Shown piece by piece: positions 1 through 64,000 of a stretch of DNA of 64,000 nt (position 1 is its first letter; the number at the start of each line of letters is the position of its first letter). Position numbers and translations under genes: made by a program. The notes under the pieces were generated by a model. It was not told where the DNA came from, did not search any database, and worked only from the letters and a program-made list of their open reading frames with translations. The stretch is from assembly GCF_003955715.1 (NCBI RefSeq), contig NZ_CP034463.1, forward strand, positions 1,984,001 through 2,048,000, in the 5' to 3' direction. The stretch comes from Streptomyces aquilus (lineage in GTDB: Bacteria; Actinomycetota; Actinomycetes; Streptomycetales; Streptomycetaceae).

Positions 1-162
1 CTCCCGGTCCCGGTGCCCGTAGCAGCCGCACACCCCCGCCGCGCCCCACACCGCGTCCAGGACGGCCTGCAACCGGCCGTCGTCCGTCGACCCGACCTCG
101 ATGGCCAGCTCGTAAGTGCCTTCGCCCCAGAACTGATGGCGGAAGAGGGCGGCATGAGTCAT
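1..162 (-). CDS. Hypothetical protein, N-terminal fragment cut by the window edge
   Basis: The first 54 residues of a leftward gene are visible: ATG at 162, opening MTHAALFRHQFWGEG and staying open to base 1. Codon use is strongly GC3-biased, as expected for a real Streptomyces gene. The fragment contains phrases such as YELAIEVGS and LQAVLDAVWGAAG. A GTG 18 bases upstream (180) is an alternative start. I do not recognise the family. The gene is divergent from the phosphotransferase-like gene at 206, with a 43-base gap between the starts. Confidence 0.6.
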   Translation of the reverse strand, partial: MTHAALFRHQFWGEGTYELAIEVGSTDDGRLQAVLDAVWGAAGVCGCYGHRDRE

Positions 163-205
163 CCGCCCATCATCGCCCACCCCCGCGCCTCCTAAGATCC
201 ACGCC

Positions 206-775
206 ATGGAGCACCTCGACAGCGTCCCCCCGCGCCAGGGCCTCGTGATCTTCCTGAACGGCACCTCCAGTTCGGGCAAGTCGAGCATCGCGGCCGAACT
301 GCTGAGGGTGCTCGACGAGCCGTACTTCCACATGCCCGTCGACGCGTTCCACGCGATGCGGTCGAGGGCGCCGGTGCCGCCGGACGAGCTGGGTACCGTG
401 CTGCACCGCACCTGGCAGGGCTTCCACCGCGCGGTCGCCGGGATGGCCGCCGCGGGGAACAACGTCGTCGTCGACCATGTGCTCAGCGCCGAGTGGCGGC
501 TCCGCGACTGCCTGTCCCTGTTCGTCCCGCAGGACGTGGTGCTCGTCGGGGTGCACTGCCCGCCGGAGGAGCTGGAGCGCCGCGAGCGCGAACGCGGCGA
601 CCGGCCGGCCGGGCTCGCGGCACGTCAGCTGGAGCAGGTGCACTCCCACGGGATCTATGACATCGAGTGCGACACCAGCCGCGCCACCCCGCTGGAATGC
701 GCCCTGCGCATCAGGGAGTTCCTGCCCGGCCGCCCGACGCCGACGGCGTTCGAGCGGCTGCGCGGGGAACGCTGA
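206..775 (+). CDS. Chloramphenicol phosphotransferase-like P-loop kinase
   Basis: The 189-residue protein has a Walker A loop GTSSSGKSS at residues 19-27 and an acidic residue in PVDAFHAM (Asp46), where the chloramphenicol 3-O-phosphotransferase family of Streptomyces venezuelae places its catalytic base. Length (about 180 aa) and layout fit that family, a one-domain cytosolic ATP-dependent phosphotransferase. The true substrate is unknown. Most chromosomal homologues are not linked to chloramphenicol biosynthesis, and no such genes are nearby. A TAAGAT box ends seven bases before the ATG, so the transcript may be leaderless. The gene stands alone, convergent with the TPR-like gene. Confidence 0.75.
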   Translation: MEHLDSVPPRQGLVIFLNGTSSSGKSSIAAELLRVLDEPYFHMPVDAFHAMRSRAPVPPDELGTVLHRTWQGFHRAVAGMAAAGNNVVVDHVLSAEWRLRDCLSLFVPQDVVLVGVHCPPEELERRERERGDRPAGLAARQLEQVHSHGIYDIECDTSRATPLECALRIREFLPGRPTPTAFERLRGER

Positions 776-784
776 TCGCCCGGA

Positions 785-2032
785 TCAGCCGTCGAGCAGC
801 TGGCAGGCTTCGCGGAAGTCGTCGTACGCCTCGCCGTACTGTTTGGCAGCGACGAAGAACATGGCTCGGTCCGTCAACGCCTCGCCCAGCACCCCGGGTT
901 GAGCGAGACGGCGGGCAAGGGCCACCGACGCGGTGAAGAGGGGTCGCAGTGGCTTGAGGATGCGGTGGTGGCGACGCTCCCGGTGCACGGCGGCGCGGAC
1001 GACCAGTCTGCGGTGCTGGGCGATCAGTTCGGGGAGCGGGGTGGACGCGTCCTCCCGCAGTGCGGCGACCCGGTCCTCCAGCGCCCCCAGACCCTCGAAG
1101 TAGGCGTCCCTGACATCCGGCGACCAGTCCAGGTAGGGCGCGCCGAATCCGGGCCCCGGTGCCTGCGCGGTCGGTACGGGCTCCGCCGGCCGGCCTGACA
1201 GGGCGAACAGGGTGATCCACCAGGACAGGATGTTGCTCCAGCTCTTGCGCTCGCCGGTGAGGTCCAGCTCGGTGAGAAGGCCGAGGGCCTCCTGCCGGAC
1301 CACCACCGCTTCCGCCTGACGACCGGCGGTCGTCAACATCCGCCCGAGATGGACCAGTTGCCACACCTGGATCGCCAACGCGGTACTGTCCGTCGCGACT
1401 TCCGCCCGGGTGACGTCCACCAGCTCGGTAAAGGCGTCCAGAGCCGTCTCCCGCCATCCGGCGGCTTCCAGTGCGGCCACCCACTTCACCACCGACCAGA
1501 ACGAGTTGTCCCCCGGCGTCAACGGGCGCTCCGCCTCGACCGCCTTCCCGCAGATCGCGGCCGCCTCGCCGTACCGCCCCTCCTCGGCCAGGACCGCCGC
1601 CAGCCGTCCGTGCCCGTACGCGGGACTCCTCACCTGCCCGTGCTCGAAGCCCCAGCGCCCGGCCGCGGCCATCTCCTCGCAGACGGCGAACCCCTCCGCC
1701 CGGCGCCCCAGGGCGTAGAGGCCGTGCTGACAGGAGTCCAGCGCCCGGACCAGCAGCTCGGTCCGCCGCGGATCACCCTCGTCGATGCGCCGCGCCACGG
1801 CAGCCGCCTCCGCGTGCCGGGCCAGCCGTGCCTCCGGCAGATCACGGACGTCCGGCTCGTAGCCGTAGGACACCAGCGCCTCGGCCAGTTTCGGAACATA
1901 GGTCAGCGGACTCACCGCCGACAGCACCCGGTACGCCTCGACCTGCCGCGCGGTGCTCGGCCTGCCCGACTCCAGCAGCATCGTCCGCGCCCTGAGAACC
2001 GCATCCTGATCGACCTTCTCCGAGTGATTCAT
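785..2032 (-). CDS. TPR-like repeat protein of unknown function
   Basis: This 415-residue, Ala/Leu-rich, all-helical protein lacks a signal peptide or membrane segment. Repeating helical-hairpin phrases such as LAAVLAEEGRYGEAAAICGKAVEAERPL, VKWVAALEAAGWRETALDAFTEL and MFFVAAKQYGEAYDDFREACQ-like stretches are typical of tetratricopeptide units, which mediate protein-protein contacts. Similar proteins are common and unassigned in Streptomyces. The first ATG at 2032 is used. No strong Shine-Dalgarno sequence is visible. It diverges from the monooxygenase gene at 2150. No enzyme motif was found, so no function is proposed. Confidence 0.7.
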   Translation of the reverse strand: MNHSEKVDQDAVLRARTMLLESGRPSTARQVEAYRVLSAVSPLTYVPKLAEALVSYGYEPDVRDLPEARLARHAEAAAVARRIDEGDPRRTELLVRALDSCQHGLYALGRRAEGFAVCEEMAAAGRWGFEHGQVRSPAYGHGRLAAVLAEEGRYGEAAAICGKAVEAERPLTPGDNSFWSVVKWVAALEAAGWRETALDAFTELVDVTRAEVATDSTALAIQVWQLVHLGRMLTTAGRQAEAVVVRQEALGLLTELDLTGERKSWSNILSWWITLFALSGRPAEPVPTAQAPGPGFGAPYLDWSPDVRDAYFEGLGALEDRVAALREDASTPLPELIAQHRRLVVRAAVHRERRHHRILKPLRPLFTASVALARRLAQPGVLGEALTDRAMFFVAAKQYGEAYDDFREACQLLDG

Positions 2033-2137
2033 GACGGCGATTCTCAGAGCCGGGGCAGGGCCTCAACAAGGCTCCCGGGCCGTGCCGTTCGTCCTACGAG
2101 AACCGGCGCTGACCTGTCATGATGGAGACGTCTTCGC

Positions 2138-2150
2138 TACCGTCGTGCCA
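2138..2150 (+). promoter_or_regulatory. -10 box placed for a leaderless monooxygenase transcript
   Basis: TACCGT at 2138-2143 lies six bases before the ATG at 2150, with CTGTCA (2114-2119) 18 bases upstream as a weak -35. No Shine-Dalgarno sequence precedes the ATG. The spacing would start the RNA at or next to the A of the start codon. Inferred from sequence only. Confidence 0.4.
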
Positions 2151-3325
2151 TGCGAGCGATCGTCATGGGCGCGGGCATCGGAGGGCTGGCCGCGACGCTG
2201 GCGCTGCGCCGGGCCGGGGTCGAGGTGACGCTGATCGAGCAGACACCGCGGTACACCGAGGCAGGCGCCGGTATCCAACTCGCCCCGAACGCCACGCGGG
2301 TGCTGCGCCGGCTGGGACGGCTCGACGCGGTCGCCGCCCTGTCCGGGCCGCCCGGCCATCTCAGCTTCCGTACCTGGTCCGACGGGACGGAGATCTGCCG
2401 TTACCCGCTGGGGCGTGAGGTCGACGACGAGTTCGGCGCGCCCTATCTGCAGGTCCACCGGGCCGATCTCCAGCAGGCGCTCGCCGCCGCGGTGCCGCCG
2501 GGGTCGGTACGGCTGGGCACGGAGGTCGTGGGCATCGACCAGGACGACAAGTCGGCGACCGTGACGACCGCGCAGGGCGAACGCCTCGGCGCCGACCTGG
2601 TGGTGGCCGCCGACGGCATCCGGTCCGCCGCCCGCCAATGGCTCTTCGGCGCGGACGAGGCGGTGTTCTCGAGAACGGCCGCCTACCGGGCGCTGCTTCC
2701 CGCCGACGCGGTCGCCGATCTGGAGCTGCCGGACACCGGGATATGGCTCGGACCCGGCCGGCACTTCGTCCACTACTGGCTGCGCCAAGGTGAACTCCTC
2801 AACGTCGTGGCCGTGTTCGGGACGCGGACCGCACACGAGTCCTGGACCGAGCTGGCCGAACCGGGGGAACCACTGCGGGCGTTCGACGGGTGGGAGGACC
2901 GCGTGATCCAAGTCCTCACGCGCGCGGGGCAGATGTACCGCTGGGGCATCTACACCCGCACCCCGCTCCCCCGTTGGCACATCGGCCGGGTGGCCCTGCT
3001 GGGCGACAGCGCCCACGCGATGGTGCCGTTCCAGGCGCAGGGCGCGGCGCAGGCCATCCTCGACGCGGCCGTGCTCGGCGACTGCCTCACCGACATCACC
3101 GCGGACGACGTACCCGAAGCGCTCGACCGGTACGTACGGCGAAGGCTGGCGTCCGCGACCGGGATGCAGGCCCGTTCCGCGAGCGCCGGCGAGGAGTTCC
3201 ATCTGCCGGACGGCCCCGAGGCCCGGGCCCGCAATGCCCGGCTGGCGGCCCACGCGGCGGAGCACCGGTTCTGGGCGGCGTCGAGCGCCTGGCGCACCGA
3301 CGTCCTCGAAGACCCGACCCGGTGA
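2150..3325 (+). CDS. FAD-dependent monooxygenase (salicylate hydroxylase-like)
   Basis: The 391-residue flavoprotein hydroxylase is likely to use FAD and NAD(P)H to hydroxylate an aromatic or polyketide substrate. The N-terminal dinucleotide fold GAGIGGLAA begins at residue 7. A DG-type motif, LVVAADGIRS, occupies the middle. The flavin-ribityl motif RVALLGDSAHAMVPFQAQG is in the C-terminal third. All three fit the class A flavin monooxygenases (UbiH/PhzS/salicylate hydroxylase group). The downstream NTF2-fold gene is on the same strand but 285 bases away across a tandem repeat, so joint transcription is uncertain. The substrate cannot be read from sequence. Confidence 0.85.
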   Translation: MRAIVMGAGIGGLAATLALRRAGVEVTLIEQTPRYTEAGAGIQLAPNATRVLRRLGRLDAVAALSGPPGHLSFRTWSDGTEICRYPLGREVDDEFGAPYLQVHRADLQQALAAAVPPGSVRLGTEVVGIDQDDKSATVTTAQGERLGADLVVAADGIRSAARQWLFGADEAVFSRTAAYRALLPADAVADLELPDTGIWLGPGRHFVHYWLRQGELLNVVAVFGTRTAHESWTELAEPGEPLRAFDGWEDRVIQVLTRAGQMYRWGIYTRTPLPRWHIGRVALLGDSAHAMVPFQAQGAAQAILDAAVLGDCLTDITADDVPEALDRYVRRRLASATGMQARSASAGEEFHLPDGPEARARNARLAAHAAEHRFWAASSAWRTDVLEDPTR

Positions 3326-3358
3326 TGAGCGCCGCGTGCGCCCGCCCCAGGCACGCCG

Positions 3359-3515
3359 ACGACCACCGGCCGTCCCACCCGCGCTCCCCGACGACCACCG
3401 ACCGTCCCACCCGCGCTCCCCCACGACCACCGGCCGCCCCACCCACGCTCCCCCACGACCACCGGCCGCCCCACCCACGCTCCACACCACCCACCGGCCG
3501 CCCCGCCCCCACTCC
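3359..3515. repeat. 32-bp tandem repeat, about five copies
   Basis: Three intact units (3359-3390, 3391-3422, 3423-3454) and two decaying ones follow one another head to tail. The shared core is ACGACCACCGGCCGYCCCAC followed by a CGCTCCCC-like tail. The unit is 32 bp, so it is not a codon multiple, and no convincing reading frame crosses it. It fills most of the gap between the monooxygenase and the NTF2-fold gene. There are no spacers between copies, so it is not a CRISPR array. Confidence 0.85.
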
Positions 3516-3610
3516 GCGATGAGCGCCCGGCCCCCAACTGACCGCCTCCGCCGTCCGATTGTCCGCGCACACCTCTTGGCCCGGCCCGCCCCATGCCCAA
3601 CACTCGGCCC

Positions 3611-4096
3611 ATGACGCAGCGTGTGGAGCTCGCCACCGTGATGGACCGACTGGCCGTCGACGAACTGATCACCGACTACGCCGTGGCCGTGGACGACGGC
3701 GACTGGGCGGCGTACCGACGCCTGTTCGCCCCGGACGGCCGCGCGGACTACCGGTCCGCGGGCGGGGTCGAGGGGGACGCGGTGCAGGTCGCCGCATGGC
3801 TCGCGGAGAGCCTGAGCCTCTTCTCCATGCGACAGCATCTGATCGTCAACCGGCGCGTCACCTTCGGCACGCTGGACCACGACACCGGCGACACGGCCCG
3901 GGTCCAGGCGGACTACGTCAATCCGATGCGCTTCGTGCAGGACGGCGACGGCTCCTCGGCGCCCGACTTCGTGTGCGGCGGCCGGTACGCCTTCGGGCTG
4001 CTGCGCACGGACGACGGCTGGCGGCTGCGCGAGGTGGTCGTGCAGGAGAAGTGGCGGCGTCTTCCCGGTCCCCGGCCCGCGCCCGTGATCAACTGA
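3611..4096 (+). CDS. NTF2-fold (SnoaL-like) protein
   Basis: The 161-residue protein has the small alpha+beta barrel of nuclear-transport-factor-2-like or SnoaL-like proteins. The opening VMDRLAVDELITDYAVAVDDGDW and RRLFAPDGRADY is the usual first helix pair and strand of that family. The region DGWRLREVVVQEKWRRL is its usual last strand. Members include polyketide cyclases, dehydratases and many unassigned proteins, and the family alone does not predict a reaction. The ATG at 3611 is preferred over the ATG at 3593 because homologues usually begin close to this point. Neither has a strong ribosome site. Confidence 0.7.
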   Translation: MTQRVELATVMDRLAVDELITDYAVAVDDGDWAAYRRLFAPDGRADYRSAGGVEGDAVQVAAWLAESLSLFSMRQHLIVNRRVTFGTLDHDTGDTARVQADYVNPMRFVQDGDGSSAPDFVCGGRYAFGLLRTDDGWRLREVVVQEKWRRLPGPRPAPVIN

Positions 4097-4168
4097 ACCG
4101 ATGCCCTCTGTCCCCGGGGCGTCCGCACCACGCACACTGGAGGGACGCACGGGGTAGGGAGGCGCCGC

Positions 4169-5728
4169 ATGAAGATGCCCGGCCACTGGCTCACCACCCC
4201 GTGGCGGAGATCCGCGGTCGCCGCCCTGGCCGGTGCGCTGCCCGTGCTCGCGTTCCCGGCGCCTTCGCTGTGGTGGTTCGCCTATGTCGCCCTCGTCCCC
4301 TGGATGATGCTGGCCCGCTCCGCGCCGACCGGGAAGCGGGCGGCGTACGACGGCTGGGCGGGCGGGTTCGGCTTCATGCTGGCGATGCACCACTGGCTGC
4401 TGCCGAGCCTCCATGTCTTCACGCTCGTCATCGCGGCCCTGCTCGGCGGGCTGTGGGCGCCTTGGGGCCGGCTGGTCCGGCACTTCCTCACCGGCACGGG
4501 TCGGCGGATCGCCGGCGCGTTCTTCGTGCTGCCGTCGGGCTGGCTGCTGGTGGAACTCGTCCGGTCCTGGCAGGGGCTCGGCGGGCCGTGGGGTGTGCTC
4601 GGTGCCAGTCAGTGGCAGGTGGAGCCCGCGCTGCGGCTGGCCTCGGTGGGCGGGGTGTGGCTGATCAGCTTCCTGATCGTGGCGGTGAACGTCGCGTTCG
4701 CCGTGCTGGTGGTCCTGCCCCGGTCCCGCGTGCCCGCCCTCGCCGCGCTCGTCGCCAGCGCCGCCGTCACCTCCGCGGCCTGGATGTGGTCACCGCGCCC
4801 CGACGCCGACGGGCAGGTCAGGATCGCGGTCGTCCAGCCCGGGGTGGTCGACGGCCCCGACAGCCGCTTCGCCCGCGAGGAACAGCTGACCCGGCGGCTG
4901 GCCGCCCAGGACGTCGACCTGATCGTGTGGGGCGAGAGCAGCGTCGGCTTCGACCTCGGCGACCGGCCCGACCTGGCCGGACGGCTCGCGACCCTCTCCC
5001 GGGAGACCGGCGCCGACATCCTCGTCAACGTGGACGCCCGCCGCTCCGACAAACCCGGCATCTACAAGAGTTCGGTGCTGGTCGGCCCGGACGGGCTCAC
5101 CGGCGACCGCTACGACAAGATGCGGCTCGTGCCCTTCGGCGAGTACATCCCGGCCCGTTCCCTGCTCGGCTGGGCGACCTCGGTCGGCAAGGCCGCGGGC
5201 GAGGACCGGCGGCGCGGCAGCGAACAGGTGGTCATGGACGTCGGGCACGGGCTGAAGGTCGGTCCGATGGTCTGCTTCGAGTCCGCGTTCCCCGACATGA
5301 GCCGCCATCTCGCCGAGTCCGGTGCCGAGGTGCTGGTCGCCCAGTCGTCGACGTCGTCGTTCCAGGACAGCTGGGCGCCCGAGCAGCACGCCTCGCTGGC
5401 CGCCCTGCGCGCCGCCGAGACGGGCCGCCCGATGGTGCACGCGACACTCACCGGGGTGTCGGCGGTCTACGGCCCCGAGGGACAGCGCGTCGGTGCGTGG
5501 CTCCCCACGGACGCGAGCACGGCCGCGGTCTACGACGTCCCGCTGGCGACCGGCGTCACCCCGTATGTCCGCTACGGCGACTGGCCGACGCACGCGGCGC
5601 TGCTGATCCTGGCCGCCTGGTGCGTCGTCCAGGGACTGAGGACCGTACGGCTCAGGCGGCCCGCTCCCGCACCGCACGTACCACCCGCTCGCACAGCTCA
5701 TGGGTCGCCAGCGCGTCCCGGGCGCTGA
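4169..5728 (+). CDS. lnt: Apolipoprotein N-acyltransferase
   Basis: The 519-residue integral membrane enzyme transfers a third acyl chain from phospholipid to the N-terminal cysteine of lipoproteins. About six hydrophobic segments fill residues 20-220, followed by a nitrilase-like periplasmic-side domain. The catalytic triad of Lnt can be seen: Glu in VWGESSVGF, Lys in RYDKMRLVPFGEY and Cys in MVCFESAFPDMSR. Streptomyces usually has two lnt genes, and this may be the second one (SCO1336-like, from memory). The 3' end overlaps the convergent oxidoreductase gene by 77 bases. The last 40 residues are Pro/Ala/Arg-rich and not conserved-looking. Confidence 0.9.
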   Translation: MKMPGHWLTTPWRRSAVAALAGALPVLAFPAPSLWWFAYVALVPWMMLARSAPTGKRAAYDGWAGGFGFMLAMHHWLLPSLHVFTLVIAALLGGLWAPWGRLVRHFLTGTGRRIAGAFFVLPSGWLLVELVRSWQGLGGPWGVLGASQWQVEPALRLASVGGVWLISFLIVAVNVAFAVLVVLPRSRVPALAALVASAAVTSAAWMWSPRPDADGQVRIAVVQPGVVDGPDSRFAREEQLTRRLAAQDVDLIVWGESSVGFDLGDRPDLAGRLATLSRETGADILVNVDARRSDKPGIYKSSVLVGPDGLTGDRYDKMRLVPFGEYIPARSLLGWATSVGKAAGEDRRRGSEQVVMDVGHGLKVGPMVCFESAFPDMSRHLAESGAEVLVAQSSTSSFQDSWAPEQHASLAALRAAETGRPMVHATLTGVSAVYGPEGQRVGAWLPTDASTAAVYDVPLATGVTPYVRYGDWPTHAALLILAAWCVVQGLRTVRLRRPAPAPHVPPARTAHGSPARPGR

Positions 5729-6557
5729 GCACCTTGCCCGCGCGCACGGCGTCGAGGAAGGAGAGCACCGCCTGCTCGATGCCGCGCTGCCGGGCCACCG
5801 GCACCCAGTCGCCGCGCCGGCGCACGGTCGGCTGGCCCTTGTGGTCGATCACCTCGGCGAGGTTGACGACCTGACGCTTGGTGTCCTGCCCGGAGACCTC
5901 CAGGATCTCCTCGGCCGAACCGCTGAGCCGGTTCATGACGCCGAGCGCGGTGAAGCCGTCCCCGGCGAGCTGGAGGACGACATGGTGCAGCAGTCCGTCC
6001 TGGACACGGGCGCGCACGGTGACGTCGTCGACCGGGCCCGGAGCGAGGAAGCGCAGGGTGTCGACGACGTGGATGAAGTCGTCGAGGATCATCGCGCGCG
6101 GCTCCTCCGGCAGCCCGATGCGGTTCTTCTGCATGAGGATCAGCTCGCGCGGGTGGTCGGCGCACTGCGCGTACCCGGGTGCGAAGCGCCGGTTGAAGCC
6201 GACCGCCAGCGACACCCCGCGCTCCTCGGCGAGCGCCACCAGCCGCTCGGAGTCGGCGAGTTCGTAGGCCAGCGGCTTGTCGACATACGTCGGTACGCCC
6301 GCCTCCAGCAGCCGCGTCACGATGTCGGGGTGCACGACGGTCGGCGCGTGCACGAAGGCCGCGTCGAGTCCCACGGCGAGCAGCGCGTCGAGATCCTGGT
6401 GCCGCTGGGCCTCCGGAAGGCGCAGGCCGTCGGCGACCCGGGCGAGGGTGGCGGGCGTCCGGGTCTGGAGGTGGAGTTCGACGCCGGGGAGGCCGCCGAG
6501 CACCGGCAGGTAGGCCTTCTGGGCGATGTCGCCGAGTCCGATGCAGCCGACCTTCAC
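5652..6557 (-). CDS. Gfo/Idh/MocA family oxidoreductase
   Basis: The 301-residue NAD(P)-dependent dehydrogenase-like protein has an N-terminal Rossmann motif, VGCIGLGDIAQKAYLP, and the sequence YVDKPLAYEL where the family has its EKP lysine motif. The C-terminal alpha/beta domain has GFNRRFAPGYAQ. Substrates in this family are usually sugars, inositols or related polyols. The GTG start at 6557 follows AGGGAGACCCACCA, a good ribosome site. The start overlaps the stop of a possible 58-residue upstream frame by four bases (GTGA). Confidence 0.85.
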   Translation of the reverse strand: MKVGCIGLGDIAQKAYLPVLGGLPGVELHLQTRTPATLARVADGLRLPEAQRHQDLDALLAVGLDAAFVHAPTVVHPDIVTRLLEAGVPTYVDKPLAYELADSERLVALAEERGVSLAVGFNRRFAPGYAQCADHPRELILMQKNRIGLPEEPRAMILDDFIHVVDTLRFLAPGPVDDVTVRARVQDGLLHHVVLQLAGDGFTALGVMNRLSGSAEEILEVSGQDTKRQVVNLAEVIDHKGQPTVRRRGDWVPVARQRGIEQAVLSFLDAVRAGKVLSARDALATHELCERVVRAVRERAA

Positions 6558-6730
6558 TGGTGGGTCTCCCTAGCGCTCGCCATGCCTGACACGACGGCAG
6601 CATACGGCGCCCGCGGCGGCCGCCAGTCGGCGATGCCGTCGAAACCTCGCAGGAGGAGAGCGGGGCCGACCTGCGACAGCGCGGCGACCGCCATGTCGCG
6701 TACGGCCGTCCGCGCGCGGTCGCCGGTCAT
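6554..6730 (-). CDS. Possible 58-residue small protein coupled to the oxidoreductase
   Basis: A frame beginning at the ATG at 6730 (MTGDRARTAVRDMAVAALSQ) stays GC3-rich for some 45 codons and ends in a TGA that overlaps the oxidoreductase GTG as GTGA. That arrangement is typical of translational coupling. The frame is open for about 26 codons further upstream without a start codon, so it could also be the remnant of a longer gene. No strong ribosome site precedes the ATG. The sequence is not recognised. Confidence 0.35.
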   Translation of the reverse strand: MTGDRARTAVRDMAVAALSQVGPALLLRGFDGIADWRPPRAPYAAVVSGMASARETHQ

Positions 6731-6814
6731 GTTCCGGCGACTGATCCGGACGGTTCCCGCGTCGCCGTCATCCCCGTCGGTGCCGCGCCCTCCGTACGGG
6801 GCCGGAGATCACCC

Positions 6815-7363
6815 GTGCGGAGCAACCTGCGCTTGTCCGCTGTCCCGAACCCGGCGGTAAGCAGCAGAGTGGCGCAGGTGCATCGAACGACGACCACCGC
6901 AACGCTCCTGGTCACCGTGGCTGTCTCGGCCCTCTCCGGCTGTGTGACGGTCCAGCGGCCGCCCGCCCCGGGCGCACCGGCCGCACCGTCCCTGCCGGCG
7001 GCGCCCCGGCCGGACGGTGAGGCCGAGCCGCAGATCGTGCAGGCGCCGGCGCGGGAGGCCCTGGAGCTCATCGGCCCGTCCCGCGAGGCGAAACCCGGGG
7101 CGCCCGCCACGCCACGGGCGGCGCCGCCGTCCCCCGCGCAGGAGCAGGCGCCGAAGCAGCAGGCACCGCGCACCCACCCCCAGCACCCCGCCCACCCGGC
7201 CCGTCCCGAGACCCGGCAGCCGCCGCAGCCGCGCGTCGAGATCCCCGACGTGGCGACGGCGGTACCGAAGAACCCGGACGTGTGCGGCCTCGGCAAGCGG
7301 TACGGCGGCTGGCGGAAGGACAGCCCGGAGGCGCGGATCTGCGAGCAGACGTACGGGCACTAG
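6815..7363 (+). CDS. Proline/alanine-rich lipoprotein with conserved Cys-Gly C-terminal motif
   Basis: The 182-residue secreted lipoprotein has a signal peptide ending in the lipobox ALSGC at about residues 39-43. A Pro/Ala/Gln-rich low-complexity linker follows. The compact C-terminal segment has NPDVCGLGKRYGGWRKDSPE, ending in CEQTYGH. The GTG at 6815 has GGAG seven bases upstream. A later GTG near residue 20 would give a shorter, more usual signal peptide. The C-terminal Cys-rich motif recurs in Streptomyces secreted proteins, but I cannot assign a role. An 18-bp piece of the C-terminus is repeated just past the stop. Confidence 0.65.
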   Translation: MRSNLRLSAVPNPAVSSRVAQVHRTTTTATLLVTVAVSALSGCVTVQRPPAPGAPAAPSLPAAPRPDGEAEPQIVQAPAREALELIGPSREAKPGAPATPRAAPPSPAQEQAPKQQAPRTHPQHPAHPARPETRQPPQPRVEIPDVATAVPKNPDVCGLGKRYGGWRKDSPEARICEQTYGH

Positions 7364-7436
7364 GCGCACCCGAGCCGACACCCACAAGGCAGCTGACGGG
7401 CTGCCCGGGGCCGAGGACCTGCGAGCAGACGTACGG
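7339..7436 (+). repeat. 18-bp direct repeat of the lipoprotein 3' end
   Basis: CTGCGAGCAGACGTACGG occurs at 7339-7356 inside the lipoprotein gene and again at 7419-7436, 80 bases on and 56 bases past the stop. The second copy also reads CEQTYGR and then TAG in its own frame. It looks like the remnant of a partial duplication or of a decayed paralogue. Confidence 0.8.
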
Positions 7437-7456
7437 CCGTTAGGCCCTCCGGAGGC

Positions 7457-7987
7457 TCACGGGCGCTGTCTCGGCGGCGCCCATCCGCCCTCCCCCGGCG
7501 AGCCCTCCCCCAGCCGCAGCTCCAGCCGGCTGATCGCGGCTCTCACCCCGTCTCCGTAGCTGTCGTCGGCGAGGGCGTCCGCCGCCCCGCGCGCCCGGCG
7601 GAGGTGGGTGCGGGCGGCGTCGGAGCGGTCGAGTTTCACGTAGTCGGCGGCCAGATTGAGATGCAGTGAGGGGTACAGGGCGCGCACCGCGAGCGTGCTC
7701 TCGTGCTCGGCGAGGCGGTCGTCCGAGAGTTCCTCGGCGGCCGTCAACGCGCGCAGGTCCCACGCCAGCTCGTCCGAGGGATCGTCCTGGGCGTCGGCCA
7801 TGTAGTGGGCGAGCGTGCAGCGGTGCAGCGGGTCGCCGTCCTCGCCGATCTCCGCCCACAGGTCCAGGAAGCGGTGCCGGGCCTCCTCGCGGTCCCCCGC
7901 GTGATGCAACATGACGACCTGCCCGATCCGCGTCATCACGGCATCCGGCGCCGCCTGCTCCTGTCGCTCCGCCACCGCGTCCTCCAC
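7457..7987 (-). CDS. TPR-like helical protein of unknown function
   Basis: The 176-residue soluble protein is made of helical hairpins (MLHHAGDREEARHRFLDLWAEI, LHLNLAADYVKLDRSDAARTHL), typical of tetratricopeptide-like folds. Families like this are widespread in Streptomyces without a known role. The GTG start at 7987 is used, and an internal ATG (VMTRIGQVV) is an alternative. The gene is convergent with the lipoprotein gene. No signal peptide or catalytic motif is seen. Confidence 0.7.
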   Translation of the reverse strand: MEDAVAERQEQAAPDAVMTRIGQVVMLHHAGDREEARHRFLDLWAEIGEDGDPLHRCTLAHYMADAQDDPSDELAWDLRALTAAEELSDDRLAEHESTLAVRALYPSLHLNLAADYVKLDRSDAARTHLRRARGAADALADDSYGDGVRAAISRLELRLGEGSPGEGGWAPPRQRP

Positions 7988-8049
7988 ACCGTCAGGCCGT
8001 CATGATCCGGTCCGACGCTAATCGGAGGCACTGACAATCACGGCGAGGC

Positions 8050-8074
8050 GGGGCCGACCCGGTGGATCGGCCCC
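8050..8074 (-). terminator. Hairpin terminator after ung
   Basis: GGGGCCGA (8050-8057) pairs with TCGGCCCC (8067-8074) over a nine-base loop, a few bases past the ung stop codon. There is no clear U-run, as is common for Streptomyces terminators. Confidence 0.6.
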
Positions 8075-8081
8075 GGGGCGG

Positions 8082-8765
8082 TCAGCCCAGGTCGGGGATC
8101 GTCCAGTCGATCGGCTCGTGGCCCTGCAACGCCACCGCCTCGTTGATCTGGGTGAAGGGGCGGGAGCCGAAGAACTTCTTCGCCGACAGGGGCGAGGGGT
8201 GGGCGCCCTTCACGACCACGTGCCGGCTCTCGTCGATCAGCGGGAGCTTCTTCTGGGCGTAGTTGCCCCACAGGACGAAGACCGCCGGGTCGGGCCGGTC
8301 GGCCACCGCGCGGATGACCGCGTCGGTGAACTTCTCCCAGCCCTTGCCCTTGTGCGAGTTGGCCTCACCGGAGCGGACCGTGAGCACCGCGTTGAGCAGC
8401 AGGACGCCCTGCTGGGCCCACGGCAGCAGATAGCCGTTGTCCGGGATCGGCGTGCCGAGCTCCTCCTTCATCTCCTTGTAGATGTTCCGGAGGGACGGCG
8501 GCGTCTTCACGCCGGGCCGCACCGAGAAGCACAGGCCGTGGCCCTGGCCCTCGCCGTGGTACGGGTCCTGACCGAGGATCAGGACCTTCACCTGGTCGTA
8601 CGGCGTCGCGTCGAGCGCGGCGAAGACCTCCTCGCGCGGCGGAAAGACGGGACCCTTCGCCCGCTCCTCCTCGACGAACTCGGTCAGCTCCTTGAAATAG
8701 GGCTGCTGGAGCTCGTCGCCCAGGACCCCGCGCCAGGACTCGGGCAGCATGGCGATGTCGGTCAC
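8082..8765 (-). CDS. ung: Uracil-DNA glycosylase, family 1
   Basis: The 227-residue base-excision-repair enzyme removes uracil from DNA. The water-activating loop GQDPYHGEGQGHGLCFSV carries the catalytic Asp. The helix LLLNAVLTVRSGEANSHKGKG, the strand VFVLWGNYAQKK and the DNA-intercalating loop HPSPLSA are all present, so the enzyme should be active. The GTG at 8765 is preferred because AAGGACG sits seven bases upstream and the resulting length matches the family. A GTG at 8792 would add nine residues. Streptomyces often has two ung genes. Confidence 0.95.
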   Translation of the reverse strand: MTDIAMLPESWRGVLGDELQQPYFKELTEFVEEERAKGPVFPPREEVFAALDATPYDQVKVLILGQDPYHGEGQGHGLCFSVRPGVKTPPSLRNIYKEMKEELGTPIPDNGYLLPWAQQGVLLLNAVLTVRSGEANSHKGKGWEKFTDAVIRAVADRPDPAVFVLWGNYAQKKLPLIDESRHVVVKGAHPSPLSAKKFFGSRPFTQINEAVALQGHEPIDWTIPDLG

Positions 8766-8854
8766 GTCAACGTCCTTATGTCGTGCGGTCACTTCAGTGC
8801 TCAGAACCTACAGGCGACCACTGACAACGGACCGCACACCCCGAAAGCCCCCGC

Positions 8855-10435
8855 TCACCAGCTCGTCTTGCGGTACAGCTCGCCCATCATCATGATCGTC
8901 GACGGGTCGAGGGCCTGCTCGCCGCCGGAGATCTCGTCGCTGGCGGCGACGTACTGCCGGCCCTGCCACAGCGGCAGCAGCCGCGCGTCGTCGGTGATGA
9001 TCTGCTGGGCCTCCTCGAAGTCCTTGACCACGTTGGCGCGGTCGCTCTCGCCGCGCGAGCGCGGCAGCAGTTTGCCGGTGATCTGGGGCTGCGGGTAGGG
9101 CGTGCCGAGCGCGTTCTTGTCGCCGACGAAGGGGGCGATGAAGTTGTCGGCGTCCGGGAAGTCGGGGAACCAGCCGCGCCCGAACACCGGGTACTCGCCG
9201 TTCTGGTAGCCGGTGACGTAGGTCTTCCAGGGGCGGCTCTTGAGGGTGATCTGGAAGAGCCCGGAGTCCTCCAGCTGCGCCTTGAGCTCCTCGAACTCGG
9301 CCTTGGTGGCGGAGCCGTAGCGGTCCGTCGTGTACCAGAGGGTGAGCGGGACGGTCTGGGTGATCCCGGCGTTCTGGAGGATCTTCTTGGCCTTGGCGAC
9401 GCTGGGGTTGCCGTAGTCGTCGAAGAAGTCCGTGGTGTGGCCGGTGAGGCCCTTGGGGACCATGGAGTACAGCGGCTCGACGGTGTCCTTGTAGACCTTG
9501 TGCGCGATCGCCCCGCGGTCGACGACCTGGGCGATGGCCTTGCGGACGGCGAGCTTGCCCGCCCAGGGGTCCTTGGGGTTGAACACCAGGTAGCTGATCT
9601 CGGTGCCGGAGCCGTCGAAGAGCTGGAGGTCGGTGTCGTTCTGTTCCTTGTCGAGGGTGACGATGTCGTCGGCACCCAGTCCGCGGAAGGCGACGTCGAG
9701 GGAGCCGTCCTTCAGGCCCCGCACCATGGGTGCGGATTCCTTGAAGTAGCGGATGGTCACCGCGTCGTTCTTGCGCTCGGCGTACCCGTCGTAGTCGCCG
9801 TACTTGACGAGTTCCGCCTTGTCCTCGCTGTACGACTTGAGGGTGTACGGCCCGGAGCCCACGATGCTGTCGCCCTTGCGCAGCGCGTTGGCCGGGTACT
9901 CGTCGGGGTCGACGATCGACATGGCGGGGGTGGCGAGGACGAACGGGAAGGTCGCGTCGGGCTTGTTGAGGTGGAAGACGACCTCGCGGTCGCCGAGCGC
10001 CTGCACGCGTTCGAGGCTGCCGAGCAGACCGGCGGGGCCGCCGTTGACGTTGATCTTCCCGATCCGGTCGATGGAGTGCTTGACGGCCTTGGCGTCGAGC
10101 GTGTCACCGTTGGAGAACTTCAGTCCCGCGCGCAGCTTGCAGCGGTAGACACGGCTCGCGTTGTCGGTGAACCCACAGCTCTCTGCGGCGTCGGGCTGGG
10201 GCGTGGTGGCGCCGGAGGGGTAGCTGAGGAGGGTCTGGTAGATGTTGCGGAACAGCTCCCAGGAGCTGTCCCAGGAGGCGGCGGGGTCCAGGGTGCTGGG
10301 GGCGCTGGTGGTCCCGACGACGATCGGCCCCTGGTCGTCGGAGGAGTCCGACGACAGGACACCGCACCCGGCCACCAGCGACGATATGGACGCGAAGGCC
10401 GCCATCCGACGAAGGCCTCGGTTCCGGTTGAACAC
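8855..10435 (-). CDS. Peptide-type ABC transporter substrate-binding lipoprotein
   Basis: This extracytoplasmic solute-binding protein of the DppA/OppA family (SBP_bac_5) has about 526 residues. A signal peptide ends in the lipobox SLVAGCGVL, then SDSSDDQGPIVVGTTSAPSTLDPAASWD, the usual start of the mature domain. Later phrases such as LRAGLKFSNGDTLDAKAVKHSIDRI and GSGPYTLKSY are diagnostic. The GTG at 10435 is chosen because GAGGAG lies seven bases upstream. The frame is open to 10543, but those residues do not look like a signal peptide. No permease or ATPase gene is adjacent, so it is an orphan binding protein whose ligand is unknown. Confidence 0.9.
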   Translation of the reverse strand: MFNRNRGLRRMAAFASISSLVAGCGVLSSDSSDDQGPIVVGTTSAPSTLDPAASWDSSWELFRNIYQTLLSYPSGATTPQPDAAESCGFTDNASRVYRCKLRAGLKFSNGDTLDAKAVKHSIDRIGKINVNGGPAGLLGSLERVQALGDREVVFHLNKPDATFPFVLATPAMSIVDPDEYPANALRKGDSIVGSGPYTLKSYSEDKAELVKYGDYDGYAERKNDAVTIRYFKESAPMVRGLKDGSLDVAFRGLGADDIVTLDKEQNDTDLQLFDGSGTEISYLVFNPKDPWAGKLAVRKAIAQVVDRGAIAHKVYKDTVEPLYSMVPKGLTGHTTDFFDDYGNPSVAKAKKILQNAGITQTVPLTLWYTTDRYGSATKAEFEELKAQLEDSGLFQITLKSRPWKTYVTGYQNGEYPVFGRGWFPDFPDADNFIAPFVGDKNALGTPYPQPQITGKLLPRSRGESDRANVVKDFEEAQQIITDDARLLPLWQGRQYVAASDEISGGEQALDPSTIMMMGELYRKTSW

Positions 10436-10601
10436 GCGCACGCTCCTCGATCTGCCATGCCAAGGGTTGGCAGACCATACCGCAGCCTCGGGCGAGCCGA
10501 ACCGGGTCTTCCGGCTGGTTCTCGACCGCTGAGATCGTGGCAACGCTGTCAGAAGTCTGTGCGGTTGTCGTGCGCCCGCTGTGGGGCGTTTTGTACGTCG
10601 A

Positions 10602-10634
10602 CACGGGCGCCGTTCGTGTCGAGCGGCGCCCGTG
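10602..10634 (-). terminator. Hairpin terminator after the SDR/fabG operon
   Basis: CACGGGCGCCG (10602-10612) pairs with CGGCGCCCGTG (10624-10634). The 11-bp stem lies 19 bases beyond the last stop codon of the leftward operon. Confidence 0.7.
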
Positions 10635-10652
10635 CCGGTCGTGCGCCGTGGG

Positions 10653-11420
10653 TCAGCCGACGCCGGCGTTGAGGAAGATGCCGCCGTCGACGACGAGGGT
10701 CTGGCCGGTGACCCAGGCGGACTGCTCGGAGGTGAGGAACTCCGCGGCGCCGCCGATGTCGGAGGGCACGCCGAGCCGGGCGAGCGGATAGGCGGCCGCG
10801 GCCTCCTCCTCCCGGCCCTCGTACAGGGCCTGGGCGAACTTGGTCTTCACCACGGCCGGCGCGATCGCGTTGACCCGCACCTTGGGCGCGAACTCGTGGG
10901 CGAGCTGCTGGGTCAGGTTGATCATCGCGGCCTTGCTGACGCCGTAGGCGGCGATGAAGGGCGAGGGCGCGATGCCCGCGACGGAGGCGATGTTGACGAT
11001 CGCGCCGCCGTTGTCCTTCTGCCAGGCGTGCCAGGTCTTCTGCGCGAAGCCGAGCGCCGAGATCACGTTGGTCTCGAAGACCTTGCGGGCCACGTTCAGG
11101 TCGAGGTCGGCGATCGGGCCGAACACCGGGTTGGTGCCGGCGTTGTTGACCAGGAAGTCGACGCGGCCGAAGGCCTCCATGGCGCGCTCGACGGCGACGG
11201 CCTGGTGGGCCTCGTCGTGGGCCTTGCCGGCGACGCCGATGACGCGGTCGGCGCCGAGCTGCTCGACGGCCTCCTTGAGGGCGTCCTCGTTGCGGCCGGT
11301 GATGACGACCCGGTCACCGCGGGCGACGAGCGCCTCGGCGACGCCGTAGCCGATGCCGCGGCTGGCGCCCGTGACCAGGGCGACCTTGCCGGAGAGTTCG
11401 GGGAGTTCCACCGAAGTCAT
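10653..11420 (-). CDS. SDR-family oxidoreductase (FabG-like)
   Basis: The 255-residue short-chain dehydrogenase has the cofactor loop TGASRGIG near residues 18-25, NNAG near residue 92, and the catalytic Ser-Tyr-Lys set in NIASVAGIAPSPFIAAYGVSK. The C-terminus shows GQTLVVDGG. The protein is classical, NAD(P)(H)-dependent and probably tetrameric. It is the second gene of an operon, 12 bases after the fabG gene upstream. The pair resembles S. coelicolor SCO1345/SCO1346 (from memory). Fatty-acid reductase activity is plausible, but a secondary-metabolite or alcohol substrate cannot be excluded. Confidence 0.85.
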   Translation of the reverse strand: MTSVELPELSGKVALVTGASRGIGYGVAEALVARGDRVVITGRNEDALKEAVEQLGADRVIGVAGKAHDEAHQAVAVERAMEAFGRVDFLVNNAGTNPVFGPIADLDLNVARKVFETNVISALGFAQKTWHAWQKDNGGAIVNIASVAGIAPSPFIAAYGVSKAAMINLTQQLAHEFAPKVRVNAIAPAVVKTKFAQALYEGREEEAAAAYPLARLGVPSDIGGAAEFLTSEQSAWVTGQTLVVDGGIFLNAGVG

Positions 11421-11432
11421 GTTCCTGTTCCC

Positions 11433-12194
11433 CTAGTCGAGCGGTCCGCCGGCCACGTACAGCACCTGGCCGGAGACGAAGCCGGCGGCCTCGTTCGTGA
11501 AGAAGGCGATGGCGTTGGCGATGTCCTCGGGCTCGCCCACGCGCGCGACCGGGATCTGGGTGGCGGCGGCGGCCTTGAACTCCTCGAAGCCCATGCCGAC
11601 GCGGGCCGCGGTGGCCGCGGTCATGTCGGTGGCGATGAAGCCGGGGGCGACGGCGTTGGCGGTGATGCCGAACTTGCCGAGCTCGATGGCGAGGGTCTTG
11701 GTGAAGCCCTGGAGACCGGCCTTGGCGGCGGAGTAGTTGGCCTGGCCGCGGTTGCCGAGCGCGGAGGACGAGGACAGGTTGACCACGCGGCCGAAGCCGG
11801 CGTCGACCATGTGCTTCTGGACGTACTTCGTCATCAGGAAGGAGCCGCGCAGGTGCACGTTCAGGACGGTGTCCCAGTCCGAGGCGCTCATCTTGAACAG
11901 CAGGTTGTCGCGGAGCACGCCCGCGTTGTTGACGAGGATGGTCGGGGCGCCCAGCTCCTCGACGACCCGCGCGACCGCGGCCTCGACCTGCGCCTCGTCG
12001 GAGACGTCGGCACCGATGGCGACGGCCCGGCCGCCCGCCGCGGTGATCTTCTCCACGGTGTCCTTGCAGGCGGCCTCGTCGAGGTCGATCACGGCGACCG
12101 CGCGGCCCTCGGCGGCCAGTCGTACGGCGGTGGCGGCCCCGATGCCGCGCGCGGCGCCGGTGACGACGGCTACCCGCTGCTCAGTGGTGGACAT
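11433..12194 (-). CDS. fabG: 3-oxoacyl-[acyl-carrier-protein] reductase-like SDR
   Basis: The 253-residue SDR has TGAARGIG at the N-terminus, NNAGVLRD in the middle and the catalytic Ser, Tyr and Lys in NLSSSSALGNRGQANYSAAK. APGFIATDMT follows, a sequence typical of FabG reductases of beta-ketoacyl-ACP. The ATG at 12194 follows GAGGAGAAGCAGCA, and an upstream extension of the frame is not needed. It is first in the two-gene operon and has a consensus promoter (TTGACA/TAGCGT) and a TetR-like dyad in its leader. Whether it acts in fatty acid synthesis or as a specialised paralogue is open. Confidence 0.85.
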   Translation of the reverse strand: MSTTEQRVAVVTGAARGIGAATAVRLAAEGRAVAVIDLDEAACKDTVEKITAAGGRAVAIGADVSDEAQVEAAVARVVEELGAPTILVNNAGVLRDNLLFKMSASDWDTVLNVHLRGSFLMTKYVQKHMVDAGFGRVVNLSSSSALGNRGQANYSAAKAGLQGFTKTLAIELGKFGITANAVAPGFIATDMTAATAARVGMGFEEFKAAAATQIPVARVGEPEDIANAIAFFTNEAAGFVSGQVLYVAGGPLD

Positions 12195-12236
12195 TGCTGC
12201 TTCTCCTCGCCCTTGAAGAATGTGCGGCCCGGTCGG

Positions 12237-12297
12237 TGAGCGACCGCTTAGTACCTTCGGCAGACGTGACGCTAGAAGGCCTGGCACCCGGTGTCAA
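12237..12297 (-). promoter_or_regulatory. Housekeeping-type promoter and TetR-like dyad before fabG
   Basis: On the lower strand TTGACA (12292-12297) and TAGCGT (12269-12274) are separated by exactly 17 bases, a near-consensus sigma-HrdB promoter. Between it and the start codon, TGAGCG-AC-CGCTTA (12237-12250) forms an imperfect inverted repeat of the kind bound by TetR-family repressors of fatty-acid genes. No TetR gene is in the window. Confidence 0.6.
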
Positions 12298-12322
12298 CGC
12301 CACGCGGCCCGGGTGTGATCCA

Positions 12323-12772
12323 TTACCTGACCAGGAGGTCCAGCAACCGCTCGGTCTCGGCCGCCGGATCCAGCGTGAGCCCGGTGTGCACGGGACCCGG
12401 CTGCACGACGGTGGAGCGGGGCGCGATCAGCCAGCGGAAGCGCCGTCCGGCGTCGTCGGAGCCGGCCTGCCCGGCGGCGGCCCCGCCCCCGCAGACCCGC
12501 TCGACGGCGCTGAGTGCCGCCCTGATGCCGGCCACGTCGGCGGCCGGGTCGAGGGCGCGCAGACGGGCCTCGTCGAGGTGGGTGCGGGCGCCGACGTACC
12601 CCTTCGCCCGGCAGTAGACGAGCACCCCGGCGTTGATGCACTCGCCGCGCTCCACGCGCGGGACGACGCGCAGCAGGACGTACTCGAACACATCCCGGTC
12701 GTTGCCCTCGCCGCCCTTGATGATGTGGCGCTCGACCACACTGCCGGCCATGTGGATGTGGCGCTCGCTCAT
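12323..12772 (-). CDS. DUF3037 family protein, partner of the HipA-like kinase
   Basis: The 149-residue protein carries the signature DVFEYVLLRVVPRVERGECINAGVLVYC near residues 28-55, the core of the DUF3037 family. The C-terminus, PGPVHTGLTLDPAAETERLLDLLV, is also usual for it. The ATG at 12772 overlaps the TGA of the kinase gene as ATGA, so translation is probably coupled. DUF3037 genes are frequently found directly behind HipA-like kinase genes in many bacteria (recalled, not checked). The function of the pair is unknown. It may be a substrate or a regulator of the kinase. Confidence 0.8.
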   Translation of the reverse strand: MSERHIHMAGSVVERHIIKGGEGNDRDVFEYVLLRVVPRVERGECINAGVLVYCRAKGYVGARTHLDEARLRALDPAADVAGIRAALSAVERVCGGGAAAGQAGSDDAGRRFRWLIAPRSTVVQPGPVHTGLTLDPAAETERLLDLLVR

Positions 12773-13524
12773 TTGATCCCCTGGATGCGGTCGTGGATGA
12801 CGGCGGCCCGGGCCAGCAGGGGCCGGGTGTAGGCCCGGCGCAGGTCGTCCGGGGTGTCGAAGCCGGGTTCGTCGGCCAGCCAGGCGTCCGGGATCTCGGC
12901 GGTGACCTCGGCGAGGAGATCCTCGGTGACGCGCGGGGCCAGGTCGGCGGCGGCGCTCGCCAGGTCGGGGGCGAAGCGGGCGAGGGCGTGGTCGGCGGCG
13001 TCGTAGGGGCGGGCGGCGGAGGCCTCGGCGCCGGGCCAGTTGTGGTGCCAGATCATGGTGGCGCCGTGGTCGATGAGCCACAGCTCGCCGTGCCACATCA
13101 GCAGGTTGGGGTTGCGCCAGGACCGGTCGACGTTGTTGATCAGCGCGTCGAACCAGACGATCCGCCCGGCCTCGGCCGCGTCCACCTGGAAGGCGAGCGG
13201 GTCGAAGCCGAGCGCGCCGGAGAGGAAGTCCATCCCGAGGTTGGTGCCGCCGCTGGCCCGCAGCAGATCCTGCACCTGCTGCTCGGGCTCGCCGAGTCCG
13301 AGCACCGGGTCCAGGTCGAGCGTCACGAGCCGCGGCACCCGGAACCCGAGCCGCCGGGCCAGCTCACCGCAGACGACCTCGGCGACCAGCGTCTTGCGGC
13401 CCTGTCCGGCGCCGGTGAACTTCATGACGTACGTCCCGAGGTCGTCGGCCTCGACGAGTCCCGGCAGCGAGCCGCCCTCACGCAGGGGCGTGATGTAGCG
13501 GGTCGCGATGGCTTCCTTGAGCAT
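12769..13524 (-). CDS. HipA-like kinase domain protein
   Basis: The 251-residue protein belongs to the short HipA-like kinase family. The ATP-lysine candidate is Lys35 in TYVMKF. The catalytic loop INNVDRSWRNPN gives Asp133 and Asn138/Asn140, and LIDHG gives the metal-binding Asp152. The N-terminal subdomain of classical HipA toxins is absent, and no HipB-type HTH gene lies beside it. An intact motif set argues for an active kinase. It is upstream of and overlaps the DUF3037 gene by four bases. Its target is unknown, and assignment to a toxin system would be a guess. Confidence 0.8.
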   Translation of the reverse strand: MLKEAIATRYITPLREGGSLPGLVEADDLGTYVMKFTGAGQGRKTLVAEVVCGELARRLGFRVPRLVTLDLDPVLGLGEPEQQVQDLLRASGGTNLGMDFLSGALGFDPLAFQVDAAEAGRIVWFDALINNVDRSWRNPNLLMWHGELWLIDHGATMIWHHNWPGAEASAARPYDAADHALARFAPDLASAAADLAPRVTEDLLAEVTAEIPDAWLADEPGFDTPDDLRRAYTRPLLARAAVIHDRIQGIK

Positions 13525-13616
13525 CGCCCCAGGTTACTGGGGCTCCTCTGAACAACCCGCACTCCGGGCCCGTACCTCAGGGCAGTTCACGAGGTATCCG
13601 CGGAAGGGACGTCAGC

Positions 13617-14036
13617 ATGGCCAGCGAATCGCTTCATCCCGCTTCGGCACCGAGCCGCCGTACGGTCGTGGCGGCGGTGGGGGCGGCAGGGCTCGCCATC
13701 ACGCTGAACGCGTGCGGCTCGGACGACGAGGGGTCGACCGCCGCGGCCGGCACCGCGCTGGGGAAGACCTCGGACATCCCGGAGGGCGGCGGCAAGATCT
13801 TCGCGGACGAGGGTGTCGTGGTGACCCAGCCGACGGCGGGCACGTACAAGGCGTTCTCGTCCAAGTGCACCCATCAGGGCTGCGCGGTGACCGGGATCGC
13901 CAACGGGGTGATCACCTGCCCGTGCCACAAGAGCGAGTTCTCGGTGACCGACGGCAGCGTGAAGAAGGGGCCCGCCACACAGCCGCTGCCGGAGGAGAAG
14001 ATCACCGTGAGCGGGGACTCGATCACCCTGGCCTGA
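13617..14036 (+). CDS. Tat-exported Rieske [2Fe-2S] protein
   Basis: The 139-residue protein has a twin-arginine signal (SRRTVVAAVGAAGLA, Arg14-Arg15) with Cys33 in LNACGS, possibly a lipobox. A Rieske domain follows. The cluster boxes are CTHQGC (Cys84, His86) and CPCH (Cys101, His104), with Cys89 and Cys103 placed for the usual disulfide. The protein should be an extracytoplasmic electron carrier or a small-molecule redox partner, like many stand-alone Rieske proteins of Streptomyces. No oxidase or dioxygenase gene is adjacent. It is convergent with the isochorismatase-like gene, three bases apart. Confidence 0.9.
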   Translation: MASESLHPASAPSRRTVVAAVGAAGLAITLNACGSDDEGSTAAAGTALGKTSDIPEGGGKIFADEGVVVTQPTAGTYKAFSSKCTHQGCAVTGIANGVITCPCHKSEFSVTDGSVKKGPATQPLPEEKITVSGDSITLA

Positions 14037-14039
14037 GGG

Positions 14040-14681
14040 TCAACCGCGTGGGCGCCGGTTCAGGCGGGCCAGCAGGTCGGCCGTCGTCGTGAGGGTGGCG
14101 ACCAGGGCGAGGGTGTTGCGGATCATCGCCGGGGTGTAGTCGGAGGGCACCCCGGCGATGGCGTCCGTGGGCACGACGGCGGTGTAGCCGCGGTTGACCG
14201 CGTCGAACACCGCGTTGGGGATGGCCACGTTGGCCGAGACACCGGTGACGACGAGGGTGCGGCAGCCCAGGTTGCGCAGCAGCGGGTCGACGTCCGTGCC
14301 CTGGATCGGCGACAGGCCGTGCAGCCGCCGTACGACGAAGTCCTCCTCGGAGACCTCGATCGGGGCCGCCACCCGGACCGCGCTGGTGCCGGACAGCTGC
14401 TGGACGGGAAGGCGTTCGGCGACGTGGAAGAGGCGGGCGTTGCGGTTGGCGCCGCGCCCGTCGGGGCGGCGTTCGGCGATCGCGTGGACGACCTGGACGC
14501 CGCTCGCGTGGGCGGCCGCGACCAGCCGGGCCACGTTGGCGAGAGCGCCGGACGACCGTGCCTCCTTGGCGAGTTCGGGGAGCGCGCTGTCCGCGCCGAC
14601 GACGCCCTGCTGGCACTCGACCGTGAGCAGCACGGTGGTCGCCGGGTCGATGAGTTCGCTCAACTGCTCGTGCGACGGCAC
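14040..14681 (-). CDS. Isochorismatase-family cysteine hydrolase
   Basis: The protein has about 213 residues. The opening TTVLLTVECQQGVVG carries an acidic-position motif that is Glu-Cys rather than the usual Asp-Xaa-Gln. The nucleophile region LVVTGVSANVAIPNAVFDAVNRGY has Ser-Ala-Asn-Val where active members have Gly-Xaa-Cys-Xaa. The catalytic cysteine therefore appears to be absent, which suggests a non-canonical or inactive member. The GTG at 14681 follows AAGGGGGCAGAAC. The gene is divergent from the oxidoreductase at 14803, with a perfect dyad between them. Confidence 0.75.
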   Translation of the reverse strand: MPSHEQLSELIDPATTVLLTVECQQGVVGADSALPELAKEARSSGALANVARLVAAAHASGVQVVHAIAERRPDGRGANRNARLFHVAERLPVQQLSGTSAVRVAAPIEVSEEDFVVRRLHGLSPIQGTDVDPLLRNLGCRTLVVTGVSANVAIPNAVFDAVNRGYTAVVPTDAIAGVPSDYTPAMIRNTLALVATLTTTADLLARLNRRPRG

Positions 14682-14759
14682 GTTCTGCCCCCTTGTCGCC
14701 GACGGTGTGGGCGGGCGAGCGTAACCACCATTGCGTGTTGAGGGAAGACACCGCATTGT

Positions 14760-14780
14760 TTTCTGACGCATCGTCAGAAA
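14760..14780. promoter_or_regulatory. Perfect 9+3+9 dyad between divergent genes
   Basis: TTTCTGACG (14760-14768), CAT, CGTCAGAAA (14772-14780) form a perfect inverted repeat in the 121-base divergent gap. Such a dyad is typical of a dimeric repressor site (TetR or GntR type). No such regulator gene is adjacent. Confidence 0.6.
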
Positions 14781-14802
14781 CCGAGCAGGAAAGAGGGGGC
14801 GG

Positions 14803-15270
14803 ATGACCGTCACTCAGCGTCGGGGCCGGAAGATCATGATGACGCCGGGCGAGCTGGACGAGTTCCTGACCAGCCAGCGCACCTGCCGGGTCGCCACCGT
14901 ATCGAAGGGCGGCGCTCCGCATGTGAGCACGCTCTGGTTCGCCTGGGACGGCACCTCGTTGTGGCTGTACTCGGTGGTGAAGAGCAGGCGCTGGACCGAT
15001 CTGCGCCGCGATCCGCGGGTCGCGATCGTGATCGACACGGGCGAGGAGTACGACGAGCTGCGCGGCGTGGAGCTGTCGGGTGCCGTGGAGTTCGTGGGCG
15101 AAGCGCCCAGGGTCGGGGATCTGTACGCCGAACTCGACGTCCCCGAGACCCTGTTCGCACGCAAGAACTTCGGCCTCGACGAGATGCCCCACGACGGACG
15201 GCACGCGTGGGTGCGGCTGACGCCGGACAAGATCGTGTCGTGGGACTTCCGCAAGCTGACCTCGCCGTAG
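14803..15270 (+). CDS. Pyridoxamine 5'-phosphate oxidase-fold oxidoreductase (flavin/F420 type)
   Basis: The 155-residue split-beta-barrel protein opens with LDEFLTSQRTCRVATVSKGGAPHVSTLWFAWDG. It continues with SRRWTDLRRDPRVAIVID, the arrangement of PPOX-class proteins that bind FMN or F420. The C-terminus is WVRLTPDKIVSWDFRKL. Actinobacterial members of this size often use deazaflavin F420, but the cofactor cannot be decided by eye. AAGAGGGGGCGG gives a strong ribosome site. It is divergent from the isochorismatase-like gene, and both may respond to the same repressor. Confidence 0.8.
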   Translation: MTVTQRRGRKIMMTPGELDEFLTSQRTCRVATVSKGGAPHVSTLWFAWDGTSLWLYSVVKSRRWTDLRRDPRVAIVIDTGEEYDELRGVELSGAVEFVGEAPRVGDLYAELDVPETLFARKNFGLDEMPHDGRHAWVRLTPDKIVSWDFRKLTSP

Positions 15271-15276
15271 GGGAGT

Positions 15277-16179
15277 TCAGCCCAGTTTCGCCGCGGCCTC
15301 CCTGAGGGCCTCGACCGCCGCCCTGATCGACGGGCGGCGGTCCGCGTCCGCGCGCCAGACGACGTACACATGGCGCCGGACCCGCTGCTTCAGCGGGACG
15401 GTGACCACCCCGTCGGGCATCGGGTGCCGTCCGAGCAGCGGGGCGATGCAGACGCCCAACCCGGCCGCCACGAGCCCGAGTTGGGTGTGGGTCTCGGCGG
15501 CGCGGTGGCCGACGATGGGCTCGATGCCCTTGGAGCGGAGGGTGAACATCAGCCATTCGTGACAGAACTCGCCCTGCCCCCAGGTGATCCACTCGTCCCC
15601 CGCGAACTCGGCGAGGTCCACCTCGTCACGGTCGGCGAGCCGGTGCCCGACCGGCATCGCCACGTCCGCCGGGTCGTCCAGGACGGAGGCCTTGACCAGG
15701 CCGTCCGGGAGCGGCATCGGCTTGTTGTACCAGTCCAGGACCACGGCGAGGTCGAGGTCGCCGCGGACCACGCCGGCGATGCCCAGCTCCGGCTCCAGCT
15801 CACAGGAGCGGACCCGCAGGGCGGGGTGCTCGGCGACGAGCGCGGACAGGGCGGCCGGGAACAGTCCGCGCGCGGCCGTGGGGAACGCGGAGATGCGCAA
15901 CTCGCCGACCACTTGGCCGCGTTGGGCCTCCAGGTCGGACTGGGCGAGGGCGACCTGCGACAGGATGCGGGCCGCGTGCTCGGCGAGCAGCCGGCCGGCG
16001 TCCGTGAGCCGCACGCCTCGGCCGTTCTTGGCGAGGAGCTGCTGGCCGACCTCCCGCTCCAGCTTGGACATCTGCTGGGAGACCGCGGACGTCGTGATGT
16101 GCAGGCCCTCGGCGGCACCGCTCACCGAGCCGTGCCGGGCGAGGGCGTCGAGGGTGCGCAGGCGCTCCAGGTTCAACAT
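15277..16179 (-). CDS. LysR-family transcriptional regulator
   Basis: The 300-residue protein has the N-terminal winged helix LERLRTLDALARHGSVSGAAEGLHITTSAVSQQ and a periplasmic-binding-type effector domain. It is divergent from the EamA exporter at 16254, the classic arrangement for a LysR protein controlling its neighbour. The ATG at 16179 is preferred: TAGCAT sits seven bases upstream, which would make the RNA leaderless, and homologues begin with MLNLERL. The effector is unknown. Exporters under such regulators often move amino acids or similar metabolites. Confidence 0.9.
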   Translation of the reverse strand: MLNLERLRTLDALARHGSVSGAAEGLHITTSAVSQQMSKLEREVGQQLLAKNGRGVRLTDAGRLLAEHAARILSQVALAQSDLEAQRGQVVGELRISAFPTAARGLFPAALSALVAEHPALRVRSCELEPELGIAGVVRGDLDLAVVLDWYNKPMPLPDGLVKASVLDDPADVAMPVGHRLADRDEVDLAEFAGDEWITWGQGEFCHEWLMFTLRSKGIEPIVGHRAAETHTQLGLVAAGLGVCIAPLLGRHPMPDGVVTVPLKQRVRRHVYVVWRADADRRPSIRAAVEALREAAAKLG

Positions 16180-16186
16180 GTAAGCA

Positions 16187-16229
16187 ATGCTACGAGATAC
16201 CGCGTCGAACAACTCGATTGTGCTACGAG
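16187..16229. promoter_or_regulatory. LysR/EamA divergent control region with TGCTACGAG repeats
   Basis: TGCTACGAG occurs at 16188-16196 and 16221-16229, 33 bases apart. The left copy overlaps the putative -10 box (TAGCAT on the lower strand, 16187-16192) of the LysR gene. Two identical sites three helical turns apart suggest autoregulation and control of the exporter. Confidence 0.5.
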
Positions 16230-16253
16230 GTTTTCGGCGTCATCGTGGTCACC

Positions 16254-17303
16254 ATGACCACCGCCGCCCCCACCCGCCCCCGCTCCCTCGACTGGCGACT
16301 GCGTTTCGCCGCGCTCTCCCTGATCTGGGGTTTCAGCTTCCTGCTCATCAAGGTGGGCACGGACGGGTACGCCCCGTTCCAGGTCACCTTCGGGCGGCTG
16401 CTGTTCGGGACGCTGGTACTGGGGGCCGCGATGGCGGTGAAGCGGGAGCGGCTGCCGCGGGGCGCCCGGATCTGGGGGCATCTGGCGATGGCCGCCCTCC
16501 TCCTCAACGCCCTGCCGTTCTCGCTCTTCGCGTACGCGGAGCTGACGATTCCGTCCACGCTGGCGGGCATCTGCAACGCGACCTCGCCGCTGTGGGGCAT
16601 GGCCCTGTCCGTGGTCGCCCTCTCCGAGGACCGGCCCACGCGGGTCCGGGTGGCCGGGCTCGGGATCGGGTTCCTCGGGGTGCTGACGGTGCTGGGCGCC
16701 TGGCAGGGCTTCCACGGCCTGGACGCCCGGGGCACGGCGATGGCGCTGCTGGCCTCGCTGAGCTACCCGATCGGCTGGATCTACGTCCGCCGCACGCTGG
16801 CCGGATCGGGCCACTCCCATCTCTCCATGACCGGGGCCCAGTTGCTGCTCGCGACGCTCCAACTGGCTGTCATCACCCCGTTGTTCACCTCCACCCCGAC
16901 GCACTTCGCCGCCATGCCCCTGCTGGCGATCGCCGCCCTGGGCACGCTCGGCACCGGGCTGGCCCTCCTCGTCCAGTACGGCCTGGTCGCCGAAGTCGGG
17001 CCCACGACCGCCCAGATGGTCACGTACTTCATCCCGGTCATCGCCACGGCAGCGGGCGTCGCGATCCTCGGGGAGCCGCTGAGCTGGTCGACGCCGGTAG
17101 GGGCGGCGATCGTGCTGGCGGGGGCGGCGTTGACCCAGGCGAAGCGGACTCCGCGGGCCGACAGCGCCACCGGCAGCCCGAACCCGGTCGGCCGCACCGT
17201 CCGCCCCTCCGAACCCGCCGACCGGGCGAGGCGCACTTCCCCCGTCGCGGACGAGGCGATCCCCAGCCCGGCCCCCGCCCCAGCCTCGACCCCGGCCGAC
17301 TAG
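16254..17303 (+). CDS. EamA-family (DMT) transporter
   Basis: The protein of about 349 residues has ten hydrophobic segments and two EamA repeats. The first begins at LRFAALSLIWGFSFLLIKVGTDG and the second near MALLASLSYPIGWIYVRR. The family exports metabolites, often amino acids or toxic analogues. The last 50 residues are a hydrophilic Pro/Ala/Arg-rich tail. The frame is open to an ATG at 16218, but the ATG at 16254 begins MTTAAPTRP and gives the usual short cytoplasmic N-terminus. It is divergent from the LysR gene, its likely regulator. Confidence 0.85.
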   Translation: MTTAAPTRPRSLDWRLRFAALSLIWGFSFLLIKVGTDGYAPFQVTFGRLLFGTLVLGAAMAVKRERLPRGARIWGHLAMAALLLNALPFSLFAYAELTIPSTLAGICNATSPLWGMALSVVALSEDRPTRVRVAGLGIGFLGVLTVLGAWQGFHGLDARGTAMALLASLSYPIGWIYVRRTLAGSGHSHLSMTGAQLLLATLQLAVITPLFTSTPTHFAAMPLLAIAALGTLGTGLALLVQYGLVAEVGPTTAQMVTYFIPVIATAAGVAILGEPLSWSTPVGAAIVLAGAALTQAKRTPRADSATGSPNPVGRTVRPSEPADRARRTSPVADEAIPSPAPAPASTPAD

Positions 17304-17328
17304 GCCGGCCACACCCCAGCCGACGGCG

Positions 17329-18660
17329 TCACACGTACCCCCGCCCCGGCCCGGGCCCCACCGCCGCCGCGATCGCCGCGGCCAGCGGCGCTGTCTCCGA
17401 CTCGGTCAGTCTCGCGATCGTGACGCGGATGCCGGGGGCCGCGTCCAGTCGGAAGCGGGCTCCGGGGGCCACCGCCCAGCCCGCGTGCAGGAGGCGGGAG
17501 ACCGCGCCCGTCTCGTCGGGGACCGGGATCCAGACGTTCAGGCCGCTGCGGCCGTGTGCGGGGACGCCGCGTTTCGCCAGTTCCGCGATCAGGGTGTCGC
17601 GGCGGGCGGCGTACGCGGCCGCCACCGCCTTCGGGTCGATCGCCCCCTCGGCCCACAGCCGGGCGACCGCCCCCTGCGTGATCCTGCTGACCCAGCCGGG
17701 CCCGAGACGCTGCCGCCCGCGCACCCGGTCGACGGTGACGGGATCGCCCGTGAACACGGCGAGCCGCAGGTCGGGGCCGTAGGCCTTGGCGGCCGAGCGG
17801 ACGAACGCCCAGCTGCGGGTGGTGCCGGCCAAGGGATGCAGGGGCAGGTCGACGATGCCGTGACCGTGGTCGTCCTCGATGAGGAGGGTGTCCGGGTGCT
17901 GCTTCAGCACGGCGCGCAGGGCACGCGCGCGTGCGGCGGTCACCGCGGCGCCGGTCGGGTTCTGAGCCCGGTCGGTGACGATCAGGGCGCGCGCACCCGA
18001 CCGCAGCGCCCGCCGGACGTCGTCCGGGAGCGGACCCTCGTCGTCCACCCCGACCGGAGCGGTACGCAGTCCGATGGCCGGGATCAGGTCCAGCAGGCTG
18101 CCCCAGCCCGGGTCCTCGACGGCGACCGTGTCGCCCGGCTTGAGGTGCGCCGCCAGGACGCGTTCGATCGCGTCGAGGGAGCCGGAGGCCACCGCGAGAG
18201 GCCCGTCCGGGACGCCGTCGGCGTCCAGCGCGGCGCGCGCGAGCCGGGCCAGCTCCGGGTCCATGGCCGCCTCCCCGTACATCACCGGTTCCCGGTCGTT
18301 GTGCCCGGCCGCCGCCGCGAACACTCCCGCCAGCGCGGGCAACAGCTCCGGGTCGGGGTTGCCGCTCGCCACGTCCCGTACGCCCTCCGGCACCTCCACC
18401 CGGATCGACTCCCGCGCGGTCGTGGCCGGCTTGGGCCGCACGCGGCTGCCCCGGCGCCCCGCGGTCTCGATCACCCCGCGCTCGCGCAGGACGCGGTACG
18501 CCGCCGCGACCGTGTTCGGGTTCACCCCGAGCTCGCCCGCCAACTCCCGCATGGGCGGCAGGAGTTGACCCGGCTCCAGATCACCGGCACCCACCGCGCG
18601 CTCGACGCTCGCCGCGATCTCGGCTGCGCCCCGCCCTTCGATCCGATATCCTCCTAGCAC
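17329..18660 (-). CDS. MocR-family GntR/aminotransferase regulator
   Basis: The 443-residue chimera has an N-terminal GntR winged helix (LPPMRELAGELGVNPNTVAAAYRVLRERG, residues about 34-62). A fold-type I aminotransferase domain follows. RSAAKAYGPDLRLAVF probably holds the PLP lysine and LIEDDHGHGIV the PLP-ring acid. MocR proteins such as PdxR and GabR sense PLP with an amine or amino acid. It is divergent from a PPOX-like gene, the usual partner of PdxR-like regulators in Actinobacteria. The GTG at 18660 lies seven bases after a CATAAT box, so no ribosome site is needed. Confidence 0.9.
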   Translation of the reverse strand: MLGGYRIEGRGAAEIAASVERAVGAGDLEPGQLLPPMRELAGELGVNPNTVAAAYRVLRERGVIETAGRRGSRVRPKPATTARESIRVEVPEGVRDVASGNPDPELLPALAGVFAAAAGHNDREPVMYGEAAMDPELARLARAALDADGVPDGPLAVASGSLDAIERVLAAHLKPGDTVAVEDPGWGSLLDLIPAIGLRTAPVGVDDEGPLPDDVRRALRSGARALIVTDRAQNPTGAAVTAARARALRAVLKQHPDTLLIEDDHGHGIVDLPLHPLAGTTRSWAFVRSAAKAYGPDLRLAVFTGDPVTVDRVRGRQRLGPGWVSRITQGAVARLWAEGAIDPKAVAAAYAARRDTLIAELAKRGVPAHGRSGLNVWIPVPDETGAVSRLLHAGWAVAPGARFRLDAAPGIRVTIARLTESETAPLAAAIAAAVGPGPGRGYV

Positions 18661-18667
18661 AAAACAG

Positions 18668-18696
18668 ATTATGCACTAGTGCAATAGCGGTCGCAA
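18668..18696 (-). promoter_or_regulatory. Leaderless promoter of the MocR gene with internal palindrome
   Basis: Read on the lower strand, TTGCGA (18691-18696), 17 bases and CATAAT (18668-18673) form a promoter whose start point would fall on the GTG at 18660. The perfect palindrome TGCACTAGTGCA (18672-18683) overlaps the -10 and spacer, a position suited to repression. Confidence 0.6.
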
Positions 18697-18699
18697 CTC

Positions 18700-18735
18700 G
18701 TTGCCACTCGTACCGCTGTTGCCACTCGTACCGCT
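18700..18735 (+). repeat. Perfect 18-bp tandem repeat, probable MocR operator
   Basis: GTTGCCACTCGTACCGCT is present twice in direct tandem (18700-18717 and 18718-18735), ending 12 bases before the PPOX-like start. MocR/PdxR proteins are known to bind direct repeats, so this is the likely operator. That link is inferred. Confidence 0.65.
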
Positions 18736-18747
18736 ATGGAGACCGCC

Positions 18748-19434
18748 ATGCAGGGGACCACGCAGCCGACGACACCACAGCCCGCCGCCTACCCGGCGAC
18801 CGACCGCACGGTGCCCACCCGCTCCGCGGACCGTGCCTCGTACGACAAGGACGTCGTGCACGCGATACTCGACGAGGCCTACGTCTGCCACCTCGGCTTC
18901 GTCCGCGACGGCGCCCCGGTCGTGCTGCCGACGCTCTTCGCCCGGGTCGGCTCACGCCTCTACGTCCACGGCTCGACCGGCTCGCGCCCGCTGCGGATGA
19001 CCGGCCAGGCCGACCCGGGTCTCCCGGTGTGCCTGACGGTCACGCACGTCGACGCGTTGATCCTGGCCCGCTCCGCCTTCCACCACTCGATCAACTACCG
19101 GTCCGTGGTGGTGCACGGCACCGCGTACGACGTGACGGACCCGGAGGAGAAGCGCCTCGCCCTGGACGCGCTCGTCGACCACGTCGTGGCGGGCCGGTCC
19201 AAGGACTCGCGGCCCGCCAACAAGAAGGAGCTGGCCGCCACCGCCGTCATCCGCCTCGACCTGGACGAGGTCTCCGCGAAGATGCGCACCGGCGGGGTGA
19301 ACGACGAGCCCGAGGACCTCGCCCTCCCCCACTGGGCCGGTGTCGTCCCGCTGCGCAAGGGCTACGACACCCCGGTCGGCGACCCCGACCTGGCTCCCGG
19401 CACCGGCCTCCCCGACTACCTCGCGGCCCTGTGA
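18748..19434 (+). CDS. Pyridoxamine 5'-phosphate oxidase-related flavin-binding protein
   Basis: The 228-residue split-barrel flavoprotein of the nitroreductase/FMN-binding PPOX group opens with YDKDVVHAILDEAYVCHLGFV. The later core LYVHGSTGSRPLRMTGQADPGLPVCLTVTHVDALILARSAFHHSINYRSV-type sequence contains the FMN-phosphate and dimer-contact segments. The ATG at 18748 is chosen because GGAG lies six bases upstream. An ATG at 18736 has no ribosome site. It is divergent from the MocR regulator and overlaps the following PaiB-like gene by one base (TGATG). A role in vitamin B6 or flavin redox balance is likely but unproven. Confidence 0.85.
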   Translation: MQGTTQPTTPQPAAYPATDRTVPTRSADRASYDKDVVHAILDEAYVCHLGFVRDGAPVVLPTLFARVGSRLYVHGSTGSRPLRMTGQADPGLPVCLTVTHVDALILARSAFHHSINYRSVVVHGTAYDVTDPEEKRLALDALVDHVVAGRSKDSRPANKKELAATAVIRLDLDEVSAKMRTGGVNDEPEDLALPHWAGVVPLRKGYDTPVGDPDLAPGTGLPDYLAAL

Positions 19435-20066
19435 TGCTGATCCATCCTTGGGACGCGCCGCACGCCGACGCGGAGTGGCAACAGTGGCTCGCGGTACGGG
19501 ACTTCGGCACGCTCGTCGTCAACGGCCCGGACGGCGAGCCGCCGTACGCCCAGCCGCTGCACTTCCTGTACGACGCCGAGCGCGGCGAGGTCCTCACCCA
19601 CCTGGCCCGCCCCCACCCGATGTGGGCGGCGCTGTCGGCGCACCCCGACGTCGTGCTGAGCGTGGTCGACGACTACGTGTACGTCCCCGGCCCCTGGCAG
19701 GCCGACCCGGACGTCCCGGCCGAGCACGGCACGCCGACCAGCTTCTACGCGGCCGTCCAACTCCGCTGCCGGGCCCATGTGGTGGACGACCCGGCCGAGA
19801 AGGCCGCGCTGCTCAACCGGCAGGTCGGCCACTTCCAGCCGGAGGGCGGTACGGCCGAAGTGGCGGTCGGCGAGGTGCCGTTCGACCGGCTGCTGTCGGG
19901 CCTGCGTGGGGTGCGGCTCGAAGTCACCGGCGTACGGGCGAAGTTCAAGTACGGGGGGCGGCGGAGCGCGGAGGTCCAGGACTCGATCGCCGTACGCCTC
20001 GCGGAGCGGGCGGGTCCGCGGGACGCGGCGGCGCGTGCGCACATGCTGCGCCGCCGCGTCGGCTGA
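19434..20066 (+). CDS. PaiB-like FMN-binding protein
   Basis: The 210-residue protein of the PaiB/transcriptional-repressor FMN-binding family starts MLIHPWDAPHADAEWQQWLA. It contains TLVVNGPDGEPPYAQPLHFLYDA, LARPHPMWAALS and SFYAAVQLRCRA, which are all family signatures. Bacillus PaiB represses protease and sporulation genes. Many homologues are simply FMN-binding proteins, and a DNA-binding role is not evident here. The ATG overlaps the stop of the PPOX-like gene, so the two are translationally coupled and share the MocR-controlled promoter. Confidence 0.8.
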   Translation: MLIHPWDAPHADAEWQQWLAVRDFGTLVVNGPDGEPPYAQPLHFLYDAERGEVLTHLARPHPMWAALSAHPDVVLSVVDDYVYVPGPWQADPDVPAEHGTPTSFYAAVQLRCRAHVVDDPAEKAALLNRQVGHFQPEGGTAEVAVGEVPFDRLLSGLRGVRLEVTGVRAKFKYGGRRSAEVQDSIAVRLAERAGPRDAAARAHMLRRRVG

Positions 20067-20070
20067 AGCC

Positions 20071-21024
20071 CTACACCGGTACGGGCTCGCCGCGCCGCAC
20101 GGCGCGGGTCTCGGCCACCGCGAGCCCGGTGACCGACCCCAGCATCAGGAAGGTGCCGAGAAGGGTGGGCGCCGTCAGGTGCTCACCGAGCAGGGTCACG
20201 GCGAGCACCGCCGCGCTGACCGGCTCCAGCAGCATGATCACGGACACCGTCGCCGACCGTACGGCCGCCGCGCCCGCGAAGTACAGGGCGTAGGCGAGGG
20301 CCGTGGGGACGGCGGCGAGGTAGGCCAACAGCCAGAGCAGCAGGCCCGGTTCGACGGTGTGCGGGACCAGTCCCTCGGCCAGCGCGAACGGCAGCAGCAG
20401 CGCGCTGGTGACGGCGAACACCCCGACGGACGTGGCGGCCGCGTCCGCCTCGCCGTCACGGCCCCAGCGGCGGGTGAGCAGGGTCATCGCGGACCCCCCG
20501 GCCGCCGAGGCCAGTCCGCACAGCACACCCCAGGGCCGTACGGCGGAACCCCCGCCCCCGAGGGTCAGCACGCCGAGCCCGGCGAGCGCCCCGACGACGG
20601 CGACCGTGCCACCGCGCCCGAGCCGCTCCCGCAGCGTGAGCCGGGCGCCGAGCGCGACGAGGACGGGCCCGGCGCCGAGCGTGACGACGGTGGCCACGGC
20701 GAGTCCGGTGGAGCGTACGGCCGCGAAGTAGCCGGTCTGGAACACGGCGAGCCCGAGGCCCGTGACCCCCGCCCGCCACACCGTGCGGCCCAGCGGTCCG
20801 CGCGCGGCGGTACGGGTCCGGGGGCGCAGCAGGCGTACGGCGGCCAGCAGCACGAGCCCGGACGCGCAGCGCCAGAAGGACAGGGCGACGGGCCCCAGAT
20901 CGCTGACCCCGTAGGCCAGCGCGGCGACCGCGCCCGCGGTGCCCCAGGCGACACCGGCGATGATCAGATAGAGCAGGCCTCGCCCGACGGGCAGGCCGGA
21001 AGAAGCAGCAGAAGCATTCGACAC
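20071..21024 (-). CDS. EamA-family transporter under a leader-peptide attenuator
   Basis: The 317-residue DMT exporter has ten membrane segments, with the first repeat starting [43 protein letters not shown] sequence. The second repeat shows [21 protein letters not shown]. The GTG at 21024 has GGAG seven bases upstream, and that ribosome site lies against a stem described separately. The 160-base leader contains a 12-codon frame and alternative hairpins, so expression is probably controlled by ribosome stalling. The substrate may be the amino acid or inhibitor sensed there. A second EamA gene lies directly upstream on the same strand. Confidence 0.85.
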
Positions 21025-21033
21025 TTGTCGTCT

Positions 21034-21146
21034 CCGCAGACATGGAGAAGCGGGGAACCCGGCTCAGCGGGGTCCGTGGACTTCGTCTGCGGGCAGCACC
21101 GTTCCGCCCCGCGGGCGGCAGGGCGGGAATGACCGGAGGGCCCGCC
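21034..21146 (-). promoter_or_regulatory. Attenuator-like RNA leader with SD-sequestering stem
   Basis: On the lower strand CCGCC at the end of the leader frame (21150-21154) can pair with GGCGG just after its stop (21142-21146). The same GGCGGG can instead pair with CCCGCC downstream (21122-21127). Farther on, CCGCAGAC (21083-21090) is complementary to GTCTGCGG (21034-21041), the latter abutting the GGAG of the EamA gene. These are mutually exclusive or masking structures of the attenuator kind. Folding was done by eye. Confidence 0.5.
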
Positions 21147-21185
21147 TCAGGCGGCCGGCGGTGCGATGACGTAGTGCGTGTGCAT
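21147..21185 (-). CDS. Putative 12-residue leader peptide MHTHYVIAPPAA
   Basis: ATG at 21185 opens a 12-codon frame ending in TGA at 21147, 123 bases before the EamA start. It has no ribosome site. The upstream TAGGCT box ends seven bases before the ATG, as expected for a leaderless RNA. The peptide has two histidines, a tyrosine and a Pro-Pro pair near its end, features that can slow ribosomes. The last codons form one arm of an alternative hairpin. It is too short for ordinary gene finding. Confidence 0.5.
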   Translation of the reverse strand: MHTHYVIAPPAA

Positions 21186-21192
21186 GATCGGC

Positions 21193-21222
21193 AGCCTAGG
21201 CAGCCGTCGAGCGGCGGGACAA
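21193..21222 (-). promoter_or_regulatory. Promoter for the EamA leader
   Basis: Lower-strand TTGTCC (21217-21222), an 18-base spacer and TAGGCT (21193-21198) sit over the 3' end of the upstream EamA gene. They predict a transcript starting at about 21185-21186, the A of the leader-peptide ATG. Confidence 0.5.
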
Positions 21223-22200
21223 CTCCCTTTCCGGCCCGCCGCTCGCCACCGGGTCCGGGGACGGCTTGACCGGGGTCGAGGACTGCGCGATGAAGGCACC
21301 GAGCAGGACGATCACGCCGCCGAGGATCTGCGGGGCGGACAGGTGCTCGCCGAGCAGGACCCAGGCCAGCACGGTCGCGACCACCGCTTCCAGACAGGCG
21401 ACGACCGTGGCGACCTGCGGGGAGAGCCGGCGCACGGAGACCACGCCGGTGACGTAGGCGACGACCGTGGCGACGAGCACGATCCAGGACAGCAGCAGGG
21501 CGGCCGCGACGGAGGTGCCGTTCATGTCCGCGGTGCCGCCGAGCACGGACCAGTCCATCGACCACGGGCGGGCGACGACGGTGAGGACGGCGGCGCCGAC
21601 CAGGAGGCCGTACGCGATGACGCCCAGCGGGTCGGGAGTGTCGGCGCCGGAGTCGGTGCCCTGGTCGGACAGGACGAAGTAGCCGACCTGGCAGCAGGCC
21701 GCGCCCAGCGCGAGCAGCAGGCCGACCGCGTCGATGCTCAGCCCCGACCAGACCTCGACGACACAGGCGAGGCCGCCGACGGCGAGGACCACGCCGACCG
21801 CGGCGGCACGCGTGACCGGCCGCCGCTGCACGAACCGCACCCAGCCGAGCACGAGGGCGGGTGCGAGGTACTCGATGAGCAGCGCGACTCCCACCGGCAG
21901 CCGGGAGATCGAGGCGAAGTAGAACGCCTGCACCCCGGCCACGCCGAGCAGTCCGAACCCGGCGAGCAGGGCGGGGCGGCGGCGCAGCAGCGCCCGGTGG
22001 CGCACGGCGAGCGGCAGCATCACCAGGGCCGCGCCGGCCACCCGGAGCCACACCACGTGGAGCGGGTCGAGGCCCGCCTCGATCAGCGGCTTGGCCGCGA
22101 CACCGGAACCTCCGAAGGCGACCGCCGACGCGAGGGCGAGCCCGAGCCCGACCCCTCGGCCGCGGTGACCGGCACTGCTGTCAATCGTCTGCACCGGCAC
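21196..22200 (-). CDS. EamA-family transporter
   Basis: The DMT exporter has about 334 residues and ten membrane segments. The first begins GLGLALASAVAFGGSGVAAKPLIEAGLDPLHVVWLR-like sequence and the second repeat shows LLLALGAACCQVGYFVLSDQG. The C-terminal tail is hydrophilic (TPVKPSPDPVASGGPERE). The GTG at 22200 is taken as start, and 22194 is equally possible. Neither has a clear ribosome site. The family is probably shared with the downstream EamA gene, but the two are only distantly alike. The substrate is unknown. Confidence 0.8.
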   Translation of the reverse strand: MPVQTIDSSAGHRGRGVGLGLALASAVAFGGSGVAAKPLIEAGLDPLHVVWLRVAGAALVMLPLAVRHRALLRRRPALLAGFGLLGVAGVQAFYFASISRLPVGVALLIEYLAPALVLGWVRFVQRRPVTRAAAVGVVLAVGGLACVVEVWSGLSIDAVGLLLALGAACCQVGYFVLSDQGTDSGADTPDPLGVIAYGLLVGAAVLTVVARPWSMDWSVLGGTADMNGTSVAAALLLSWIVLVATVVAYVTGVVSVRRLSPQVATVVACLEAVVATVLAWVLLGEHLSAPQILGGVIVLLGAFIAQSSTPVKPSPDPVASGGPERELSRRSTAA

Positions 22201-22407
22201 ATGATGACAGGCGATGACATGACCGTCACCCCCGTTGACACCTGTCTCAACGGTTGGACGAGGCAGACGGCTCCGAGCGGTGACAGTCCGGCGTGCGGGT
22301 GTCCGGGGCGGCGGCCGTCTTACGCGGGCCTGTCGGGACCGGCGGCTCCTGGCCTGCGACTGTCCGGGCCAGTGCCTGCCTGGCGTGCGGCGGTCCGGCA
22401 TGCAGCT

Positions 22408-22435
22408 GCCCGGTCTGCCCCGGGGCAGACCGGGC
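22408..22435 (-). terminator. 28-bp perfect palindrome, terminator of the Clp-N gene
   Basis: Bases 22408-22421 are exactly complementary to 22422-22435 (arm GCCCGGTCTGCCCC). As RNA this gives a long GC stem with a tiny loop 34 bases past the stop codon at 22469. The surrounding 200 bases are rich in degenerate TGTCCGG repeats and hold no gene. Confidence 0.65.
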
Positions 22436-22468
22436 CGGCGCCTGTCCGGCCCGTGGTCGTCCGGTCGG

Positions 22469-23035
22469 CTAGTGGCTGTCCGGGACGCGGCCCTCAAGTC
22501 CCGTCAGCAGCGCTTCCGTGTCGATGCCGGCCCGGGTCAGTACCTCGACGGCACGGGCCTCGGGATCGGTGACGACCGCCGCGAGCAGGTCGACGCCGTT
22601 CGCCCGGTCCACGCCGCGACCGGCGGCGCGCTCGTGGGCGTACTCCATCGCGCCCGCCGCCAGCGGCGAGAGACCGTCCGCCTCCGTCACCACGGGCACC
22701 GCCCCGGAGTCCTCGACGCTGCCCTGCCAGCGCAGCCCGTAGCCGATGCTGCGCTGCACGAGATAGGCGAGCAGCCGGGCGAGCTGCGGTCCGCCCTCGA
22801 AGACGGCCCGCACCTCGGGGTCGTGCTCCAGGAGGGAGTGCAGCAGATGGGCCGTGTCGATCTGCCGGTCCCCGTCCCTGACCGCACGCCGGCGCGCGCC
22901 GGAGACCACCGCTGCCAGCTCCTCGCCGAGCCGGACATCGTGGTCCGCGCGATGACCTCCCGGCTCGCTCACCGACTGCCGGGGTATACGGGGTTGCACA
23001 TCCCCCACCCCATCAGTCCCGCCGGACCGGGTCAT
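22469..23035 (-). CDS. Clp N-terminal domain protein without ATPase
   Basis: The 188-residue protein carries two Clp_N-type helical repeats. The first is VRLGEELAAVVSGARRRAVRDGDRQIDTAHLLHSLLEHDPEVRAVF-like sequence. The second is LSPLAAGAMEYAHERAAGRGVDRANGVDLLAAVVTDPEARAVEVL-like sequence. The AAA+ domains of ClpA/ClpC are missing, so it may be an adaptor or competitor for Clp substrates or adaptors. Start choice is uncertain: ATG 23035 is used, while GTG 22999 with GGTGGGGG upstream would remove 12 residues. It is divergent from the small protein at 23197. Confidence 0.75.
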   Translation of the reverse strand: MTRSGGTDGVGDVQPRIPRQSVSEPGGHRADHDVRLGEELAAVVSGARRRAVRDGDRQIDTAHLLHSLLEHDPEVRAVFEGGPQLARLLAYLVQRSIGYGLRWQGSVEDSGAVPVVTEADGLSPLAAGAMEYAHERAAGRGVDRANGVDLLAAVVTDPEARAVEVLTRAGIDTEALLTGLEGRVPDSH

Positions 23036-23196
23036 CCCCGGCGGGAACCATCTTCGCGTCCCACGCAGAGTGGACCGGACGACCGGAATCTCCTCCTTGC
23101 GGATGAGATCAGGCCGTTCTTCCGTCGGGGGCGCGCGCCGCCTTGCTTCGCGCCCGGTACGCAACCGCCGTGCCCCCTCGTTCGTCCCACAGGGAC

Positions 23197-23385
23197 ATGG
23201 AGAGCAGGTACTGGCTGGTGGCGCTGCCGGCCGTGGACGGGATGCAGTACGTGTACCGGGTGTACGCCCCGGAGGACGCACTGCTCGCCGACCTGTTCTG
23301 GGAGGCGTGGCACTGCCACGACGAGAGCGCGTTCCCGCGGGCGTGGGACGTGTTCGACGCGGCGGTGATACGGCTGGTGGCCTGA
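23197..23385 (+). CDS. Small conserved-looking protein, 62 residues
   Basis: The frame MESRYWLVALPAVDGMQYVY to VIRLVA has G or C at nearly every third position, a strong sign that it is real. AGGGAC precedes the ATG. It is rich in Trp and Tyr, has no membrane segment, and may be a small cytosolic protein. The family is not recognised. It stands alone between a Clp-N gene and an SRPBCC gene. Confidence 0.6.
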   Translation: MESRYWLVALPAVDGMQYVYRVYAPEDALLADLFWEAWHCHDESAFPRAWDVFDAAVIRLVA

Positions 23386-23434
23386 CCGGTCGCCGACCCG
23401 ACCCGTCTCCACAATTTCTGACGGCCCATCAGCA

Positions 23435-23463
23435 TTGAATGTTGCAGGCCCTGCGGCTACGTT
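23435..23463 (+). promoter_or_regulatory. Promoter of the SRPBCC gene
   Basis: TTGAAT (23435-23440), 17 bases and TACGTT (23458-23463) match the housekeeping consensus well and would start RNA about 30 bases before the ATG at 23500. Confidence 0.6.
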
Positions 23464-23499
23464 CCGCGACACCGTAGCCGGAGACGAAGGGGTGGTCGC

Positions 23500-23928
23500 A
23501 TGGCCGAAGTCAGCGCGGAGGCACGGATCGAGGCGCCGGCCGAGAAGGTGTGGGGCCGGCTCACGGACTGGTCGTCGTACGGAGAGTGGAACGCCACCCA
23601 CACCAGCTTCCCCGAGGGCGGCCCGAAGAGCCTCGAAGTGGGCGGGACGTACCAGGAGAACATGAAGTTGATGGGCTTCCCGGCCGAGGTCGAGTGGACC
23701 ATCGACGAGTTGGAACCGGCCCGGGTGTTCGCCACGAAGGGCAAGGGGCCGATGGCGGTGAGCCTGGTCAACCGCTACACGCTCGTCCCGGACGGCGAGG
23801 CCACGACGGTCCGGATCGACAGTGAGTTCACGGGCGCGGCGGTGTCCCTGATGGCGGGCAAGCTCAAGGACTCGGCGACGGCCGCGCTGAACGAGTCGCT
23901 GCGGAAGCTGGCGGGACTGGTGGCCTGA
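23500..23928 (+). CDS. SRPBCC (START/Bet v1-like) family protein
   Basis: The 142-residue helix-grip protein opens MAEVSAEARIEAPAEKVWGRLTDWSSYGEWN, the hallmark first strand and helix of the SRPBCC fold. It ends in the long C-terminal helix KLKDSATAALNESLRKLAGL. The fold encloses a hydrophobic cavity. Members include polyketide cyclases and lipid-binding proteins, many without assigned ligands. AGGGGTGGTCGC supplies the ribosome site. The gene is single, convergent with the padR gene, with a strong hairpin between them. Confidence 0.8.
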   Translation: MAEVSAEARIEAPAEKVWGRLTDWSSYGEWNATHTSFPEGGPKSLEVGGTYQENMKLMGFPAEVEWTIDELEPARVFATKGKGPMAVSLVNRYTLVPDGEATTVRIDSEFTGAAVSLMAGKLKDSATAALNESLRKLAGLVA

Positions 23929-23945
23929 CCTCAGGAACACGGGAA

Positions 23946-23974
23946 GGCGCCCCGCGGAATATCCACGGGGCGCC
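23946..23974. terminator. Bidirectional hairpin between SRPBCC and padR genes
   Basis: GGCGCCCCG (23946-23954) pairs with CGGGGCGCC (23966-23974), a nine-bp GC stem placed between convergent genes, 18 bases after the SRPBCC stop. Confidence 0.7.
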
Positions 23975-24038
23975 TCTGTCCGACCCAACGGCCGCCGGTC
24001 AGCCCTCTCGGGTCTCCTTCTGCCTTCTTCAGCCTTCT

Positions 24039-24650
24039 TCAGTCTTCTTCGGCGAGGATCAGGTACAGCTTCTTGCGGGCTTCGTTGATGACGCCGACCG
24101 CCTTCTCGCGCTGCTCCTTACTGCCGGTCTTCCAGACCTGGGCGAAGGCTTCCATCAGCCCGAAGCCGGCCTGCCGGATCTCACCCAGCGCTTCGAAGTC
24201 CATGCCGCGGGAGGCTTCCTCCCAGGGCGCGTCGGGGCCTTCCTCGGCCGCGGTGCGGCCCGCCTCGGTGAGCGAGAACAGCTTCTTGCCGCCTTCGCTC
24301 TCGCTGGCGATCAGGCCCTCGTCCTCCAGCAGCTGAAGGGTGGGGTACACCGAGCCGGGGCTGGGCTTCCACGCCCCGCCGCTGCGCTCGGCGATCTCCT
24401 GGATCATCTCGTACCCGTGCATGGGCCGGTCCCTGAGCAGGGCGAGGATCGACGCGCGTACGTCGCCGCGCCGCGCCCTCCCCCGGGGCCCGCCGCGCCC
24501 TCGTGGCCCCCAGGGGCCCGGCCCGAAGCCGGGACCACCCGGGCCACCCGGCCCGAAAGGCCCGAAGGCACCACGCCGTCCGTCGAAACCACCTCGGCCG
24601 CCGCGGGGGCCGGGTCCACCGTGTCCACGTTCGAATCCATGGGAACGCAT
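24039..24650 (-). CDS. PadR-family transcriptional regulator with Gly/Pro-rich N-terminus
   Basis: The 203-residue protein has residues 8-58 made of Gly, Pro, Arg and Phe (for example FGPFGPGGPGGPGFGPGPWG). The PadR winged helix follows: RASILALLRDRPMHGYEMIQEI and GSVYPTLQLLEDEGLI. The C-terminal helix ends in ARKKLYLILAEED. The glycine-rich arm is seen in a class of Streptomyces PadR proteins and is probably disordered. The ATG at 24650 has GGAG eight bases upstream. Dyads just upstream suggest autoregulation. PadR proteins usually repress a neighbouring gene, but none is obvious here except a relic. Confidence 0.85.
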   Translation of the reverse strand: MRSHGFERGHGGPGPRGGRGGFDGRRGAFGPFGPGGPGGPGFGPGPWGPRGRGGPRGRARRGDVRASILALLRDRPMHGYEMIQEIAERSGGAWKPSPGSVYPTLQLLEDEGLIASESEGGKKLFSLTEAGRTAAEEGPDAPWEEASRGMDFEALGEIRQAGFGLMEAFAQVWKTGSKEQREKAVGVINEARKKLYLILAEED

Positions 24651-24666
24651 CGCAATCACTCCATCC

Positions 24667-24702
24667 ATCGTTGATCTGTCGCGATGCGTCAACGATATAT
24701 CG
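24667..24702 (-). promoter_or_regulatory. Overlapping dyads upstream of padR
   Basis: ATCGTTGA (24667-24674) is inverted at TCAACGAT (24689-24696), and CGATATATCG (24693-24702) is a perfect palindrome overlapping the right arm. They lie 17-52 bases upstream of the padR start, a likely autoregulatory operator. Confidence 0.5.
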
Positions 24703-24763
24703 GAATACTTCGCATGACAAGGCCCGCGGATTCCTTCTCCACGGGCCCCGGGGTCTGCCCTGG

Positions 24764-24916
24764 TCAGACGGCCGGCCACCACGACGAGTCGGCCGCCGGG
24801 GGCCGACAGGAGCCGCGGTTCCGCGAGTTCATGAGGTGGGACTCGGAATCGGCCGCGTAGGCCTCGGCGAAGCTGTCGTAGTCGTAGTCGTAGTCGTCGG
24901 CCGCGGCCCGGCGCAT
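24764..24916 (-). pseudogene. Truncated SAM-dependent methyltransferase remnant
   Basis: A 50-codon frame (ATG at 24916) reads YDSFAEAYAADSESHLMN after an Asp-Tyr run. This closely matches the first residues of a common class of Streptomyces methyltransferases (typically YDSFAEAYAAENESNL, then YYERPA and the SAM loop). Here the SAM-binding glycine loop never appears and the frame ends in SSWWPAV. Another frame reads RLLSAPGGRLVVVAGRL at this point, so an internal deletion with frameshift is likely. It sits between padR and the thiamine-diphosphate enzyme gene. Confidence 0.5.
24873..24898 (-). repeat. GTCGTA hexanucleotide run
   Basis: Four near-perfect GTCGTA units encode the DYDYDYD stretch at the start of the methyltransferase remnant. 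Short in-frame repeats like this expand or contract by replication slippage. Confidence 0.7.
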
Positions 24917-24924
24917 GGAACCGC

Positions 24925-26565
24925 TCAGTGTCCCCGAAACGCCTCCTCCAGCCACCAAGCGCCGTGCTCCCTCGTCACCTTGGCGTCCACCAGGAGGGGT
25001 GCCGAGCGCGGCCCCGCCACCCAGTCCTCCACCCCCTTCAGGTCGGCGCGGTCGCGTACCGTCACCGACTCGAAGCCGTGGCCGCGGGCCACCGCGGCGA
25101 TGTCCGTCGGGGGGAAGGTGACCGTGTCCAGGGGGAAGCCGTCGGGGCCGAAGTGGTGGACCTCGGCTCCGTAGGCCTCGTCGTCGTAGACGATCACCAC
25201 CATGGGCAGCCCGAGCCGTCGTACGGTGTCCAACTCGGCCACGCCCATCAGCGCACCCCCGTCGCCCAGCGCCGCGACGGGCAGCCGGTCCGGCTGGGCC
25301 AGGGCCGCGCCGATCGTCGTGGCGAGGCCCAGGCCGATCGACTGGAAGGCCTGGGTGAAGCAGAAGCCGTGGTGGTCGGGGACGGAGAGGTAGGCGCTCG
25401 GGTAGCCCATGAAGTTGCCCGAGTCGACGCCGACGACCCGCTCCGCCGGGAGGATGTCGTCGAGGGCCGCGCTCAGCGTGCGCGGGTCGATGCGGTCCCG
25501 GGTGCTCTCGTCGTCGTACGGCACGTCCCGCCAACGCCCGCGGGTACGGAGGGCCCGCGCGACGTCGTCGGTGCGATACCTCTCGCGCCGTTCGGCACCC
25601 GCGGCGAGCGCCCGCCGGGCCGTGGCGGCGACGTCGCCCGTGACGCCGAGGTGGATCTCGCGGTGCGCGCCGAGCGCCGACGCGTCGTCGTCGACCTGGA
25701 CGACCGTGGTGTCCGGGCCGATGAGGCTCCCGTGCCGCGTGGTCCACATGTTCAGGCCGCAGCCCCAGCCCACGATCAGGTCGGCGTCCTGGATCAGTTC
25801 CGCGGCCAGGGGTGTCGCGAAGCCTCCGGAGATGCCGAGCGACCAGGGGTCACCGTGGAACAGCCCGTGCGCGACGGCGGAGGTAGCGAGGAGGGCACCG
25901 TGGTGGTCGGCGAGCGCGCGGAGGGCGTCCCGGCCGCCCGGCGACCGTGCGCCCCGGCCGGCCACGAAGACCGGGCGTCGGGACCGGGCGAGGGCCGTCA
26001 CCAGGGCCGGCACCTCGGACGCCGACGGCTCGACGGCGGCCCGCGGCGGCGGCGGTACGACGGCGATGGCGGCGGTGTCGGGGACGTCCCGTGCCTGCAC
26101 GTCCAGCGGGAGGTTGAGCAGGACGGTACGGCGCTCGTGCAGGGCCCGTCGGACGGCGCCGCGGGCCTCCTCGACGGCGGAGTGCGGGGACGTCACCCGC
26201 TCCGCGACCGCGCCCACCGCCTTGGCCAACGCCTCCTGATCGACATGGAAGTTGGAGGTCGCCCGGGTCGCCTCCGCGGCCACGACGAGCAGCGGGGTAC
26301 GGCTCTTCGCCGCCTCGGCGATGCCGGTCAGGGCGTTGGTCAGCCCGGGACCCTGGTGCACGCTGAGCGCCGGGACCGTGCCGCTCACCCGGGCGTAGGC
26401 GTCGGCCATGGTGGCCGCTCCGCCCTCGTGCCGGGCGGCGACGAATCGGGAGCCGGCCGCGACCATCGCGTTGGTGACGTGGAAGTTGCCGGAACCGACC
26501 ACGCCGAACACCTGGTGCACGCCGGCGGCGGTCAGCGCCCGGCCGACGGCCTCGGAGACCTTCAT
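24925..26565 (-). CDS. Thiamine-diphosphate-dependent enzyme (acetolactate synthase/decarboxylase-like)
   Basis: The 546-residue three-domain ThDP enzyme has an N-terminal pyrimidine domain (VHQVFGVVGSGNFHVTNAMV; catalytic Glu likely in ARHEGGAATMADAYAR). A central Rossmann domain follows. The C-terminal diphosphate domain has LGDGGALMGVAELDTVRRLGLPMVVIVYDDEAYG. The usual GDG-to-NN magnesium motif is altered: the second acidic/Asn position reads YDDEAYG. It starts four bases inside the cyclase gene (ATGA) with GGTGGAG upstream, so the two work together. Substrate unknown, probably a 2-oxo acid. Confidence 0.85.
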   Translation of the reverse strand: MKVSEAVGRALTAAGVHQVFGVVGSGNFHVTNAMVAAGSRFVAARHEGGAATMADAYARVSGTVPALSVHQGPGLTNALTGIAEAAKSRTPLLVVAAEATRATSNFHVDQEALAKAVGAVAERVTSPHSAVEEARGAVRRALHERRTVLLNLPLDVQARDVPDTAAIAVVPPPPRAAVEPSASEVPALVTALARSRRPVFVAGRGARSPGGRDALRALADHHGALLATSAVAHGLFHGDPWSLGISGGFATPLAAELIQDADLIVGWGCGLNMWTTRHGSLIGPDTTVVQVDDDASALGAHREIHLGVTGDVAATARRALAAGAERRERYRTDDVARALRTRGRWRDVPYDDESTRDRIDPRTLSAALDDILPAERVVGVDSGNFMGYPSAYLSVPDHHGFCFTQAFQSIGLGLATTIGAALAQPDRLPVAALGDGGALMGVAELDTVRRLGLPMVVIVYDDEAYGAEVHHFGPDGFPLDTVTFPPTDIAAVARGHGFESVTVRDRADLKGVEDWVAGPRSAPLLVDAKVTREHGAWWLEEAFRGH

Positions 26566-27347
26566 GAGCGCTCCACCAGGGCGATGACCCGGGCCGGCGA
26601 GCCCGAGCCCCGCACGATCGGCAGCGGGCCCGCGACGACCACGGCACCCGTGGCCGGCAGTTCGCCGAGGTTCTGGAGCTGCGTCAGCCCGTACTTGTCG
26701 TTGCCCATGAGGTACGAGTGGCAGGGGAAGACGGGGTCGAACGAATGGGCCGCCCCGGCGTCGGTGCCCACCGTCTCGGTGCCGAGCCCGATCACCGGGG
26801 ACTCCTCGGCGACCCAGCGGGCGCACTCCGGTGACAGACCCGGGGTGTGGGGGCCGTTCTCGTCGGCGTTCAGGAACTCCCGCTGGGAGTCCGAGCGGGC
26901 GTCCCAGCCGGTGCGCAGCAGCAGCCAGCCCCCGTCGGGCAGCGGACCGTTCTCGGCCTCCCACGCCTTGATGTGGTCCACCTCGACCAGGAAGTCGGGG
27001 TCCTTGGCCGCCGCGGCGGAGAAGTCCAGCACGACCGCGGGCGCGATCAGCCGGCTCACCGGCACGGAGGCCACGTCGGCGAGGTCCTTGCCGGTGACCC
27101 AGTGGTTGGGGGCGTCGAAGTGGGTGCCGGTGTGCTCACCCGTACGGAAGTTGTTCCAGTACCAGGCGGGCCCCCGGTCGTCGTACCGGCTGATCTCCTC
27201 CAGCTCGAACACCTGCGTCTGCCCGAACGGCTCCGGCAACTGGATCACCGGTGTTTCCGAGGACAGCGGCGCCGTGAGATCGACGACCTCGATCGCACCG
27301 CCGCGCAGCCCGGCCAGCAGGGCTTGGAGAACGGACGGCTGGGACAT
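26562..27347 (-). CDS. Cyclase-family (kynurenine formamidase-like) hydrolase
   Basis: The 261-residue metal-dependent hydrolase has the signature HTGTHFDAPNHW near residues 75-86, the HXGTHXDXPXH motif of the family. VVDLTAPLSSETPVIQLP lies at the start and LLLRTGWDAR further on. Known members hydrolyse formylkynurenine, isatin or cyclic substrates. AGGAGG five bases before the ATG at 27347 is an excellent ribosome site. The gene overlaps the downstream ThDP-enzyme gene by four bases. The pair may open a ring or amide and then decarboxylate the product, but this is inference. Confidence 0.85.
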   Translation of the reverse strand: MSQPSVLQALLAGLRGGAIEVVDLTAPLSSETPVIQLPEPFGQTQVFELEEISRYDDRGPAWYWNNFRTGEHTGTHFDAPNHWVTGKDLADVASVPVSRLIAPAVVLDFSAAAAKDPDFLVEVDHIKAWEAENGPLPDGGWLLLRTGWDARSDSQREFLNADENGPHTPGLSPECARWVAEESPVIGLGTETVGTDAGAAHSFDPVFPCHSYLMGNDKYGLTQLQNLGELPATGAVVVAGPLPIVRGSGSPARVIALVERS

Positions 27348-27464
27348 GGCGGCCTCCTGAACTGTCGTGAGTGGGTGACGCGTTGACGACGGTCGCACCG
27401 CTGAGGCGACGCGTCCAGACACCACCCCCGAAACCGAATTCAGGCCAGTGGTCCCGAATTGGCC

Positions 27465-27494
27465 TTGGTCGGGCCTGCCGCTCCCGTTTAGCGT
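27465..27494 (+). promoter_or_regulatory. Leaderless promoter of the phzF-like gene
   Basis: TTGGTC (27465-27470), 18 bases and TAGCGT (27489-27494), which ends seven bases before the ATG at 27502. No ribosome site precedes the ATG. Confidence 0.55.
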
Positions 27495-27501
27495 CGAGCC
27501 C

Positions 27502-28311
27502 ATGCGCATCCGAATCGTCGACGCCTTCACCGACCGTCCCTTCGCGGGCAACCCCGCCGGAGTCCTCCTCCTCGACTCCTTCCCGGACGACGCGTGGCTC
27601 CAGAACGTGGCCGTCGAGGTCAACCACGCCGAGACGGCCTTCGCGCACCGCCTGCCCGGGGGCGGGGACGCCGACTGGGCGCTGCGCTGGTTCACGCCGG
27701 CCGCCGAGGTGAACATGTGCGGCCACGCCACGCTCGCGACCGCCCATGTGCTGCACACGACCGGCGCCCACGAGGGCCCGGTGCGGTTCGCCACCCGCAG
27801 CGGGGTGCTCATCGCGACGCCGGGCGAGGACGGTTCGATCACCCTGGACTTCCCCACCGCGCCGCTCACCCGGACGGAGGTGCCGGACGGGGTCGCCGTG
27901 GCGCTCGGCACCGAGCCGCTCTCCGCCTTCGACACCGGCCCGAACGTCGGAGACCTCGTCCTCGAACTGGCCGACGAGAAGACCGTCCACGCCCTCGACC
28001 CCGACCACAAGGCCCTCGGCGCCTTCTCCGAGCGCGGCATCATCGCGACCGCCCGCGCCGCGGACCCGTCCCGCGGCTACGACTTCGTGTCCCGCTGCTT
28101 CTTCCCGAACGTCGGGATCGACGAGGACCCGGTCACCGGCAGCGCCCACACCGCGCTGGCCCCCTTCTGGGCCGAACGCCTCGGCCGCACCGAGCTGACC
28201 GGCCTCCAGGCCTCCCCGCGCTCCGGCCGCGTCCGTACCGAACTGCGCGGCGACCGCACGCTCCTGACGGGCCGCGCGATCACCACGATCGAGGGCGAGC
28301 TGCTCGTCTGA
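27502..28311 (+). CDS. PhzF-family isomerase/epimerase-like protein
   Basis: The 269-residue protein has the two-fold diaminopimelate-epimerase-like hot-dog fold of the PhzF family. Diagnostic segments are the opening RIVDAFTDRPFAGNPAGVLL, the acid in VNHAETAF, FTPAAEVNMCGHATLATAHVL, and GIDEDPVTGSAHTALAPFW. Catalysis in PhzF uses the glutamate seen in NHAETAF and involves no cofactor. The actual substrate of most homologues is unknown, and no phenazine genes are present. The gene is divergent from the cyclase operon, and a leaderless promoter precedes it. Confidence 0.85.
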   Translation: MRIRIVDAFTDRPFAGNPAGVLLLDSFPDDAWLQNVAVEVNHAETAFAHRLPGGGDADWALRWFTPAAEVNMCGHATLATAHVLHTTGAHEGPVRFATRSGVLIATPGEDGSITLDFPTAPLTRTEVPDGVAVALGTEPLSAFDTGPNVGDLVLELADEKTVHALDPDHKALGAFSERGIIATARAADPSRGYDFVSRCFFPNVGIDEDPVTGSAHTALAPFWAERLGRTELTGLQASPRSGRVRTELRGDRTLLTGRAITTIEGELLV

Positions 28312-28329
28312 CGCCCGCCCGGGAAGGAG

Positions 28330-29130
28330 CTAGGCCGTCGGCAGCCAGCCCACCTTCCCGGCCAGCAGCGCGTACCCGACGAACGCCCCGATGTCGAGCA
28401 GCGAATGCGCCACCACCAGGGGACCCACCCGACCCCAGCGGCGGTAGAGGTAGACGAACACCACCCCCATCGCCATGTTGCCGATGAACCCGCCGATGCC
28501 CTGGTAGAGGTGGTACGACCCGCGCAGTACGGAACTGGCCACCAGGGCCGTCCCCGGCGTCCACCCCAACTGACCGAGCCGGCGCAGCAGATAGCCGACG
28601 ACGATGACCTCTTCGAGGATCGCGTTCTGCAGCGCGGACAGCACCAGCACCGGGTACTTCCACCACACCTCGGGCAGCGCCTCCGGCACGACGGTGAGGT
28701 TGAAGCCGAGGCCGCGTGCGGCCAGGTAGAAGGCGATTCCGGTGCTGCCGATCACCGCCGCGATCGCCGCGCCGCGGGCCAGGTCGAACCAGGGTCTGGT
28801 GCGGTCGAAGCCGAGGACGCGCAGGCTGCTCCCCTCGCGCAGCAGCAGGTGCGCGACGAGGGCGACGGGCACGAGCGAGGAGGCGATCCCGAAGAGCTGC
28901 CAGGCGAGATCGAGCCAGGGACGGCCGGGCGCGGCCGAGGCGTTGAGGGTGGCCGCCTGGTCCTTGAGGCCGCCCGGTTTGGTGACCGATCCGACAAAGC
29001 TGATCAGGGCGGACACACCGCTCGCACCGAGCGAAAGGCCCAGAACGAGCAGGGTCTCGTCCCGGAGAATCCGTCGTGAGGGCCGCTCCGGCGGAAAAGA
29101 ATCAGCCACCGCACCCGCCTCTGCCTGCAC
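28330..29130 (-). CDS. CPBP-family intramembrane glutamic protease
   Basis: The protein of about 266 residues has seven or eight hydrophobic segments. The CPBP (Abi) motifs are seen: motif 1 as AILEEVIVVGYLLRRL (paired Glu with Arg), motif 2 as VLRGSYHLYQG (Arg-to-His), and motif 3 as VVAHSLLD. These are the residues proposed for the Rce1-type glutamate protease site. In bacteria they process signal peptides or bacteriocin-immunity substrates. The GTG at 29130 is preferred (GGAG six bases upstream) over the TTG at 29142. The gene is divergent from the VWA protein gene. Confidence 0.85.
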   Translation of the reverse strand: MQAEAGAVADSFPPERPSRRILRDETLLVLGLSLGASGVSALISFVGSVTKPGGLKDQAATLNASAAPGRPWLDLAWQLFGIASSLVPVALVAHLLLREGSSLRVLGFDRTRPWFDLARGAAIAAVIGSTGIAFYLAARGLGFNLTVVPEALPEVWWKYPVLVLSALQNAILEEVIVVGYLLRRLGQLGWTPGTALVASSVLRGSYHLYQGIGGFIGNMAMGVVFVYLYRRWGRVGPLVVAHSLLDIGAFVGYALLAGKVGWLPTA

Positions 29131-29191
29131 ACCTGACTCCAATTCAGTAATCCCGTCTCATCCCCCGCGAAGCCCCGCTAGGGTCCTCGAA

Positions 29192-29229
29192 AGAACTTAC
29201 GAAGATCGTGAGAACTTACGACGATCGTG
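29192..29229. repeat. 19-bp tandem repeat in the divergent promoter region
   Basis: AGAACTTACGAAGATCGTG (29192-29210) is followed directly by a copy with one change (29211-29229). It lies between the CPBP protease gene and the VWA protein gene and may be a double binding site. Each copy carries an imperfect ACGA-GATCGT dyad. Confidence 0.7.
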
Positions 29230-29335
29230 CGAGACAGGCCGTTGGGGGACGGACACCGTACGGGGCGCACCTCCCCCTTTGCCCGACATGCGGCCGAAAC
29301 CGGCAGAAGGTCTGACAGGGAGGGGCACCACCGTC

Positions 29336-31108
29336 ATGGGACGTCACAGCTTGCCCGATCAGTATGGGGCGGGCGGCAGCGACCCCCGCCCACGCGCCCG
29401 GCGCCGCTCGGTGGCCATCGCGACCGTACTCGTCCTCACCGTCGCCGGCGGGACGGCGGCGGCCGTCCAGAGCGGACTGCTCTCCTTCGGCGCCTCCTGC
29501 CAGGAGGACGCGGTACGGCTCAAGGTCGCGGCCTCTCCCGACGTGGTCCCGGCGCTGCGCGCGGCGGCGGAGCGGGCCCGTGACGACAGCCTCACCTCCG
29601 ACGGCCGCTGCGTGGACGTCACGGTCACCGCGCGGGACTCCTCCAAGGTCGCGGACACGCTGCTGGCCGGCCGGAAGTCCGATGCGCAGGTGTGGGTGCC
29701 GGATTCGCAGGTGTGGGTGGAGCGGGTCTCGGCGGACACGGGGGCGACGGAGGTGACGCCGGTCGGCAGCTTCGCGTCCTCGCCGGTGGGCGTGGCGGTG
29801 GTGCCGCGGGCCGCGAAGTCGCTCGGGTGGCCGCGGAAGACGTACAGCTGGATCGAACTGGCCGGGGCCACCCTGCGGGACGACGCCCTCAGGCTGGGCG
29901 CGGCCGACCCGGCGCGCAGTGCCACAGGCCTGCTCGCCCTCACCCGGCTGACCACGGCCGCCGGCGCCGTCGAGGGCGGGGACACCCAGGCCGCGGCCAT
30001 GATGAAGACGCTGTCGCAGCGCACCTCCGACAGCGACACGCAGGTCCTGGACACCCTCCCGCGCGACGCGTCCGGCACCGAGCAGGGCAACCCCAAGCGC
30101 AACCAGGCGCTGATCCTCAGCGAGCAGGCGGTGTTCGCGTACAACACCGCCGACGGGGGCGACGGACTCGACCTCTTCTATCCGAAGGACGGCTCACCGC
30201 GGCTCGACTTCCCCTACACGCTGGTCGACCAGGCGGTGCTGACCACCGACGAGAGCCGGGCGGCCCTGCGGTTCGTGAACTATCTGCGCAAGCCCGAGCA
30301 GCGGAAGCTGCTGCACTCGTACGGTTTCCGCACCTCCGACGACCAGGTGGACGCGGCGGTCGTCACGCGGGCCGGCGGCAGCAAGCCGCAGCCGTACGCG
30401 AAGGCGGCCGTGCGCCCGGCGTCCCAGACGGCGCTCCAGGAGGCCCTCGGCACCTGGACGATCACGGTGCAGAGCGCTCGCATCACCACGGTCGTGGACG
30501 CGTCCTCCTCGATGTCCGAGGAGGTCACGAGCGACGGCCAGTCCCGGATGGACGTCACCAAGGCGTCCTTGCTCCAGGCCCTCGCCACGTTCACGCCGGA
30601 CGACGAGATCGGTCTGTGGGACTTCTCCACGAAGCTGGACGGCGACAAGGACTACCGCGTCCTGGTGCCGACCGAACGCCTCGGCTCCGCCCAGGGCAAC
30701 GGCACCCAACGCGACCGCCTCACCGCGGCGTTCAGCGGCCTGACCCCGGTCCCCAACGGCGCGACGGGCCTGTACGACACCACGCTCGCCGCCTACAAGT
30801 CGGCGGTGTCCTCCTACGCCAAGGGCAAGTTCAACGCCCTGGTCGTCCTCACCGACGGCGTCAACCAGGACCCCGGAAGCATCTCCCGCGGCGCCCTGAT
30901 CAGCCGCCTGCGGCAGCTCACCGACCCCGACCGCCCGGTCCCGCTCATCATGATCGCCGTCGGCCCCGACGCGGACCGCACGGAGGCCACCCAAATAGCC
31001 ACGGCGACCGGCGGCTCCGGCCAGGAGGTCACCGACCCGTCCCAGATCCACGAGGTGATCCTGAAGGCGATCGTGGCGGCGGGGGCGGAGGGAAGCGGCA
31101 CGAGGTAG
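29336..31108 (+). CDS. Secreted substrate-binding and VWA domain protein
   Basis: The 590-residue protein has one membrane-spanning or signal segment near residues 24-46 (SVAIATVLVLTVAGGTAAAV). A type 2 periplasmic-binding-like domain follows (residues about 60-380: LKVAASPDVVPALRAAAERA, then FPYTLVDQAVLTTDE). A C-terminal von Willebrand factor A domain has the MIDAS motif DASSSMS near residue 390 and LTDGVNQDPG later. The two-domain architecture recurs in Actinobacteria, but no ligand is known. The VWA half probably binds a protein through a divalent metal outside the membrane. ATG 29336 follows AGGGAGGGGC. The neighbour is a CPBP protease. Confidence 0.8.
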   Translation: MGRHSLPDQYGAGGSDPRPRARRRSVAIATVLVLTVAGGTAAAVQSGLLSFGASCQEDAVRLKVAASPDVVPALRAAAERARDDSLTSDGRCVDVTVTARDSSKVADTLLAGRKSDAQVWVPDSQVWVERVSADTGATEVTPVGSFASSPVGVAVVPRAAKSLGWPRKTYSWIELAGATLRDDALRLGAADPARSATGLLALTRLTTAAGAVEGGDTQAAAMMKTLSQRTSDSDTQVLDTLPRDASGTEQGNPKRNQALILSEQAVFAYNTADGGDGLDLFYPKDGSPRLDFPYTLVDQAVLTTDESRAALRFVNYLRKPEQRKLLHSYGFRTSDDQVDAAVVTRAGGSKPQPYAKAAVRPASQTALQEALGTWTITVQSARITTVVDASSSMSEEVTSDGQSRMDVTKASLLQALATFTPDDEIGLWDFSTKLDGDKDYRVLVPTERLGSAQGNGTQRDRLTAAFSGLTPVPNGATGLYDTTLAAYKSAVSSYAKGKFNALVVLTDGVNQDPGSISRGALISRLRQLTDPDRPVPLIMIAVGPDADRTEATQIATATGGSGQEVTDPSQIHEVILKAIVAAGAEGSGTR

Positions 31109-31130
31109 GCCCCCTGCCCAGCCCGCCCCG

Positions 31131-32648
31131 TCACCCCAGCGGCACCGGCTCCGGCAACCCGACCGGCCAGGTGTGCACGGGGTCGCCGGCGAGCATCAGC
31201 TCGCGGTACCGCCGGGTCAGCGCGGCGAACGCGGCGTCGCGGCCGAGGCCCTTCTCCAGGGCTCGGTGGAAGGTCGCGGACTGCCAGGTCGCGCCGTTGG
31301 CCCGGCGCCGGCAGCGTTCGTCGATGACGCCGAGGTAGAAGTCCCGGTCGGCGGGTTCCACGCCCCAGGCGTCCAGCCCGGCCTCGGCCAGCGGCAGCAG
31401 CTCGTCCCGTACGAGGGTGACGGCGTCGACCTGGGTCAGCCCGCCGTAGCGCCCGCGCCGCGGCCAGTCGAAGCGGGCGTCGATCCCGTGCCGGCAGGCC
31501 GCGTCGAAGTTGGCGGCGGCCGACTCGAAGGGCAGCCGGGTCCACACCGGCCGCGACTCCTCGGCGAGCGCGCGGACGACGCCGTAGTAGAAGGCGGCGT
31601 TGGCGATGACATCGGTGACGGTGGGCCCGGCCGGGAGCACCCGGTTCTCGACGCGCAGGTGCGGGACGCCGTCGGCGATGCCGTAGACCGGGCGGTTCCA
31701 GCGGTACACGGTGCCGTTGTGCAGGACGAGCTCGGCGAGACTGGGAACGCCGCCCTCGTCGAGCACCTTCAGCGGGTCCTCGTCGTCGCAGATCGGCAGC
31801 AGGGCGGGGTAGTAGCGCAGGTTCTCCTCGAAGAGGTCGTACGCGGAGGAGATCCACCGTTCCCCGAACCACGTGCGCGGCCGTACCCCCTGCGCCTGGA
31901 GCTCGGGCGGACGCGTGTCGGTGGACTGCTGGAACAGCGGGGGCCGGGACTCGTGCCACAGCTCCTTGCCGAACAGGAACGGCGAGTTGGCGCCGACGGC
32001 GATCTGCGCGGCGGTGACGGCCTGCGCGGCGTTCCACACGTCCGCGAAGCGCCCCGGGGTGACCTGGAGGTGCAGTTGCACGGAGGTGCAGGCGGCCTCG
32101 GGGGCGATGGATTTCGAGGTGCAGCTCAGTCGTTCCACGCCGTCGATGTCGAGGGCGAAGTCCTCACCGCGGGCGGCCACGATCTGATCGTTCAGCAGGG
32201 TGTAGCGGTCGACGTCGGAGAGGTTGGAGGAGACCAGGTCGTCCCGGTCGAGCGTCGGCAGAATGCCGATCATCACGATCCCGGCGTCGAGCTCTCCCGC
32301 TTTTCGGTCCGCATATGCCAGCGAGGTACGTATTTCCTCGGCGAGCCGGTCGAATACGCGCCCGCCCAACGGATGTGGGGCTATGTTGACTTCCAGATTG
32401 AACATGGCGAGTTCTGTTTGGAAATCTCGGCTCGCGATCCGCTCCAGTACCTGCGCATTCAACATTTTCGGCATACCGTCGGGGCCGGTGAGATTCAGTT
32501 CGATCTCCAGCCCCATGAGGTTCCTCGGCCGATCGAACCGCTTCTCCGCCAGCAGCCGCTCCAGGCCCGTCAGGCACTGCCGGAGCTTGTCACGGTAGTG
32601 CTGGCGATCGGACAGATCGAACCGACCTGCCACGACCTTCTCCCCCAT
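31131..32648 (-). CDS. GCS2-type glutamate-cysteine ligase-like enzyme
   Basis: This carboxylate-amine ligase-like protein of about 505 residues starts MGEKVVAGRFDLSDRQHYRDKL. It contains the ATP-grasp-like GCS signature NLMGLEIELNLTGPDGMPKM, with the acid pair Glu-Ile-Glu. LEVNIAPHPLGG and SVQLHLQVTP follow. These fit the actinobacterial glutamate-cysteine-ligase family whose true substrate is not settled. Streptomyces makes mycothiol rather than glutathione, so classical gamma-glutamylcysteine synthesis is doubtful. GGAGGGACGCTTCG precedes the ATG. The gene is single. Confidence 0.75.
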   Translation of the reverse strand: MGEKVVAGRFDLSDRQHYRDKLRQCLTGLERLLAEKRFDRPRNLMGLEIELNLTGPDGMPKMLNAQVLERIASRDFQTELAMFNLEVNIAPHPLGGRVFDRLAEEIRTSLAYADRKAGELDAGIVMIGILPTLDRDDLVSSNLSDVDRYTLLNDQIVAARGEDFALDIDGVERLSCTSKSIAPEAACTSVQLHLQVTPGRFADVWNAAQAVTAAQIAVGANSPFLFGKELWHESRPPLFQQSTDTRPPELQAQGVRPRTWFGERWISSAYDLFEENLRYYPALLPICDDEDPLKVLDEGGVPSLAELVLHNGTVYRWNRPVYGIADGVPHLRVENRVLPAGPTVTDVIANAAFYYGVVRALAEESRPVWTRLPFESAAANFDAACRHGIDARFDWPRRGRYGGLTQVDAVTLVRDELLPLAEAGLDAWGVEPADRDFYLGVIDERCRRRANGATWQSATFHRALEKGLGRDAAFAALTRRYRELMLAGDPVHTWPVGLPEPVPLG

Positions 32649-33202
32649 CGAAGCGTCCCTCCTCGGATGGGCGTGCCGTAGATCGGCCGCCGGGCGTCCC
32701 GGGTCAGGTGGGATGATGCCCAGCGGAGGCGATCGATAACGTCCCACGCGGGCCCGGCACCCGCTACTCTGGCGCAGATGACCGGAGGCACATTCACCGG
32801 GCATGCGGCACTGTGCAGTTTCGAGTGCCCTGAACAACTCGTGAAAAACGCCGACGACAATTGGCCGTCCACTTCCCCGGCATTTCCCGAGGTCATCGCC
32901 GTACGACCGACGCGGAATCGGGATGTTTCCCGCGTATCGACGACCGGATGAACCCTTGCCGTTCACCTCGGAAACGGCTAGACGAAACACCGTCTGAACA
33001 CGTGTCGTATAAACTCCGCGAACGAGGCAGAAGGTTGGCGCCCCCGGTCGAACGATCCTGCCGTCGAGGTGACGTACGGCAGGCCTCACCCTCATCACGC
33101 GCACTCACGACCCGGCCCCCGCCTCTCTGGCCCCGCGAGCTGACAGCGCCGTCCGCCCACGCCCTCGCGCCACTGTGCCTGTCGAATGAGAGGCGACCCA
33201 CC
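32649..33202. other. 554-base divergent gap without a supported gene
   Basis: The stretch between the GCS2-like gene and the gene at 33203 has lower GC than its surroundings. It holds a palindrome ACACGTGT (32998-33005) next to TATAAA (33008-33013) and an AGACG/CGTCT hairpin. A 57-codon frame from an ATG at about 32778 lacks codon bias. I see no RNA gene. Confidence 0.5.
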
Positions 33203-33793
33203 ATGCCGCTGCATGTGCCCCCGGCCCCCGCGCCCGCCCTTCGCTCCGTCCTCACTGCGCTCGGTTCGCCCACCGCGGTCCGCGAGGCCCGAACACCGTC
33301 ACTGCGCAACGCCCAGGGGCCCGCGACCCCCGAACTCCCGCTGCCCCTCCACGTCCTCGACGAGCTCACCGCCGCGGGCGCGGCCGCGACCCGGCTGGCC
33401 GGGTGGCGCTTCCTGATCCGGTGCGGCGACCGCGCCGTGGCCGCGGCCGAGACCCGGCTGACCCCCGACGGCTGGGCCTTCTCGCACTTCTTCGAGGGCC
33501 CGTACGTCGCCTCCACCGAGCGCGCGCTGCGCCAGGCCGAGACGACACAACAGCCCTACCAGCCCCGCCTGTTGTCGGTCCCCGGCCTGTACATGCTGAC
33601 GCTCTGGCTGCACGGCGACTGCACCGCGGACGGCGCCGGCGGCCACCCCGCCGCCACCGATCTGCTCGTCCCGCTCGCCCCCGCGCCGCCCGGTATCGCC
33701 GCCCACCGGCCGCACCGGGTCGCCGAACTGCTTCCGGTGCTGACCCATCGGGTGACACCGGCGCCGGCACCTCTGTTGAGCCAACCGGCCTGA
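33203..33793 (+). CDS. Hypothetical protein, 196 residues
   Basis: The first 45 residues are Pro/Ala-rich. A compact domain follows, WRFLIRCGDRAVAAAETRLTPDGWAFSHFFEGPYVASTERAL to LSVPGLYMLTLWLHGD. A Pro/Ala/His-rich end comes after it. The domain has alternating strands and may be small and cytosolic. GAGAGG precedes the ATG at 33203. The family is not recognised, but codon bias and a strong terminator support it as a real gene. Confidence 0.6.
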   Translation: MPLHVPPAPAPALRSVLTALGSPTAVREARTPSLRNAQGPATPELPLPLHVLDELTAAGAAATRLAGWRFLIRCGDRAVAAAETRLTPDGWAFSHFFEGPYVASTERALRQAETTQQPYQPRLLSVPGLYMLTLWLHGDCTADGAGGHPAATDLLVPLAPAPPGIAAHRPHRVAELLPVLTHRVTPAPAPLLSQPA

Positions 33794-33812
33794 AACGGGC
33801 GCCTCCGACTGC

Positions 33813-33846
33813 GGCTCGTACGAGCGACACACGGCTCGTACGAGCC
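33813..33846 (+). terminator. Intrinsic terminator built from two GGCTCGTACGAGC copies
   Basis: GGCTCGTACGAGC (33813-33825) and GCTCGTACGAGCC (33834-33846) form a 13-bp stem with an eight-base loop followed by TCTTTC, 20 bases after the stop codon. Each arm is itself palindromic. Confidence 0.75.
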
Positions 33847-34042
33847 TCTTTCGCGCCCGCACCCGTCCGGACTAGCCCCATCCGGCCATCGCGAACCACC
33901 CGAAGAGACAGTGCAGTTGGGATGAACCGTCCGCGCGGGTGATGCGTCATGAACCTGTGAGTAGCGGTGCTGCCAAATCCCTGCGGATCGAGGCCCGTGG
34001 GGCAACACTGGTTCCGACCGACTTATCACAACGGGGGCAGCG

Positions 34043-34282
34043 ATGAAAACCACGACAAAGCGAAAGATCCCTCCCATGTGCCAGCACCAGCCGCCGTGCC
34101 CGACCGCCGACTCCGCCGACCGGGAATCCGCCCGCCTCGTGGCGCACCACCCGGAACAGGGCTGGAGCCTGCTGTGCAACGGCGTTCTGCTCTTCGAGGA
34201 CACCGGCGAGCTCCTGCCCGACGGCCAGATCATCGCCCCGCACCGCCCGCTGGGCACCGACAAGGTGATGACCGCCGCCTGA
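34043..34282 (+). CDS. DUF5999 family protein
   Basis: The 79-residue protein has the core MCQHQPPCPTADSADRESAR and LVAHHPEQGWSLLCNGVLLFEDTGELL, a very conserved Streptomyces family named DUF5999. Two cysteines near the start (CQHQPPC) and one later suggest a small metal- or disulfide-stabilised fold. GGGGGCAGCG precedes the ATG at 34043. An internal ATG (residue 12) would leave just the conserved core. It lacks a known role and is flanked by its own terminator. Confidence 0.8.
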   Translation: MKTTTKRKIPPMCQHQPPCPTADSADRESARLVAHHPEQGWSLLCNGVLLFEDTGELLPDGQIIAPHRPLGTDKVMTAA

Positions 34283-34322
34283 GCCACCCCCGGGCGGCCG
34301 GCGCACCGCCCGCAGCTCCAGA

Positions 34323-34359
34323 GGGGCCGGCCCGCAGACACACGCTGCGAACCGGCCCC
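34323..34359 (+). terminator. Hairpin terminator after the DUF5999 gene
   Basis: GGGGCCGG (34323-34330) pairs with CCGGCCCC (34352-34359), extended inside by CGCAG/CTGCG, 40 bases past the stop codon. Confidence 0.65.
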
Positions 34360-34445
34360 GACGCATGTCCGGGGGCACTCACTCTCTGTAGTTCCCGGTA
34401 CGGAATCCCGTGATCGACGCCTACGGCTCTTCCCTTCCGTGCTCG

Positions 34446-34472
34446 CTTTCCGGAAGACTTCTGGAAGTTTCG
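34446..34472 (+). promoter_or_regulatory. Operator-like sites before the LacI regulator
   Basis: TCCGGAAG-A-CTTCTGGA is an inverted repeat with one mismatch, and GGAAGTTTCG next to it resembles half of the CGAAAGTTTCG sites found at the ABC and GH43 promoters. The regulator may control itself. Confidence 0.45.
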
Positions 34473-34494
34473 ACACAGCCACGGAGGTGGGGAG

Positions 34495-35541
34495 TTGGCC
34501 ACACACGAGGTCGGCGCCGGCGGGGCGGCCGCGCCCGGGAGCCGGATCACGATCACCGAGATCGCCCGGCAGGCCGGCGTCTCCGTGCCGACCGTGTCCC
34601 GGGTCGTCAACGGCCGGTCCGACGTGTCCCCCAAGACCCGGGCACGGGTCGAGGAACTGCTCCAGCTGCACGGCTACCGCAAACGCCCCACGTCCTCCGG
34701 GACCGGCGCGGCCCTGCTCGACCTGGTCTTCAACGACCTCGACAGCCCTTGGGCGGTGGAGATCATCCGCGGGGTCGAGGAGGTCGCCCACGCCACCGGC
34801 GTCGGCACGGTCGTCTCGGCGATCCACGGCCGCTCCGGCGACGCCCGCGAGTGGATGCGCAATCTGCGGGCCCGCGCCTCCGACGGCGTCATCCTGGTCA
34901 CCTCGGACCTGGAGCCGGTGCTGCACGAGGAGTTGCGCATCCTCGGCGTCCCGCTGGTGGTCGTCGACCCGGCGGGCTCCCCCGCGCTGGACGCCCCCAC
35001 CATCGGCGCCGCCAACTGGTCGGGCGGGATGGCGGCCACCGAGCATCTGCTCTCCCTCGGGCACCGCAGGATCGCCCTGATCGCGGGCCCGCCCCGGCTG
35101 CTGTGCTCCCGGGCCCGGTTCGACGGCTACCGCGCGGCCCTGGAGGGCGCCGGGCTCGGCGTCGACGATTCCCTCGTCGTCCCCGGCGACTTCCACCCCG
35201 AGTCCGGCTTCGACGGCTGCAACGCCCTCCTGGACCTGCCGGAACCGCCGACCGCGATCTTCGCGGCCAGCGACCAGATGGCGCTCGGCGCGATCGAGGC
35301 GCTGCGACAGCGCGGACTGCGGGTGCCGGAGGACATGAGCCTGGTCGGTTTCGACGACCTTCCGGAAGTACGCTGGTCCGCCCCGCCCCTCACCACCGTC
35401 CGTCAACCTCTCGCGGAGATGGGCAAGTTGGCCGTCCGTACGGTGCTCAGACTGGCCCGCGACGAGCAGCCGGACTCGCCACGGGTGGAGCTGGGCACGG
35501 AACTCGTCGTCAGGGCCAGCACCGCGCCGCTGGCCCGCTGA
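34495..35541 (+). CDS. LacI-family transcriptional regulator of the xylan locus
   Basis: The 348-residue repressor has an N-terminal HTH, ITITEIARQAGVSVPTVSRVVNGRSDVSPKTRARVEELL-like sequence, with the hinge region at HGYRKRP. A sugar-binding domain of the ribose-binding fold follows (FAASDQMALGAIEALRQRGLRVPEDMSLVGFDDLPEV-type sequence). The start is TTG at 34495, set by GGAGG eight bases upstream. It is convergent with the GH10 gene and beside a complete xylo-oligosaccharide uptake operon, so its effector is probably xylobiose or a similar oligosaccharide (inference). Confidence 0.9.
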   Translation: MATHEVGAGGAAAPGSRITITEIARQAGVSVPTVSRVVNGRSDVSPKTRARVEELLQLHGYRKRPTSSGTGAALLDLVFNDLDSPWAVEIIRGVEEVAHATGVGTVVSAIHGRSGDAREWMRNLRARASDGVILVTSDLEPVLHEELRILGVPLVVVDPAGSPALDAPTIGAANWSGGMAATEHLLSLGHRRIALIAGPPRLLCSRARFDGYRAALEGAGLGVDDSLVVPGDFHPESGFDGCNALLDLPEPPTAIFAASDQMALGAIEALRQRGLRVPEDMSLVGFDDLPEVRWSAPPLTTVRQPLAEMGKLAVRTVLRLARDEQPDSPRVELGTELVVRASTAPLAR

Positions 35542-35557
35542 GGGCTCTGACACGGCA

Positions 35558-35590
35558 CCGGCCCTGCGGTGGGACGCACCGCAGGGCCGG
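35558..35590. terminator. Bidirectional terminator between the LacI and GH10 genes
   Basis: A 14-bp stem CCGGCCCTGCGGTG (35558-35571) with CACCGCAGGGCCGG (35577-35590) and a five-base loop lies between two convergent genes, 16 bases past the LacI stop. Confidence 0.8.
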
Positions 35591-35649
35591 GCCGCACCCC
35601 GGCGGACTCCCCTCCTTGCCCAGCCGCCGGGTGTCCTCGGAACGCGCCG

Positions 35650-36687
35650 CTACTTCAGCGCGTCCCTGATCGCGAAGTACGCGGGCTTCGGCTGGAGTTG
35701 CTCGTCGTACGGCAGGGCCGCACCCTCGCCCTCGAAGAACGCCGGTATCCAGCTGTACTTGTCGGTGTAGTCCCAGATCGTGATCCCGACGCACCTGCGC
35801 ACGGCCAGGCAGGCGTCGGTCAGGTCCGCGTACCACGTGGCCTGCTCGGCGAGCTTCTCCTCGGTCGCGGGCAGGATCATCCGGATGTCGACCTCGGTGA
35901 GCGCCGTGTCGAGCCCGAGCTTGGAGAACCGGCGGAGGTTGTCCTCCAGCGTGGTCGGATAGCCGTACTGGAGCGCGAGGTGCGTCTGGAGGCCGATGCC
36001 GTTCAGCGGGACGCCCTGGGCCTTCAGCTCCTTGGCGAGCTTGTAGTAGGCGTCGCTCTTCGCGCCGATCGCCTCGATGTTGTAGTCGTTGAGATAGAGC
36101 TTGACCTTCGGGTCGGCCTGGTGGGCCCAGCGCAGGGCGTCGGCGATGTAGCCGGGGCCGAGCGTCTTGTAGAAGATCGTCTCCCGGTAGGTGCCGTCCT
36201 CGTTGAACGCCTCGTTGACGACGTCCCAGGCGAACACCTTGCCGCGGTAGTGCCGGACCTCGGTCTGGATGTGCTTCTTCAGCACGGCCCGCAGGTCCTT
36301 GGCCGTCCACTCCTTGCTCGTCAGCCAGTCGGGCAGCTGGCTGTGCCAGACCAGGGTGTGGCCGCGCACCTTCTGGTGGTGGGCGCGGGCGAGGTTCACG
36401 ATCTCGTCGCCGGCGGTCCAGTCGAAGACGCCCTGCTGGGGCTCGGTGGCGTACCACTTCATGCCGTTGCCGGGCGTGATCTGGTCGAACTCGCTGCCGA
36501 GGACGGCCTTGTAGGGCTCGTCGACGAGCTCGGGGTTGTCGGTGGCGCTGCCGAAGTAGCGGCCGTGGCGCTGGGCCAGGTCGGCGAGGGTGGGCTGTTT
36601 GTCGTGCGCCTGGGCGGGCGCCGCCATTCCGCCGGCGACCAGGACCGCGGCCAGGGCGCCGACGAGTCTGAGACGGTTCTTGTGCAT
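35650..36687 (-). CDS. Secreted GH10 endo-1,4-beta-xylanase
   Basis: The 345-residue enzyme has a Sec signal peptide (LRLVGALAAVLVAGGMAAPAQA) and a single GH10 (alpha/beta)8 barrel. Substrate-site HTLVWHSQLPDW, acid/base glutamate in WDVVNEAFNEDG and nucleophile glutamate in TALTEVDIRM are all intact, so it should cleave xylan backbones outside the cell. There is no carbohydrate-binding module, unlike large Streptomyces xylanases. It is the last gene of the ABC operon, 47 bases after the permease. GAGGAG precedes the ATG at 36687. Confidence 0.92.
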   Translation of the reverse strand: MHKNRLRLVGALAAVLVAGGMAAPAQAHDKQPTLADLAQRHGRYFGSATDNPELVDEPYKAVLGSEFDQITPGNGMKWYATEPQQGVFDWTAGDEIVNLARAHHQKVRGHTLVWHSQLPDWLTSKEWTAKDLRAVLKKHIQTEVRHYRGKVFAWDVVNEAFNEDGTYRETIFYKTLGPGYIADALRWAHQADPKVKLYLNDYNIEAIGAKSDAYYKLAKELKAQGVPLNGIGLQTHLALQYGYPTTLEDNLRRFSKLGLDTALTEVDIRMILPATEEKLAEQATWYADLTDACLAVRRCVGITIWDYTDKYSWIPAFFEGEGAALPYDEQLQPKPAYFAIRDALK

Positions 36688-36734
36688 GGTGGTGCGACTC
36701 CTCACGTGCGGGGGTGGGGGCCGTACTGCCGCCG

Positions 36735-37610
36735 TCAGCCCTTGGTGGCGCCGGCGGTGAGGCCGCCGACGAGCTGGCGCTCGGCGACCGAGTAGAAGGC
36801 GAGGGCGGGAACCATCGCCAGGACGAGATAGGCGAAGACACGGGCGTAGTCGGAGGAGTACTGGCCCTGGAACTGCTGGACGCCGATGGGCAGGGTCCAC
36901 CAGGTGTTGTCGGTGAACACCAGCAGCGGCAGCATGAAGTTGTTCCAGCTGGTCACGACGGCCAGCACCGAGACCGTGCCGAGCGCCGGCCGGGCCATCG
37001 GCAGCAGCACCCGCCAGAAGAACCCGAAGGGACTGCACCCGTCGAGGGTGGCCGCCTCCTCCAACTCGCCGGGGATCTCCCGGAAGAAGGCCCGCAGGAT
37101 GATGATGGTCATCGGCAGCCCGAACGCGGCCTGCGGCAGGATCACGCCCAGCGGGTTGTCGAGCAGGCCGAGGTAGCGCAGCAGCAGGAACAGCGGCAGC
37201 GCGGCGACCGCGAAGGGGAACATCAGCCCCATCGTGAAGAGCGTGAACAGCACCTCCCGCCCGCGGAAGGCGAACCGGGCGAAGGAGAAGGCCGCGAGCG
37301 CCGACGCCGCGACCACCAGCACGGTCGTGGCGACCGCGATCAGGGTGCTGTTGCCGAGCAGCCGCCAGAAGTCCCCGGAGCGGAGGATGCCGGTGTAGTT
37401 GCCGGTCAGCCAGTGGTCCGGCAGCCCGAAGGGGTTGCGGGAGAGTTCGTCGGTCGACTTGAAGCCGGACAGGACGGCGTACACCAGGGGTACGACCATG
37501 AGCGCGCCGACGGCGATGAGGATGACGTGCAGCGGCAGCGTGCGGCCGGTCCGGCTCTTGCCGCTCACGGTCTCGCGCTTGCGGCTCACGGCCTCGCTCT
37601 TGAGGCTCAT
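36735..37610 (-). CDS. Carbohydrate ABC permease, MalG type
   Basis: The 291-residue inner-membrane permease has six membrane segments. The EAA loop ILRAFFREIPGELEEAATLDGCSPFGFFWRVLLPMARPAL-type sequence contacts the ATPase. It is the second permease of a CUT1 sugar importer. The ATG overlaps the stop of the MalF-type gene (ATGA). No ATPase gene is in the operon, and Streptomyces CUT1 importers usually borrow the shared MsiK ATPase encoded elsewhere. The N-terminus has a repeated Ser-Arg/Lys-Arg-Glu motif (SEAVSRKRETVSGKSRTGRT), a minor oddity. Confidence 0.9.
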   Translation of the reverse strand: MSLKSEAVSRKRETVSGKSRTGRTLPLHVILIAVGALMVVPLVYAVLSGFKSTDELSRNPFGLPDHWLTGNYTGILRSGDFWRLLGNSTLIAVATTVLVVAASALAAFSFARFAFRGREVLFTLFTMGLMFPFAVAALPLFLLLRYLGLLDNPLGVILPQAAFGLPMTIIILRAFFREIPGELEEAATLDGCSPFGFFWRVLLPMARPALGTVSVLAVVTSWNNFMLPLLVFTDNTWWTLPIGVQQFQGQYSSDYARVFAYLVLAMVPALAFYSVAERQLVGGLTAGATKG

Positions 37611-38602
37611 TTCCCGGCTCCCCTCATCGTGGTGGTCGCCCCTTCGAGGTCACGGCGGAGTACGAAGCGCTGGTAGGCGAGGGCGAAGACGAGGCAGATG
37701 CCGAACATGACCACGCTGATCGCGCTGGCGTAGCCGACCTGGTAGCGCTTGAAGCCGTACTGGAACATCGTCACGGCCATGGTCTCGGAGTGGTGGTCGG
37801 GACCGCCCTGCGTGATCACCCACACCAGGTCGAACAGCTGGATGGAGCCGATGACCGCGAGGAAGATGCTGATGCGGATGGTGGGCATCAGCAGCGGCAG
37901 CGTGACACTGCGGAAGCGCTGCCAGGCGTTGGCACCGTCGATGAGCGCCGCCTCGGTCAACTCCCGCGGTACGGACTGGAGTCCGGCGAGGTAGAGCATC
38001 ATGTGGAAGCCGAAGTACTTCCAGGTCATGACGATGAACAGGGTCGCCATGACCCACGACGGGTCGGCGAACCACTCCCCGCCGAGGCTGTCGAGGCCGA
38101 TGCTGCCGAGGAGATGGTCGGCGAGACCGTCGTCCGGCGCGAACACCATGCTGAAGAGCACGCCGGTGATGGCCTCGGACAGGACGTACGGCGCGAAGAA
38201 CAGCATCCGGTACACGGCCCGGCCGCGCAGCCGCTGGTTGAGCAGCACCGCCATGGCGAGCGCGAAGGGCAGTTGCAGCGCGAGCGTCAGCAGCGTCAGG
38301 ACGAGGCAGCGCCACAGGTCGCCCATGAACACCGGGTTGTCGAAGAGGTCGGTGAAGTTGTCGAGACCGACGTAGTCCTCGGGCATCCCGAAGCCGCCCC
38401 AGCGGAAGAAGGCGGCGTACAGGGCGAACAGCATCGGCAGCAGCACGAGTCCGATGAACAGGACCAGTGCGGGCAGCTGGAAGCCCACCGCGGTGAGCCA
38501 GTTGAGCGCACGCCGCCGGGCCCGCCCGCGGGCCCTGACAGTGTCCGGGGGCGGGGCGTCGGCGCCGGGACGGCTCCGCTTGTCTGCGAGGATGGAGGTC
38601 AT
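37607..38602 (-). CDS. Carbohydrate ABC permease, MalF type
   Basis: The 331-residue permease has six membrane segments. The EAA loop is GLQSVPRELTEAALIDGANAWQRFRSVTLPLLMPTI-like. It follows the binding-protein gene by six bases and overlaps the MalG-type gene by four. Together the two form the channel of a CUT1 importer for xylo-oligosaccharides (inferred from the flanking GH10 and GH43 genes). The first 30 residues are basic and lie in the cytoplasm. Confidence 0.9.
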   Translation of the reverse strand: MTSILADKRSRPGADAPPPDTVRARGRARRRALNWLTAVGFQLPALVLFIGLVLLPMLFALYAAFFRWGGFGMPEDYVGLDNFTDLFDNPVFMGDLWRCLVLTLLTLALQLPFALAMAVLLNQRLRGRAVYRMLFFAPYVLSEAITGVLFSMVFAPDDGLADHLLGSIGLDSLGGEWFADPSWVMATLFIVMTWKYFGFHMMLYLAGLQSVPRELTEAALIDGANAWQRFRSVTLPLLMPTIRISIFLAVIGSIQLFDLVWVITQGGPDHHSETMAVTMFQYGFKRYQVGYASAISVVMFGICLVFALAYQRFVLRRDLEGATTTMRGAGK

Positions 38603-38608
38603 CGCCTG

Positions 38609-39904
38609 TTACTGCTCTTCCTTCGTGACCTTCGTGATCGACTGGGCGACCTGCTCGGGGGACTTGGAGCCGGCGATGAGCGCGGCCACGCTGTCGTTGA
38701 CCTCCTGGCCGACGGCGGGTGCGTAGGCCTGGTCGAGGTAGAGCTGGAAGCCGGTGGCGGCGTTCAACTGGGCCTGTACGGCCTTCAGGTTGGGGTCGGA
38801 GATGGCGCTCTCGGCGCCGGGGACCACCGGCAGGGTGCCGGTCTTCTTCACCAGTTCCAGGTCGGTGGCCTCGGAGGCGAAGAACTTCAGGAAGTCGACG
38901 GCCGCCTGCGGGGCGCCCCGGCGCAGCGCGTGCGCACCACCGCCGCCGAACACCTCGGTGATGGCGCCCTTGCCGCCGTCCACCGCCGGGAACGGGAAGA
39001 AGCCGAGGTCCTTCCCGAGGCCCTTGCCCGCGTCGGCCTCGACCTGCGGCGCCCACTGGCCCATGAGCTCCATGGCCGCCTTGCCGTTGCCGACGCTGGC
39101 CGCCTGGCCGGTCGGGGTGGAGTAGGCGGCGTTGAGGAAGCCCTTCTGGAACGGCTGGAGCGCGACGAGGTCCTTCAGGTGCGCGCCCGCCTGGACGAAC
39201 TCGGGGCCGGTGAAGTCCTTGTCGTCGTACGCCTTCTGCAGGGCGCTCGCGCCCGCGGTGCGCATCGCGAGGTAGGCCCAGTAGTACATGCCGGGCCACT
39301 TCTCCTTGCCCGCGAGGGCGATGGGCGTGATGTTCTTCGCCTTCAGCTTGCTGACGGCTTCGAGGAACGCGGCCCAGGTGGTGGGGGGTTCGGTGATGCC
39401 GGCCTGCTTGAAGAGCGCCTTGTTGTACCAGAACCCGATCATGCCGATGTCGAACGGTATGCCGTAGACCTTGTCGTCGATCAGGTAGGCCTCCTTGGAG
39501 ACCTTGAGCAGATCGTCGGCCCACGGCTTGGTCTTGTCGGTGAGGTCCTCGACGAGGCCCGCGTCGACCTGCTGCTTGAGGACGCCGCCGCCCCAGGTGT
39601 GGAAGATGTCGGGGAGCTTCCCGGAGGCGATCAGCGCCGTCATCTTCGACTTGTAGGCGTCGTTCTCCATCTGAACGATCTTTACCTTGACCTTGGGGTT
39701 CTGCGCCTCGAACTTCTTGGCCAGCTGCGCCCAGACCGTGTGAGCCGGTTCGGTGGTGGAGATGTTCCACCACTCGATCGTGGTCGTTCCGTCGGACGAC
39801 CCACCGTCCGAATCGCCACCGCAGCCGCTCAGTGCCGTCATGCCCAGACCGGTCGCGGCGGACGCCGCCAGGAAGCCGCGGCGAGACAGTGCCGGGTCGC
39901 CCAT
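38609..39904 (-). CDS. Sugar-binding lipoprotein of the CUT1 importer (Tat type)
   Basis: The 431-residue binding protein (SBP_bac_1 family) has a twin-arginine signal, SRRGFLAASAATGLGMTALSGC, with both Tat (Ser-Arg-Arg-Gly-Phe-Leu) and lipobox (LSGC) motifs. The mature part has TTIEWWNISTTEPAHTVWAQ and MTALIASGKLPDIFHTWGGG, typical of sugar binders. It is the first gene of the uptake operon, behind its own promoter and operator. The ligand is probably a xylo-oligosaccharide, from context. Confidence 0.9.
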   Translation of the reverse strand: MGDPALSRRGFLAASAATGLGMTALSGCGGDSDGGSSDGTTTIEWWNISTTEPAHTVWAQLAKKFEAQNPKVKVKIVQMENDAYKSKMTALIASGKLPDIFHTWGGGVLKQQVDAGLVEDLTDKTKPWADDLLKVSKEAYLIDDKVYGIPFDIGMIGFWYNKALFKQAGITEPPTTWAAFLEAVSKLKAKNITPIALAGKEKWPGMYYWAYLAMRTAGASALQKAYDDKDFTGPEFVQAGAHLKDLVALQPFQKGFLNAAYSTPTGQAASVGNGKAAMELMGQWAPQVEADAGKGLGKDLGFFPFPAVDGGKGAITEVFGGGGAHALRRGAPQAAVDFLKFFASEATDLELVKKTGTLPVVPGAESAISDPNLKAVQAQLNAATGFQLYLDQAYAPAVGQEVNDSVAALIAGSKSPEQVAQSITKVTKEEQ

Positions 39905-39955
39905 TTTGCACTCCTTGGGTACGGGACGGCGTGTCCACTACACCGTCCTCAGGAC

Positions 39956-40027
39956 CGAAAGTTTCGGAGTTGATCCAGAAAGCTTCGTTGTTGCCGCACC
40001 CTAGAGACAGCTCCCAAACGGTGGCAA
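39956..40027 (-). promoter_or_regulatory. Promoter and operator of the ABC/GH10 operon
   Basis: On the lower strand TTGCCA (40022-40027), 18 bases and TAGGGT (39998-40003) give a promoter. Just downstream of the expected start lie a degenerate AGAAAGCTTCG (39978-39988) and the perfect palindrome CCGAAA-G-TTTCGG (39955-39967), centres about 21 bases apart. It is an ideal site for a LacI-type repressor. Confidence 0.7.
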
Positions 40028-40123
40028 CCCCTTGTACGCGGTGAATCTGCGGCCAACTTCCACGGCGTCCGCGGCGCTTGCCCCCGCCGCGACCGGACCG
40101 AACGTTTCCGAAGCCTTCCGGAA

Positions 40124-41617
40124 CTACCGTGAAGGCTCGGCCGCGTAGGCGAACCAGTCGAAGGCCGCGCTGCCCTCGGTGACGTACATCCCGATCACCC
40201 GGCCGGTGAATCCGCCGGCGACCTGAGTGGACAGATAGCGGCCGTCGAGCGCCGCGAGCGGCTCGCCGTCGACGGCGAAGGTGATCGCGTCGGGCCCACC
40301 GGTCCGCAGCCCCGGCAGATCCTCGCCGGTGGCGGTGACCAGGGGTTCCGTACGCACCCCGACGGTGAGGGTGAGCGCCCCGGCAGCCACCGCCCGCCGC
40401 GCGACGCACTGCCGCGCCGGCCCGACCCGGGCGATCACGCGCGCCTCTCCCCCGGCGATCTCCAGGTCGTAGTGATGGGCCTCGTCGATCCGCACGGACA
40501 GCCCCGCACGCCCCTGCCCGGGCTCCAGGAGGGCGTCCACCCGGCACTCGGGATGCTGCTGGCGGCGCCCGACGAAAGTGTGTCCGGGCCGGTCGAGACT
40601 GTCCCCGGTGGCGTGCAGGGTGAGGGCCCCGGGCCGCTCGCTCAGCGAGAACGAGTGGGCCGGCCGGCGGCGCGGGGAGATCCAGTACGGGGCGAGGTCG
40701 GCGGCGTCGAAGTCGTCCCGTTCGGGCTGTGGCGGTACGGGGTGCCAGGCGGCCGGCGCCGGATGGCTCTCCCGCACCGGCCCCACCCGCGGCCAGCCGT
40801 CGACCCACTCCACCGGCGTCAGGAAGGTCTCCCGGCCGAGCACATGGAAACCCGGGAAATAGCCGCGTGGACGGGTGCCCAGCAGCAGCATCCACCAGGT
40901 GCCGTCTGCCGCCTGGACGAGGTCGGCGTGGCCGGTGCACTGGATCGGCAGGTCGGTGCTGCGGTGGCTCAGCACGGGGTTGTCCGGGGCGCCTTCCCAG
41001 GGGCCGCGCGGCGAGCGGGCGCGGGCGATCGACACACTGTGCCCGTGGGCGGTGCCGCCCTCGGCGAGCATCAGGTACCACCAGTCGCCGATGCGGTAGA
41101 GATGCGGCGCCTCGGGGTGCTCCAACCCCGTCCCCGACCACACCGGAAGGGGCCCTTCCAGCACCTTTCCCGTCCCGGGGTCGATGCGCGCGAGGCTGCA
41201 CCCGGCGACCGTGCACCAGCAGTTGCCGTCCTCGTCCCAGGCCAGGTCAGGGTCGATGCTGGGCACGTCGACCCATACCGGATCGGACCACGGTCCCTCG
41301 GGCCGCTCACTCGTGACGAGGAAGTTCTCACCGGCACCGACGGCGGTGGTGATCATGTAGAAGCGGCCGTTGTGATGGCGCAGGGTCGGGGCGTAGATCC
41401 CCGCGGAGGCCGGGATGTCGTCGGAGAGGTCCAACTGCCCGGGCCGGTCGAGCACGTTGCCGATCTGCCGCCAGTGCACGAGGTCACGGCTGTGGAAGAT
41501 CGGGACGCCGGGAAAGTACTCGAAACTGGAGCAGACCAGGTAGTAGTCGTCACCGACCCGGCACACACTCGGGTCGGGATGGAAGCCGGCGAGGACGGGG
41601 TTGTCATACGTCCGCAT
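40124..41617 (-). CDS. GH43-family beta-xylosidase/arabinofuranosidase-like enzyme
   Basis: The 497-residue cytosolic enzyme (no signal peptide) has a five-bladed propeller. The catalytic base is Asp in GFHPDPSVCRVGDDYYLVCSSF, the pKa-modulating Asp is in SIDPDLAWDEDG, and the acid Glu is in GLEHPEAPHLYRIG. A C-terminal beta-sandwich (about residues 310-497, LSVRIDEAHHYDLEIA) matches the usual partner domain. It probably breaks down xylo- or arabinoxylo-oligosaccharides after uptake. It has its own promoter and operator-like sites and precedes the ABC operon on the same strand. Confidence 0.88.
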   Translation of the reverse strand: MRTYDNPVLAGFHPDPSVCRVGDDYYLVCSSFEYFPGVPIFHSRDLVHWRQIGNVLDRPGQLDLSDDIPASAGIYAPTLRHHNGRFYMITTAVGAGENFLVTSERPEGPWSDPVWVDVPSIDPDLAWDEDGNCWCTVAGCSLARIDPGTGKVLEGPLPVWSGTGLEHPEAPHLYRIGDWWYLMLAEGGTAHGHSVSIARARSPRGPWEGAPDNPVLSHRSTDLPIQCTGHADLVQAADGTWWMLLLGTRPRGYFPGFHVLGRETFLTPVEWVDGWPRVGPVRESHPAPAAWHPVPPQPERDDFDAADLAPYWISPRRRPAHSFSLSERPGALTLHATGDSLDRPGHTFVGRRQQHPECRVDALLEPGQGRAGLSVRIDEAHHYDLEIAGGEARVIARVGPARQCVARRAVAAGALTLTVGVRTEPLVTATGEDLPGLRTGGPDAITFAVDGEPLAALDGRYLSTQVAGGFTGRVIGMYVTEGSAAFDWFAYAAEPSR

Positions 41618-41644
41618 ATGCGTCAGCCCTTCCGACGGGCCGAT

Positions 41645-41711
41645 CGAAACATTCGGCCCCGTTGGCGAACATTACGGAGCGGACTGTACGAGGATGCCGG
41701 GACGGGAACAA
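41645..41711 (-). promoter_or_regulatory. Promoter and operator-like sites of the GH43 gene
   Basis: Lower-strand TTGTTC (41706-41711), 17 bases and TACAGT (41683-41688) form a promoter. CGAAACATTCG (41645-41655) and CGAACATTACG (41665-41675) lie just downstream, about 20 bases apart, the same layout as in front of the ABC operon. Confidence 0.6.
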
Positions 41712-41775
41712 GAGAGCGCTTGCACCCACCGAGAGACAGATCAGCCGCGGATCCGCAGTTCGGCGGGTGCCATGT

Positions 41776-42459
41776 TCACGCTTCGAAGCGGTAACCCATG
41801 CCGGGTTCGGTGATGAGATGGCGCGGATGGGACGGGTCCGCCTCCAGCTTGCGGCGCAGTTGGGCCATGTAGACGCGCAGATAGTTGGTCTTGCCGGCCC
41901 GGGACACCCCCCAGACCTCCTGGAGCAGCTGCTTCTGGGTCACCAGCCGGCCGGGGTGGGTGACCAGGATCTCCAGCAGCTGCCACTCGGTCGGGGTGAG
42001 CCGCACGTCACGGCTGCCGCGGACGACCTTCTTGGCGCGCAGGTCGATGCTGAACTCGGGCGTCTCCACGAGGGTCGTCTCGGGGGCGAGCGGCGTCTCC
42101 TCGGTGCGCCGGACGGCCGCCCGCAGCCGGGCCATCAACTCGTCCATGCTGAACGGCTTGGTGACGTAGTCGTCGGCGCCCGCGTCGAGCGCCGCCACCT
42201 TCTCGGCGGAACCCTGGCGCGCCGACAGCACCAGGATCGGCACCCGCATCCAGCCGCGCAGCGCCCTGATGACATCGATCCCGTCCATGTCGGGCAGGCC
42301 GAGGTCGAGCATCACCACGTCCGGCCGGCGTGCGGCCGCCAGCCGGAGGGCCGTGGCTCCGTCGGGCGCCGCGTCCACTCCGTACCGGCGTGCCTGCATG
42401 TTGATCACGAGTGCTCGTACCAGTTGGGGGTCGTCTTCCACGACCAGCACTCGGGTCAT
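41776..42459 (-). CDS. kdpE: KdpE-type response regulator
   Basis: The 227-residue OmpR-family regulator has receiver acids in LVVEDDPQL, the phospho-acceptor Asp in VVMLDLGLPDMDGIDV, and Lys in ADDYVTKPFSMDEL. A winged helix occupies about residues 130-227 (EWQLLEILVTHPGRLVTQKQLLQEVWG). It immediately follows kdpC (three bases), the place where kdpD-kdpE normally sit. No histidine kinase gene is found anywhere in the operon. Its phosphorylation therefore must come from a distant KdpD or another kinase. Assignment as KdpE rests on location plus family. Confidence 0.85.
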   Translation of the reverse strand: MTRVLVVEDDPQLVRALVINMQARRYGVDAAPDGATALRLAAARRPDVVMLDLGLPDMDGIDVIRALRGWMRVPILVLSARQGSAEKVAALDAGADDYVTKPFSMDELMARLRAAVRRTEETPLAPETTLVETPEFSIDLRAKKVVRGSRDVRLTPTEWQLLEILVTHPGRLVTQKQLLQEVWGVSRAGKTNYLRVYMAQLRRKLEADPSHPRHLITEPGMGYRFEA

Positions 42460-42462
42460 CGG

Positions 42463-43100
42463 TCAGTCGCCCTCGACCAGTTCCCTGAGCGCGATGTTGA
42501 GCTCCAGGACGTTGACCCGGGGCTCGCCCATGAAGCCCAGGGTGCGGCCCTCGGTGTGCTCGTCGACCAGCTTCCGCACCTGGGCGACGGCCAGGCCGTT
42601 CCTCTCGGCGACCCGGTGGACCTGGAGGTCGGCGTAGGCCGGGGAGATGTCCGGGTCGAGCCCTGAACCCGAGGAGGTGACCGCGTCGGCGGGGACCTGG
42701 GAGGGCTTGACCTTGTAGTCGGCGGTGGAGTTCTCCTTGACGACCTTGGCCTTGGCCTCCTTCACCCACTTGATCAGCTCGGGGTTGTCACCGGAGCGGT
42801 TGGTGGCGCCGGACAGGATCAGCTTGTACTGGGTGTTGACCGAGTTCTCGCCGAGCCCGTTGGCCGGGCGGGGCTGGAAGTAGTCGAGGCTGTAGCCCTG
42901 TTGGCCGATCAGCGAGGACCCGACGACCCTGCCGTCCGCCTTGATCTCGGAGCCGTTGGCCTGGTGGTGGAAAGCGGCCTGCGCGATGCCGGTGACGGCC
43001 AGCGGATAGAGGACGCCCGTGAGCACGGTCAGTACGAGCAGCGCCCGCAGGCCCGCCCCGAGCAACCGGGCGGTGTTGGACACGGAGTTGTTCATGGCGG

Positions 43101-43104
<4 letters not shown>
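42463..43104 (-). CDS. kdpC: Potassium-transporting ATPase subunit C
   Basis: The 213-residue KdpC has one N-terminal membrane segment ([28 protein letters not shown]) and a soluble external domain. It contains [19 protein letters not shown] and the conserved ending [25 protein letters not shown]. It stabilises KdpB-KdpA and aids ATP affinity. It overlaps kdpB by four bases and is followed by kdpE. Confidence 0.95.
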
Positions 43105-45337
<2,233 letters not shown>

Positions 45338-45341
<4 letters not shown>

Positions 45342-47017
45342 GACGCCAGCCCCTCGGCCAGCGGCCCCAGCGCCAGGGCCGGGAAGTAGGTCAGCCCGGT
45401 GATGATGAGGATCGCGCCCACCAGCAGACCGGTGAACAGCGGCTTCTCGGTGCGCAGGGTGCCCGCGGTGGCCGGCACCGGCTTCTGCCCGGCGAGCGAA
45501 CCGGCGAGCGCCAGCACGAACACCATCGGCAGGAAGCGGCCCAGCAGCATGGCGAGGCCGAGCGTCGAGTTGAACCACTGCGTGTCCGCGTTCAGCCCGG
45601 CGAAGGCCGAGCCGTTGTTGTTGGAGGCGGACGTATAGGCGTAAAGGATCTCGGAGAAGCCGTGCGCCCCGCTGTTCGTCATCGAGTGGCCCGGGGTCGG
45701 CAGCGCCATCGCGGCCGCGGTGAAGACGAGCACCAGTGCCGGGGTGACGAGGATGTAGCAGGCGGCCAGTTTGATCTCGCGGGCGCCGATCTTCTTGCCG
45801 AGGTACTCGGGCGTACGACCGACCATCAGACCGGCGATGAACACCGCGATGATCGCCATGATCAGCATGCCGTAGAGGCCGGAGCCGGTGCCGCCGGGCG
45901 CGATCTCGCCCAGCATCATGCCGAGCATGGCGATGCCGCCGCCGAGGCCGGTGAAGGAGGAATGGAAGGAGTCCACGGCACCGGTCGAGGTGAGAGTGGT
46001 CGCCGTCGCGAAGATCGACGACGAACCGACGCCGAAACGGACCTCCTTGCCCTCATAGGCCCCGCCGGCGATGTCGAACGCCGGTCCGTGGTGCGCGAAC
46101 TCGGTCCACATCATCAGCGCGGTGAAACCGATCCAGATGGTGGCCATCGTCGCGAGGATCGCGTAGCCCTGCTTGACCGAACCGACCATGATGCCGAAGG
46201 TGCGGGTCAGGGCGAACGGGATGACGAGGATCAGGAAGATCTCGAAGAGGTTGGTGAAGGGTGTGGGATTCTCGAACGGGTGGGCGGAGTTGGCGTTGAA
46301 GTAGCCGCCGCCGTTGGTGCCGAGTTCCTTGATGGCCTCCTGCGAGGCGACGGCACCGCCGTTCCACTGCTGCGAACCCCCCATGCTGTGCCCGTTGAAG
46401 AATTGCCCGACTTCATGAATCCCGGAGAAGTTCTGGATGGCACCGCAGGCGACCAGCACGATGGCGGCGACGAAGGCCCCGGGCACCAGGATGCGTACGA
46501 CACCCCGCACCAAGTCGGCCCAGAAATTGCCGAGTTCACCGGTCCGCGACCGGGCGAACCCGCGCACGAGCGCCACCGCGACGGCGATCCCGACGGCCGC
46601 TGAGACGAAGTTCTGCACCGCCAGGCCGGCCGTCTGCACGACATGCCCCATGGCCTGTTCGCCGTAGTACGACTGCCAGTTGGTGTTGGTCACGAAGGAC
46701 ACGGCGGTGTTGAACGCCTGGTCCGGGTCGATGGAGGCGAACCCGAGCGAGCCGGGCAGCACGCCCTGGAGCCGCTGGAGGGCGTAGAGGAAGAGCACGC
46801 CCACCGCGGAGAAGGCGAGGACGCCCCGCAGATACGCGGTCCAGCGCATCTGCGTGTCGGGGTCGGCGCCGATGCACCGGTAGATCCACTTCTCGACGCG
46901 CCAGTGCTTGTCGGTGGAGTAGACCCTGGCCATGTAGGTGCCGAGGGGGATGTAGGCGAGAGCCAGCGCGCCGATCAGGGCGAGCAGTTGGAGGACGCCT
47001 GCGAGGACGGGACCCAT
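45338..47017 (-). CDS. kdpA: Potassium-transporting ATPase subunit A
   Basis: The 559-residue potassium-channel-like subunit has about ten membrane segments. Selectivity-filter loops include [12 protein letters not shown], the region [16 protein letters not shown], and [14 protein letters not shown]. These are the pore segments that bind K+ in KdpA. It is preceded by kdpF (eight bases apart) and overlaps kdpB. All structural subunits needed for a KdpFABC pump are present. Confidence 0.95.
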
Positions 47018-47025
47018 GTCAGCTC

Positions 47026-47115
47026 TCAGAACCTCTCCGGGAAGATCAGGGCGAGGACGAGATAGCCCAGCAGGGCGACGGCCACGACGAGGCCGACGAT
47101 GTTCTCGGCGGTCAC
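47026..47115 (-). CDS. kdpF: KdpF small membrane subunit
   Basis: The 29-residue single-span peptide (GTG start at 47115) reads [28 protein letters not shown], which matches the KdpF family. It stabilises the KdpABC complex in the membrane. The GTG overlaps the TGA of an upstream 27-codon frame (GTGA). Confidence 0.85.
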
Positions 47116-47195
47116 AGCTTCGTCACCCCCTTGGCGACGAGAGCCACCAGCGCGAAGCACGCGATCGTGACGACGACGAAGGCCAGATCGGCCAT
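47112..47195 (-). CDS. 27-residue single-span membrane peptide upstream of kdpF
   Basis: The ATG at 47195 opens [20 protein letters not shown] and continues AKGVTKL. AGGAG lies seven bases upstream, a strong ribosome site. The frame overlaps kdpF by four bases, so it is the first translated gene of the kdp operon. It resembles KdpF in size and topology but not in sequence. I recall similar peptides in other Streptomyces kdp operons without a name. It may be another accessory subunit. Confidence 0.65.
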
Positions 47196-47650
47196 CGTGA
47201 GCTCCTGGAGTGAGGTTCGTTCGAACAGGGACACTCCGAGCAAACCTCCGCACCGCCCGGGATCCCCCGCCGTTGACACCTCCCATACGGCCCACGGCCC
47301 ACCCTTGACGCCTCCCTGACGCCCAGGCCCCGGACGGTCGGCAGGCTCAGCCCCTGACGGGGTGCGCCGACGACCGCTTGCCGACGACCCGGCGTGACGC
47401 TGGGTGTCCGCCCCTCTCCCGCCCCACCACCCCGTCCCCCGGACAGCGCAACCGACGGCCACCCACCCCACACGCTCCATCCTTGACGCGCGACAGGGGC
47501 CCGCACCCCCAGTCTTAACGGACTTTTGACGCCCCCGACCCCCTGATCCGTGGGCCCATGCGTCACTCTCCGCTTACGCTGAAGCCGCCGTCCGTGTGAT
47601 GGCCGGAACCGTACGGAACCGCACTCCGAGCCGCGCATCAGGAGCCCCCG
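47196..47650. other. 455-base divergent gap between kdp and the APC permease
   Basis: This gap carries the repeats described separately. I searched by eye for a c-di-AMP (ydaO-type) riboswitch, which would suit potassium genes, and found no core motif on either strand. No convincing gene was seen. Confidence 0.5.
47273..47323. promoter_or_regulatory. TTGACRCCTCCC repeats in the kdp upstream region
   Basis: TTGACACCTCCC (47273-47284) recurs as TTGACGCCTCCC (47305-47316), 32 bases on. A further TGACGCC follows at 47317-47323, giving TGACGCC-N4-TGACGCC with an 11-base period. OmpR/KdpE-type regulators bind direct repeats of that period, so this may be the KdpE site. More distant single copies occur at 47483 and 47526. 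Confidence 0.35.
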
Positions 47651-49648
47651 ATGGCCACCACCGAACACCCCCCTCCCAGTCGCCTGCGCGCCTGGATGCT
47701 GGAGGGCCTGTCCGACATGGCCAAAAGCCAGGACCAGGGCCAGGGCCAGGGCCAGGACCAGGGCCAGGGCCAGGGCCAGCCGGCGGAGCAGAAGGCATCC
47801 AAGCTGGAGCACGAGGGCCAGCCCTGGTACCGGGTCATGTGCCTCACCGGTGTCGACTACTTCTCCACCCTCGGCTACCAGCCGGGCATCGCGGCCCTCG
47901 CGGCCGGCCTCCTCTCCCCCATCGCGACGATCGTGCTGGTGATCGTCACCCTCGCGGGCGCCCTGCCCGTCTACCGCCGTGTCGCCGAGGAGAGCCCCCA
48001 CGGCCAGGGCTCGATCGCGATGCTGGAGCGCCTGCTCACCTTCTGGAAGGGCAAGCTCTTCGTCCTGACCCTGCTCGGCTTCGCCGCGACGGACTTCCTG
48101 ATCACCATCACCCTGTCCGCCGCGGACGCCTCGACCCACCTCGTCGAGAACCCGCACCTCAACAGCGCCCTGCACGACAAGCAGATGCTGATCACCCTGA
48201 TCCTGGTGGCGCTGCTCGGCGCGGTGTTCCTGAAGGGCTTCCTGGAGGCCATCGGCGTCGCGGTCGCCCTGGTCGGCATCTACCTGGCGCTCAACGTCGT
48301 CGTCGTGATCGTCGGCCTGTGGCACGTCATCACGGCCGGCCACGTGGTCACCGACTGGTCCAGCGCCCTGACCGCCGAGCACGGCAACGTCTTCGTGATG
48401 ATCGGCGTGGCCCTGGTCGTCTTCCCGAAGCTCGCCCTCGGCCTCTCCGGCTTCGAGACCGGCGTCGCGGTCATGCCGCACGTCAAGGGCGACCCGGGCG
48501 AGACGGAGGAGAACCCGGCAGGCCGCATCAGGGACACGAAGAAGCTCCTGACCACGGCCGCGCTCATCATGAGCTGCTTCCTGATCGCGACCAGCTTCAT
48601 CACCACCCTCCTGATCCCGGAGAAGGAGTTCGAGTCGGGCGGCCAGGCCAACGGCCGCGCCCTCGCCTTCCTCTCGCACGAGTACCTGGGCGGCGCCTTC
48701 GGCACGGTCTACGACGTCTCGACGATCGCCATCCTGTGGTTCGCCGGCGCCTCCGCGATGGCAGGCCTGCTCAACCTGATGCCGCGCTACCTCCCCCGCT
48801 ACGGCATGGCCCCGCACTGGGCCCGCGCCGTACGCCCCATGGTGATCGTCTTCACCCTGATCGCCTTCCTGGTCACCTGGATCTTCGACGCCGACGTGGA
48901 CGCCCAGGGCGGCGCCTACGCCACCGGCGTCCTCGTCCTGATCAGCTCGGCGGCGATCGCGGTGACGATCGCGGCGCGCAAGGCGGGCCAGCGGGGCTGG
49001 ACGATCGGTTTCGCGGTCATCTCCGCGGTGTTCCTCTACACGACGGTCGTCAACGTCATCGAGCGCCCGGACGGCGTCAAGATCGGCGCCTGCTTCATCG
49101 CGGGCATCATCCTGGTCTCGCTGCTCTCCCGGCTGGCCCGCGCCTTCGAGCTCCGCGTCACCAGTGTGAGCCTCGATCCCATGGCGGAACGATTCATCAG
49201 GGACATGGCCAGCCGCAAGATCCGCTTCATCGCCAACGAGCCCGACAACCGCGACAAGGCGGAGTACCGCGACAAGATCGAGCAGATCCGCGAGGACAAC
49301 GACATCCCCGGCCAGGAGGACTTCGTCTTCGTCGAGGTGACGGTCACCGACCCCTCGGAGTTCGAGGCCGGCCTGACGGTCCGCGGCGAGGTCCTGCACA
49401 ACCGGTACCGCATCCTGACCCTGGAGTCGTCCTCCATCCCCAACGCCCTGGCGGCCCTGCTCCTCCACGTCCGCGACACGACGAAGTGCACCCCGCACAT
49501 CTACTTCGAGTGGACCGAGGGCAGCCCCTTCGCCAACTTCCTCCGCTTCTTCCTCTTCGGCCAGGGCGAGGTGGCCCCGGTGACGCGAGAGGTCCTACGA
49601 GAAGCAGAGCCGGACAGGTCCCGCCGCCCAAGGGTCCACACAGGCTGA
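47651..49648 (+). CDS. APC-superfamily permease, candidate potassium transporter
   Basis: This membrane protein has 665 residues and about 12 segments. Residues 24-45 are a hydrophilic Gln/Gly repeat ([14 protein letters not shown]). The APC core starts [26 protein letters not shown]. The last 170 residues form a soluble domain ([27 protein letters not shown]...). The size and C-terminal soluble domain recall the KimA potassium importer group. Divergence from kdp makes a K+ role attractive, but an amino acid or other cation is equally possible. AGGAG six bases before the ATG is a good ribosome site. Confidence 0.75.
47730..47782 (+). repeat. GGCCAG hexamer run in the APC permease gene
   Basis: About eight CAGGGC/GGACCAG hexamers in tandem encode the Gln-Gly-Gln-Asp tail of the permease. 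In-frame slippage here would change tail length only. Confidence 0.75.
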
Positions 49649-49742
49649 AGCTCCCGACCCGTCCGCCGCGGCCGCCAACGGCGCCAAGCCCCCACGGGGC
49701 CACCCGCACCCGCATCCAAAACCCCACCACTATCGTGACCGC

Positions 49743-50138
49743 ATGCAGTCCTACACGATCGGCCAGGCCGCCCGCCTGCTCGGCGTAAGCCCCGACACCG
49801 CCCGCCGCTGGGCGGACGCCGGCCGCGTCACGACCCACCGCGACGACAGCGGCCGCCGCCTCATCGACGGCCGCGACCTCGCCGCGTTCTCCGTAGAGCT
49901 GGCCAAGGGCACCGCGGCCGACGACGAGCCGTCGTACACCTCGGTCCGCAATGCCTTCCCCGGCATCGTCACCGCCATCAAACTCGGCGACGTGGCCGCC
50001 CAGGTGGAGATCCAGGCCGGCCCGCACCGCCTCGTCTCCCTCCTCACCCGCGAGGCGGTCGAGGAACTCGGCCTGGAGGTGGGCATGGAGGCCACGGCCC
50101 GCGTGAAGTCGACGAACGTCCACATCGACCGGACGTAG
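49743..50138 (+). CDS. HTH plus molybdopterin-binding (TOBE/Mop) protein
   Basis: The 131-residue two-domain protein has a MerR/excisionase-like HTH at residues 2-45 (QSYTIGQAARLLGVSPDTARRWADAGRV). A single Mop/TOBE domain follows (SVRNAFPGIVTAIKLGDVAAQVEIQAGPHRLVSLLTREAVEELGL). The pairing of HTH and Mop resembles ModE-type molybdate-sensing regulators and the molbindin family. It likely binds molybdate or a pterin oxyanion and DNA. The next gene encodes two more Mop domains and is co-oriented. Confidence 0.8.
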   Translation: MQSYTIGQAARLLGVSPDTARRWADAGRVTTHRDDSGRRLIDGRDLAAFSVELAKGTAADDEPSYTSVRNAFPGIVTAIKLGDVAAQVEIQAGPHRLVSLLTREAVEELGLEVGMEATARVKSTNVHIDRT

Positions 50139-50198
50139 AAAAGCCACGACCCTACACATACCTGGCACAACCCACCCAGACCCCTACGGTTGATGCCC

Positions 50199-50627
50199 AT
50201 GACCCTGAGCATCCGCAACCAACTCCCCGGCACCGTCACGTCCGTCACCTCCGGCGAGGTGATGGCCACCGTGGGAATCCGCCTCACCGGCGGCCGGAAC
50301 CTCACCGCGGCCATCACCAGGGAAGCGGTAACCGCCCTCGGCCTCGCCCCGGGCTCCCCCGTCCGTGCCCTGGTGAAGTCAACGGAGGTGGCCCTCGCCA
50401 CCGGCGCGGCGGAGGCCCTCTCCGGCCTCTCCATCCGCAACCAGCTCCCCGGCACGGTCACCACCATCGCCACCGGCGCCGCGATGGCCTCCGTGAAGAT
50501 CGCGTTCGACGACATCGAACTCACCGCGGCCATCACCAAGGACGCCGCCACGGACCTCGGCCTCGCGCCCGGCACCCCGGTCGTGGCCCTGATCAAGTCG
50601 ACCGAGGTCTCCCTTTCCACAGCGTGA
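50199..50627 (+). CDS. Molbindin-like protein with two Mop/TOBE domains
   Basis: The 142-residue protein consists of two near-identical Mop repeats. Each begins LSIRNQLPGTVT, and each ends ALGLAPGSPVRALVKSTEVAL or DLGLAPGTPVVALIKSTEVSL. Molbindins store or buffer molybdate in the cytosol as multimers. ATG 50199 (MTLSIRNQ) is preferred, and ATG 50193 or TTG 50190 are possible. No modABC transporter or molybdenum enzyme gene is in the window. A strong hairpin follows. Confidence 0.85.
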   Translation: MTLSIRNQLPGTVTSVTSGEVMATVGIRLTGGRNLTAAITREAVTALGLAPGSPVRALVKSTEVALATGAAEALSGLSIRNQLPGTVTTIATGAAMASVKIAFDDIELTAAITKDAATDLGLAPGTPVVALIKSTEVSLSTA

Positions 50628-50652
50628 CGCCACCGACGTAACCCCGAAAAAC

Positions 50653-50682
50653 GAGAGGACCCCGCCAAAGCGGGGCCCTCTC
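50653..50682. terminator. Bidirectional terminator between the Mop gene and gcvP
   Basis: GAGAGGACCCCGC (50653-50665) pairs with GCGGGGCCCTCTC (50670-50682) with one A-C mismatch and a four-base loop, between two convergent genes. Confidence 0.8.
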
Positions 50683-50699
50683 ACCGAGCACAGTCAGCC

Positions 50700-53585
50700 T
50701 CAGTCCTCGTAAGCGTCCAGCGGCGGGCACGAGCACACCAGGTTCCGGTCCCCGAAGGCCTGGTCGATCCGTCGCACCGGCGGCCAGTACTTGTCGGCCA
50801 CCACGACCCCGCTCGGGAACACCGCCTCCTCACGGCTGTACGCGTGCGCCCACTCGCCACCGAGCGCCGCGGCGGTGTGCGGGGCGTTCCGCAGCGGGTT
50901 GTCCTCCGCCGGCCAATCCCCGGACCCGACCTTCTCGATCTCCGCGCGAATGGCGATCATCGCATCGCAGAACCGATCCAGCTCGACGAGGTCCTCGGAC
51001 TCGGTCGGCTCGATCATCAGCGTCCCGGCCACCGGGAACGACATGGTCGGCGCGTGGAACCCGTAGTCGATGAGCCGCTTGGCGACGTCGTCCACGCTCA
51101 CACCCGTCGCCTTGGTCAGCGGCCGCAGGTCGATGATGCACTCGTGCGCGACCAGCCCACCGGGCCCGGTGTAGAGCACGGGGTAGTGCGGCTCGAGCCG
51201 CTTGGCGATGTAGTTGGCGCTCAGCACGGCCACCTGCGTGGCCCGCTTCAGCCCTTCGCCGCCCATGAGCCGCACGTAGGCCCAGGAGATCGGCAGAATC
51301 CCCGCCGAGCCCCACGGGGCGGCGGAAATCGGCCCGACACCGGTCTCGGGCCCGGCCGCGGGCTGCAACGGGTGGTTCGGCAGGTACGGCGCCAGGTGCG
51401 CCCGCACGCCCACCGGCCCGACGCCCGGCCCGCCGCCACCGTGCGGGATGCAGAACGTCTTGTGCAGGTTCAGGTGCGAGACGTCGCCGCCGAAGTGCCC
51501 GGGCTTGGCAAGCCCGACCAGGGCGTTGAGGTTGGCGCCGTCTACGTACACCTGACCGCCGGCCTCGTGCACCTGCGCGCAGATGTCGGCGACATGCTCC
51601 TCGAACACGCCGTGCGTCGAGGGGTACGTGATCATGAGCACCGCGAGCTCGTCCCGGTGCTGCTCGATCTTCGCCCGCAGATCCTCGACGTCGATCTCAC
51701 CGTCCTCGGCGGTCTTGACGACGACGACCTTCATGCCCGCCATGACAGCGCTGGCGGCGTTGGTCCCGTGCGCGGAGGACGGAATCAGACAGACCGTCCG
51801 CTGCTCATCGCCATTGGCCCGGTGATACCCGCGTACGGCGAGCAGCCCGGCCAACTCACCCTGCGACCCGGCGTTGGGCTGGAGCGACACCTTGTCGTAG
51901 CCGGTGACCTCGGCGAGCCGCTCCTCCAGCTCCCGGATGAGCGTCAGATAGCCCTGCGCCTGCGCGGCGGGCGCGAAGGGGTGCAGCTGCCCGAACTCCG
52001 GCCAGGTGACCGGCTCCATCTCGGTGGTGGCGTTGAGCTTCATGGTGCAGGAGCCCAGCGGGATCATGCCGCGGTCGAGCGCGTAGTCCCGGTCGGCGAG
52101 GCGGCGCAGATAGCGCAGCATCGCGGTCTCGGACCGGTACTGGTGGAAGACGGGGTGGGTCAGGAACTCGTCGTCGCGCACCAGCGCATCCGGCAGCGCG
52201 TCCTCGGCCGCGACGTCCAGCGCCTCGACGTCCCCCTCGACCCCGAACGCCGCCCATACGGCGCCGAGTTGAGCCCGGTTGGTGGTCTCGTCGCAGGCGA
52301 TGGAGAGGTGGTCGGCGTCGACGAGCCGCAAGTTGACCCCGTTCGCCTCGGCGGCGGCGACGACCTCACCGGCCTTGCCGGGCACGCGCACGGTCAGGGT
52401 GTCGAAGTAGGCCCCGTGCACGACCTCGACCCCACCGGCGGCAAGCCCCGCGGCGAGGACACGGGCGTAGCGATGGGTCCGCCGGGCGATGCCCTTCAGC
52501 CCCTCCGGGCCGTGGTAGACGGCGTACATCCCCGCCATGACAGCGAGCAGCACCTGAGCGGTACAGATGTTGCTGGTGGCCTTCTCCCGCCGGATGTGCT
52601 GCTCACGGGTCTGCAGGGCGAGCCGGTAGGCCTTGTTGCCGTCCGCGTCCACGGACACGCCCACGAGCCGCCCGGGCAGGCTGCGCGCGAACTTCTCGTG
52701 CACCGCCATGTAACCGGCGTGCGGCCCGCCGAAGCCCATCGGCACACCGAACCGCTGCGTGGTCCCGACGGCGATGTCGGCCCCGAGCTCCCCGGGCGAC
52801 TTCAGCAGCGTCAGCGCGAGCAGGTCGGCGGCGACGGTCACGAGGGCACCGAGTTCGTGCGCCTGGTCGACGACCGCCTTGATGTCGCGTACGGCACCGG
52901 AGGCGCCCGGGTACTGGAGGAGCACGCCGTTGATCTCACGCGCGGCGATGTCGGCGGGAATCCCGTCGCTGAGGTCGGCGACGACGACCTCGACGCCGGT
53001 CGGCTCGGCCCGCGTCTGGATCACGGCGATGGTCTGCGGCAACGCGTCCGCGTCGACGAGGAACAGACCCTTCTTGTTCTTGCCCATGCGCCGGGACAGC
53101 GCCAGCGCCTCGGCGGCGGCCGTGCCCTCGTCGAGCAGCGAGGCACCGGAGGTCGGCAGCCCGGTGAGCTCGGCGACCATGGTCTGGAAGTTGAGGAGGG
53201 CCTCGAGCCGGCCCTGGGAGATCTCGGGCTGGTAGGGCGTGTACGCCGTGTACCAGGCGGGGTTCTCCATGACGTTGCGCAGGATGACGGGCGGGGTGAA
53301 GGTCCCGTAGTACCCGAGGCCGATCATGGACCCGAGCACCTGGTTCCGATCGGCGAGCGAGCGGAGCTCGGCGAGCACCTCGGCCTCGGTCCGCGCGCCC
53401 GGCAGATCGAGGGCGTCAGCGTTCTTGATCACATCCGGCACCGCGGCGGCGGTGAGCTCGTCCAGCGAGCCGTATCCGACCTGCGCGAGCATCTTGGCCC
53501 GGGCTTCGTGGTCGGGGCCGATGTGACGCTGCTCGAAGGGAATCCCCTGCTCGAGTTCGGTGAGCGGAGTGCGGTGGGCGGTCAT
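50700..53585 (-). CDS. gcvP: Glycine dehydrogenase (decarboxylating), P-protein
   Basis: The 961-residue full-length P-protein of the glycine cleavage system decarboxylates glycine with PLP and passes the aminomethyl group to GcvH. The PLP lysine lies in [16 protein letters not shown]. The N-terminal half begins [22 protein letters not shown]. It is read behind a glycine riboswitch. gcvT and gcvH are not in this window. AGGAGG eight bases before the ATG at 53585 is a strong ribosome site. The distal end is bounded by a bidirectional hairpin. Confidence 0.97.
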
Positions 53586-53649
53586 TGCGGAGGCCTCCTG
53601 GTCTGACGCGACCTTCGAGGGACACCACGGCTGCGGGTCCCGGCGGCCT

Positions 53650-53856
53650 CCCCCTCTGTCATCTCAACCTGAGAGCTTCACCGGGACACCCGAGGGTGCC
53701 CGGCTTTCACCGTCGGTGAGAGCGGAAGCCGTCGACACCCGCTCTGCTTTCCAGAGTGACCTCGTCCGTGCGGTACGTGGGCCTGAGAGATTCCGGGGAG
53801 GATTTGCTCCTTCGGCGCCCCCGGACGTTCTCCGGAGGACTCTCCCGCACAGGGTC
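53650..53856 (-). ncRNA. Tandem glycine riboswitch upstream of gcvP
   Basis: Read on the lower strand the leader has the gcvT-motif hallmarks twice. Aptamer 1 has GCGGGAGAG, GCGCCGAAGGAGCAA, CTCTCAGG and GGTCACTCTGGAAAGC. Aptamer 2 has CGCTCTCACCGACGG, GGTGAAAGCC, GAAGCTCTCAGG and ATGACAGAGGGGG. Glycine binding normally activates such leaders so that glycine cleavage is made only when glycine is plentiful. About 65 bases separate it from the gcvP ATG. The 403-base gap 53586-53988 holds this RNA and little else. Confidence 0.9.
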
Positions 53857-53988
53857 AACAGCCGCTTGCCAGCCTACCAGCGCACAAAAAGTCGATCCCT
53901 TGAGGAGTCCTCGAGTGGCCACTGGCCCTAATGTGCTCTTTTGTAGTGCTTACGGATGAGTTGCGAGTGGCGACCTAGTGGAGGGCCC

Positions 53989-54366
53989 GTGCAGACCGAC
54001 ATCGATCCGCGCAACCTGATCGGCCGCAAGGCGTTCGACCGCAACGGCACCAAGATCGGCACGATCGACGAGGTCTACCTCGACGACGCGACCGGAGTGC
54101 CGGAGTGGGCGGCCATACGCACCGGCCTGTTCTCCCGGGACGCCTTCGTCCCCCTGGAGCCCAGCGAACTGATCGAGGGCACCCTTCAGGTCCCCTTCGA
54201 CCGCTCCTTGATCAAGGACGCCCCCGACTTCGGCGTCGGCCGCCACCTCTCCCCCGACCAGGAACTCCAGCTGTACCACCACTACGGCCTGGACGTGGCC
54301 TCACCCCCGCCGCTCCCGGACAGGGACTTCGGCAAGTTGGCGGGCACGGAGGAAGCAGAAGCCTGA
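53989..54366 (+). CDS. PRC-barrel domain protein
   Basis: The 125-residue protein has one PRC-barrel at residues 10-75 (NLIGRKAFDRNGTKIGTIDEVYLDDATGVPEWAAIRTGLFS). A second segment, FGVGRHLSPDQELQLYHHYGLD, follows. PRC barrels occur in RNA-processing factors and in small stress proteins, and stand-alone versions are unassigned. The GTG at 53989 follows GGAGGG. The divergent promoter of the glycine riboswitch lies in the same gap. Its stop is about 100 bases from the convergent dinB end. Confidence 0.8.
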   Translation: MQTDIDPRNLIGRKAFDRNGTKIGTIDEVYLDDATGVPEWAAIRTGLFSRDAFVPLEPSELIEGTLQVPFDRSLIKDAPDFGVGRHLSPDQELQLYHHYGLDVASPPPLPDRDFGKLAGTEEAEA

Positions 54367-54468
54367 CAGCGGCGGCCCGCGGCGAGGCCCTCACACACAC
54401 TCGAACGCGCACAGCCGACCGCACCCTGCTCCCGAGCGCCCACGGGCCCGCACCCGACAGCGAAACTG

Positions 54469-55863
54469 TCACGGGTGGTGCGGGTGGGAAATCAAATCCG
54501 GCCGAAGGCCGGCTGCCTCACCCTCCGCCGACTCCACCGGCACCAACGGCAAGGGCTCAGCCAAAGCCAACAACTCATCGTCAACCCGAAACGTCCGCAC
54601 CCGCCCCGGCTCGGAATCCGGCGTCTCGAACCGCACCGTCACCCGCCCCAGCCCACTCCCCTGCACCCACCCGTGCCCGAACTCGGCATGCACCACGTCA
54701 TGCCCCGCGGCGAACCGCCGCTCGACAGGCACCTCCACCCTCTCGTCGGCCACCTCCCCGGAGTCCTCCTCGGCAACCTCGCCGAGATCCCCCGCAGCCT
54801 GCGCGAACAGATCCTCCTGCGTGTAGTCGGCCAGCCCGGAGACCCCCACCCCCAGCAACCGCACACCCCCCGTCGTGTCCACGGACTCCAGCAACCGAGC
54901 CGCGGCCTCCCGCACGACGGCCACATCATCGGTGGGCCCCCGCAAGGTCTCGGACCGGGTCAGCGTCGAGAAGTCGTACCGCCGCACCTTCAGCACGATC
55001 GTCCGCCCCGACAACCCGGCTCCCCGCAGCCGCCGCACGCACCGGTCGGCCAGCCGCTGCACCTCCATCCCCACCCGCAGCCGGTCGTGGATGTCCACGT
55101 CGTAGGTGTCCTCGACCGACACCGACTTGGTCTCCCGCTCCGCCACCACGGGCCGCTCGTCGTGCGCCAACGCCATGGCGTACAGCCCATGCCCGTGCGC
55201 CTTCCCGAGCAGCCGTACGAGCTCGTCCTCGCCCGCCTCGACGATCTCGTCGACCGTGTGGATGCCGGCCCGTCGCAGATGGTCGCCCGTCGCCGGCCCC
55301 ACCCCCGGCAGAATCCGCACGGACATCGGCCCGAGCATCTCCCGTTCGCTCCCCGGGTCGATCACCACCAGACCGTCGGGCTTGGCCTGCTCGGACGCGA
55401 TCTTCGCGAGCATCTTGGACGCCGCGAGTCCCACCGATCCCGTCAGCCCGGTGACCGCCCGTATGTCGGCGCGCAGCTTCTCCCCCGCGAGCCGCGCCGA
55501 CGCCTCGTCCCAGGCCGCACCCCCGGCCTCCAGGTCCACGAACGCCTCGTCGAGGCTCAACGGCTCCACCAACGGCGACAGCGCCCGCAGCAGCCCCATC
55601 ACCTGCTCGCTGATCGCCCGGTAGAACCCGAAGCGCGGCACGAGATACGCGGCATTGGGCGCCAGCCGCCGCGCCTGGGCCATCGGCATCGCGGAGTGCA
55701 CCCCGAAAACCCGTGCCTCGTACGACGCGGTCGCCACCACACCGCGCGGCCCCAGTCCGCCCACGATGACGGCTTTCCCACGCAGACTCGGCTTGGACGC
55801 CTGCTCCGCGGAGGCGAAGAAGGCATCCATGTCGAGATGCAGGATCGTGGGCGCGGTTCTCAC
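54469..55863 (-). CDS. dinB: DNA polymerase IV (Y family)
   Basis: The 464-residue translesion polymerase has metal-binding LHLDMDAFFASAEQ (Asp10 and Asp12) and the carboxylates in PLSLDEAFVDLE. The palm and thumb are complete, and the helix-hairpin-helix is seen as ILPGVGPATGDHLRRAGI. The little-finger domain lies near residues 240-350. The C-terminal 100 residues are longer than in E. coli DinB and end in a divergent tail that includes HAEFGHGWVQGSGLGRVTVRFETP, a Streptomyces-type extension. Its start is GTG at 55863. Confidence 0.93.
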   Translation of the reverse strand: MRTAPTILHLDMDAFFASAEQASKPSLRGKAVIVGGLGPRGVVATASYEARVFGVHSAMPMAQARRLAPNAAYLVPRFGFYRAISEQVMGLLRALSPLVEPLSLDEAFVDLEAGGAAWDEASARLAGEKLRADIRAVTGLTGSVGLAASKMLAKIASEQAKPDGLVVIDPGSEREMLGPMSVRILPGVGPATGDHLRRAGIHTVDEIVEAGEDELVRLLGKAHGHGLYAMALAHDERPVVAERETKSVSVEDTYDVDIHDRLRVGMEVQRLADRCVRRLRGAGLSGRTIVLKVRRYDFSTLTRSETLRGPTDDVAVVREAAARLLESVDTTGGVRLLGVGVSGLADYTQEDLFAQAAGDLGEVAEEDSGEVADERVEVPVERRFAAGHDVVHAEFGHGWVQGSGLGRVTVRFETPDSEPGRVRTFRVDDELLALAEPLPLVPVESAEGEAAGLRPDLISHPHHP

Positions 55864-55921
55864 ATGTCCGATGCTGCCCTACGCCACTGACAATGCCCTC
55901 GGTAATCCCCCGGGCAAAGCC

Positions 55922-56611
55922 TCAAACGGCCCGATTGCCCCGCCGCCGCGCCAGCTCGTCGGCGGGGTTGTGCCCCACCAGCGTCTCCCCGGTGTCGATC
56001 CGCTCCCCGTGCAGCTGGGACAACGCGCTCTCGACGTCCCGCCACACCACGCCCACGGCGATCCCGAAGATGCCCTGCCCGCCCTGGAGCAGCGCGTGGA
56101 CCTCGTCGGGCGAGGTGCACTCGTAGACCGTGGCACCGTCGCTCATCAGCGTCATGCGCTCCAGGTCCCGGAAACCGCTCTCCCGCAGGTGCTGCACGGC
56201 GGTACGGATGTTCTGGAGCGACACACCGGTGTCGAGGAACCGCTTGACGACCTTCAGGACGACGACGTCCCGGAAGCTGTACAGGCGCTGCGTCCCCGAC
56301 CCGTAGGCGGGCCGCACGCTCGGCTCGACGAGCCCGGTGCGCGCCCAGTAGTCGAGTTGCCGATAGGTGATGCCGGCGGCCGCACAGGCCGTCGGCCCGC
56401 GGTAGCCGATCTGCTCGGACGCCATGGACGTCGCCCCTCCGCCACTGCTCGGCACGGCCGCCGGTCGCTGCGGAGCGTGATCGGCCGCGTTGCTGTGCTG
56501 GGGATCCCCCCAACTCGAACGCAGTTGAGAGCTCGGGGGAGGGTACGGACCGCTTGCCCCGAGACTCCGTCCGGGGGCACCCCCAGCCGTACCGCCGCCG
56601 CTGCTGCTCAC
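55922..56611 (-). CDS. MerR-family transcriptional regulator (Rv1830-like position)
   Basis: The 229-residue protein has a Ser/Gly/Pro-rich disordered N-terminus of about 65 residues. A MerR winged helix follows (IGYRGPTACAAAGITYRQLDYWARTGLVEPSVRPAYGSGTQRLYSFRDVVVLKV-type sequence, residues about 68-125). A coiled dimer helix and a C-terminal sensor half end it. The GTG at 56611 has GGAGG seven bases upstream. Its place, next to the DUF151 gene and the FtsR-like gene, matches the conserved block. The 18-bp dyad upstream suggests autoregulation. Confidence 0.85.
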   Translation of the reverse strand: MSSSGGGTAGGAPGRSLGASGPYPPPSSQLRSSWGDPQHSNAADHAPQRPAAVPSSGGGATSMASEQIGYRGPTACAAAGITYRQLDYWARTGLVEPSVRPAYGSGTQRLYSFRDVVVLKVVKRFLDTGVSLQNIRTAVQHLRESGFRDLERMTLMSDGATVYECTSPDEVHALLQGGQGIFGIAVGVVWRDVESALSQLHGERIDTGETLVGHNPADELARRRGNRAV

Positions 56612-56641
56612 GCCGACCTCCGTCCTTGACCTGCCTTCTCG

Positions 56642-56705
56642 ACGGTAGGCAGTCACCCGGGGTGCGTCAACGATCGCCACACTCGGCACGCCGAGTGATA
56701 ATCAC
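56642..56705 (-). promoter_or_regulatory. Promoter and dyads upstream of the second MerR gene
   Basis: Lower-strand TTGACG (56665-56670), 17 bases and TACCGT (56642-56647) form a consensus promoter. Immediately upstream, CACTCGGC-AC-GCCGAGTG (56680-56697) is a perfect inverted repeat, followed by palindrome GTGATAATCAC (56695-56705). Confidence 0.6.
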
Positions 56706-56871
56706 CCTAGGAGTGGTTTGCCGTACCCCACCGCGGGGAAAGGCTAGCCGAATGCGCTCGGGGCGGGCCGTAGGACGCTCTCACACGCCGGTGGCAAATG
56801 CCGGCATTTCCGTGGTGACCGGACACAGCCGACCCGTCACGGACGGCGAGTCCACCGGGCCGGCCCCCGTC

Positions 56872-57345
56872 TCACTGGCTGCTGGTGCCGAAGTCCTCGG
56901 GCGAGATCTGGTCGAGGAACTCGCGGAACTTCTCCACCTCGTCCTCCTGCTCGTCCGGGATCGCGATCCCGGCGTCGTCGAGCACACCGTCGCTGCCGTA
57001 GATCGGCGTTCCGGTGCGCAGGGCCAGCGCTATGGCATCGGACGGCCGGGCGCTCACCTCCACGCCGCTCGCGAAGACCAGTTCCGCGTAGAAGACGCCC
57101 TCACGCAGATCCGTGATGCGCACTTCGGTGAGCTCCTGGCCGACGGCCTCCAGCACGTCCTTGAACAGGTCGTGGGTCAGCGGTCGTGCGGGGGCCATGC
57201 CCTGCTGGGCGAAGGCGATCGCCGTCGCCTCCCCCGGCCCGATCCAGATGGGGAGGTAGCGGTCGCCTCCCACTTCACGCAGGAGCACGATCGGTTGGTT
57301 GGAGGGCATTTCGACCCGGACACCTACGACATCGAGCTCGTTCAC
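56872..57345 (-). CDS. DUF151 (bifunctional nuclease-like) protein
   Basis: The 157-residue protein opens MNELDVVGVRVEMPSNQPIVLLREVGGDRYLPIWIG. It contains GEATAIAFAQQGMAPARPLTHDL and SARPSDAIALALRTGTPIY, the hallmark of DUF151 proteins. Plant members show nuclease activity. The bacterial ones, including Mycobacterium Rv1829, are unassigned. A GTG start at 57345 is used. The gene lies between two MerR genes in the conserved block. Confidence 0.85.
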   Translation of the reverse strand: MNELDVVGVRVEMPSNQPIVLLREVGGDRYLPIWIGPGEATAIAFAQQGMAPARPLTHDLFKDVLEAVGQELTEVRITDLREGVFYAELVFASGVEVSARPSDAIALALRTGTPIYGSDGVLDDAGIAIPDEQEDEVEKFREFLDQISPEDFGTSSQ

Positions 57346-57422
57346 ACAGCAACCCTAGGCCGTGCCCGGGACGTTTGGGTAGTCGGGCAGGAAACGGGGG
57401 CCCGATCCGGCGTCCGCGCCCT

Positions 57423-58160
57423 TCAGGGCAGCCGCACACCGAGGGCGGTCTGCACCAGGGCCGCGTGCAGCTTCACCGTGAGCCCCGCCAGTTCCTTCGT
57501 ACGGGCCTCGGCGTGCGCCCGGGTCTGCGGATTGCGGTGCCGCTTCAGCGGGGCCACCACCTGGTCCACCAGCCCCGCCTCCCGGTCGGCGGCGGCCTTC
57601 ATCGCGCGCAGATGCCGCGGCTCGATCCCGAACCGCCCGAGCTCGACGACGAGTGCCGCCACAGTGACCGCCTCGGCGTCGTAGGCCCCGTCCGGCAGCG
57701 GGGCGATGAGTCCGTAGGACTCCCACTCCTCGAGCTCCTGCTCGCCGATCTCGGCGGCGGCCAGCAGCTCGGACCGGCCGATCCGCGCGGCCGTGGGGGC
57801 CTCCCAGGGCTCCTGAAGCGTTTCTCCGTCCCGCTGGCGCCCCACCACGGGCAGCGCCACGGCCTCCCCGCGCTCCATGGCGTCCAGATACTCCCGGATC
57901 ACCTTGAGCGGCAGATAGTGGTCCCGCTGCATCCTCAGCACATGCCCGAGACGCTCGACGTCGCCCGCGCTGAACTTGCGGTACCCCGAGGGGGTCCGCT
58001 GCGGCTCGATGAGCCCCTCGGACTCCAGGAAGCGGATCTTGGAGATGGTGACTTCGGGGAACTCGTCGCGCAGCACATTGAGCACCGTGCCGATGCTCAT
58101 CAGCCCACTGTCCGCGGCGGCGGTACCGTGACCGGCACCGCCGCTCGGTGTTTGAAGCAT
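57423..58160 (-). CDS. ftsR: FtsR-like MerR-family regulator
   Basis: The 245-residue regulator has a MerR HTH at residues about 20-90 (MSIGTVLNVLRDEFPEVTISKIRFLESEGLIEPQRTPSGYRKFSAGDVERL-type sequence). A helical C-terminal region follows. It corresponds in sequence style and position to Rv1828 and to corynebacterial FtsR, which activates ftsZ. Streptomyces function is not proven. AGGGAAGGTCC precedes the ATG at 58160. It is downstream of the GarA-like gene, 18 bases after its stop. Confidence 0.8.
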   Translation of the reverse strand: MLQTPSGGAGHGTAAADSGLMSIGTVLNVLRDEFPEVTISKIRFLESEGLIEPQRTPSGYRKFSAGDVERLGHVLRMQRDHYLPLKVIREYLDAMERGEAVALPVVGRQRDGETLQEPWEAPTAARIGRSELLAAAEIGEQELEEWESYGLIAPLPDGAYDAEAVTVAALVVELGRFGIEPRHLRAMKAAADREAGLVDQVVAPLKRHRNPQTRAHAEARTKELAGLTVKLHAALVQTALGVRLP

Positions 58161-58178
58161 GGACCTTCCCTGACGGGG

Positions 58179-58940
58179 TCAGTAGCCCCGCTGGCTCGCG
58201 TAGAAGACCAGCCGGTACTTGCCGATCTGTACCTCGTCCCCGTTGTGCAGCGGCACCGTGTCGATCCGCTCGCGGTTCACGTACGTGCCGTTGAGGCTGC
58301 CGACGTCGCCCACGGTGAACGAACCGTCCTGCTGGCGACGGAACTCCACGTGCCGACGCGACACCGTCACGTCGTCGAGGAAGATGTCGCTCTGCGGATG
58401 ACGCCCCGCCGTGGTCAGATCGCCGTCCAGCAGGAAGCGGCTGCCCGAGTTCGGTCCACGGCGCACGACCAGGAGTGCGGAGCCCAGGGGCAGCGCGTCC
58501 ACGGCCGCCTGCGCCTCCGGGGAGAGCGTCGGCAGCTGCGTCTGGCCGGTCGCCTCGGCGTCGTAGGCCTCGAGACCGGAGATGGAGATGGTGGAGGTCG
58601 TCTCGGACGGACGCTCGGGCGCACCGCGCAGCGGCGCACCGCAGTTGGAGCAGAAGCGGCTGTTCTCCGCGTTGCGGTTACCGCACCTCGTACACACCAG
58701 GGCCGACATGGAAAACTCTCCACCCGTACTCGAGGTTGACGGTTGCCCGAAACCTATGCCGCCGGACTGCGCAGGGTCAACAGACGGCGCGCCCTGACCT
58801 CCCGGAACGCCGCCCACCTGGTCCCGGAACAGGGGGCGCTGGCCCTCCGCGTCTGGCTGTGCGCGATGACGAGCGGTGGCGTTCGCATTGTCGCTACCCT
58901 CTCGCGCGCTCTTGCCGAACAACTTCGCAAACAACTTCAC
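58179..58940 (-). CDS. garA: GarA/OdhI-like FHA-domain protein with zinc ribbon
   Basis: The 253-residue protein has a basic start, VKLFAKLFGKSAREG, and a disordered stretch. A zinc ribbon follows (CTRCGNRNAENSRFCSNCG, residues about 104-122). The kinase-target motif SETTSTIS corresponds to ETTS of GarA. A FHA domain ends it (LTTAGRHPQSDIFLDDVTVSRRHVEF, SLNGTYVNRERID). In Mycobacterium GarA, dephosphorylated or phosphorylated at ETTS by PknG/PknB, controls 2-oxoglutarate metabolism. The zinc ribbon is extra. The GTG at 58940 follows AAGGGGAATCGCCC. Confidence 0.88.
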   Translation of the reverse strand: MKLFAKLFGKSAREGSDNANATARHRAQPDAEGQRPLFRDQVGGVPGGQGAPSVDPAQSGGIGFGQPSTSSTGGEFSMSALVCTRCGNRNAENSRFCSNCGAPLRGAPERPSETTSTISISGLEAYDAEATGQTQLPTLSPEAQAAVDALPLGSALLVVRRGPNSGSRFLLDGDLTTAGRHPQSDIFLDDVTVSRRHVEFRRQQDGSFTVGDVGSLNGTYVNRERIDTVPLHNGDEVQIGKYRLVFYASQRGY

Positions 58941-59130
58941 GGGCGATTCCCCTTGACCGAAACAGACCCGCCCGTGGGGCAGGACGAACCCTGATTGCAT
59001 ACACCGGCCGACCCGGACATCCTGACAACGTCCGTATCCACCAGACAGTTTCCACCACGCACCACCCAATCGGTGCGCCGACCCCCCGCAACCTCATGCC
59101 CTGGCCGGACGTGCCTCATGCACCCCCGGT

Positions 59131-59985
59131 TCACCGGGAGGACGACCGAGCGTAGTCAGGCTGCTTCGCGGCTCGCAAGGCGTCCACGACGATCTTGGTA
59201 GACCGCTCGACGGTGACGGTGGCCTGCTCCTTCTCCAGAGTCTGCACCACGCCTCCAGGAATGTTGAGCGCCGGTTCCAGGTCCTGCGGCTTGCCGATGA
59301 CCTTGAAACGATAGGGGGCGTTGATCTTGTTCCCGTCGACGCTCACGCTGTTGCCGGAATCGGTCAGATACGTCCCGGCGACCACCCGCACGCCGTTCAC
59401 CTGGATCGCCTCGGCACCGGCCGCGCGCAGCTCCTGGATCGCGTCGAGCAGCATGTCCGCCTCGACCGTCCCCTTCGTGTCGTCGATGGTCATCGTGATA
59501 CCTGGCCCCTGCGCGGCCACCGTGCCCGCGAGGATGCCGAGTTGCCGCTCCTTCTCCAGCGTCTGCTTGCGGGCCTCCTCCGCCTGGTCCGAGCTGTTCT
59601 CCAACTCGTCACGCTGCTTCTCGAGGCCCGCCTTCTCGTCCTCAAGACGCTGAGTACGGTCATCCAGTTCATCGAGAATGCGAACAAGATCTTCCTGACG
59701 GGCACCGCGCAGCGCGCTGTCGCCGTCGCTGTTCGACGCCACCTGCACCGCCAGCCCGAATCCGAGGCCGAACAGCAGCACGGCGACGATCAGTTGGGCA
59801 CGCGTGACACGCGGCGGCCACAACCCCTGGACGAGCCGCTGGCGTCCGGTCACCCCGGGTGTCGCGTCCGGCTCGTCCTTGTCGTTCGTCTCGGCCGACG
59901 GGACCGCCTCCGGAGCCGTCGCGGGCGTCTCCTCCGGCAGTTCCTTGCGCAGCCTGTTCTCCGGCGTACCGTCCTGGTCGCTCAT
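59131..59985 (-). CDS. DUF881 family membrane-anchored protein (downstream copy)
   Basis: The 284-residue protein has one membrane segment (LIVAVLLFGLGFGLAVQVA, residues about 65-85). A coiled coil follows (LDELDDRTQRLEDEKAGLEKQRDELENSSDQAEEARKQ-like). An extracellular domain, GPGITMTIDDTKGTVEADMLLDAIQELRAAGAEAIQVNGVRVVAGTYLT-like, ends it. DUF881 proteins are conserved beside the small basic protein and GarA in Actinobacteria and are probably envelope or division factors. The ATG at 59985 is preferred. The small-basic-protein gene stops six bases upstream. Confidence 0.85.
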   Translation of the reverse strand: MSDQDGTPENRLRKELPEETPATAPEAVPSAETNDKDEPDATPGVTGRQRLVQGLWPPRVTRAQLIVAVLLFGLGFGLAVQVASNSDGDSALRGARQEDLVRILDELDDRTQRLEDEKAGLEKQRDELENSSDQAEEARKQTLEKERQLGILAGTVAAQGPGITMTIDDTKGTVEADMLLDAIQELRAAGAEAIQVNGVRVVAGTYLTDSGNSVSVDGNKINAPYRFKVIGKPQDLEPALNIPGGVVQTLEKEQATVTVERSTKIVVDALRAAKQPDYARSSSR

Positions 59986-59990
59986 CGGCC

Positions 59991-60323
59991 TCACGCCCGG
60001 AAGACGTGCCGGCGGATCGCCGCGGCGTTCGAGAAGATGCGGATACCGAGGACGACGACCACACCGGTCGACAGCTGAGCACCCACGCCCAACTTGTCGC
60101 CCAGGAACACGATCAGCGCGGCGACGACCACATTGGACAGGAACGACACCACGAAGACCTTGTCGTCGAAGATGCCGTCGAGCATGGCCCGCAGACCACC
60201 GAACACGGCGTCGAGCGCCGCCACGACGGCGATCGGCAGATAAGGCTCGACGACCGCCGGAACCTCAGGCCGGACCAACAGGCCGGCCACGACTCCCACG
60301 ACGAGGCCCAGTACGGCGATCAC
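59991..60323 (-). CDS. Small basic family membrane protein
   Basis: The 110-residue protein has three hydrophobic segments (MIAVLGLVVGVVAGLLV, YLPIAVVAALDAVFGGLRAML, FVVSFLSNVVVAALIVFLGDKLG). It matches the Sbp/DUF1290 family, first described in Bacillus division clusters. The GTG at 60323 overlaps the stop of the upstream DUF881 gene as GTGA. Together with the two DUF881 proteins it may form a membrane complex. Confidence 0.85.
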   Translation of the reverse strand: MIAVLGLVVGVVAGLLVRPEVPAVVEPYLPIAVVAALDAVFGGLRAMLDGIFDDKVFVVSFLSNVVVAALIVFLGDKLGVGAQLSTGVVVVLGIRIFSNAAAIRRHVFRA

Positions 60324-61216
60324 GATGTGCCCTTCTCAGTTCTCGGCTGTGCTGTACGTACGATCACACTCGTTGCTGCAGGCAACCGGAGATCCCCCTC
60401 CACGGAGATGGCCGTCCGGATGCCGTAGTTCTCCTGCAGGGCGTTCAGATACAGCCCGTCGGCGCTGTTCTGGAACCTGGTGCTCAGCCGCTGCCCGTCC
60501 CCCACCGCGAGCACCGTGTACGGCGGCACCAGCGGCCTGTTGTCGACCAGTATCGCGTCACCGGCGGCCCTGATCGCGGACAGCGCCGTCAACCGCTGTC
60601 CGTTGATGGAGACGGCCTCCGCGCCCGACTCCCACAGCCCGTTGACGACGCGCTGCATGTCCCGGTCCCGGACCCGGCCGGTGTCGGAGAACCCGGAGGT
60701 CTCGCGCGGGTCGCCGTCACCACCGGTGGTGGCCTCCTTGGCGTCGTCCACGACCAGCTTCACGCCTGGTCCGTGCACGGCCGTGGCGCCCGACAGCAGG
60801 CCGACCAGGTCCGCCTGCCCGCTGCCGCCGCTGTCCCTGAGCGCCGCGCGCTGCATGGCGCTCACGTCGTCGCGCAGGTCGTCGACCGTGCCCTCCAGCC
60901 TGTCGGCCGCGTCCGTCTCCCGGTCGATGCGGTCGATCAGCTCCTCGCGCTCCTTGGCCACGACGGGAGCCGCGACGCGCGCCTGCGCCGCACCGACGGT
61001 CACGACAAGCGCCGCCAGCACCAGGCCGGCGGCAAGCCCCAGCTTCGCCCGCAGCGTCTTGGGCAGGCCCCCTTCGCCCGCGGCCTTCTTCCGAGCGGCC
61101 GCCTCGGCATACCCGTCGTCGAGGCTGTGGTCCATGACGTTGGTGAGCAGCGACATGGACGCGTCCGGACGCGAGGGGCGCGTGGGTGTGCTCCGAACGG
61201 GGGGCTGCTGCGGCAT
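60320..61216 (-). CDS. DUF881 family membrane-anchored protein (upstream copy)
   Basis: The protein has about 298 residues. A cytoplasmic stretch of roughly 50 residues precedes one membrane segment (LGLAAGLVLAALVVTVGAA). A coiled coil and the DUF881 outer domain follow (HGPGVKLVVDDAKEATTGGDGD, GAEAVSINGQRLTALSAIRAAGDAILVDNRPLVPPY-like). It is translationally coupled to the small basic protein. ATG 61216 is used. An ATG at 61225 would add three residues, and neither has a clear ribosome site. Confidence 0.85.
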   Translation of the reverse strand: MPQQPPVRSTPTRPSRPDASMSLLTNVMDHSLDDGYAEAAARKKAAGEGGLPKTLRAKLGLAAGLVLAALVVTVGAAQARVAAPVVAKEREELIDRIDRETDAADRLEGTVDDLRDDVSAMQRAALRDSGGSGQADLVGLLSGATAVHGPGVKLVVDDAKEATTGGDGDPRETSGFSDTGRVRDRDMQRVVNGLWESGAEAVSINGQRLTALSAIRAAGDAILVDNRPLVPPYTVLAVGDGQRLSTRFQNSADGLYLNALQENYGIRTAISVEGDLRLPAATSVIVRTAQPRTEKGTS

Positions 61217-61322
61217 GCCGCACATCGTCGCACGTCGCGACCAGTACCTCCGAACGGCCCCACCGGCGTGCCGGACAGGCCCCCTTGGGGACACTTGTCC
61301 GGCACGCACGCGTGCTGCGGAT

Positions 61323-63818
61323 TTAGCGACCGGCGCTGTCCACGACCGCCGCCCACTCGTCCAGCAACGCCTGGGCAGAGGCGTCGTCGGGCCCTTCCGC
61401 CCACAGATGGGTGACCGCCTCGGCGGGATCGGGCAGCACCATGACCCACCGCCCGTCGGTCTCCACGACCCGCACTCCATCGGTCGTGTCGACAAAGCGA
61501 TCCCCGGCCGCCTCCACGACCCGGCGCATCACGAGCCCCTTGACCGCCCAGGGAGTCGCCAGATCCCGCTTGAGCACATGCGCCCGCGGAATCCGCGCGT
61601 CGATCTGGCTGAGCGTGAGCTGCGTCCGCGCGACAAGCCCGATCAGCCGTACGAAGGCCGCCGTACCGTCGAAGACGCTGCTGAACTCGGGCACGATGAA
61701 CCCGCCCTTGCCGTCACCACCGAAGATGGTCGAGTCATCACGCCCGACCCGCGTCAGGTCGTCGGGTGACGTGGTCGTCCACTCCACCTGCGTCCCGTGG
61801 TACGCCGCCACCTGCTCGGCGATCCGCGTGGTGGTCACCGGCAGCGCCACCCGCCCACTGCGCCGCTCCGCGGCCACCAGATCGAGCATGACGAGCAACG
61901 CCCGGTCGTCCTCGATGATCCGACCCTTCTCGTCGACCAGCGACAAGCGCTCGCCGACCGGGTCGAACCGCACCCCGAAGGCGGCCCGCGACGACGCCAC
62001 GATCTCCCCGAGCCGCACCAGCCCCGACCGCCGCACGTCGGCGGTCTCCGTGGGCCGTGACTCGTCGAGCCCCGGGTTGACGGTCAACGAGTCCACCCCG
62101 AGCTTCCCGAGCAGACTGGGCAGCACAAGCCCGGCACTGCCGTTCGAGGCATCGACGACGACCTTCAGCCCGGACTCGGCAATCCCCGTGGTGTCGACGT
62201 TCCGCAGCAACGACCCGGTGTACGAGTCGAACACGCTCGCGGGGAAGTGCAGGTCCCCGATCTCACCGGGGAACGCACGCCGGTACTCCTGCCGCGCGAA
62301 CACCCGGTCCAGCTTCCGCTGACTGCCCTGCGACAGGTCGGCTCCACGCCCGTCGAAGAACATGATGTCGACGGAATCCGGCACCCCGGGTGTCGTACGA
62401 ATCATGATCCCGCCCGCACTGCCCCGCGCGGTCTGCTGCCGGGCAACCGGCAGCGGTACGTTCTCCAGATCTCTTACGTCGATGGCGCTGGCCTGCAACG
62501 CGGAGATGACCGCCCTCTTCAGCGCGCGCGCACCACGCGAGTGGTCGCGGGCCGTGGTGACCGTCGACCCCTTCTTCAACGTCGTCGCGTAAGCGCCGGC
62601 GAGACGCACGGCCAGCTCGGGAGTGATCTCCACGTTCAGAATTCCCGAGACCCCACGGGCACCGAAGAGATGCGCCTGCCCTCGGGACTCCCAGATCACC
62701 GAAGTGTTGACGAAGGCGCCGGCCTCGATGGTCTTGAACGGATAGACCCGCACATTGCCCTGCACGATCGATTCTTCACCGATCAGGCACTCGTCGCCGA
62801 TGACCGCGCCGTCCTCGATCCGGGCCGCACGCATGATGTCGGTGTTCTTCCCGACGACACAGCCCCGCAGATTGCTGTGCTGCCCGACATAGACGTTGTC
62901 GTGCACAACGGCCTTGTGCAGGAACGCCCCGCTCTTCACGACGACGTTGGACCCCACGACGGTGTGCTCACGGATCTCGACGCCGGCCTCGACCTTGGCG
63001 TAGTCCCCGATGTAGAGAGGGCCCCGCAGTACGGCGTCCGGATGCACTTCCGCACCCTCGGCGACCCACACCCCGGGCGAGAGCTCGAAGCCGTCGATCT
63101 CGACGTCGACCTTGCCCTCCAGGACATCGGCCTGGGCCTTCACATAGCTCTCGTGGGTACCGACGTCCTCCCAGTAGCCCTCGGCCACAAAGCCGTAGAT
63201 CGGCTTGCCTTCCTTCATGAGCTGAGGGAAGACGTCACCGGACCAGTCGACGGGTACGTCGGCCTCGACATAGTCGAAGACCTCGGGCTCCATCACATAG
63301 ATGCCGGTGTTCACCGTGTCGGAGAAGACCTGCCCCCAGGTCGGCTTCTCCAGGAAGCGCTCGACCTTTCCTTCTTCGTCGACGATGGTGATACCGAATT
63401 CCAGCGGATTGGGGACGCGCGTCAGACAGACGGTGACCAGCGCGCCCTTCTCCTTGTGGAAATTGATCAGCTCGGTGAGGTCGAAGTCCGTCAGGGCATC
63501 GCCGGAGATGACGAGGAAGGCATCGTCCTTCAACGCCTCCTCGGCGTTCTTGACGCTTCCGGCGGTACCGAGTGGCTTCTCCTCATTGGCATAGGAGAGC
63601 TCCATTCCGAGCTCTTCGCCGTCACCGAAGTAGTTCTTGACCAAGGAGGCCAGGAACTGGACAGTAACGACGGTCTCGTTGAGCCCATGCCTTTTGAGCA
63701 GCCTCAGAACGTGCTCCATGATCGGGCGGTTGGCCACGGGTAGGAGCGGCTTGGGCATGCTCGAGGTCATGGGGCGAAGGCGCGTGCCTTCGCCTCCGGC
63801 CATCACGACGGCCTTCAT
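61323..63818 (-). CDS. Mannose-1-phosphate guanylyltransferase fused to a degenerate phosphomannomutase-like domain
   Basis: The 831-residue protein has a nucleotidyltransferase domain (GGEGTRLRPMTSSMPKPLLPV, FLEKPTW, residues 1-235). Left-handed beta-helix hexapeptides follow (residues about 245-390). A phosphohexomutase-like C-terminal part runs from about 400 to 831. In that part the three mutase motifs are lost: TASHNP reads GIMIRTTPGVPDS, the metal loop DGDGDR reads FDPVGERL, and the sugar-site GEXSGH reads DGKGGFIVP. It should therefore make GDP-mannose but not act as a mutase. In S. coelicolor SCO1388 (from memory) is such a protein. GGAGGAGG precedes the ATG. Confidence 0.9.
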   Translation of the reverse strand: MKAVVMAGGEGTRLRPMTSSMPKPLLPVANRPIMEHVLRLLKRHGLNETVVTVQFLASLVKNYFGDGEELGMELSYANEEKPLGTAGSVKNAEEALKDDAFLVISGDALTDFDLTELINFHKEKGALVTVCLTRVPNPLEFGITIVDEEGKVERFLEKPTWGQVFSDTVNTGIYVMEPEVFDYVEADVPVDWSGDVFPQLMKEGKPIYGFVAEGYWEDVGTHESYVKAQADVLEGKVDVEIDGFELSPGVWVAEGAEVHPDAVLRGPLYIGDYAKVEAGVEIREHTVVGSNVVVKSGAFLHKAVVHDNVYVGQHSNLRGCVVGKNTDIMRAARIEDGAVIGDECLIGEESIVQGNVRVYPFKTIEAGAFVNTSVIWESRGQAHLFGARGVSGILNVEITPELAVRLAGAYATTLKKGSTVTTARDHSRGARALKRAVISALQASAIDVRDLENVPLPVARQQTARGSAGGIMIRTTPGVPDSVDIMFFDGRGADLSQGSQRKLDRVFARQEYRRAFPGEIGDLHFPASVFDSYTGSLLRNVDTTGIAESGLKVVVDASNGSAGLVLPSLLGKLGVDSLTVNPGLDESRPTETADVRRSGLVRLGEIVASSRAAFGVRFDPVGERLSLVDEKGRIIEDDRALLVMLDLVAAERRSGRVALPVTTTRIAEQVAAYHGTQVEWTTTSPDDLTRVGRDDSTIFGGDGKGGFIVPEFSSVFDGTAAFVRLIGLVARTQLTLSQIDARIPRAHVLKRDLATPWAVKGLVMRRVVEAAGDRFVDTTDGVRVVETDGRWVMVLPDPAEAVTHLWAEGPDDASAQALLDEWAAVVDSAGR

Positions 63819-63933
63819 GTCGGAAGCGTCCTCCTCCAAGAGACGACGGTCTAGCCGACTTCACCCGTCCAGATTGTCCCGCACTTTTCCAGCACGGGCC
63901 ATCGCACCACTAAGACTGCGCCAATCGGCGAGT

Positions 63934-64000
63934 TCAATCGGCCATGGCGTCCGCACGAACCAAGCGGCGGACTTGTACCACGTAGAGGACTCCTGCCCAC
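63934..64000 (-). CDS. C-terminal fragment of a CDP-alcohol phosphatidyltransferase (cardiolipin synthase-like)
   Basis: The window ends inside a leftward gene whose last 21 residues are WAGVLYVVQVRRLVRADAMA, then Asp and TGA at 63934-63936. The ending matches the final membrane segment of the CDP-alcohol phosphotransferase family. In the conserved block this position is pgsA2 (Mycobacterium) or the SCO1389 cardiolipin synthase (from memory). Only the tail is visible, so the identity is inferred from location and this hydrophobic run. Confidence 0.55.
   Translation of the reverse strand, partial: WAGVLYVVQVRRLVRADAMAD

Follow-up and report, generated by a model that had tools for sequence, protein, structure and literature searches.

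Ribosome-mediated attenuation itself is classical. Attenuators of the trp, his and ilv type, including the leaderless trpL, leuL and ilvL of actinomycetes, share with the leader described here a short ORF at a leaderless start, which is predicted in our case, and RNA segments with exclusive pairings among which the position of the ribosome chooses, which is modelled in our case. The present leader differs from them in its Pro-Pro(-Pro) run, in the exporter gene that follows without a matching biosynthesis gene, and in an output that looks translational in the clade of the locus studied.

By analogy, the nearest tested precedent is mgtL of Salmonella, where a short ORF containing Pro codons precedes a transporter gene and loss of EF-P raises mgtA mRNA through these codons, as described in the available part of that report (PMC6460261). 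In the same part, the prolines of mgtL alternate, its ORF is internal to a 264-base leader and the Mg2+ transporter is controlled by transcription elongation, whereas here the prolines are adjacent and the gene is of the EamA/DMT type (PMC6460261); no sequence relation was seen between mgtL and this leader. The leaders of the ABCF genes are5sc and tiaA likewise attenuate through a uORF in Streptomyces but, in the excerpted account, stall at the start codon with named antibiotics (PMC12421871), unlike the present leader, in which C-terminal prolines are the conserved site.

The RAPP-type arrest peptides of actinobacteria, ApdA and ApcA, have Pro-Pro near the arrest site in common with our leader peptides. 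They are much longer than the 10–16 residues found here. Both an R-A-P-x or R-G-P-x motif and an N-terminal localization signal are found in ApdA and ApcA, which are encoded ahead of secDF2 or yidC2, according to the portion of the source consulted (PMC10987492); neither RAP nor RGP occurs in any of our 149 distinct leader ORFs.

We found no description of this leader in the open-licence literature searched, and five fragments of leader peptides had no match in the open-licence papers searched. An exporter leader is not among the eight leader peptides listed for S. lividans from RNA-seq annotation in the available text of PMC8079986, and the available text of a 2005 survey of actinobacterial elements is without proline, exporter or transporter (PMC1262725). 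The interest of the leader lies in how widely it occurs, in the unusual motif predicted for stalling and in the connection with an exporter that is uncharacterised.

A short proline-ending ORF upstream of an EamA exporter

The locus lies on the minus strand of a 64,000-nucleotide stretch of DNA, the whole of which we call the window, between two EamA/DMT transporter genes at 21196–22179 and 20071–21024, both matched by Pfam PF00892. The latter (E 1.3e-25; GTG start at 21024) is the proposed regulated gene, and its match to TIGR00950 (E 5.2e-31) is below the curated cut-off of that model. Read in the sequence, a −35 element TTGTCC (21217–21222) is followed after an 18-base spacer by a −10 element TAGGCT (21193–21198), the TAG of which doubles as the stop codon of the upstream EamA gene. 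Seven bases past the −10 lies the ATG (21185) of a predicted leaderless ORF of 12 codons, MHTHYVIAPPAA (21147–21185), ending in TGA at 21149–21147; from this ORF to the exporter GTG the RNA spans about 120 bases. A sequence-only reading of the locus had proposed a leader-peptide attenuator, and all elements that it named were found in place on the minus strand.

Several further features were observed in the surroundings. The tandem with a second EamA gene directly upstream recurs in Streptomyces relatives, and elsewhere the leader occurs without the tandem. An inverted repeat, CCGTTGACACCTGTCTCAACGG (plus strand, 22232–22253), lies upstream of EamA gene 21196–22179 and is possibly an operator. 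The exporter pair is adjoined by a MocR-like regulator gene (17329–18660, minus strand; GntR plus aminotransferase, with PtsJ the best NCBIfam match, below cut-off) and a gene for a Pyridox_ox_2 protein (18736–19434, plus strand). A Polyketide_cyc2-type protein encoded at 23500–23928 (plus strand) exceeds the NCBIfam threshold of the Rv0910 family toxin (145.3 versus 100 bits), and a glycine riboswitch, RF00504 (53761–53857, minus strand; 65.7 bits), is the only Rfam match in the window.

The exporter was searched for in 101 genomes, with the genus taken as Streptomyces from the nearest named proteins. This yielded 79 Streptomyces orthologues at 52% identity or more, the window's copy included, and their upstream DNA was oriented and scanned for ORFs that start with ATG or GTG 5–9 bases after TANNNT, have 7–16 codons and end in Pro-Pro plus 1–3 residues. 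Such an ORF lies upstream of 79 of 79 orthologues; the same scan gave 0 of 79 for the reverse strand and 1 of 3,160 for dinucleotide-shuffled sequences. By these sequence counts, the leader ORF upstream of the Streptomyces exporter is more than chance. The distance from −10 to start codon is 7 bases in 65 orthologues, 6 in 8 and 8 in 6, a spacing that is the geometry predicted for a leaderless start, and its presence in all 79 supports the claim that a leaderless-type leader peptide precedes the exporter. TTG stands at an 18-base spacing from the −10 in 57 of the 79, and the other 22 have no TTG at 16–19 bases. A strict DNA pattern matched 33 of the 101 genomes, once each, with 31 of the 33 sites directly upstream of the exporter; its reversed control had no match in the 101 genomes.

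Beyond Streptomyces, an order-level search (147 genomes) found orthologues almost only in that genus, and a class-level search (197 genomes) found exporter relatives in other families. For the class-level loci, and for a further family, f21, Pro-Pro near the ORF end was required and a −10 element was not. The leader was present in 13 of 15 non-Streptomyces class-level loci (38–61% identity), the two without it being L168 and L169; L171 has no clear −10, and L160 was counted as leader-bearing because a short ORF and a covariance-model match precede its apparent true start. In f21 the leader was found at 14 of 17 loci (all except L257, L267 and L269), with peptides such as MHRLFPVTPPPAL.

Among loci of named genomes, 72 of 80 carry the leader (36 of 40 in Streptomyces and 36 of 40 in others). 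With Streptomyces counted, they span 15 genera, the others being Streptosporangium, Acrocarpospora, Planobispora, Planomonospora, Sphaerisporangium, Nonomuraea, Planotetraspora, Micromonospora, Virgisporangium, Kitasatospora, Actinocorallia, Microbispora, Streptantibioticus and Glycomyces. The eight loci without it are L190, L241 and L250; the Marinomonas relatives L195 and L201; L212, where the ORF is lost and the segment after the stop and the remainder are retained; L228, where an apparent natural deletion has taken out the entire leader and fused the upstream EamA gene, at its end, to the exporter; and L235, which is truncated by a contig end and was counted as lacking the leader. A Pro-rich short ORF also precedes two of nine distant EamA paralogues that were meant as controls, which makes this set an imperfect control and counts against the attenuator model. 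At one of these, L112, the ORF ends ..ITCPPPRS, with AGCGGGG at the stop and CCCCGCT downstream in the same arrangement of segments 1, 2 and 3 as is described below; at the other, L119, it reads MPTYWNRVTPPPFAR.

The 171 leaders used for peptide statistics collapse to 149 distinct ORF sequences and 108 distinct peptides, typified by MHSTALVLPPPAA, MTPFIVSPPPAR and MQLFLTPPPPAA. Nine of 108 Streptomyces upstream regions were omitted from these statistics and from the ribosome-footprint folding: four have GTG starts and do carry the leader, and in five the exporter start was missed or misplaced. Counted back from the stop, all 149 distinct ORFs have Pro at codon −4, 140 have Pro at codon −3, 134 have Pro at codon −5 and 136 have Ala at codon −2; a Pro-Pro near the ORF end was part of the detection filter, but the fixed position −4 was not. 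The third base of this invariant Pro codon is free (CCT 62, CCG 57, CCC 28 and CCA 2), a pattern from which the leader is judged to be under constraint at the level of the peptide. The proline run has three residues in 121 ORFs, two in 19 and four in 9, and is preceded by L in 99, S in 39, T in 8 and A in 3. Positions −6 to −8 are mostly hydrophobic, and ahead of the residue that precedes the run V, L, I or T predominate.

In 87 distinct Streptomyces leader ORFs, rare codons show strong enrichment relative to the exporter genes of 28 of these species. CCT makes up 74 of 287 Pro codons (0.258) in the leaders versus 10 of 360 (0.028) in the exporter genes, CTT 60 of 152 (0.395) versus 26 of 1,434 (0.018), and GTT 40 of 99 (0.404) versus 12 of 1,046 (0.011). 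The window's own ORF contains none of the three, and it has Ala-Pro-Pro where Pro-Pro-Pro is found in 130 of 149. The sequence-only reading had offered either His/Tyr or the Pro-Pro pair as the sensing site. His occurs in 62 and Tyr in 5 of the 149 distinct ORFs; neither is conserved, so a His/Tyr sensor is rejected, and the invariant Pro at −4 favours the Pro-Pro codons (21156–21161) as the predicted stall site.

RNA segments and their covariation

Downstream of the prolines the RNA can be divided into four trp-like segments. Segment 1 consists of the Pro/Ala codons (21150–21158) and pairs across the stop codon with segment 2, GGCGGGC, which is immediately 3′ of the stop (21140–21146) and is evident both here and in relatives. 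The 1:2 pairing appears in the window's minimum-free-energy fold (21154–21150 with 21142–21146) and as helix 1 of relatives. Segment 3, GCTGCCCGC (21089–21097), usually lies 45–75 bases past segment 2 and can pair either with it (GCGGGC:GCCCGC) or with segment 4, which precedes the exporter. Between segments 2 and 3, the computed fold places a local hairpin (21104–21126), the counterpart of a covarying helix 2 in relatives. Segment 4, GTCTGCGG (21034–21041), pairs with CCGCAGAC (21085–21092) and overlaps the Shine-Dalgarno GGAG of the exporter gene (21032–21035), covering its GG.

The mutually exclusive pairings 1:2, 2:3 and 3:4 are thus present by sequence in relatives and in the window, and are energetically weak in the window's copy. 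The competing hairpins that had been proposed stand in this form, with covarying helices in relatives, but not with CCCGCC (21127–21122) as the alternative partner of GGCGG(G): in the computed fold that motif lies in the local hairpin (21126–21118 with 21112–21104), and the partner of segment 2 retained in relatives is GCTGCCCGC, here at 21097–21089. Sequestration of the exporter's Shine-Dalgarno sequence, also proposed before, is borne out in the predicted pairing of GTCTGCGG with CCGCAGAC. Within the clade to which the window belongs, the downstream partner of segment 3 is GTCTGCGG, the Shine-Dalgarno GG included. A segment 3 was recognised in 92 leaders, and in 65 of them segment 4 contains the Shine-Dalgarno GG; the first two 3:4 base pairs form in 65 of these 65, and the fifth is AU in 47, GC in 10, GU in 4 and broken in 4.

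Streptosporangiaceae leaders have GCCGCCCGC as segment 1, GCGGGCGGC as segment 2 and GCTGCCCGC as segment 3, which makes 1:2 and 2:3 nearly interchangeable. Family membership was checked for Nonomuraea and Planotetraspora; the other genera with leaders of this type are ones that we take to belong to the Streptosporangiaceae. In 28 of these leaders, three helices (1:2, the spacer hairpin and a hairpin P3 around segment 3) have 93.9% of cells occupied by standard pairs. Both sides are changed in 25 cells, as against 6.8 (s.d. 3.1) with shuffled partners and no more than 7 with slid ones. RNAalifold, unprompted, recovered most pairs of the same three helices, as well as a short helix between the leader ORF and the Shine-Dalgarno sequence. 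The 2:3 pairing forms in 96.4% of cells, with almost no covariation of its own because segments 2 and 3 are nearly invariant.

Pairing tests that compared own with swapped partners gave different results for the 29 Streptosporangiaceae-type leaders and the other 140. Pairing of a pyrimidine run after segment 2 with the Shine-Dalgarno sequence had p 0.048 in the 29, of which 27 were better than shuffled, and was unsupported in the 140 (p 0.29); hairpin P3 was supported in the 29 (p 6.6e-5) and unsupported in the 140 (p 0.95). For pairing of segment 3 with downstream sequence the reverse was found, with p 0.004 in the 140 and no support in the 29 (p 0.85). A covariance model built from the 28 Streptosporangiaceae leaders detected 15 of 37 Streptomyces leaders at E 0.01 or better (for example L026, 6.7e-11; L100, 1.3e-7; L106, 9.6e-7), and had one chance-level match (E 1.5) in the nine paralogue controls. 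It missed 22 of the 37 at E 0.01 and the window's own leader at E 10; the window's copy is divergent. Conservation of the peptide and stems in relatives, set beforehand as the test of an attenuator, was found, with leader ORFs in 79 of 79 orthologues, leaders at 72 of 80 named loci, and covarying helices.

In f21 (L253–L268), the leader is followed by a strong hairpin, the arms of which vary but remain complementary and which often ends in CTTCTTCG. At most f21 loci, GTCCCGCTCCCGCG also follows the leader and can pair with the segment after the stop.

Computed effect of ribosome position

A 28-base ribosome footprint was placed at successive positions along each leader and pair probabilities were computed; one of the 171 leaders had no recognisable segment 3 in this folding. 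Across 99 Streptomyces leaders, mean P(2:3) was 0.12 in the free RNA, rose to 0.51 when the front edge reached the last base of the stop (edge 0) and was 0.04 six bases further. From free RNA to the front edge at the stop, mean P(1:2) fell from 0.70 to 0.00 and mean P(3:4) from 0.48 to 0.26. By toeprint geometry, the front edge of a ribosome lies about 15 bases ahead of the P codon. If this distance applies, a front edge at the stop would correspond to a P site on the Pro pair, and in the model the 2:3 optimum is at the ribosome position expected for a Pro-Pro stall.

These pair probabilities are given as read-outs too because mean accessibility of the Shine-Dalgarno sequence changes little, from 0.18 in the free RNA to 0.27 at edge 0. 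With the ribosome there, P(2:3) increases in 75 of 99 Streptomyces leaders but in only 30 of 71 others. In the window's own RNA it reaches only 0.18, and modelled switching is weak in this copy. The unpaired probability of its exporter start codon increases from 0.00 to about 0.65, but this is already seen with the ribosome further upstream. Equilibrium folding of this kind takes no account of the order of transcription, in which segment 2 meets segment 3 before segment 4 has been made.

Proposed mechanism and alternatives

Taken together, we consider it likely that the system is a ribosome-mediated attenuator built around a polyproline leader peptide, with stalling as the proposed switch; judged from sequence, its parts and their order match the trp type. 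Of the original attenuator reading, the leader peptide, the hairpins, the Shine-Dalgarno sequestration and the Pro-Pro pair survive, His/Tyr and CCCGCC do not, and the 2:3 switch of the window's own copy is weak. Transcription probably starts at the A of the leader ATG, and ribosomes would therefore load on the 5′ end without a Shine-Dalgarno sequence. When passage over Pro-Pro(-Pro) is smooth, the ribosome would terminate and leave, 1:2 and 3:4 would form, and the exporter's ribosome-binding site would be closed, in the window's clade by lying inside 3:4; in Streptosporangiaceae it is probably hairpin P3, jointly with the pyrimidine run that follows segment 2, that closes the site. A ribosome hesitating on the prolines would have its front edge at the stop codon and cover segment 1, leaving segment 2 free to capture segment 3, so that 3:4 would be prevented and the exporter gene opened. 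Stalling would then be the ON signal, and its candidate triggers are too little EF-P activity, too little Pro-tRNA or an inhibitor that slows the formation of Pro-Pro bonds.

In E. coli, PPP stalls ribosomes unless EF-P helps and the preceding residue tunes the stalling, with less of it after C, T, L, G or S, and APP is reported to stall, according to the consulted portion of PMC4176338. The L, S and T that precede the proline run in our leaders are thus weaker stallers in E. coli by that account (PMC4176338), which we count against the attenuator model. Weak contexts combined with rare codons would suit a leader over which ribosomes pass in normal cells but stall under stress.

We infer that the output is translational rather than transcriptional. 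The opposite, in which 3:4 or the hairpins act as a terminator, possibly Rho-assisted, instead of hiding the ribosome-binding site, is possible but somewhat improbable. Output in f21 may be transcriptional, given the strong hairpin downstream of segment 2 that is often followed by CTTCTTCG, and several Streptomyces leaders are without U-tracts in the available text of PMC8079986. Against termination, no terminator-like site (a G+C-rich hairpin followed by a U-run) was found at 20500–21800, and segment 4 holds the Shine-Dalgarno GG with its first two pairs intact in the 65 leaders described above.

Two further alternatives concern the signal. A classical amino-acid attenuator would keep the same RNA logic with a narrower signal, sensing the supply of charged Pro-tRNA only, and place the exporter in a proline or general amino-acid response. 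The run of 2–4 Pro codons near the stop of every one of the 149 distinct ORFs, the rare CCT used in many Streptomyces copies, and the response to Pro-tRNA levels attributed to mgtL in the available part of PMC6460261 are all in line with it. Yet the runs are short, what is retained is two adjacent prolines at a fixed place and not a high number, and no proline gene follows. Among 20 neighbouring proteins at 12 non-Streptomyces loci, moreover, no partner was common across genera except MFS transporters at two, and the leader and exporter therefore look like a stand-alone unit; we regard this alternative as unlikely.

That stand-alone unit, in which a drug- or metabolite-type exporter stays with the leader while the neighbours change, is what would be expected of a leader induced by an inhibitor, as with erm, cml or ABCF genes, where a ribosome-targeting compound or proline analogue would stall the ribosome at the Pro pair and induce the pump that exports it. 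The mostly hydrophobic residues at −6 to −8 are also kept, as a sensor of peptide context would need, and uORF attenuation of antibiotic-resistance genes occurs in Streptomyces (PMC12421871, in the part available). However, the TIGR00950 and Pfam matches name no substrate and no solved structure matched the exporter family profile at E 0.01, and we give this alternative a rather low probability. A metabolite-binding riboswitch or protein site with an incidental short ORF, for which the high conservation of RNA blocks such as GCTGCCCGC might speak, is very improbable and already disfavoured by a peptide that is conserved with free wobble bases, rare codons in frame, the Pro at −4 in 149 of 149 distinct ORFs and the lack of an Rfam match at gathering score for the window's leader and seven leader loci.

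For the attenuator that we favour, the peptide pattern and the position of the −10, and in some clades the covariance model too, make the leader annotatable. It also offers a handle on an uncharacterised exporter, as the inducer of the leader would strongly suggest what the pump transports or gives protection from. More speculatively, and with low confidence, the leader may serve as an actinomycete-wide alarm valve that gauges Pro-Pro bond formation, the exporter removing a small molecule that slows this step; that molecule would be a proline analogue or peptidyl-transferase inhibitor produced either by the cell itself or by neighbours. If so, the ribosome would be both target and sensor, and the class of substrate could be read from the leader.
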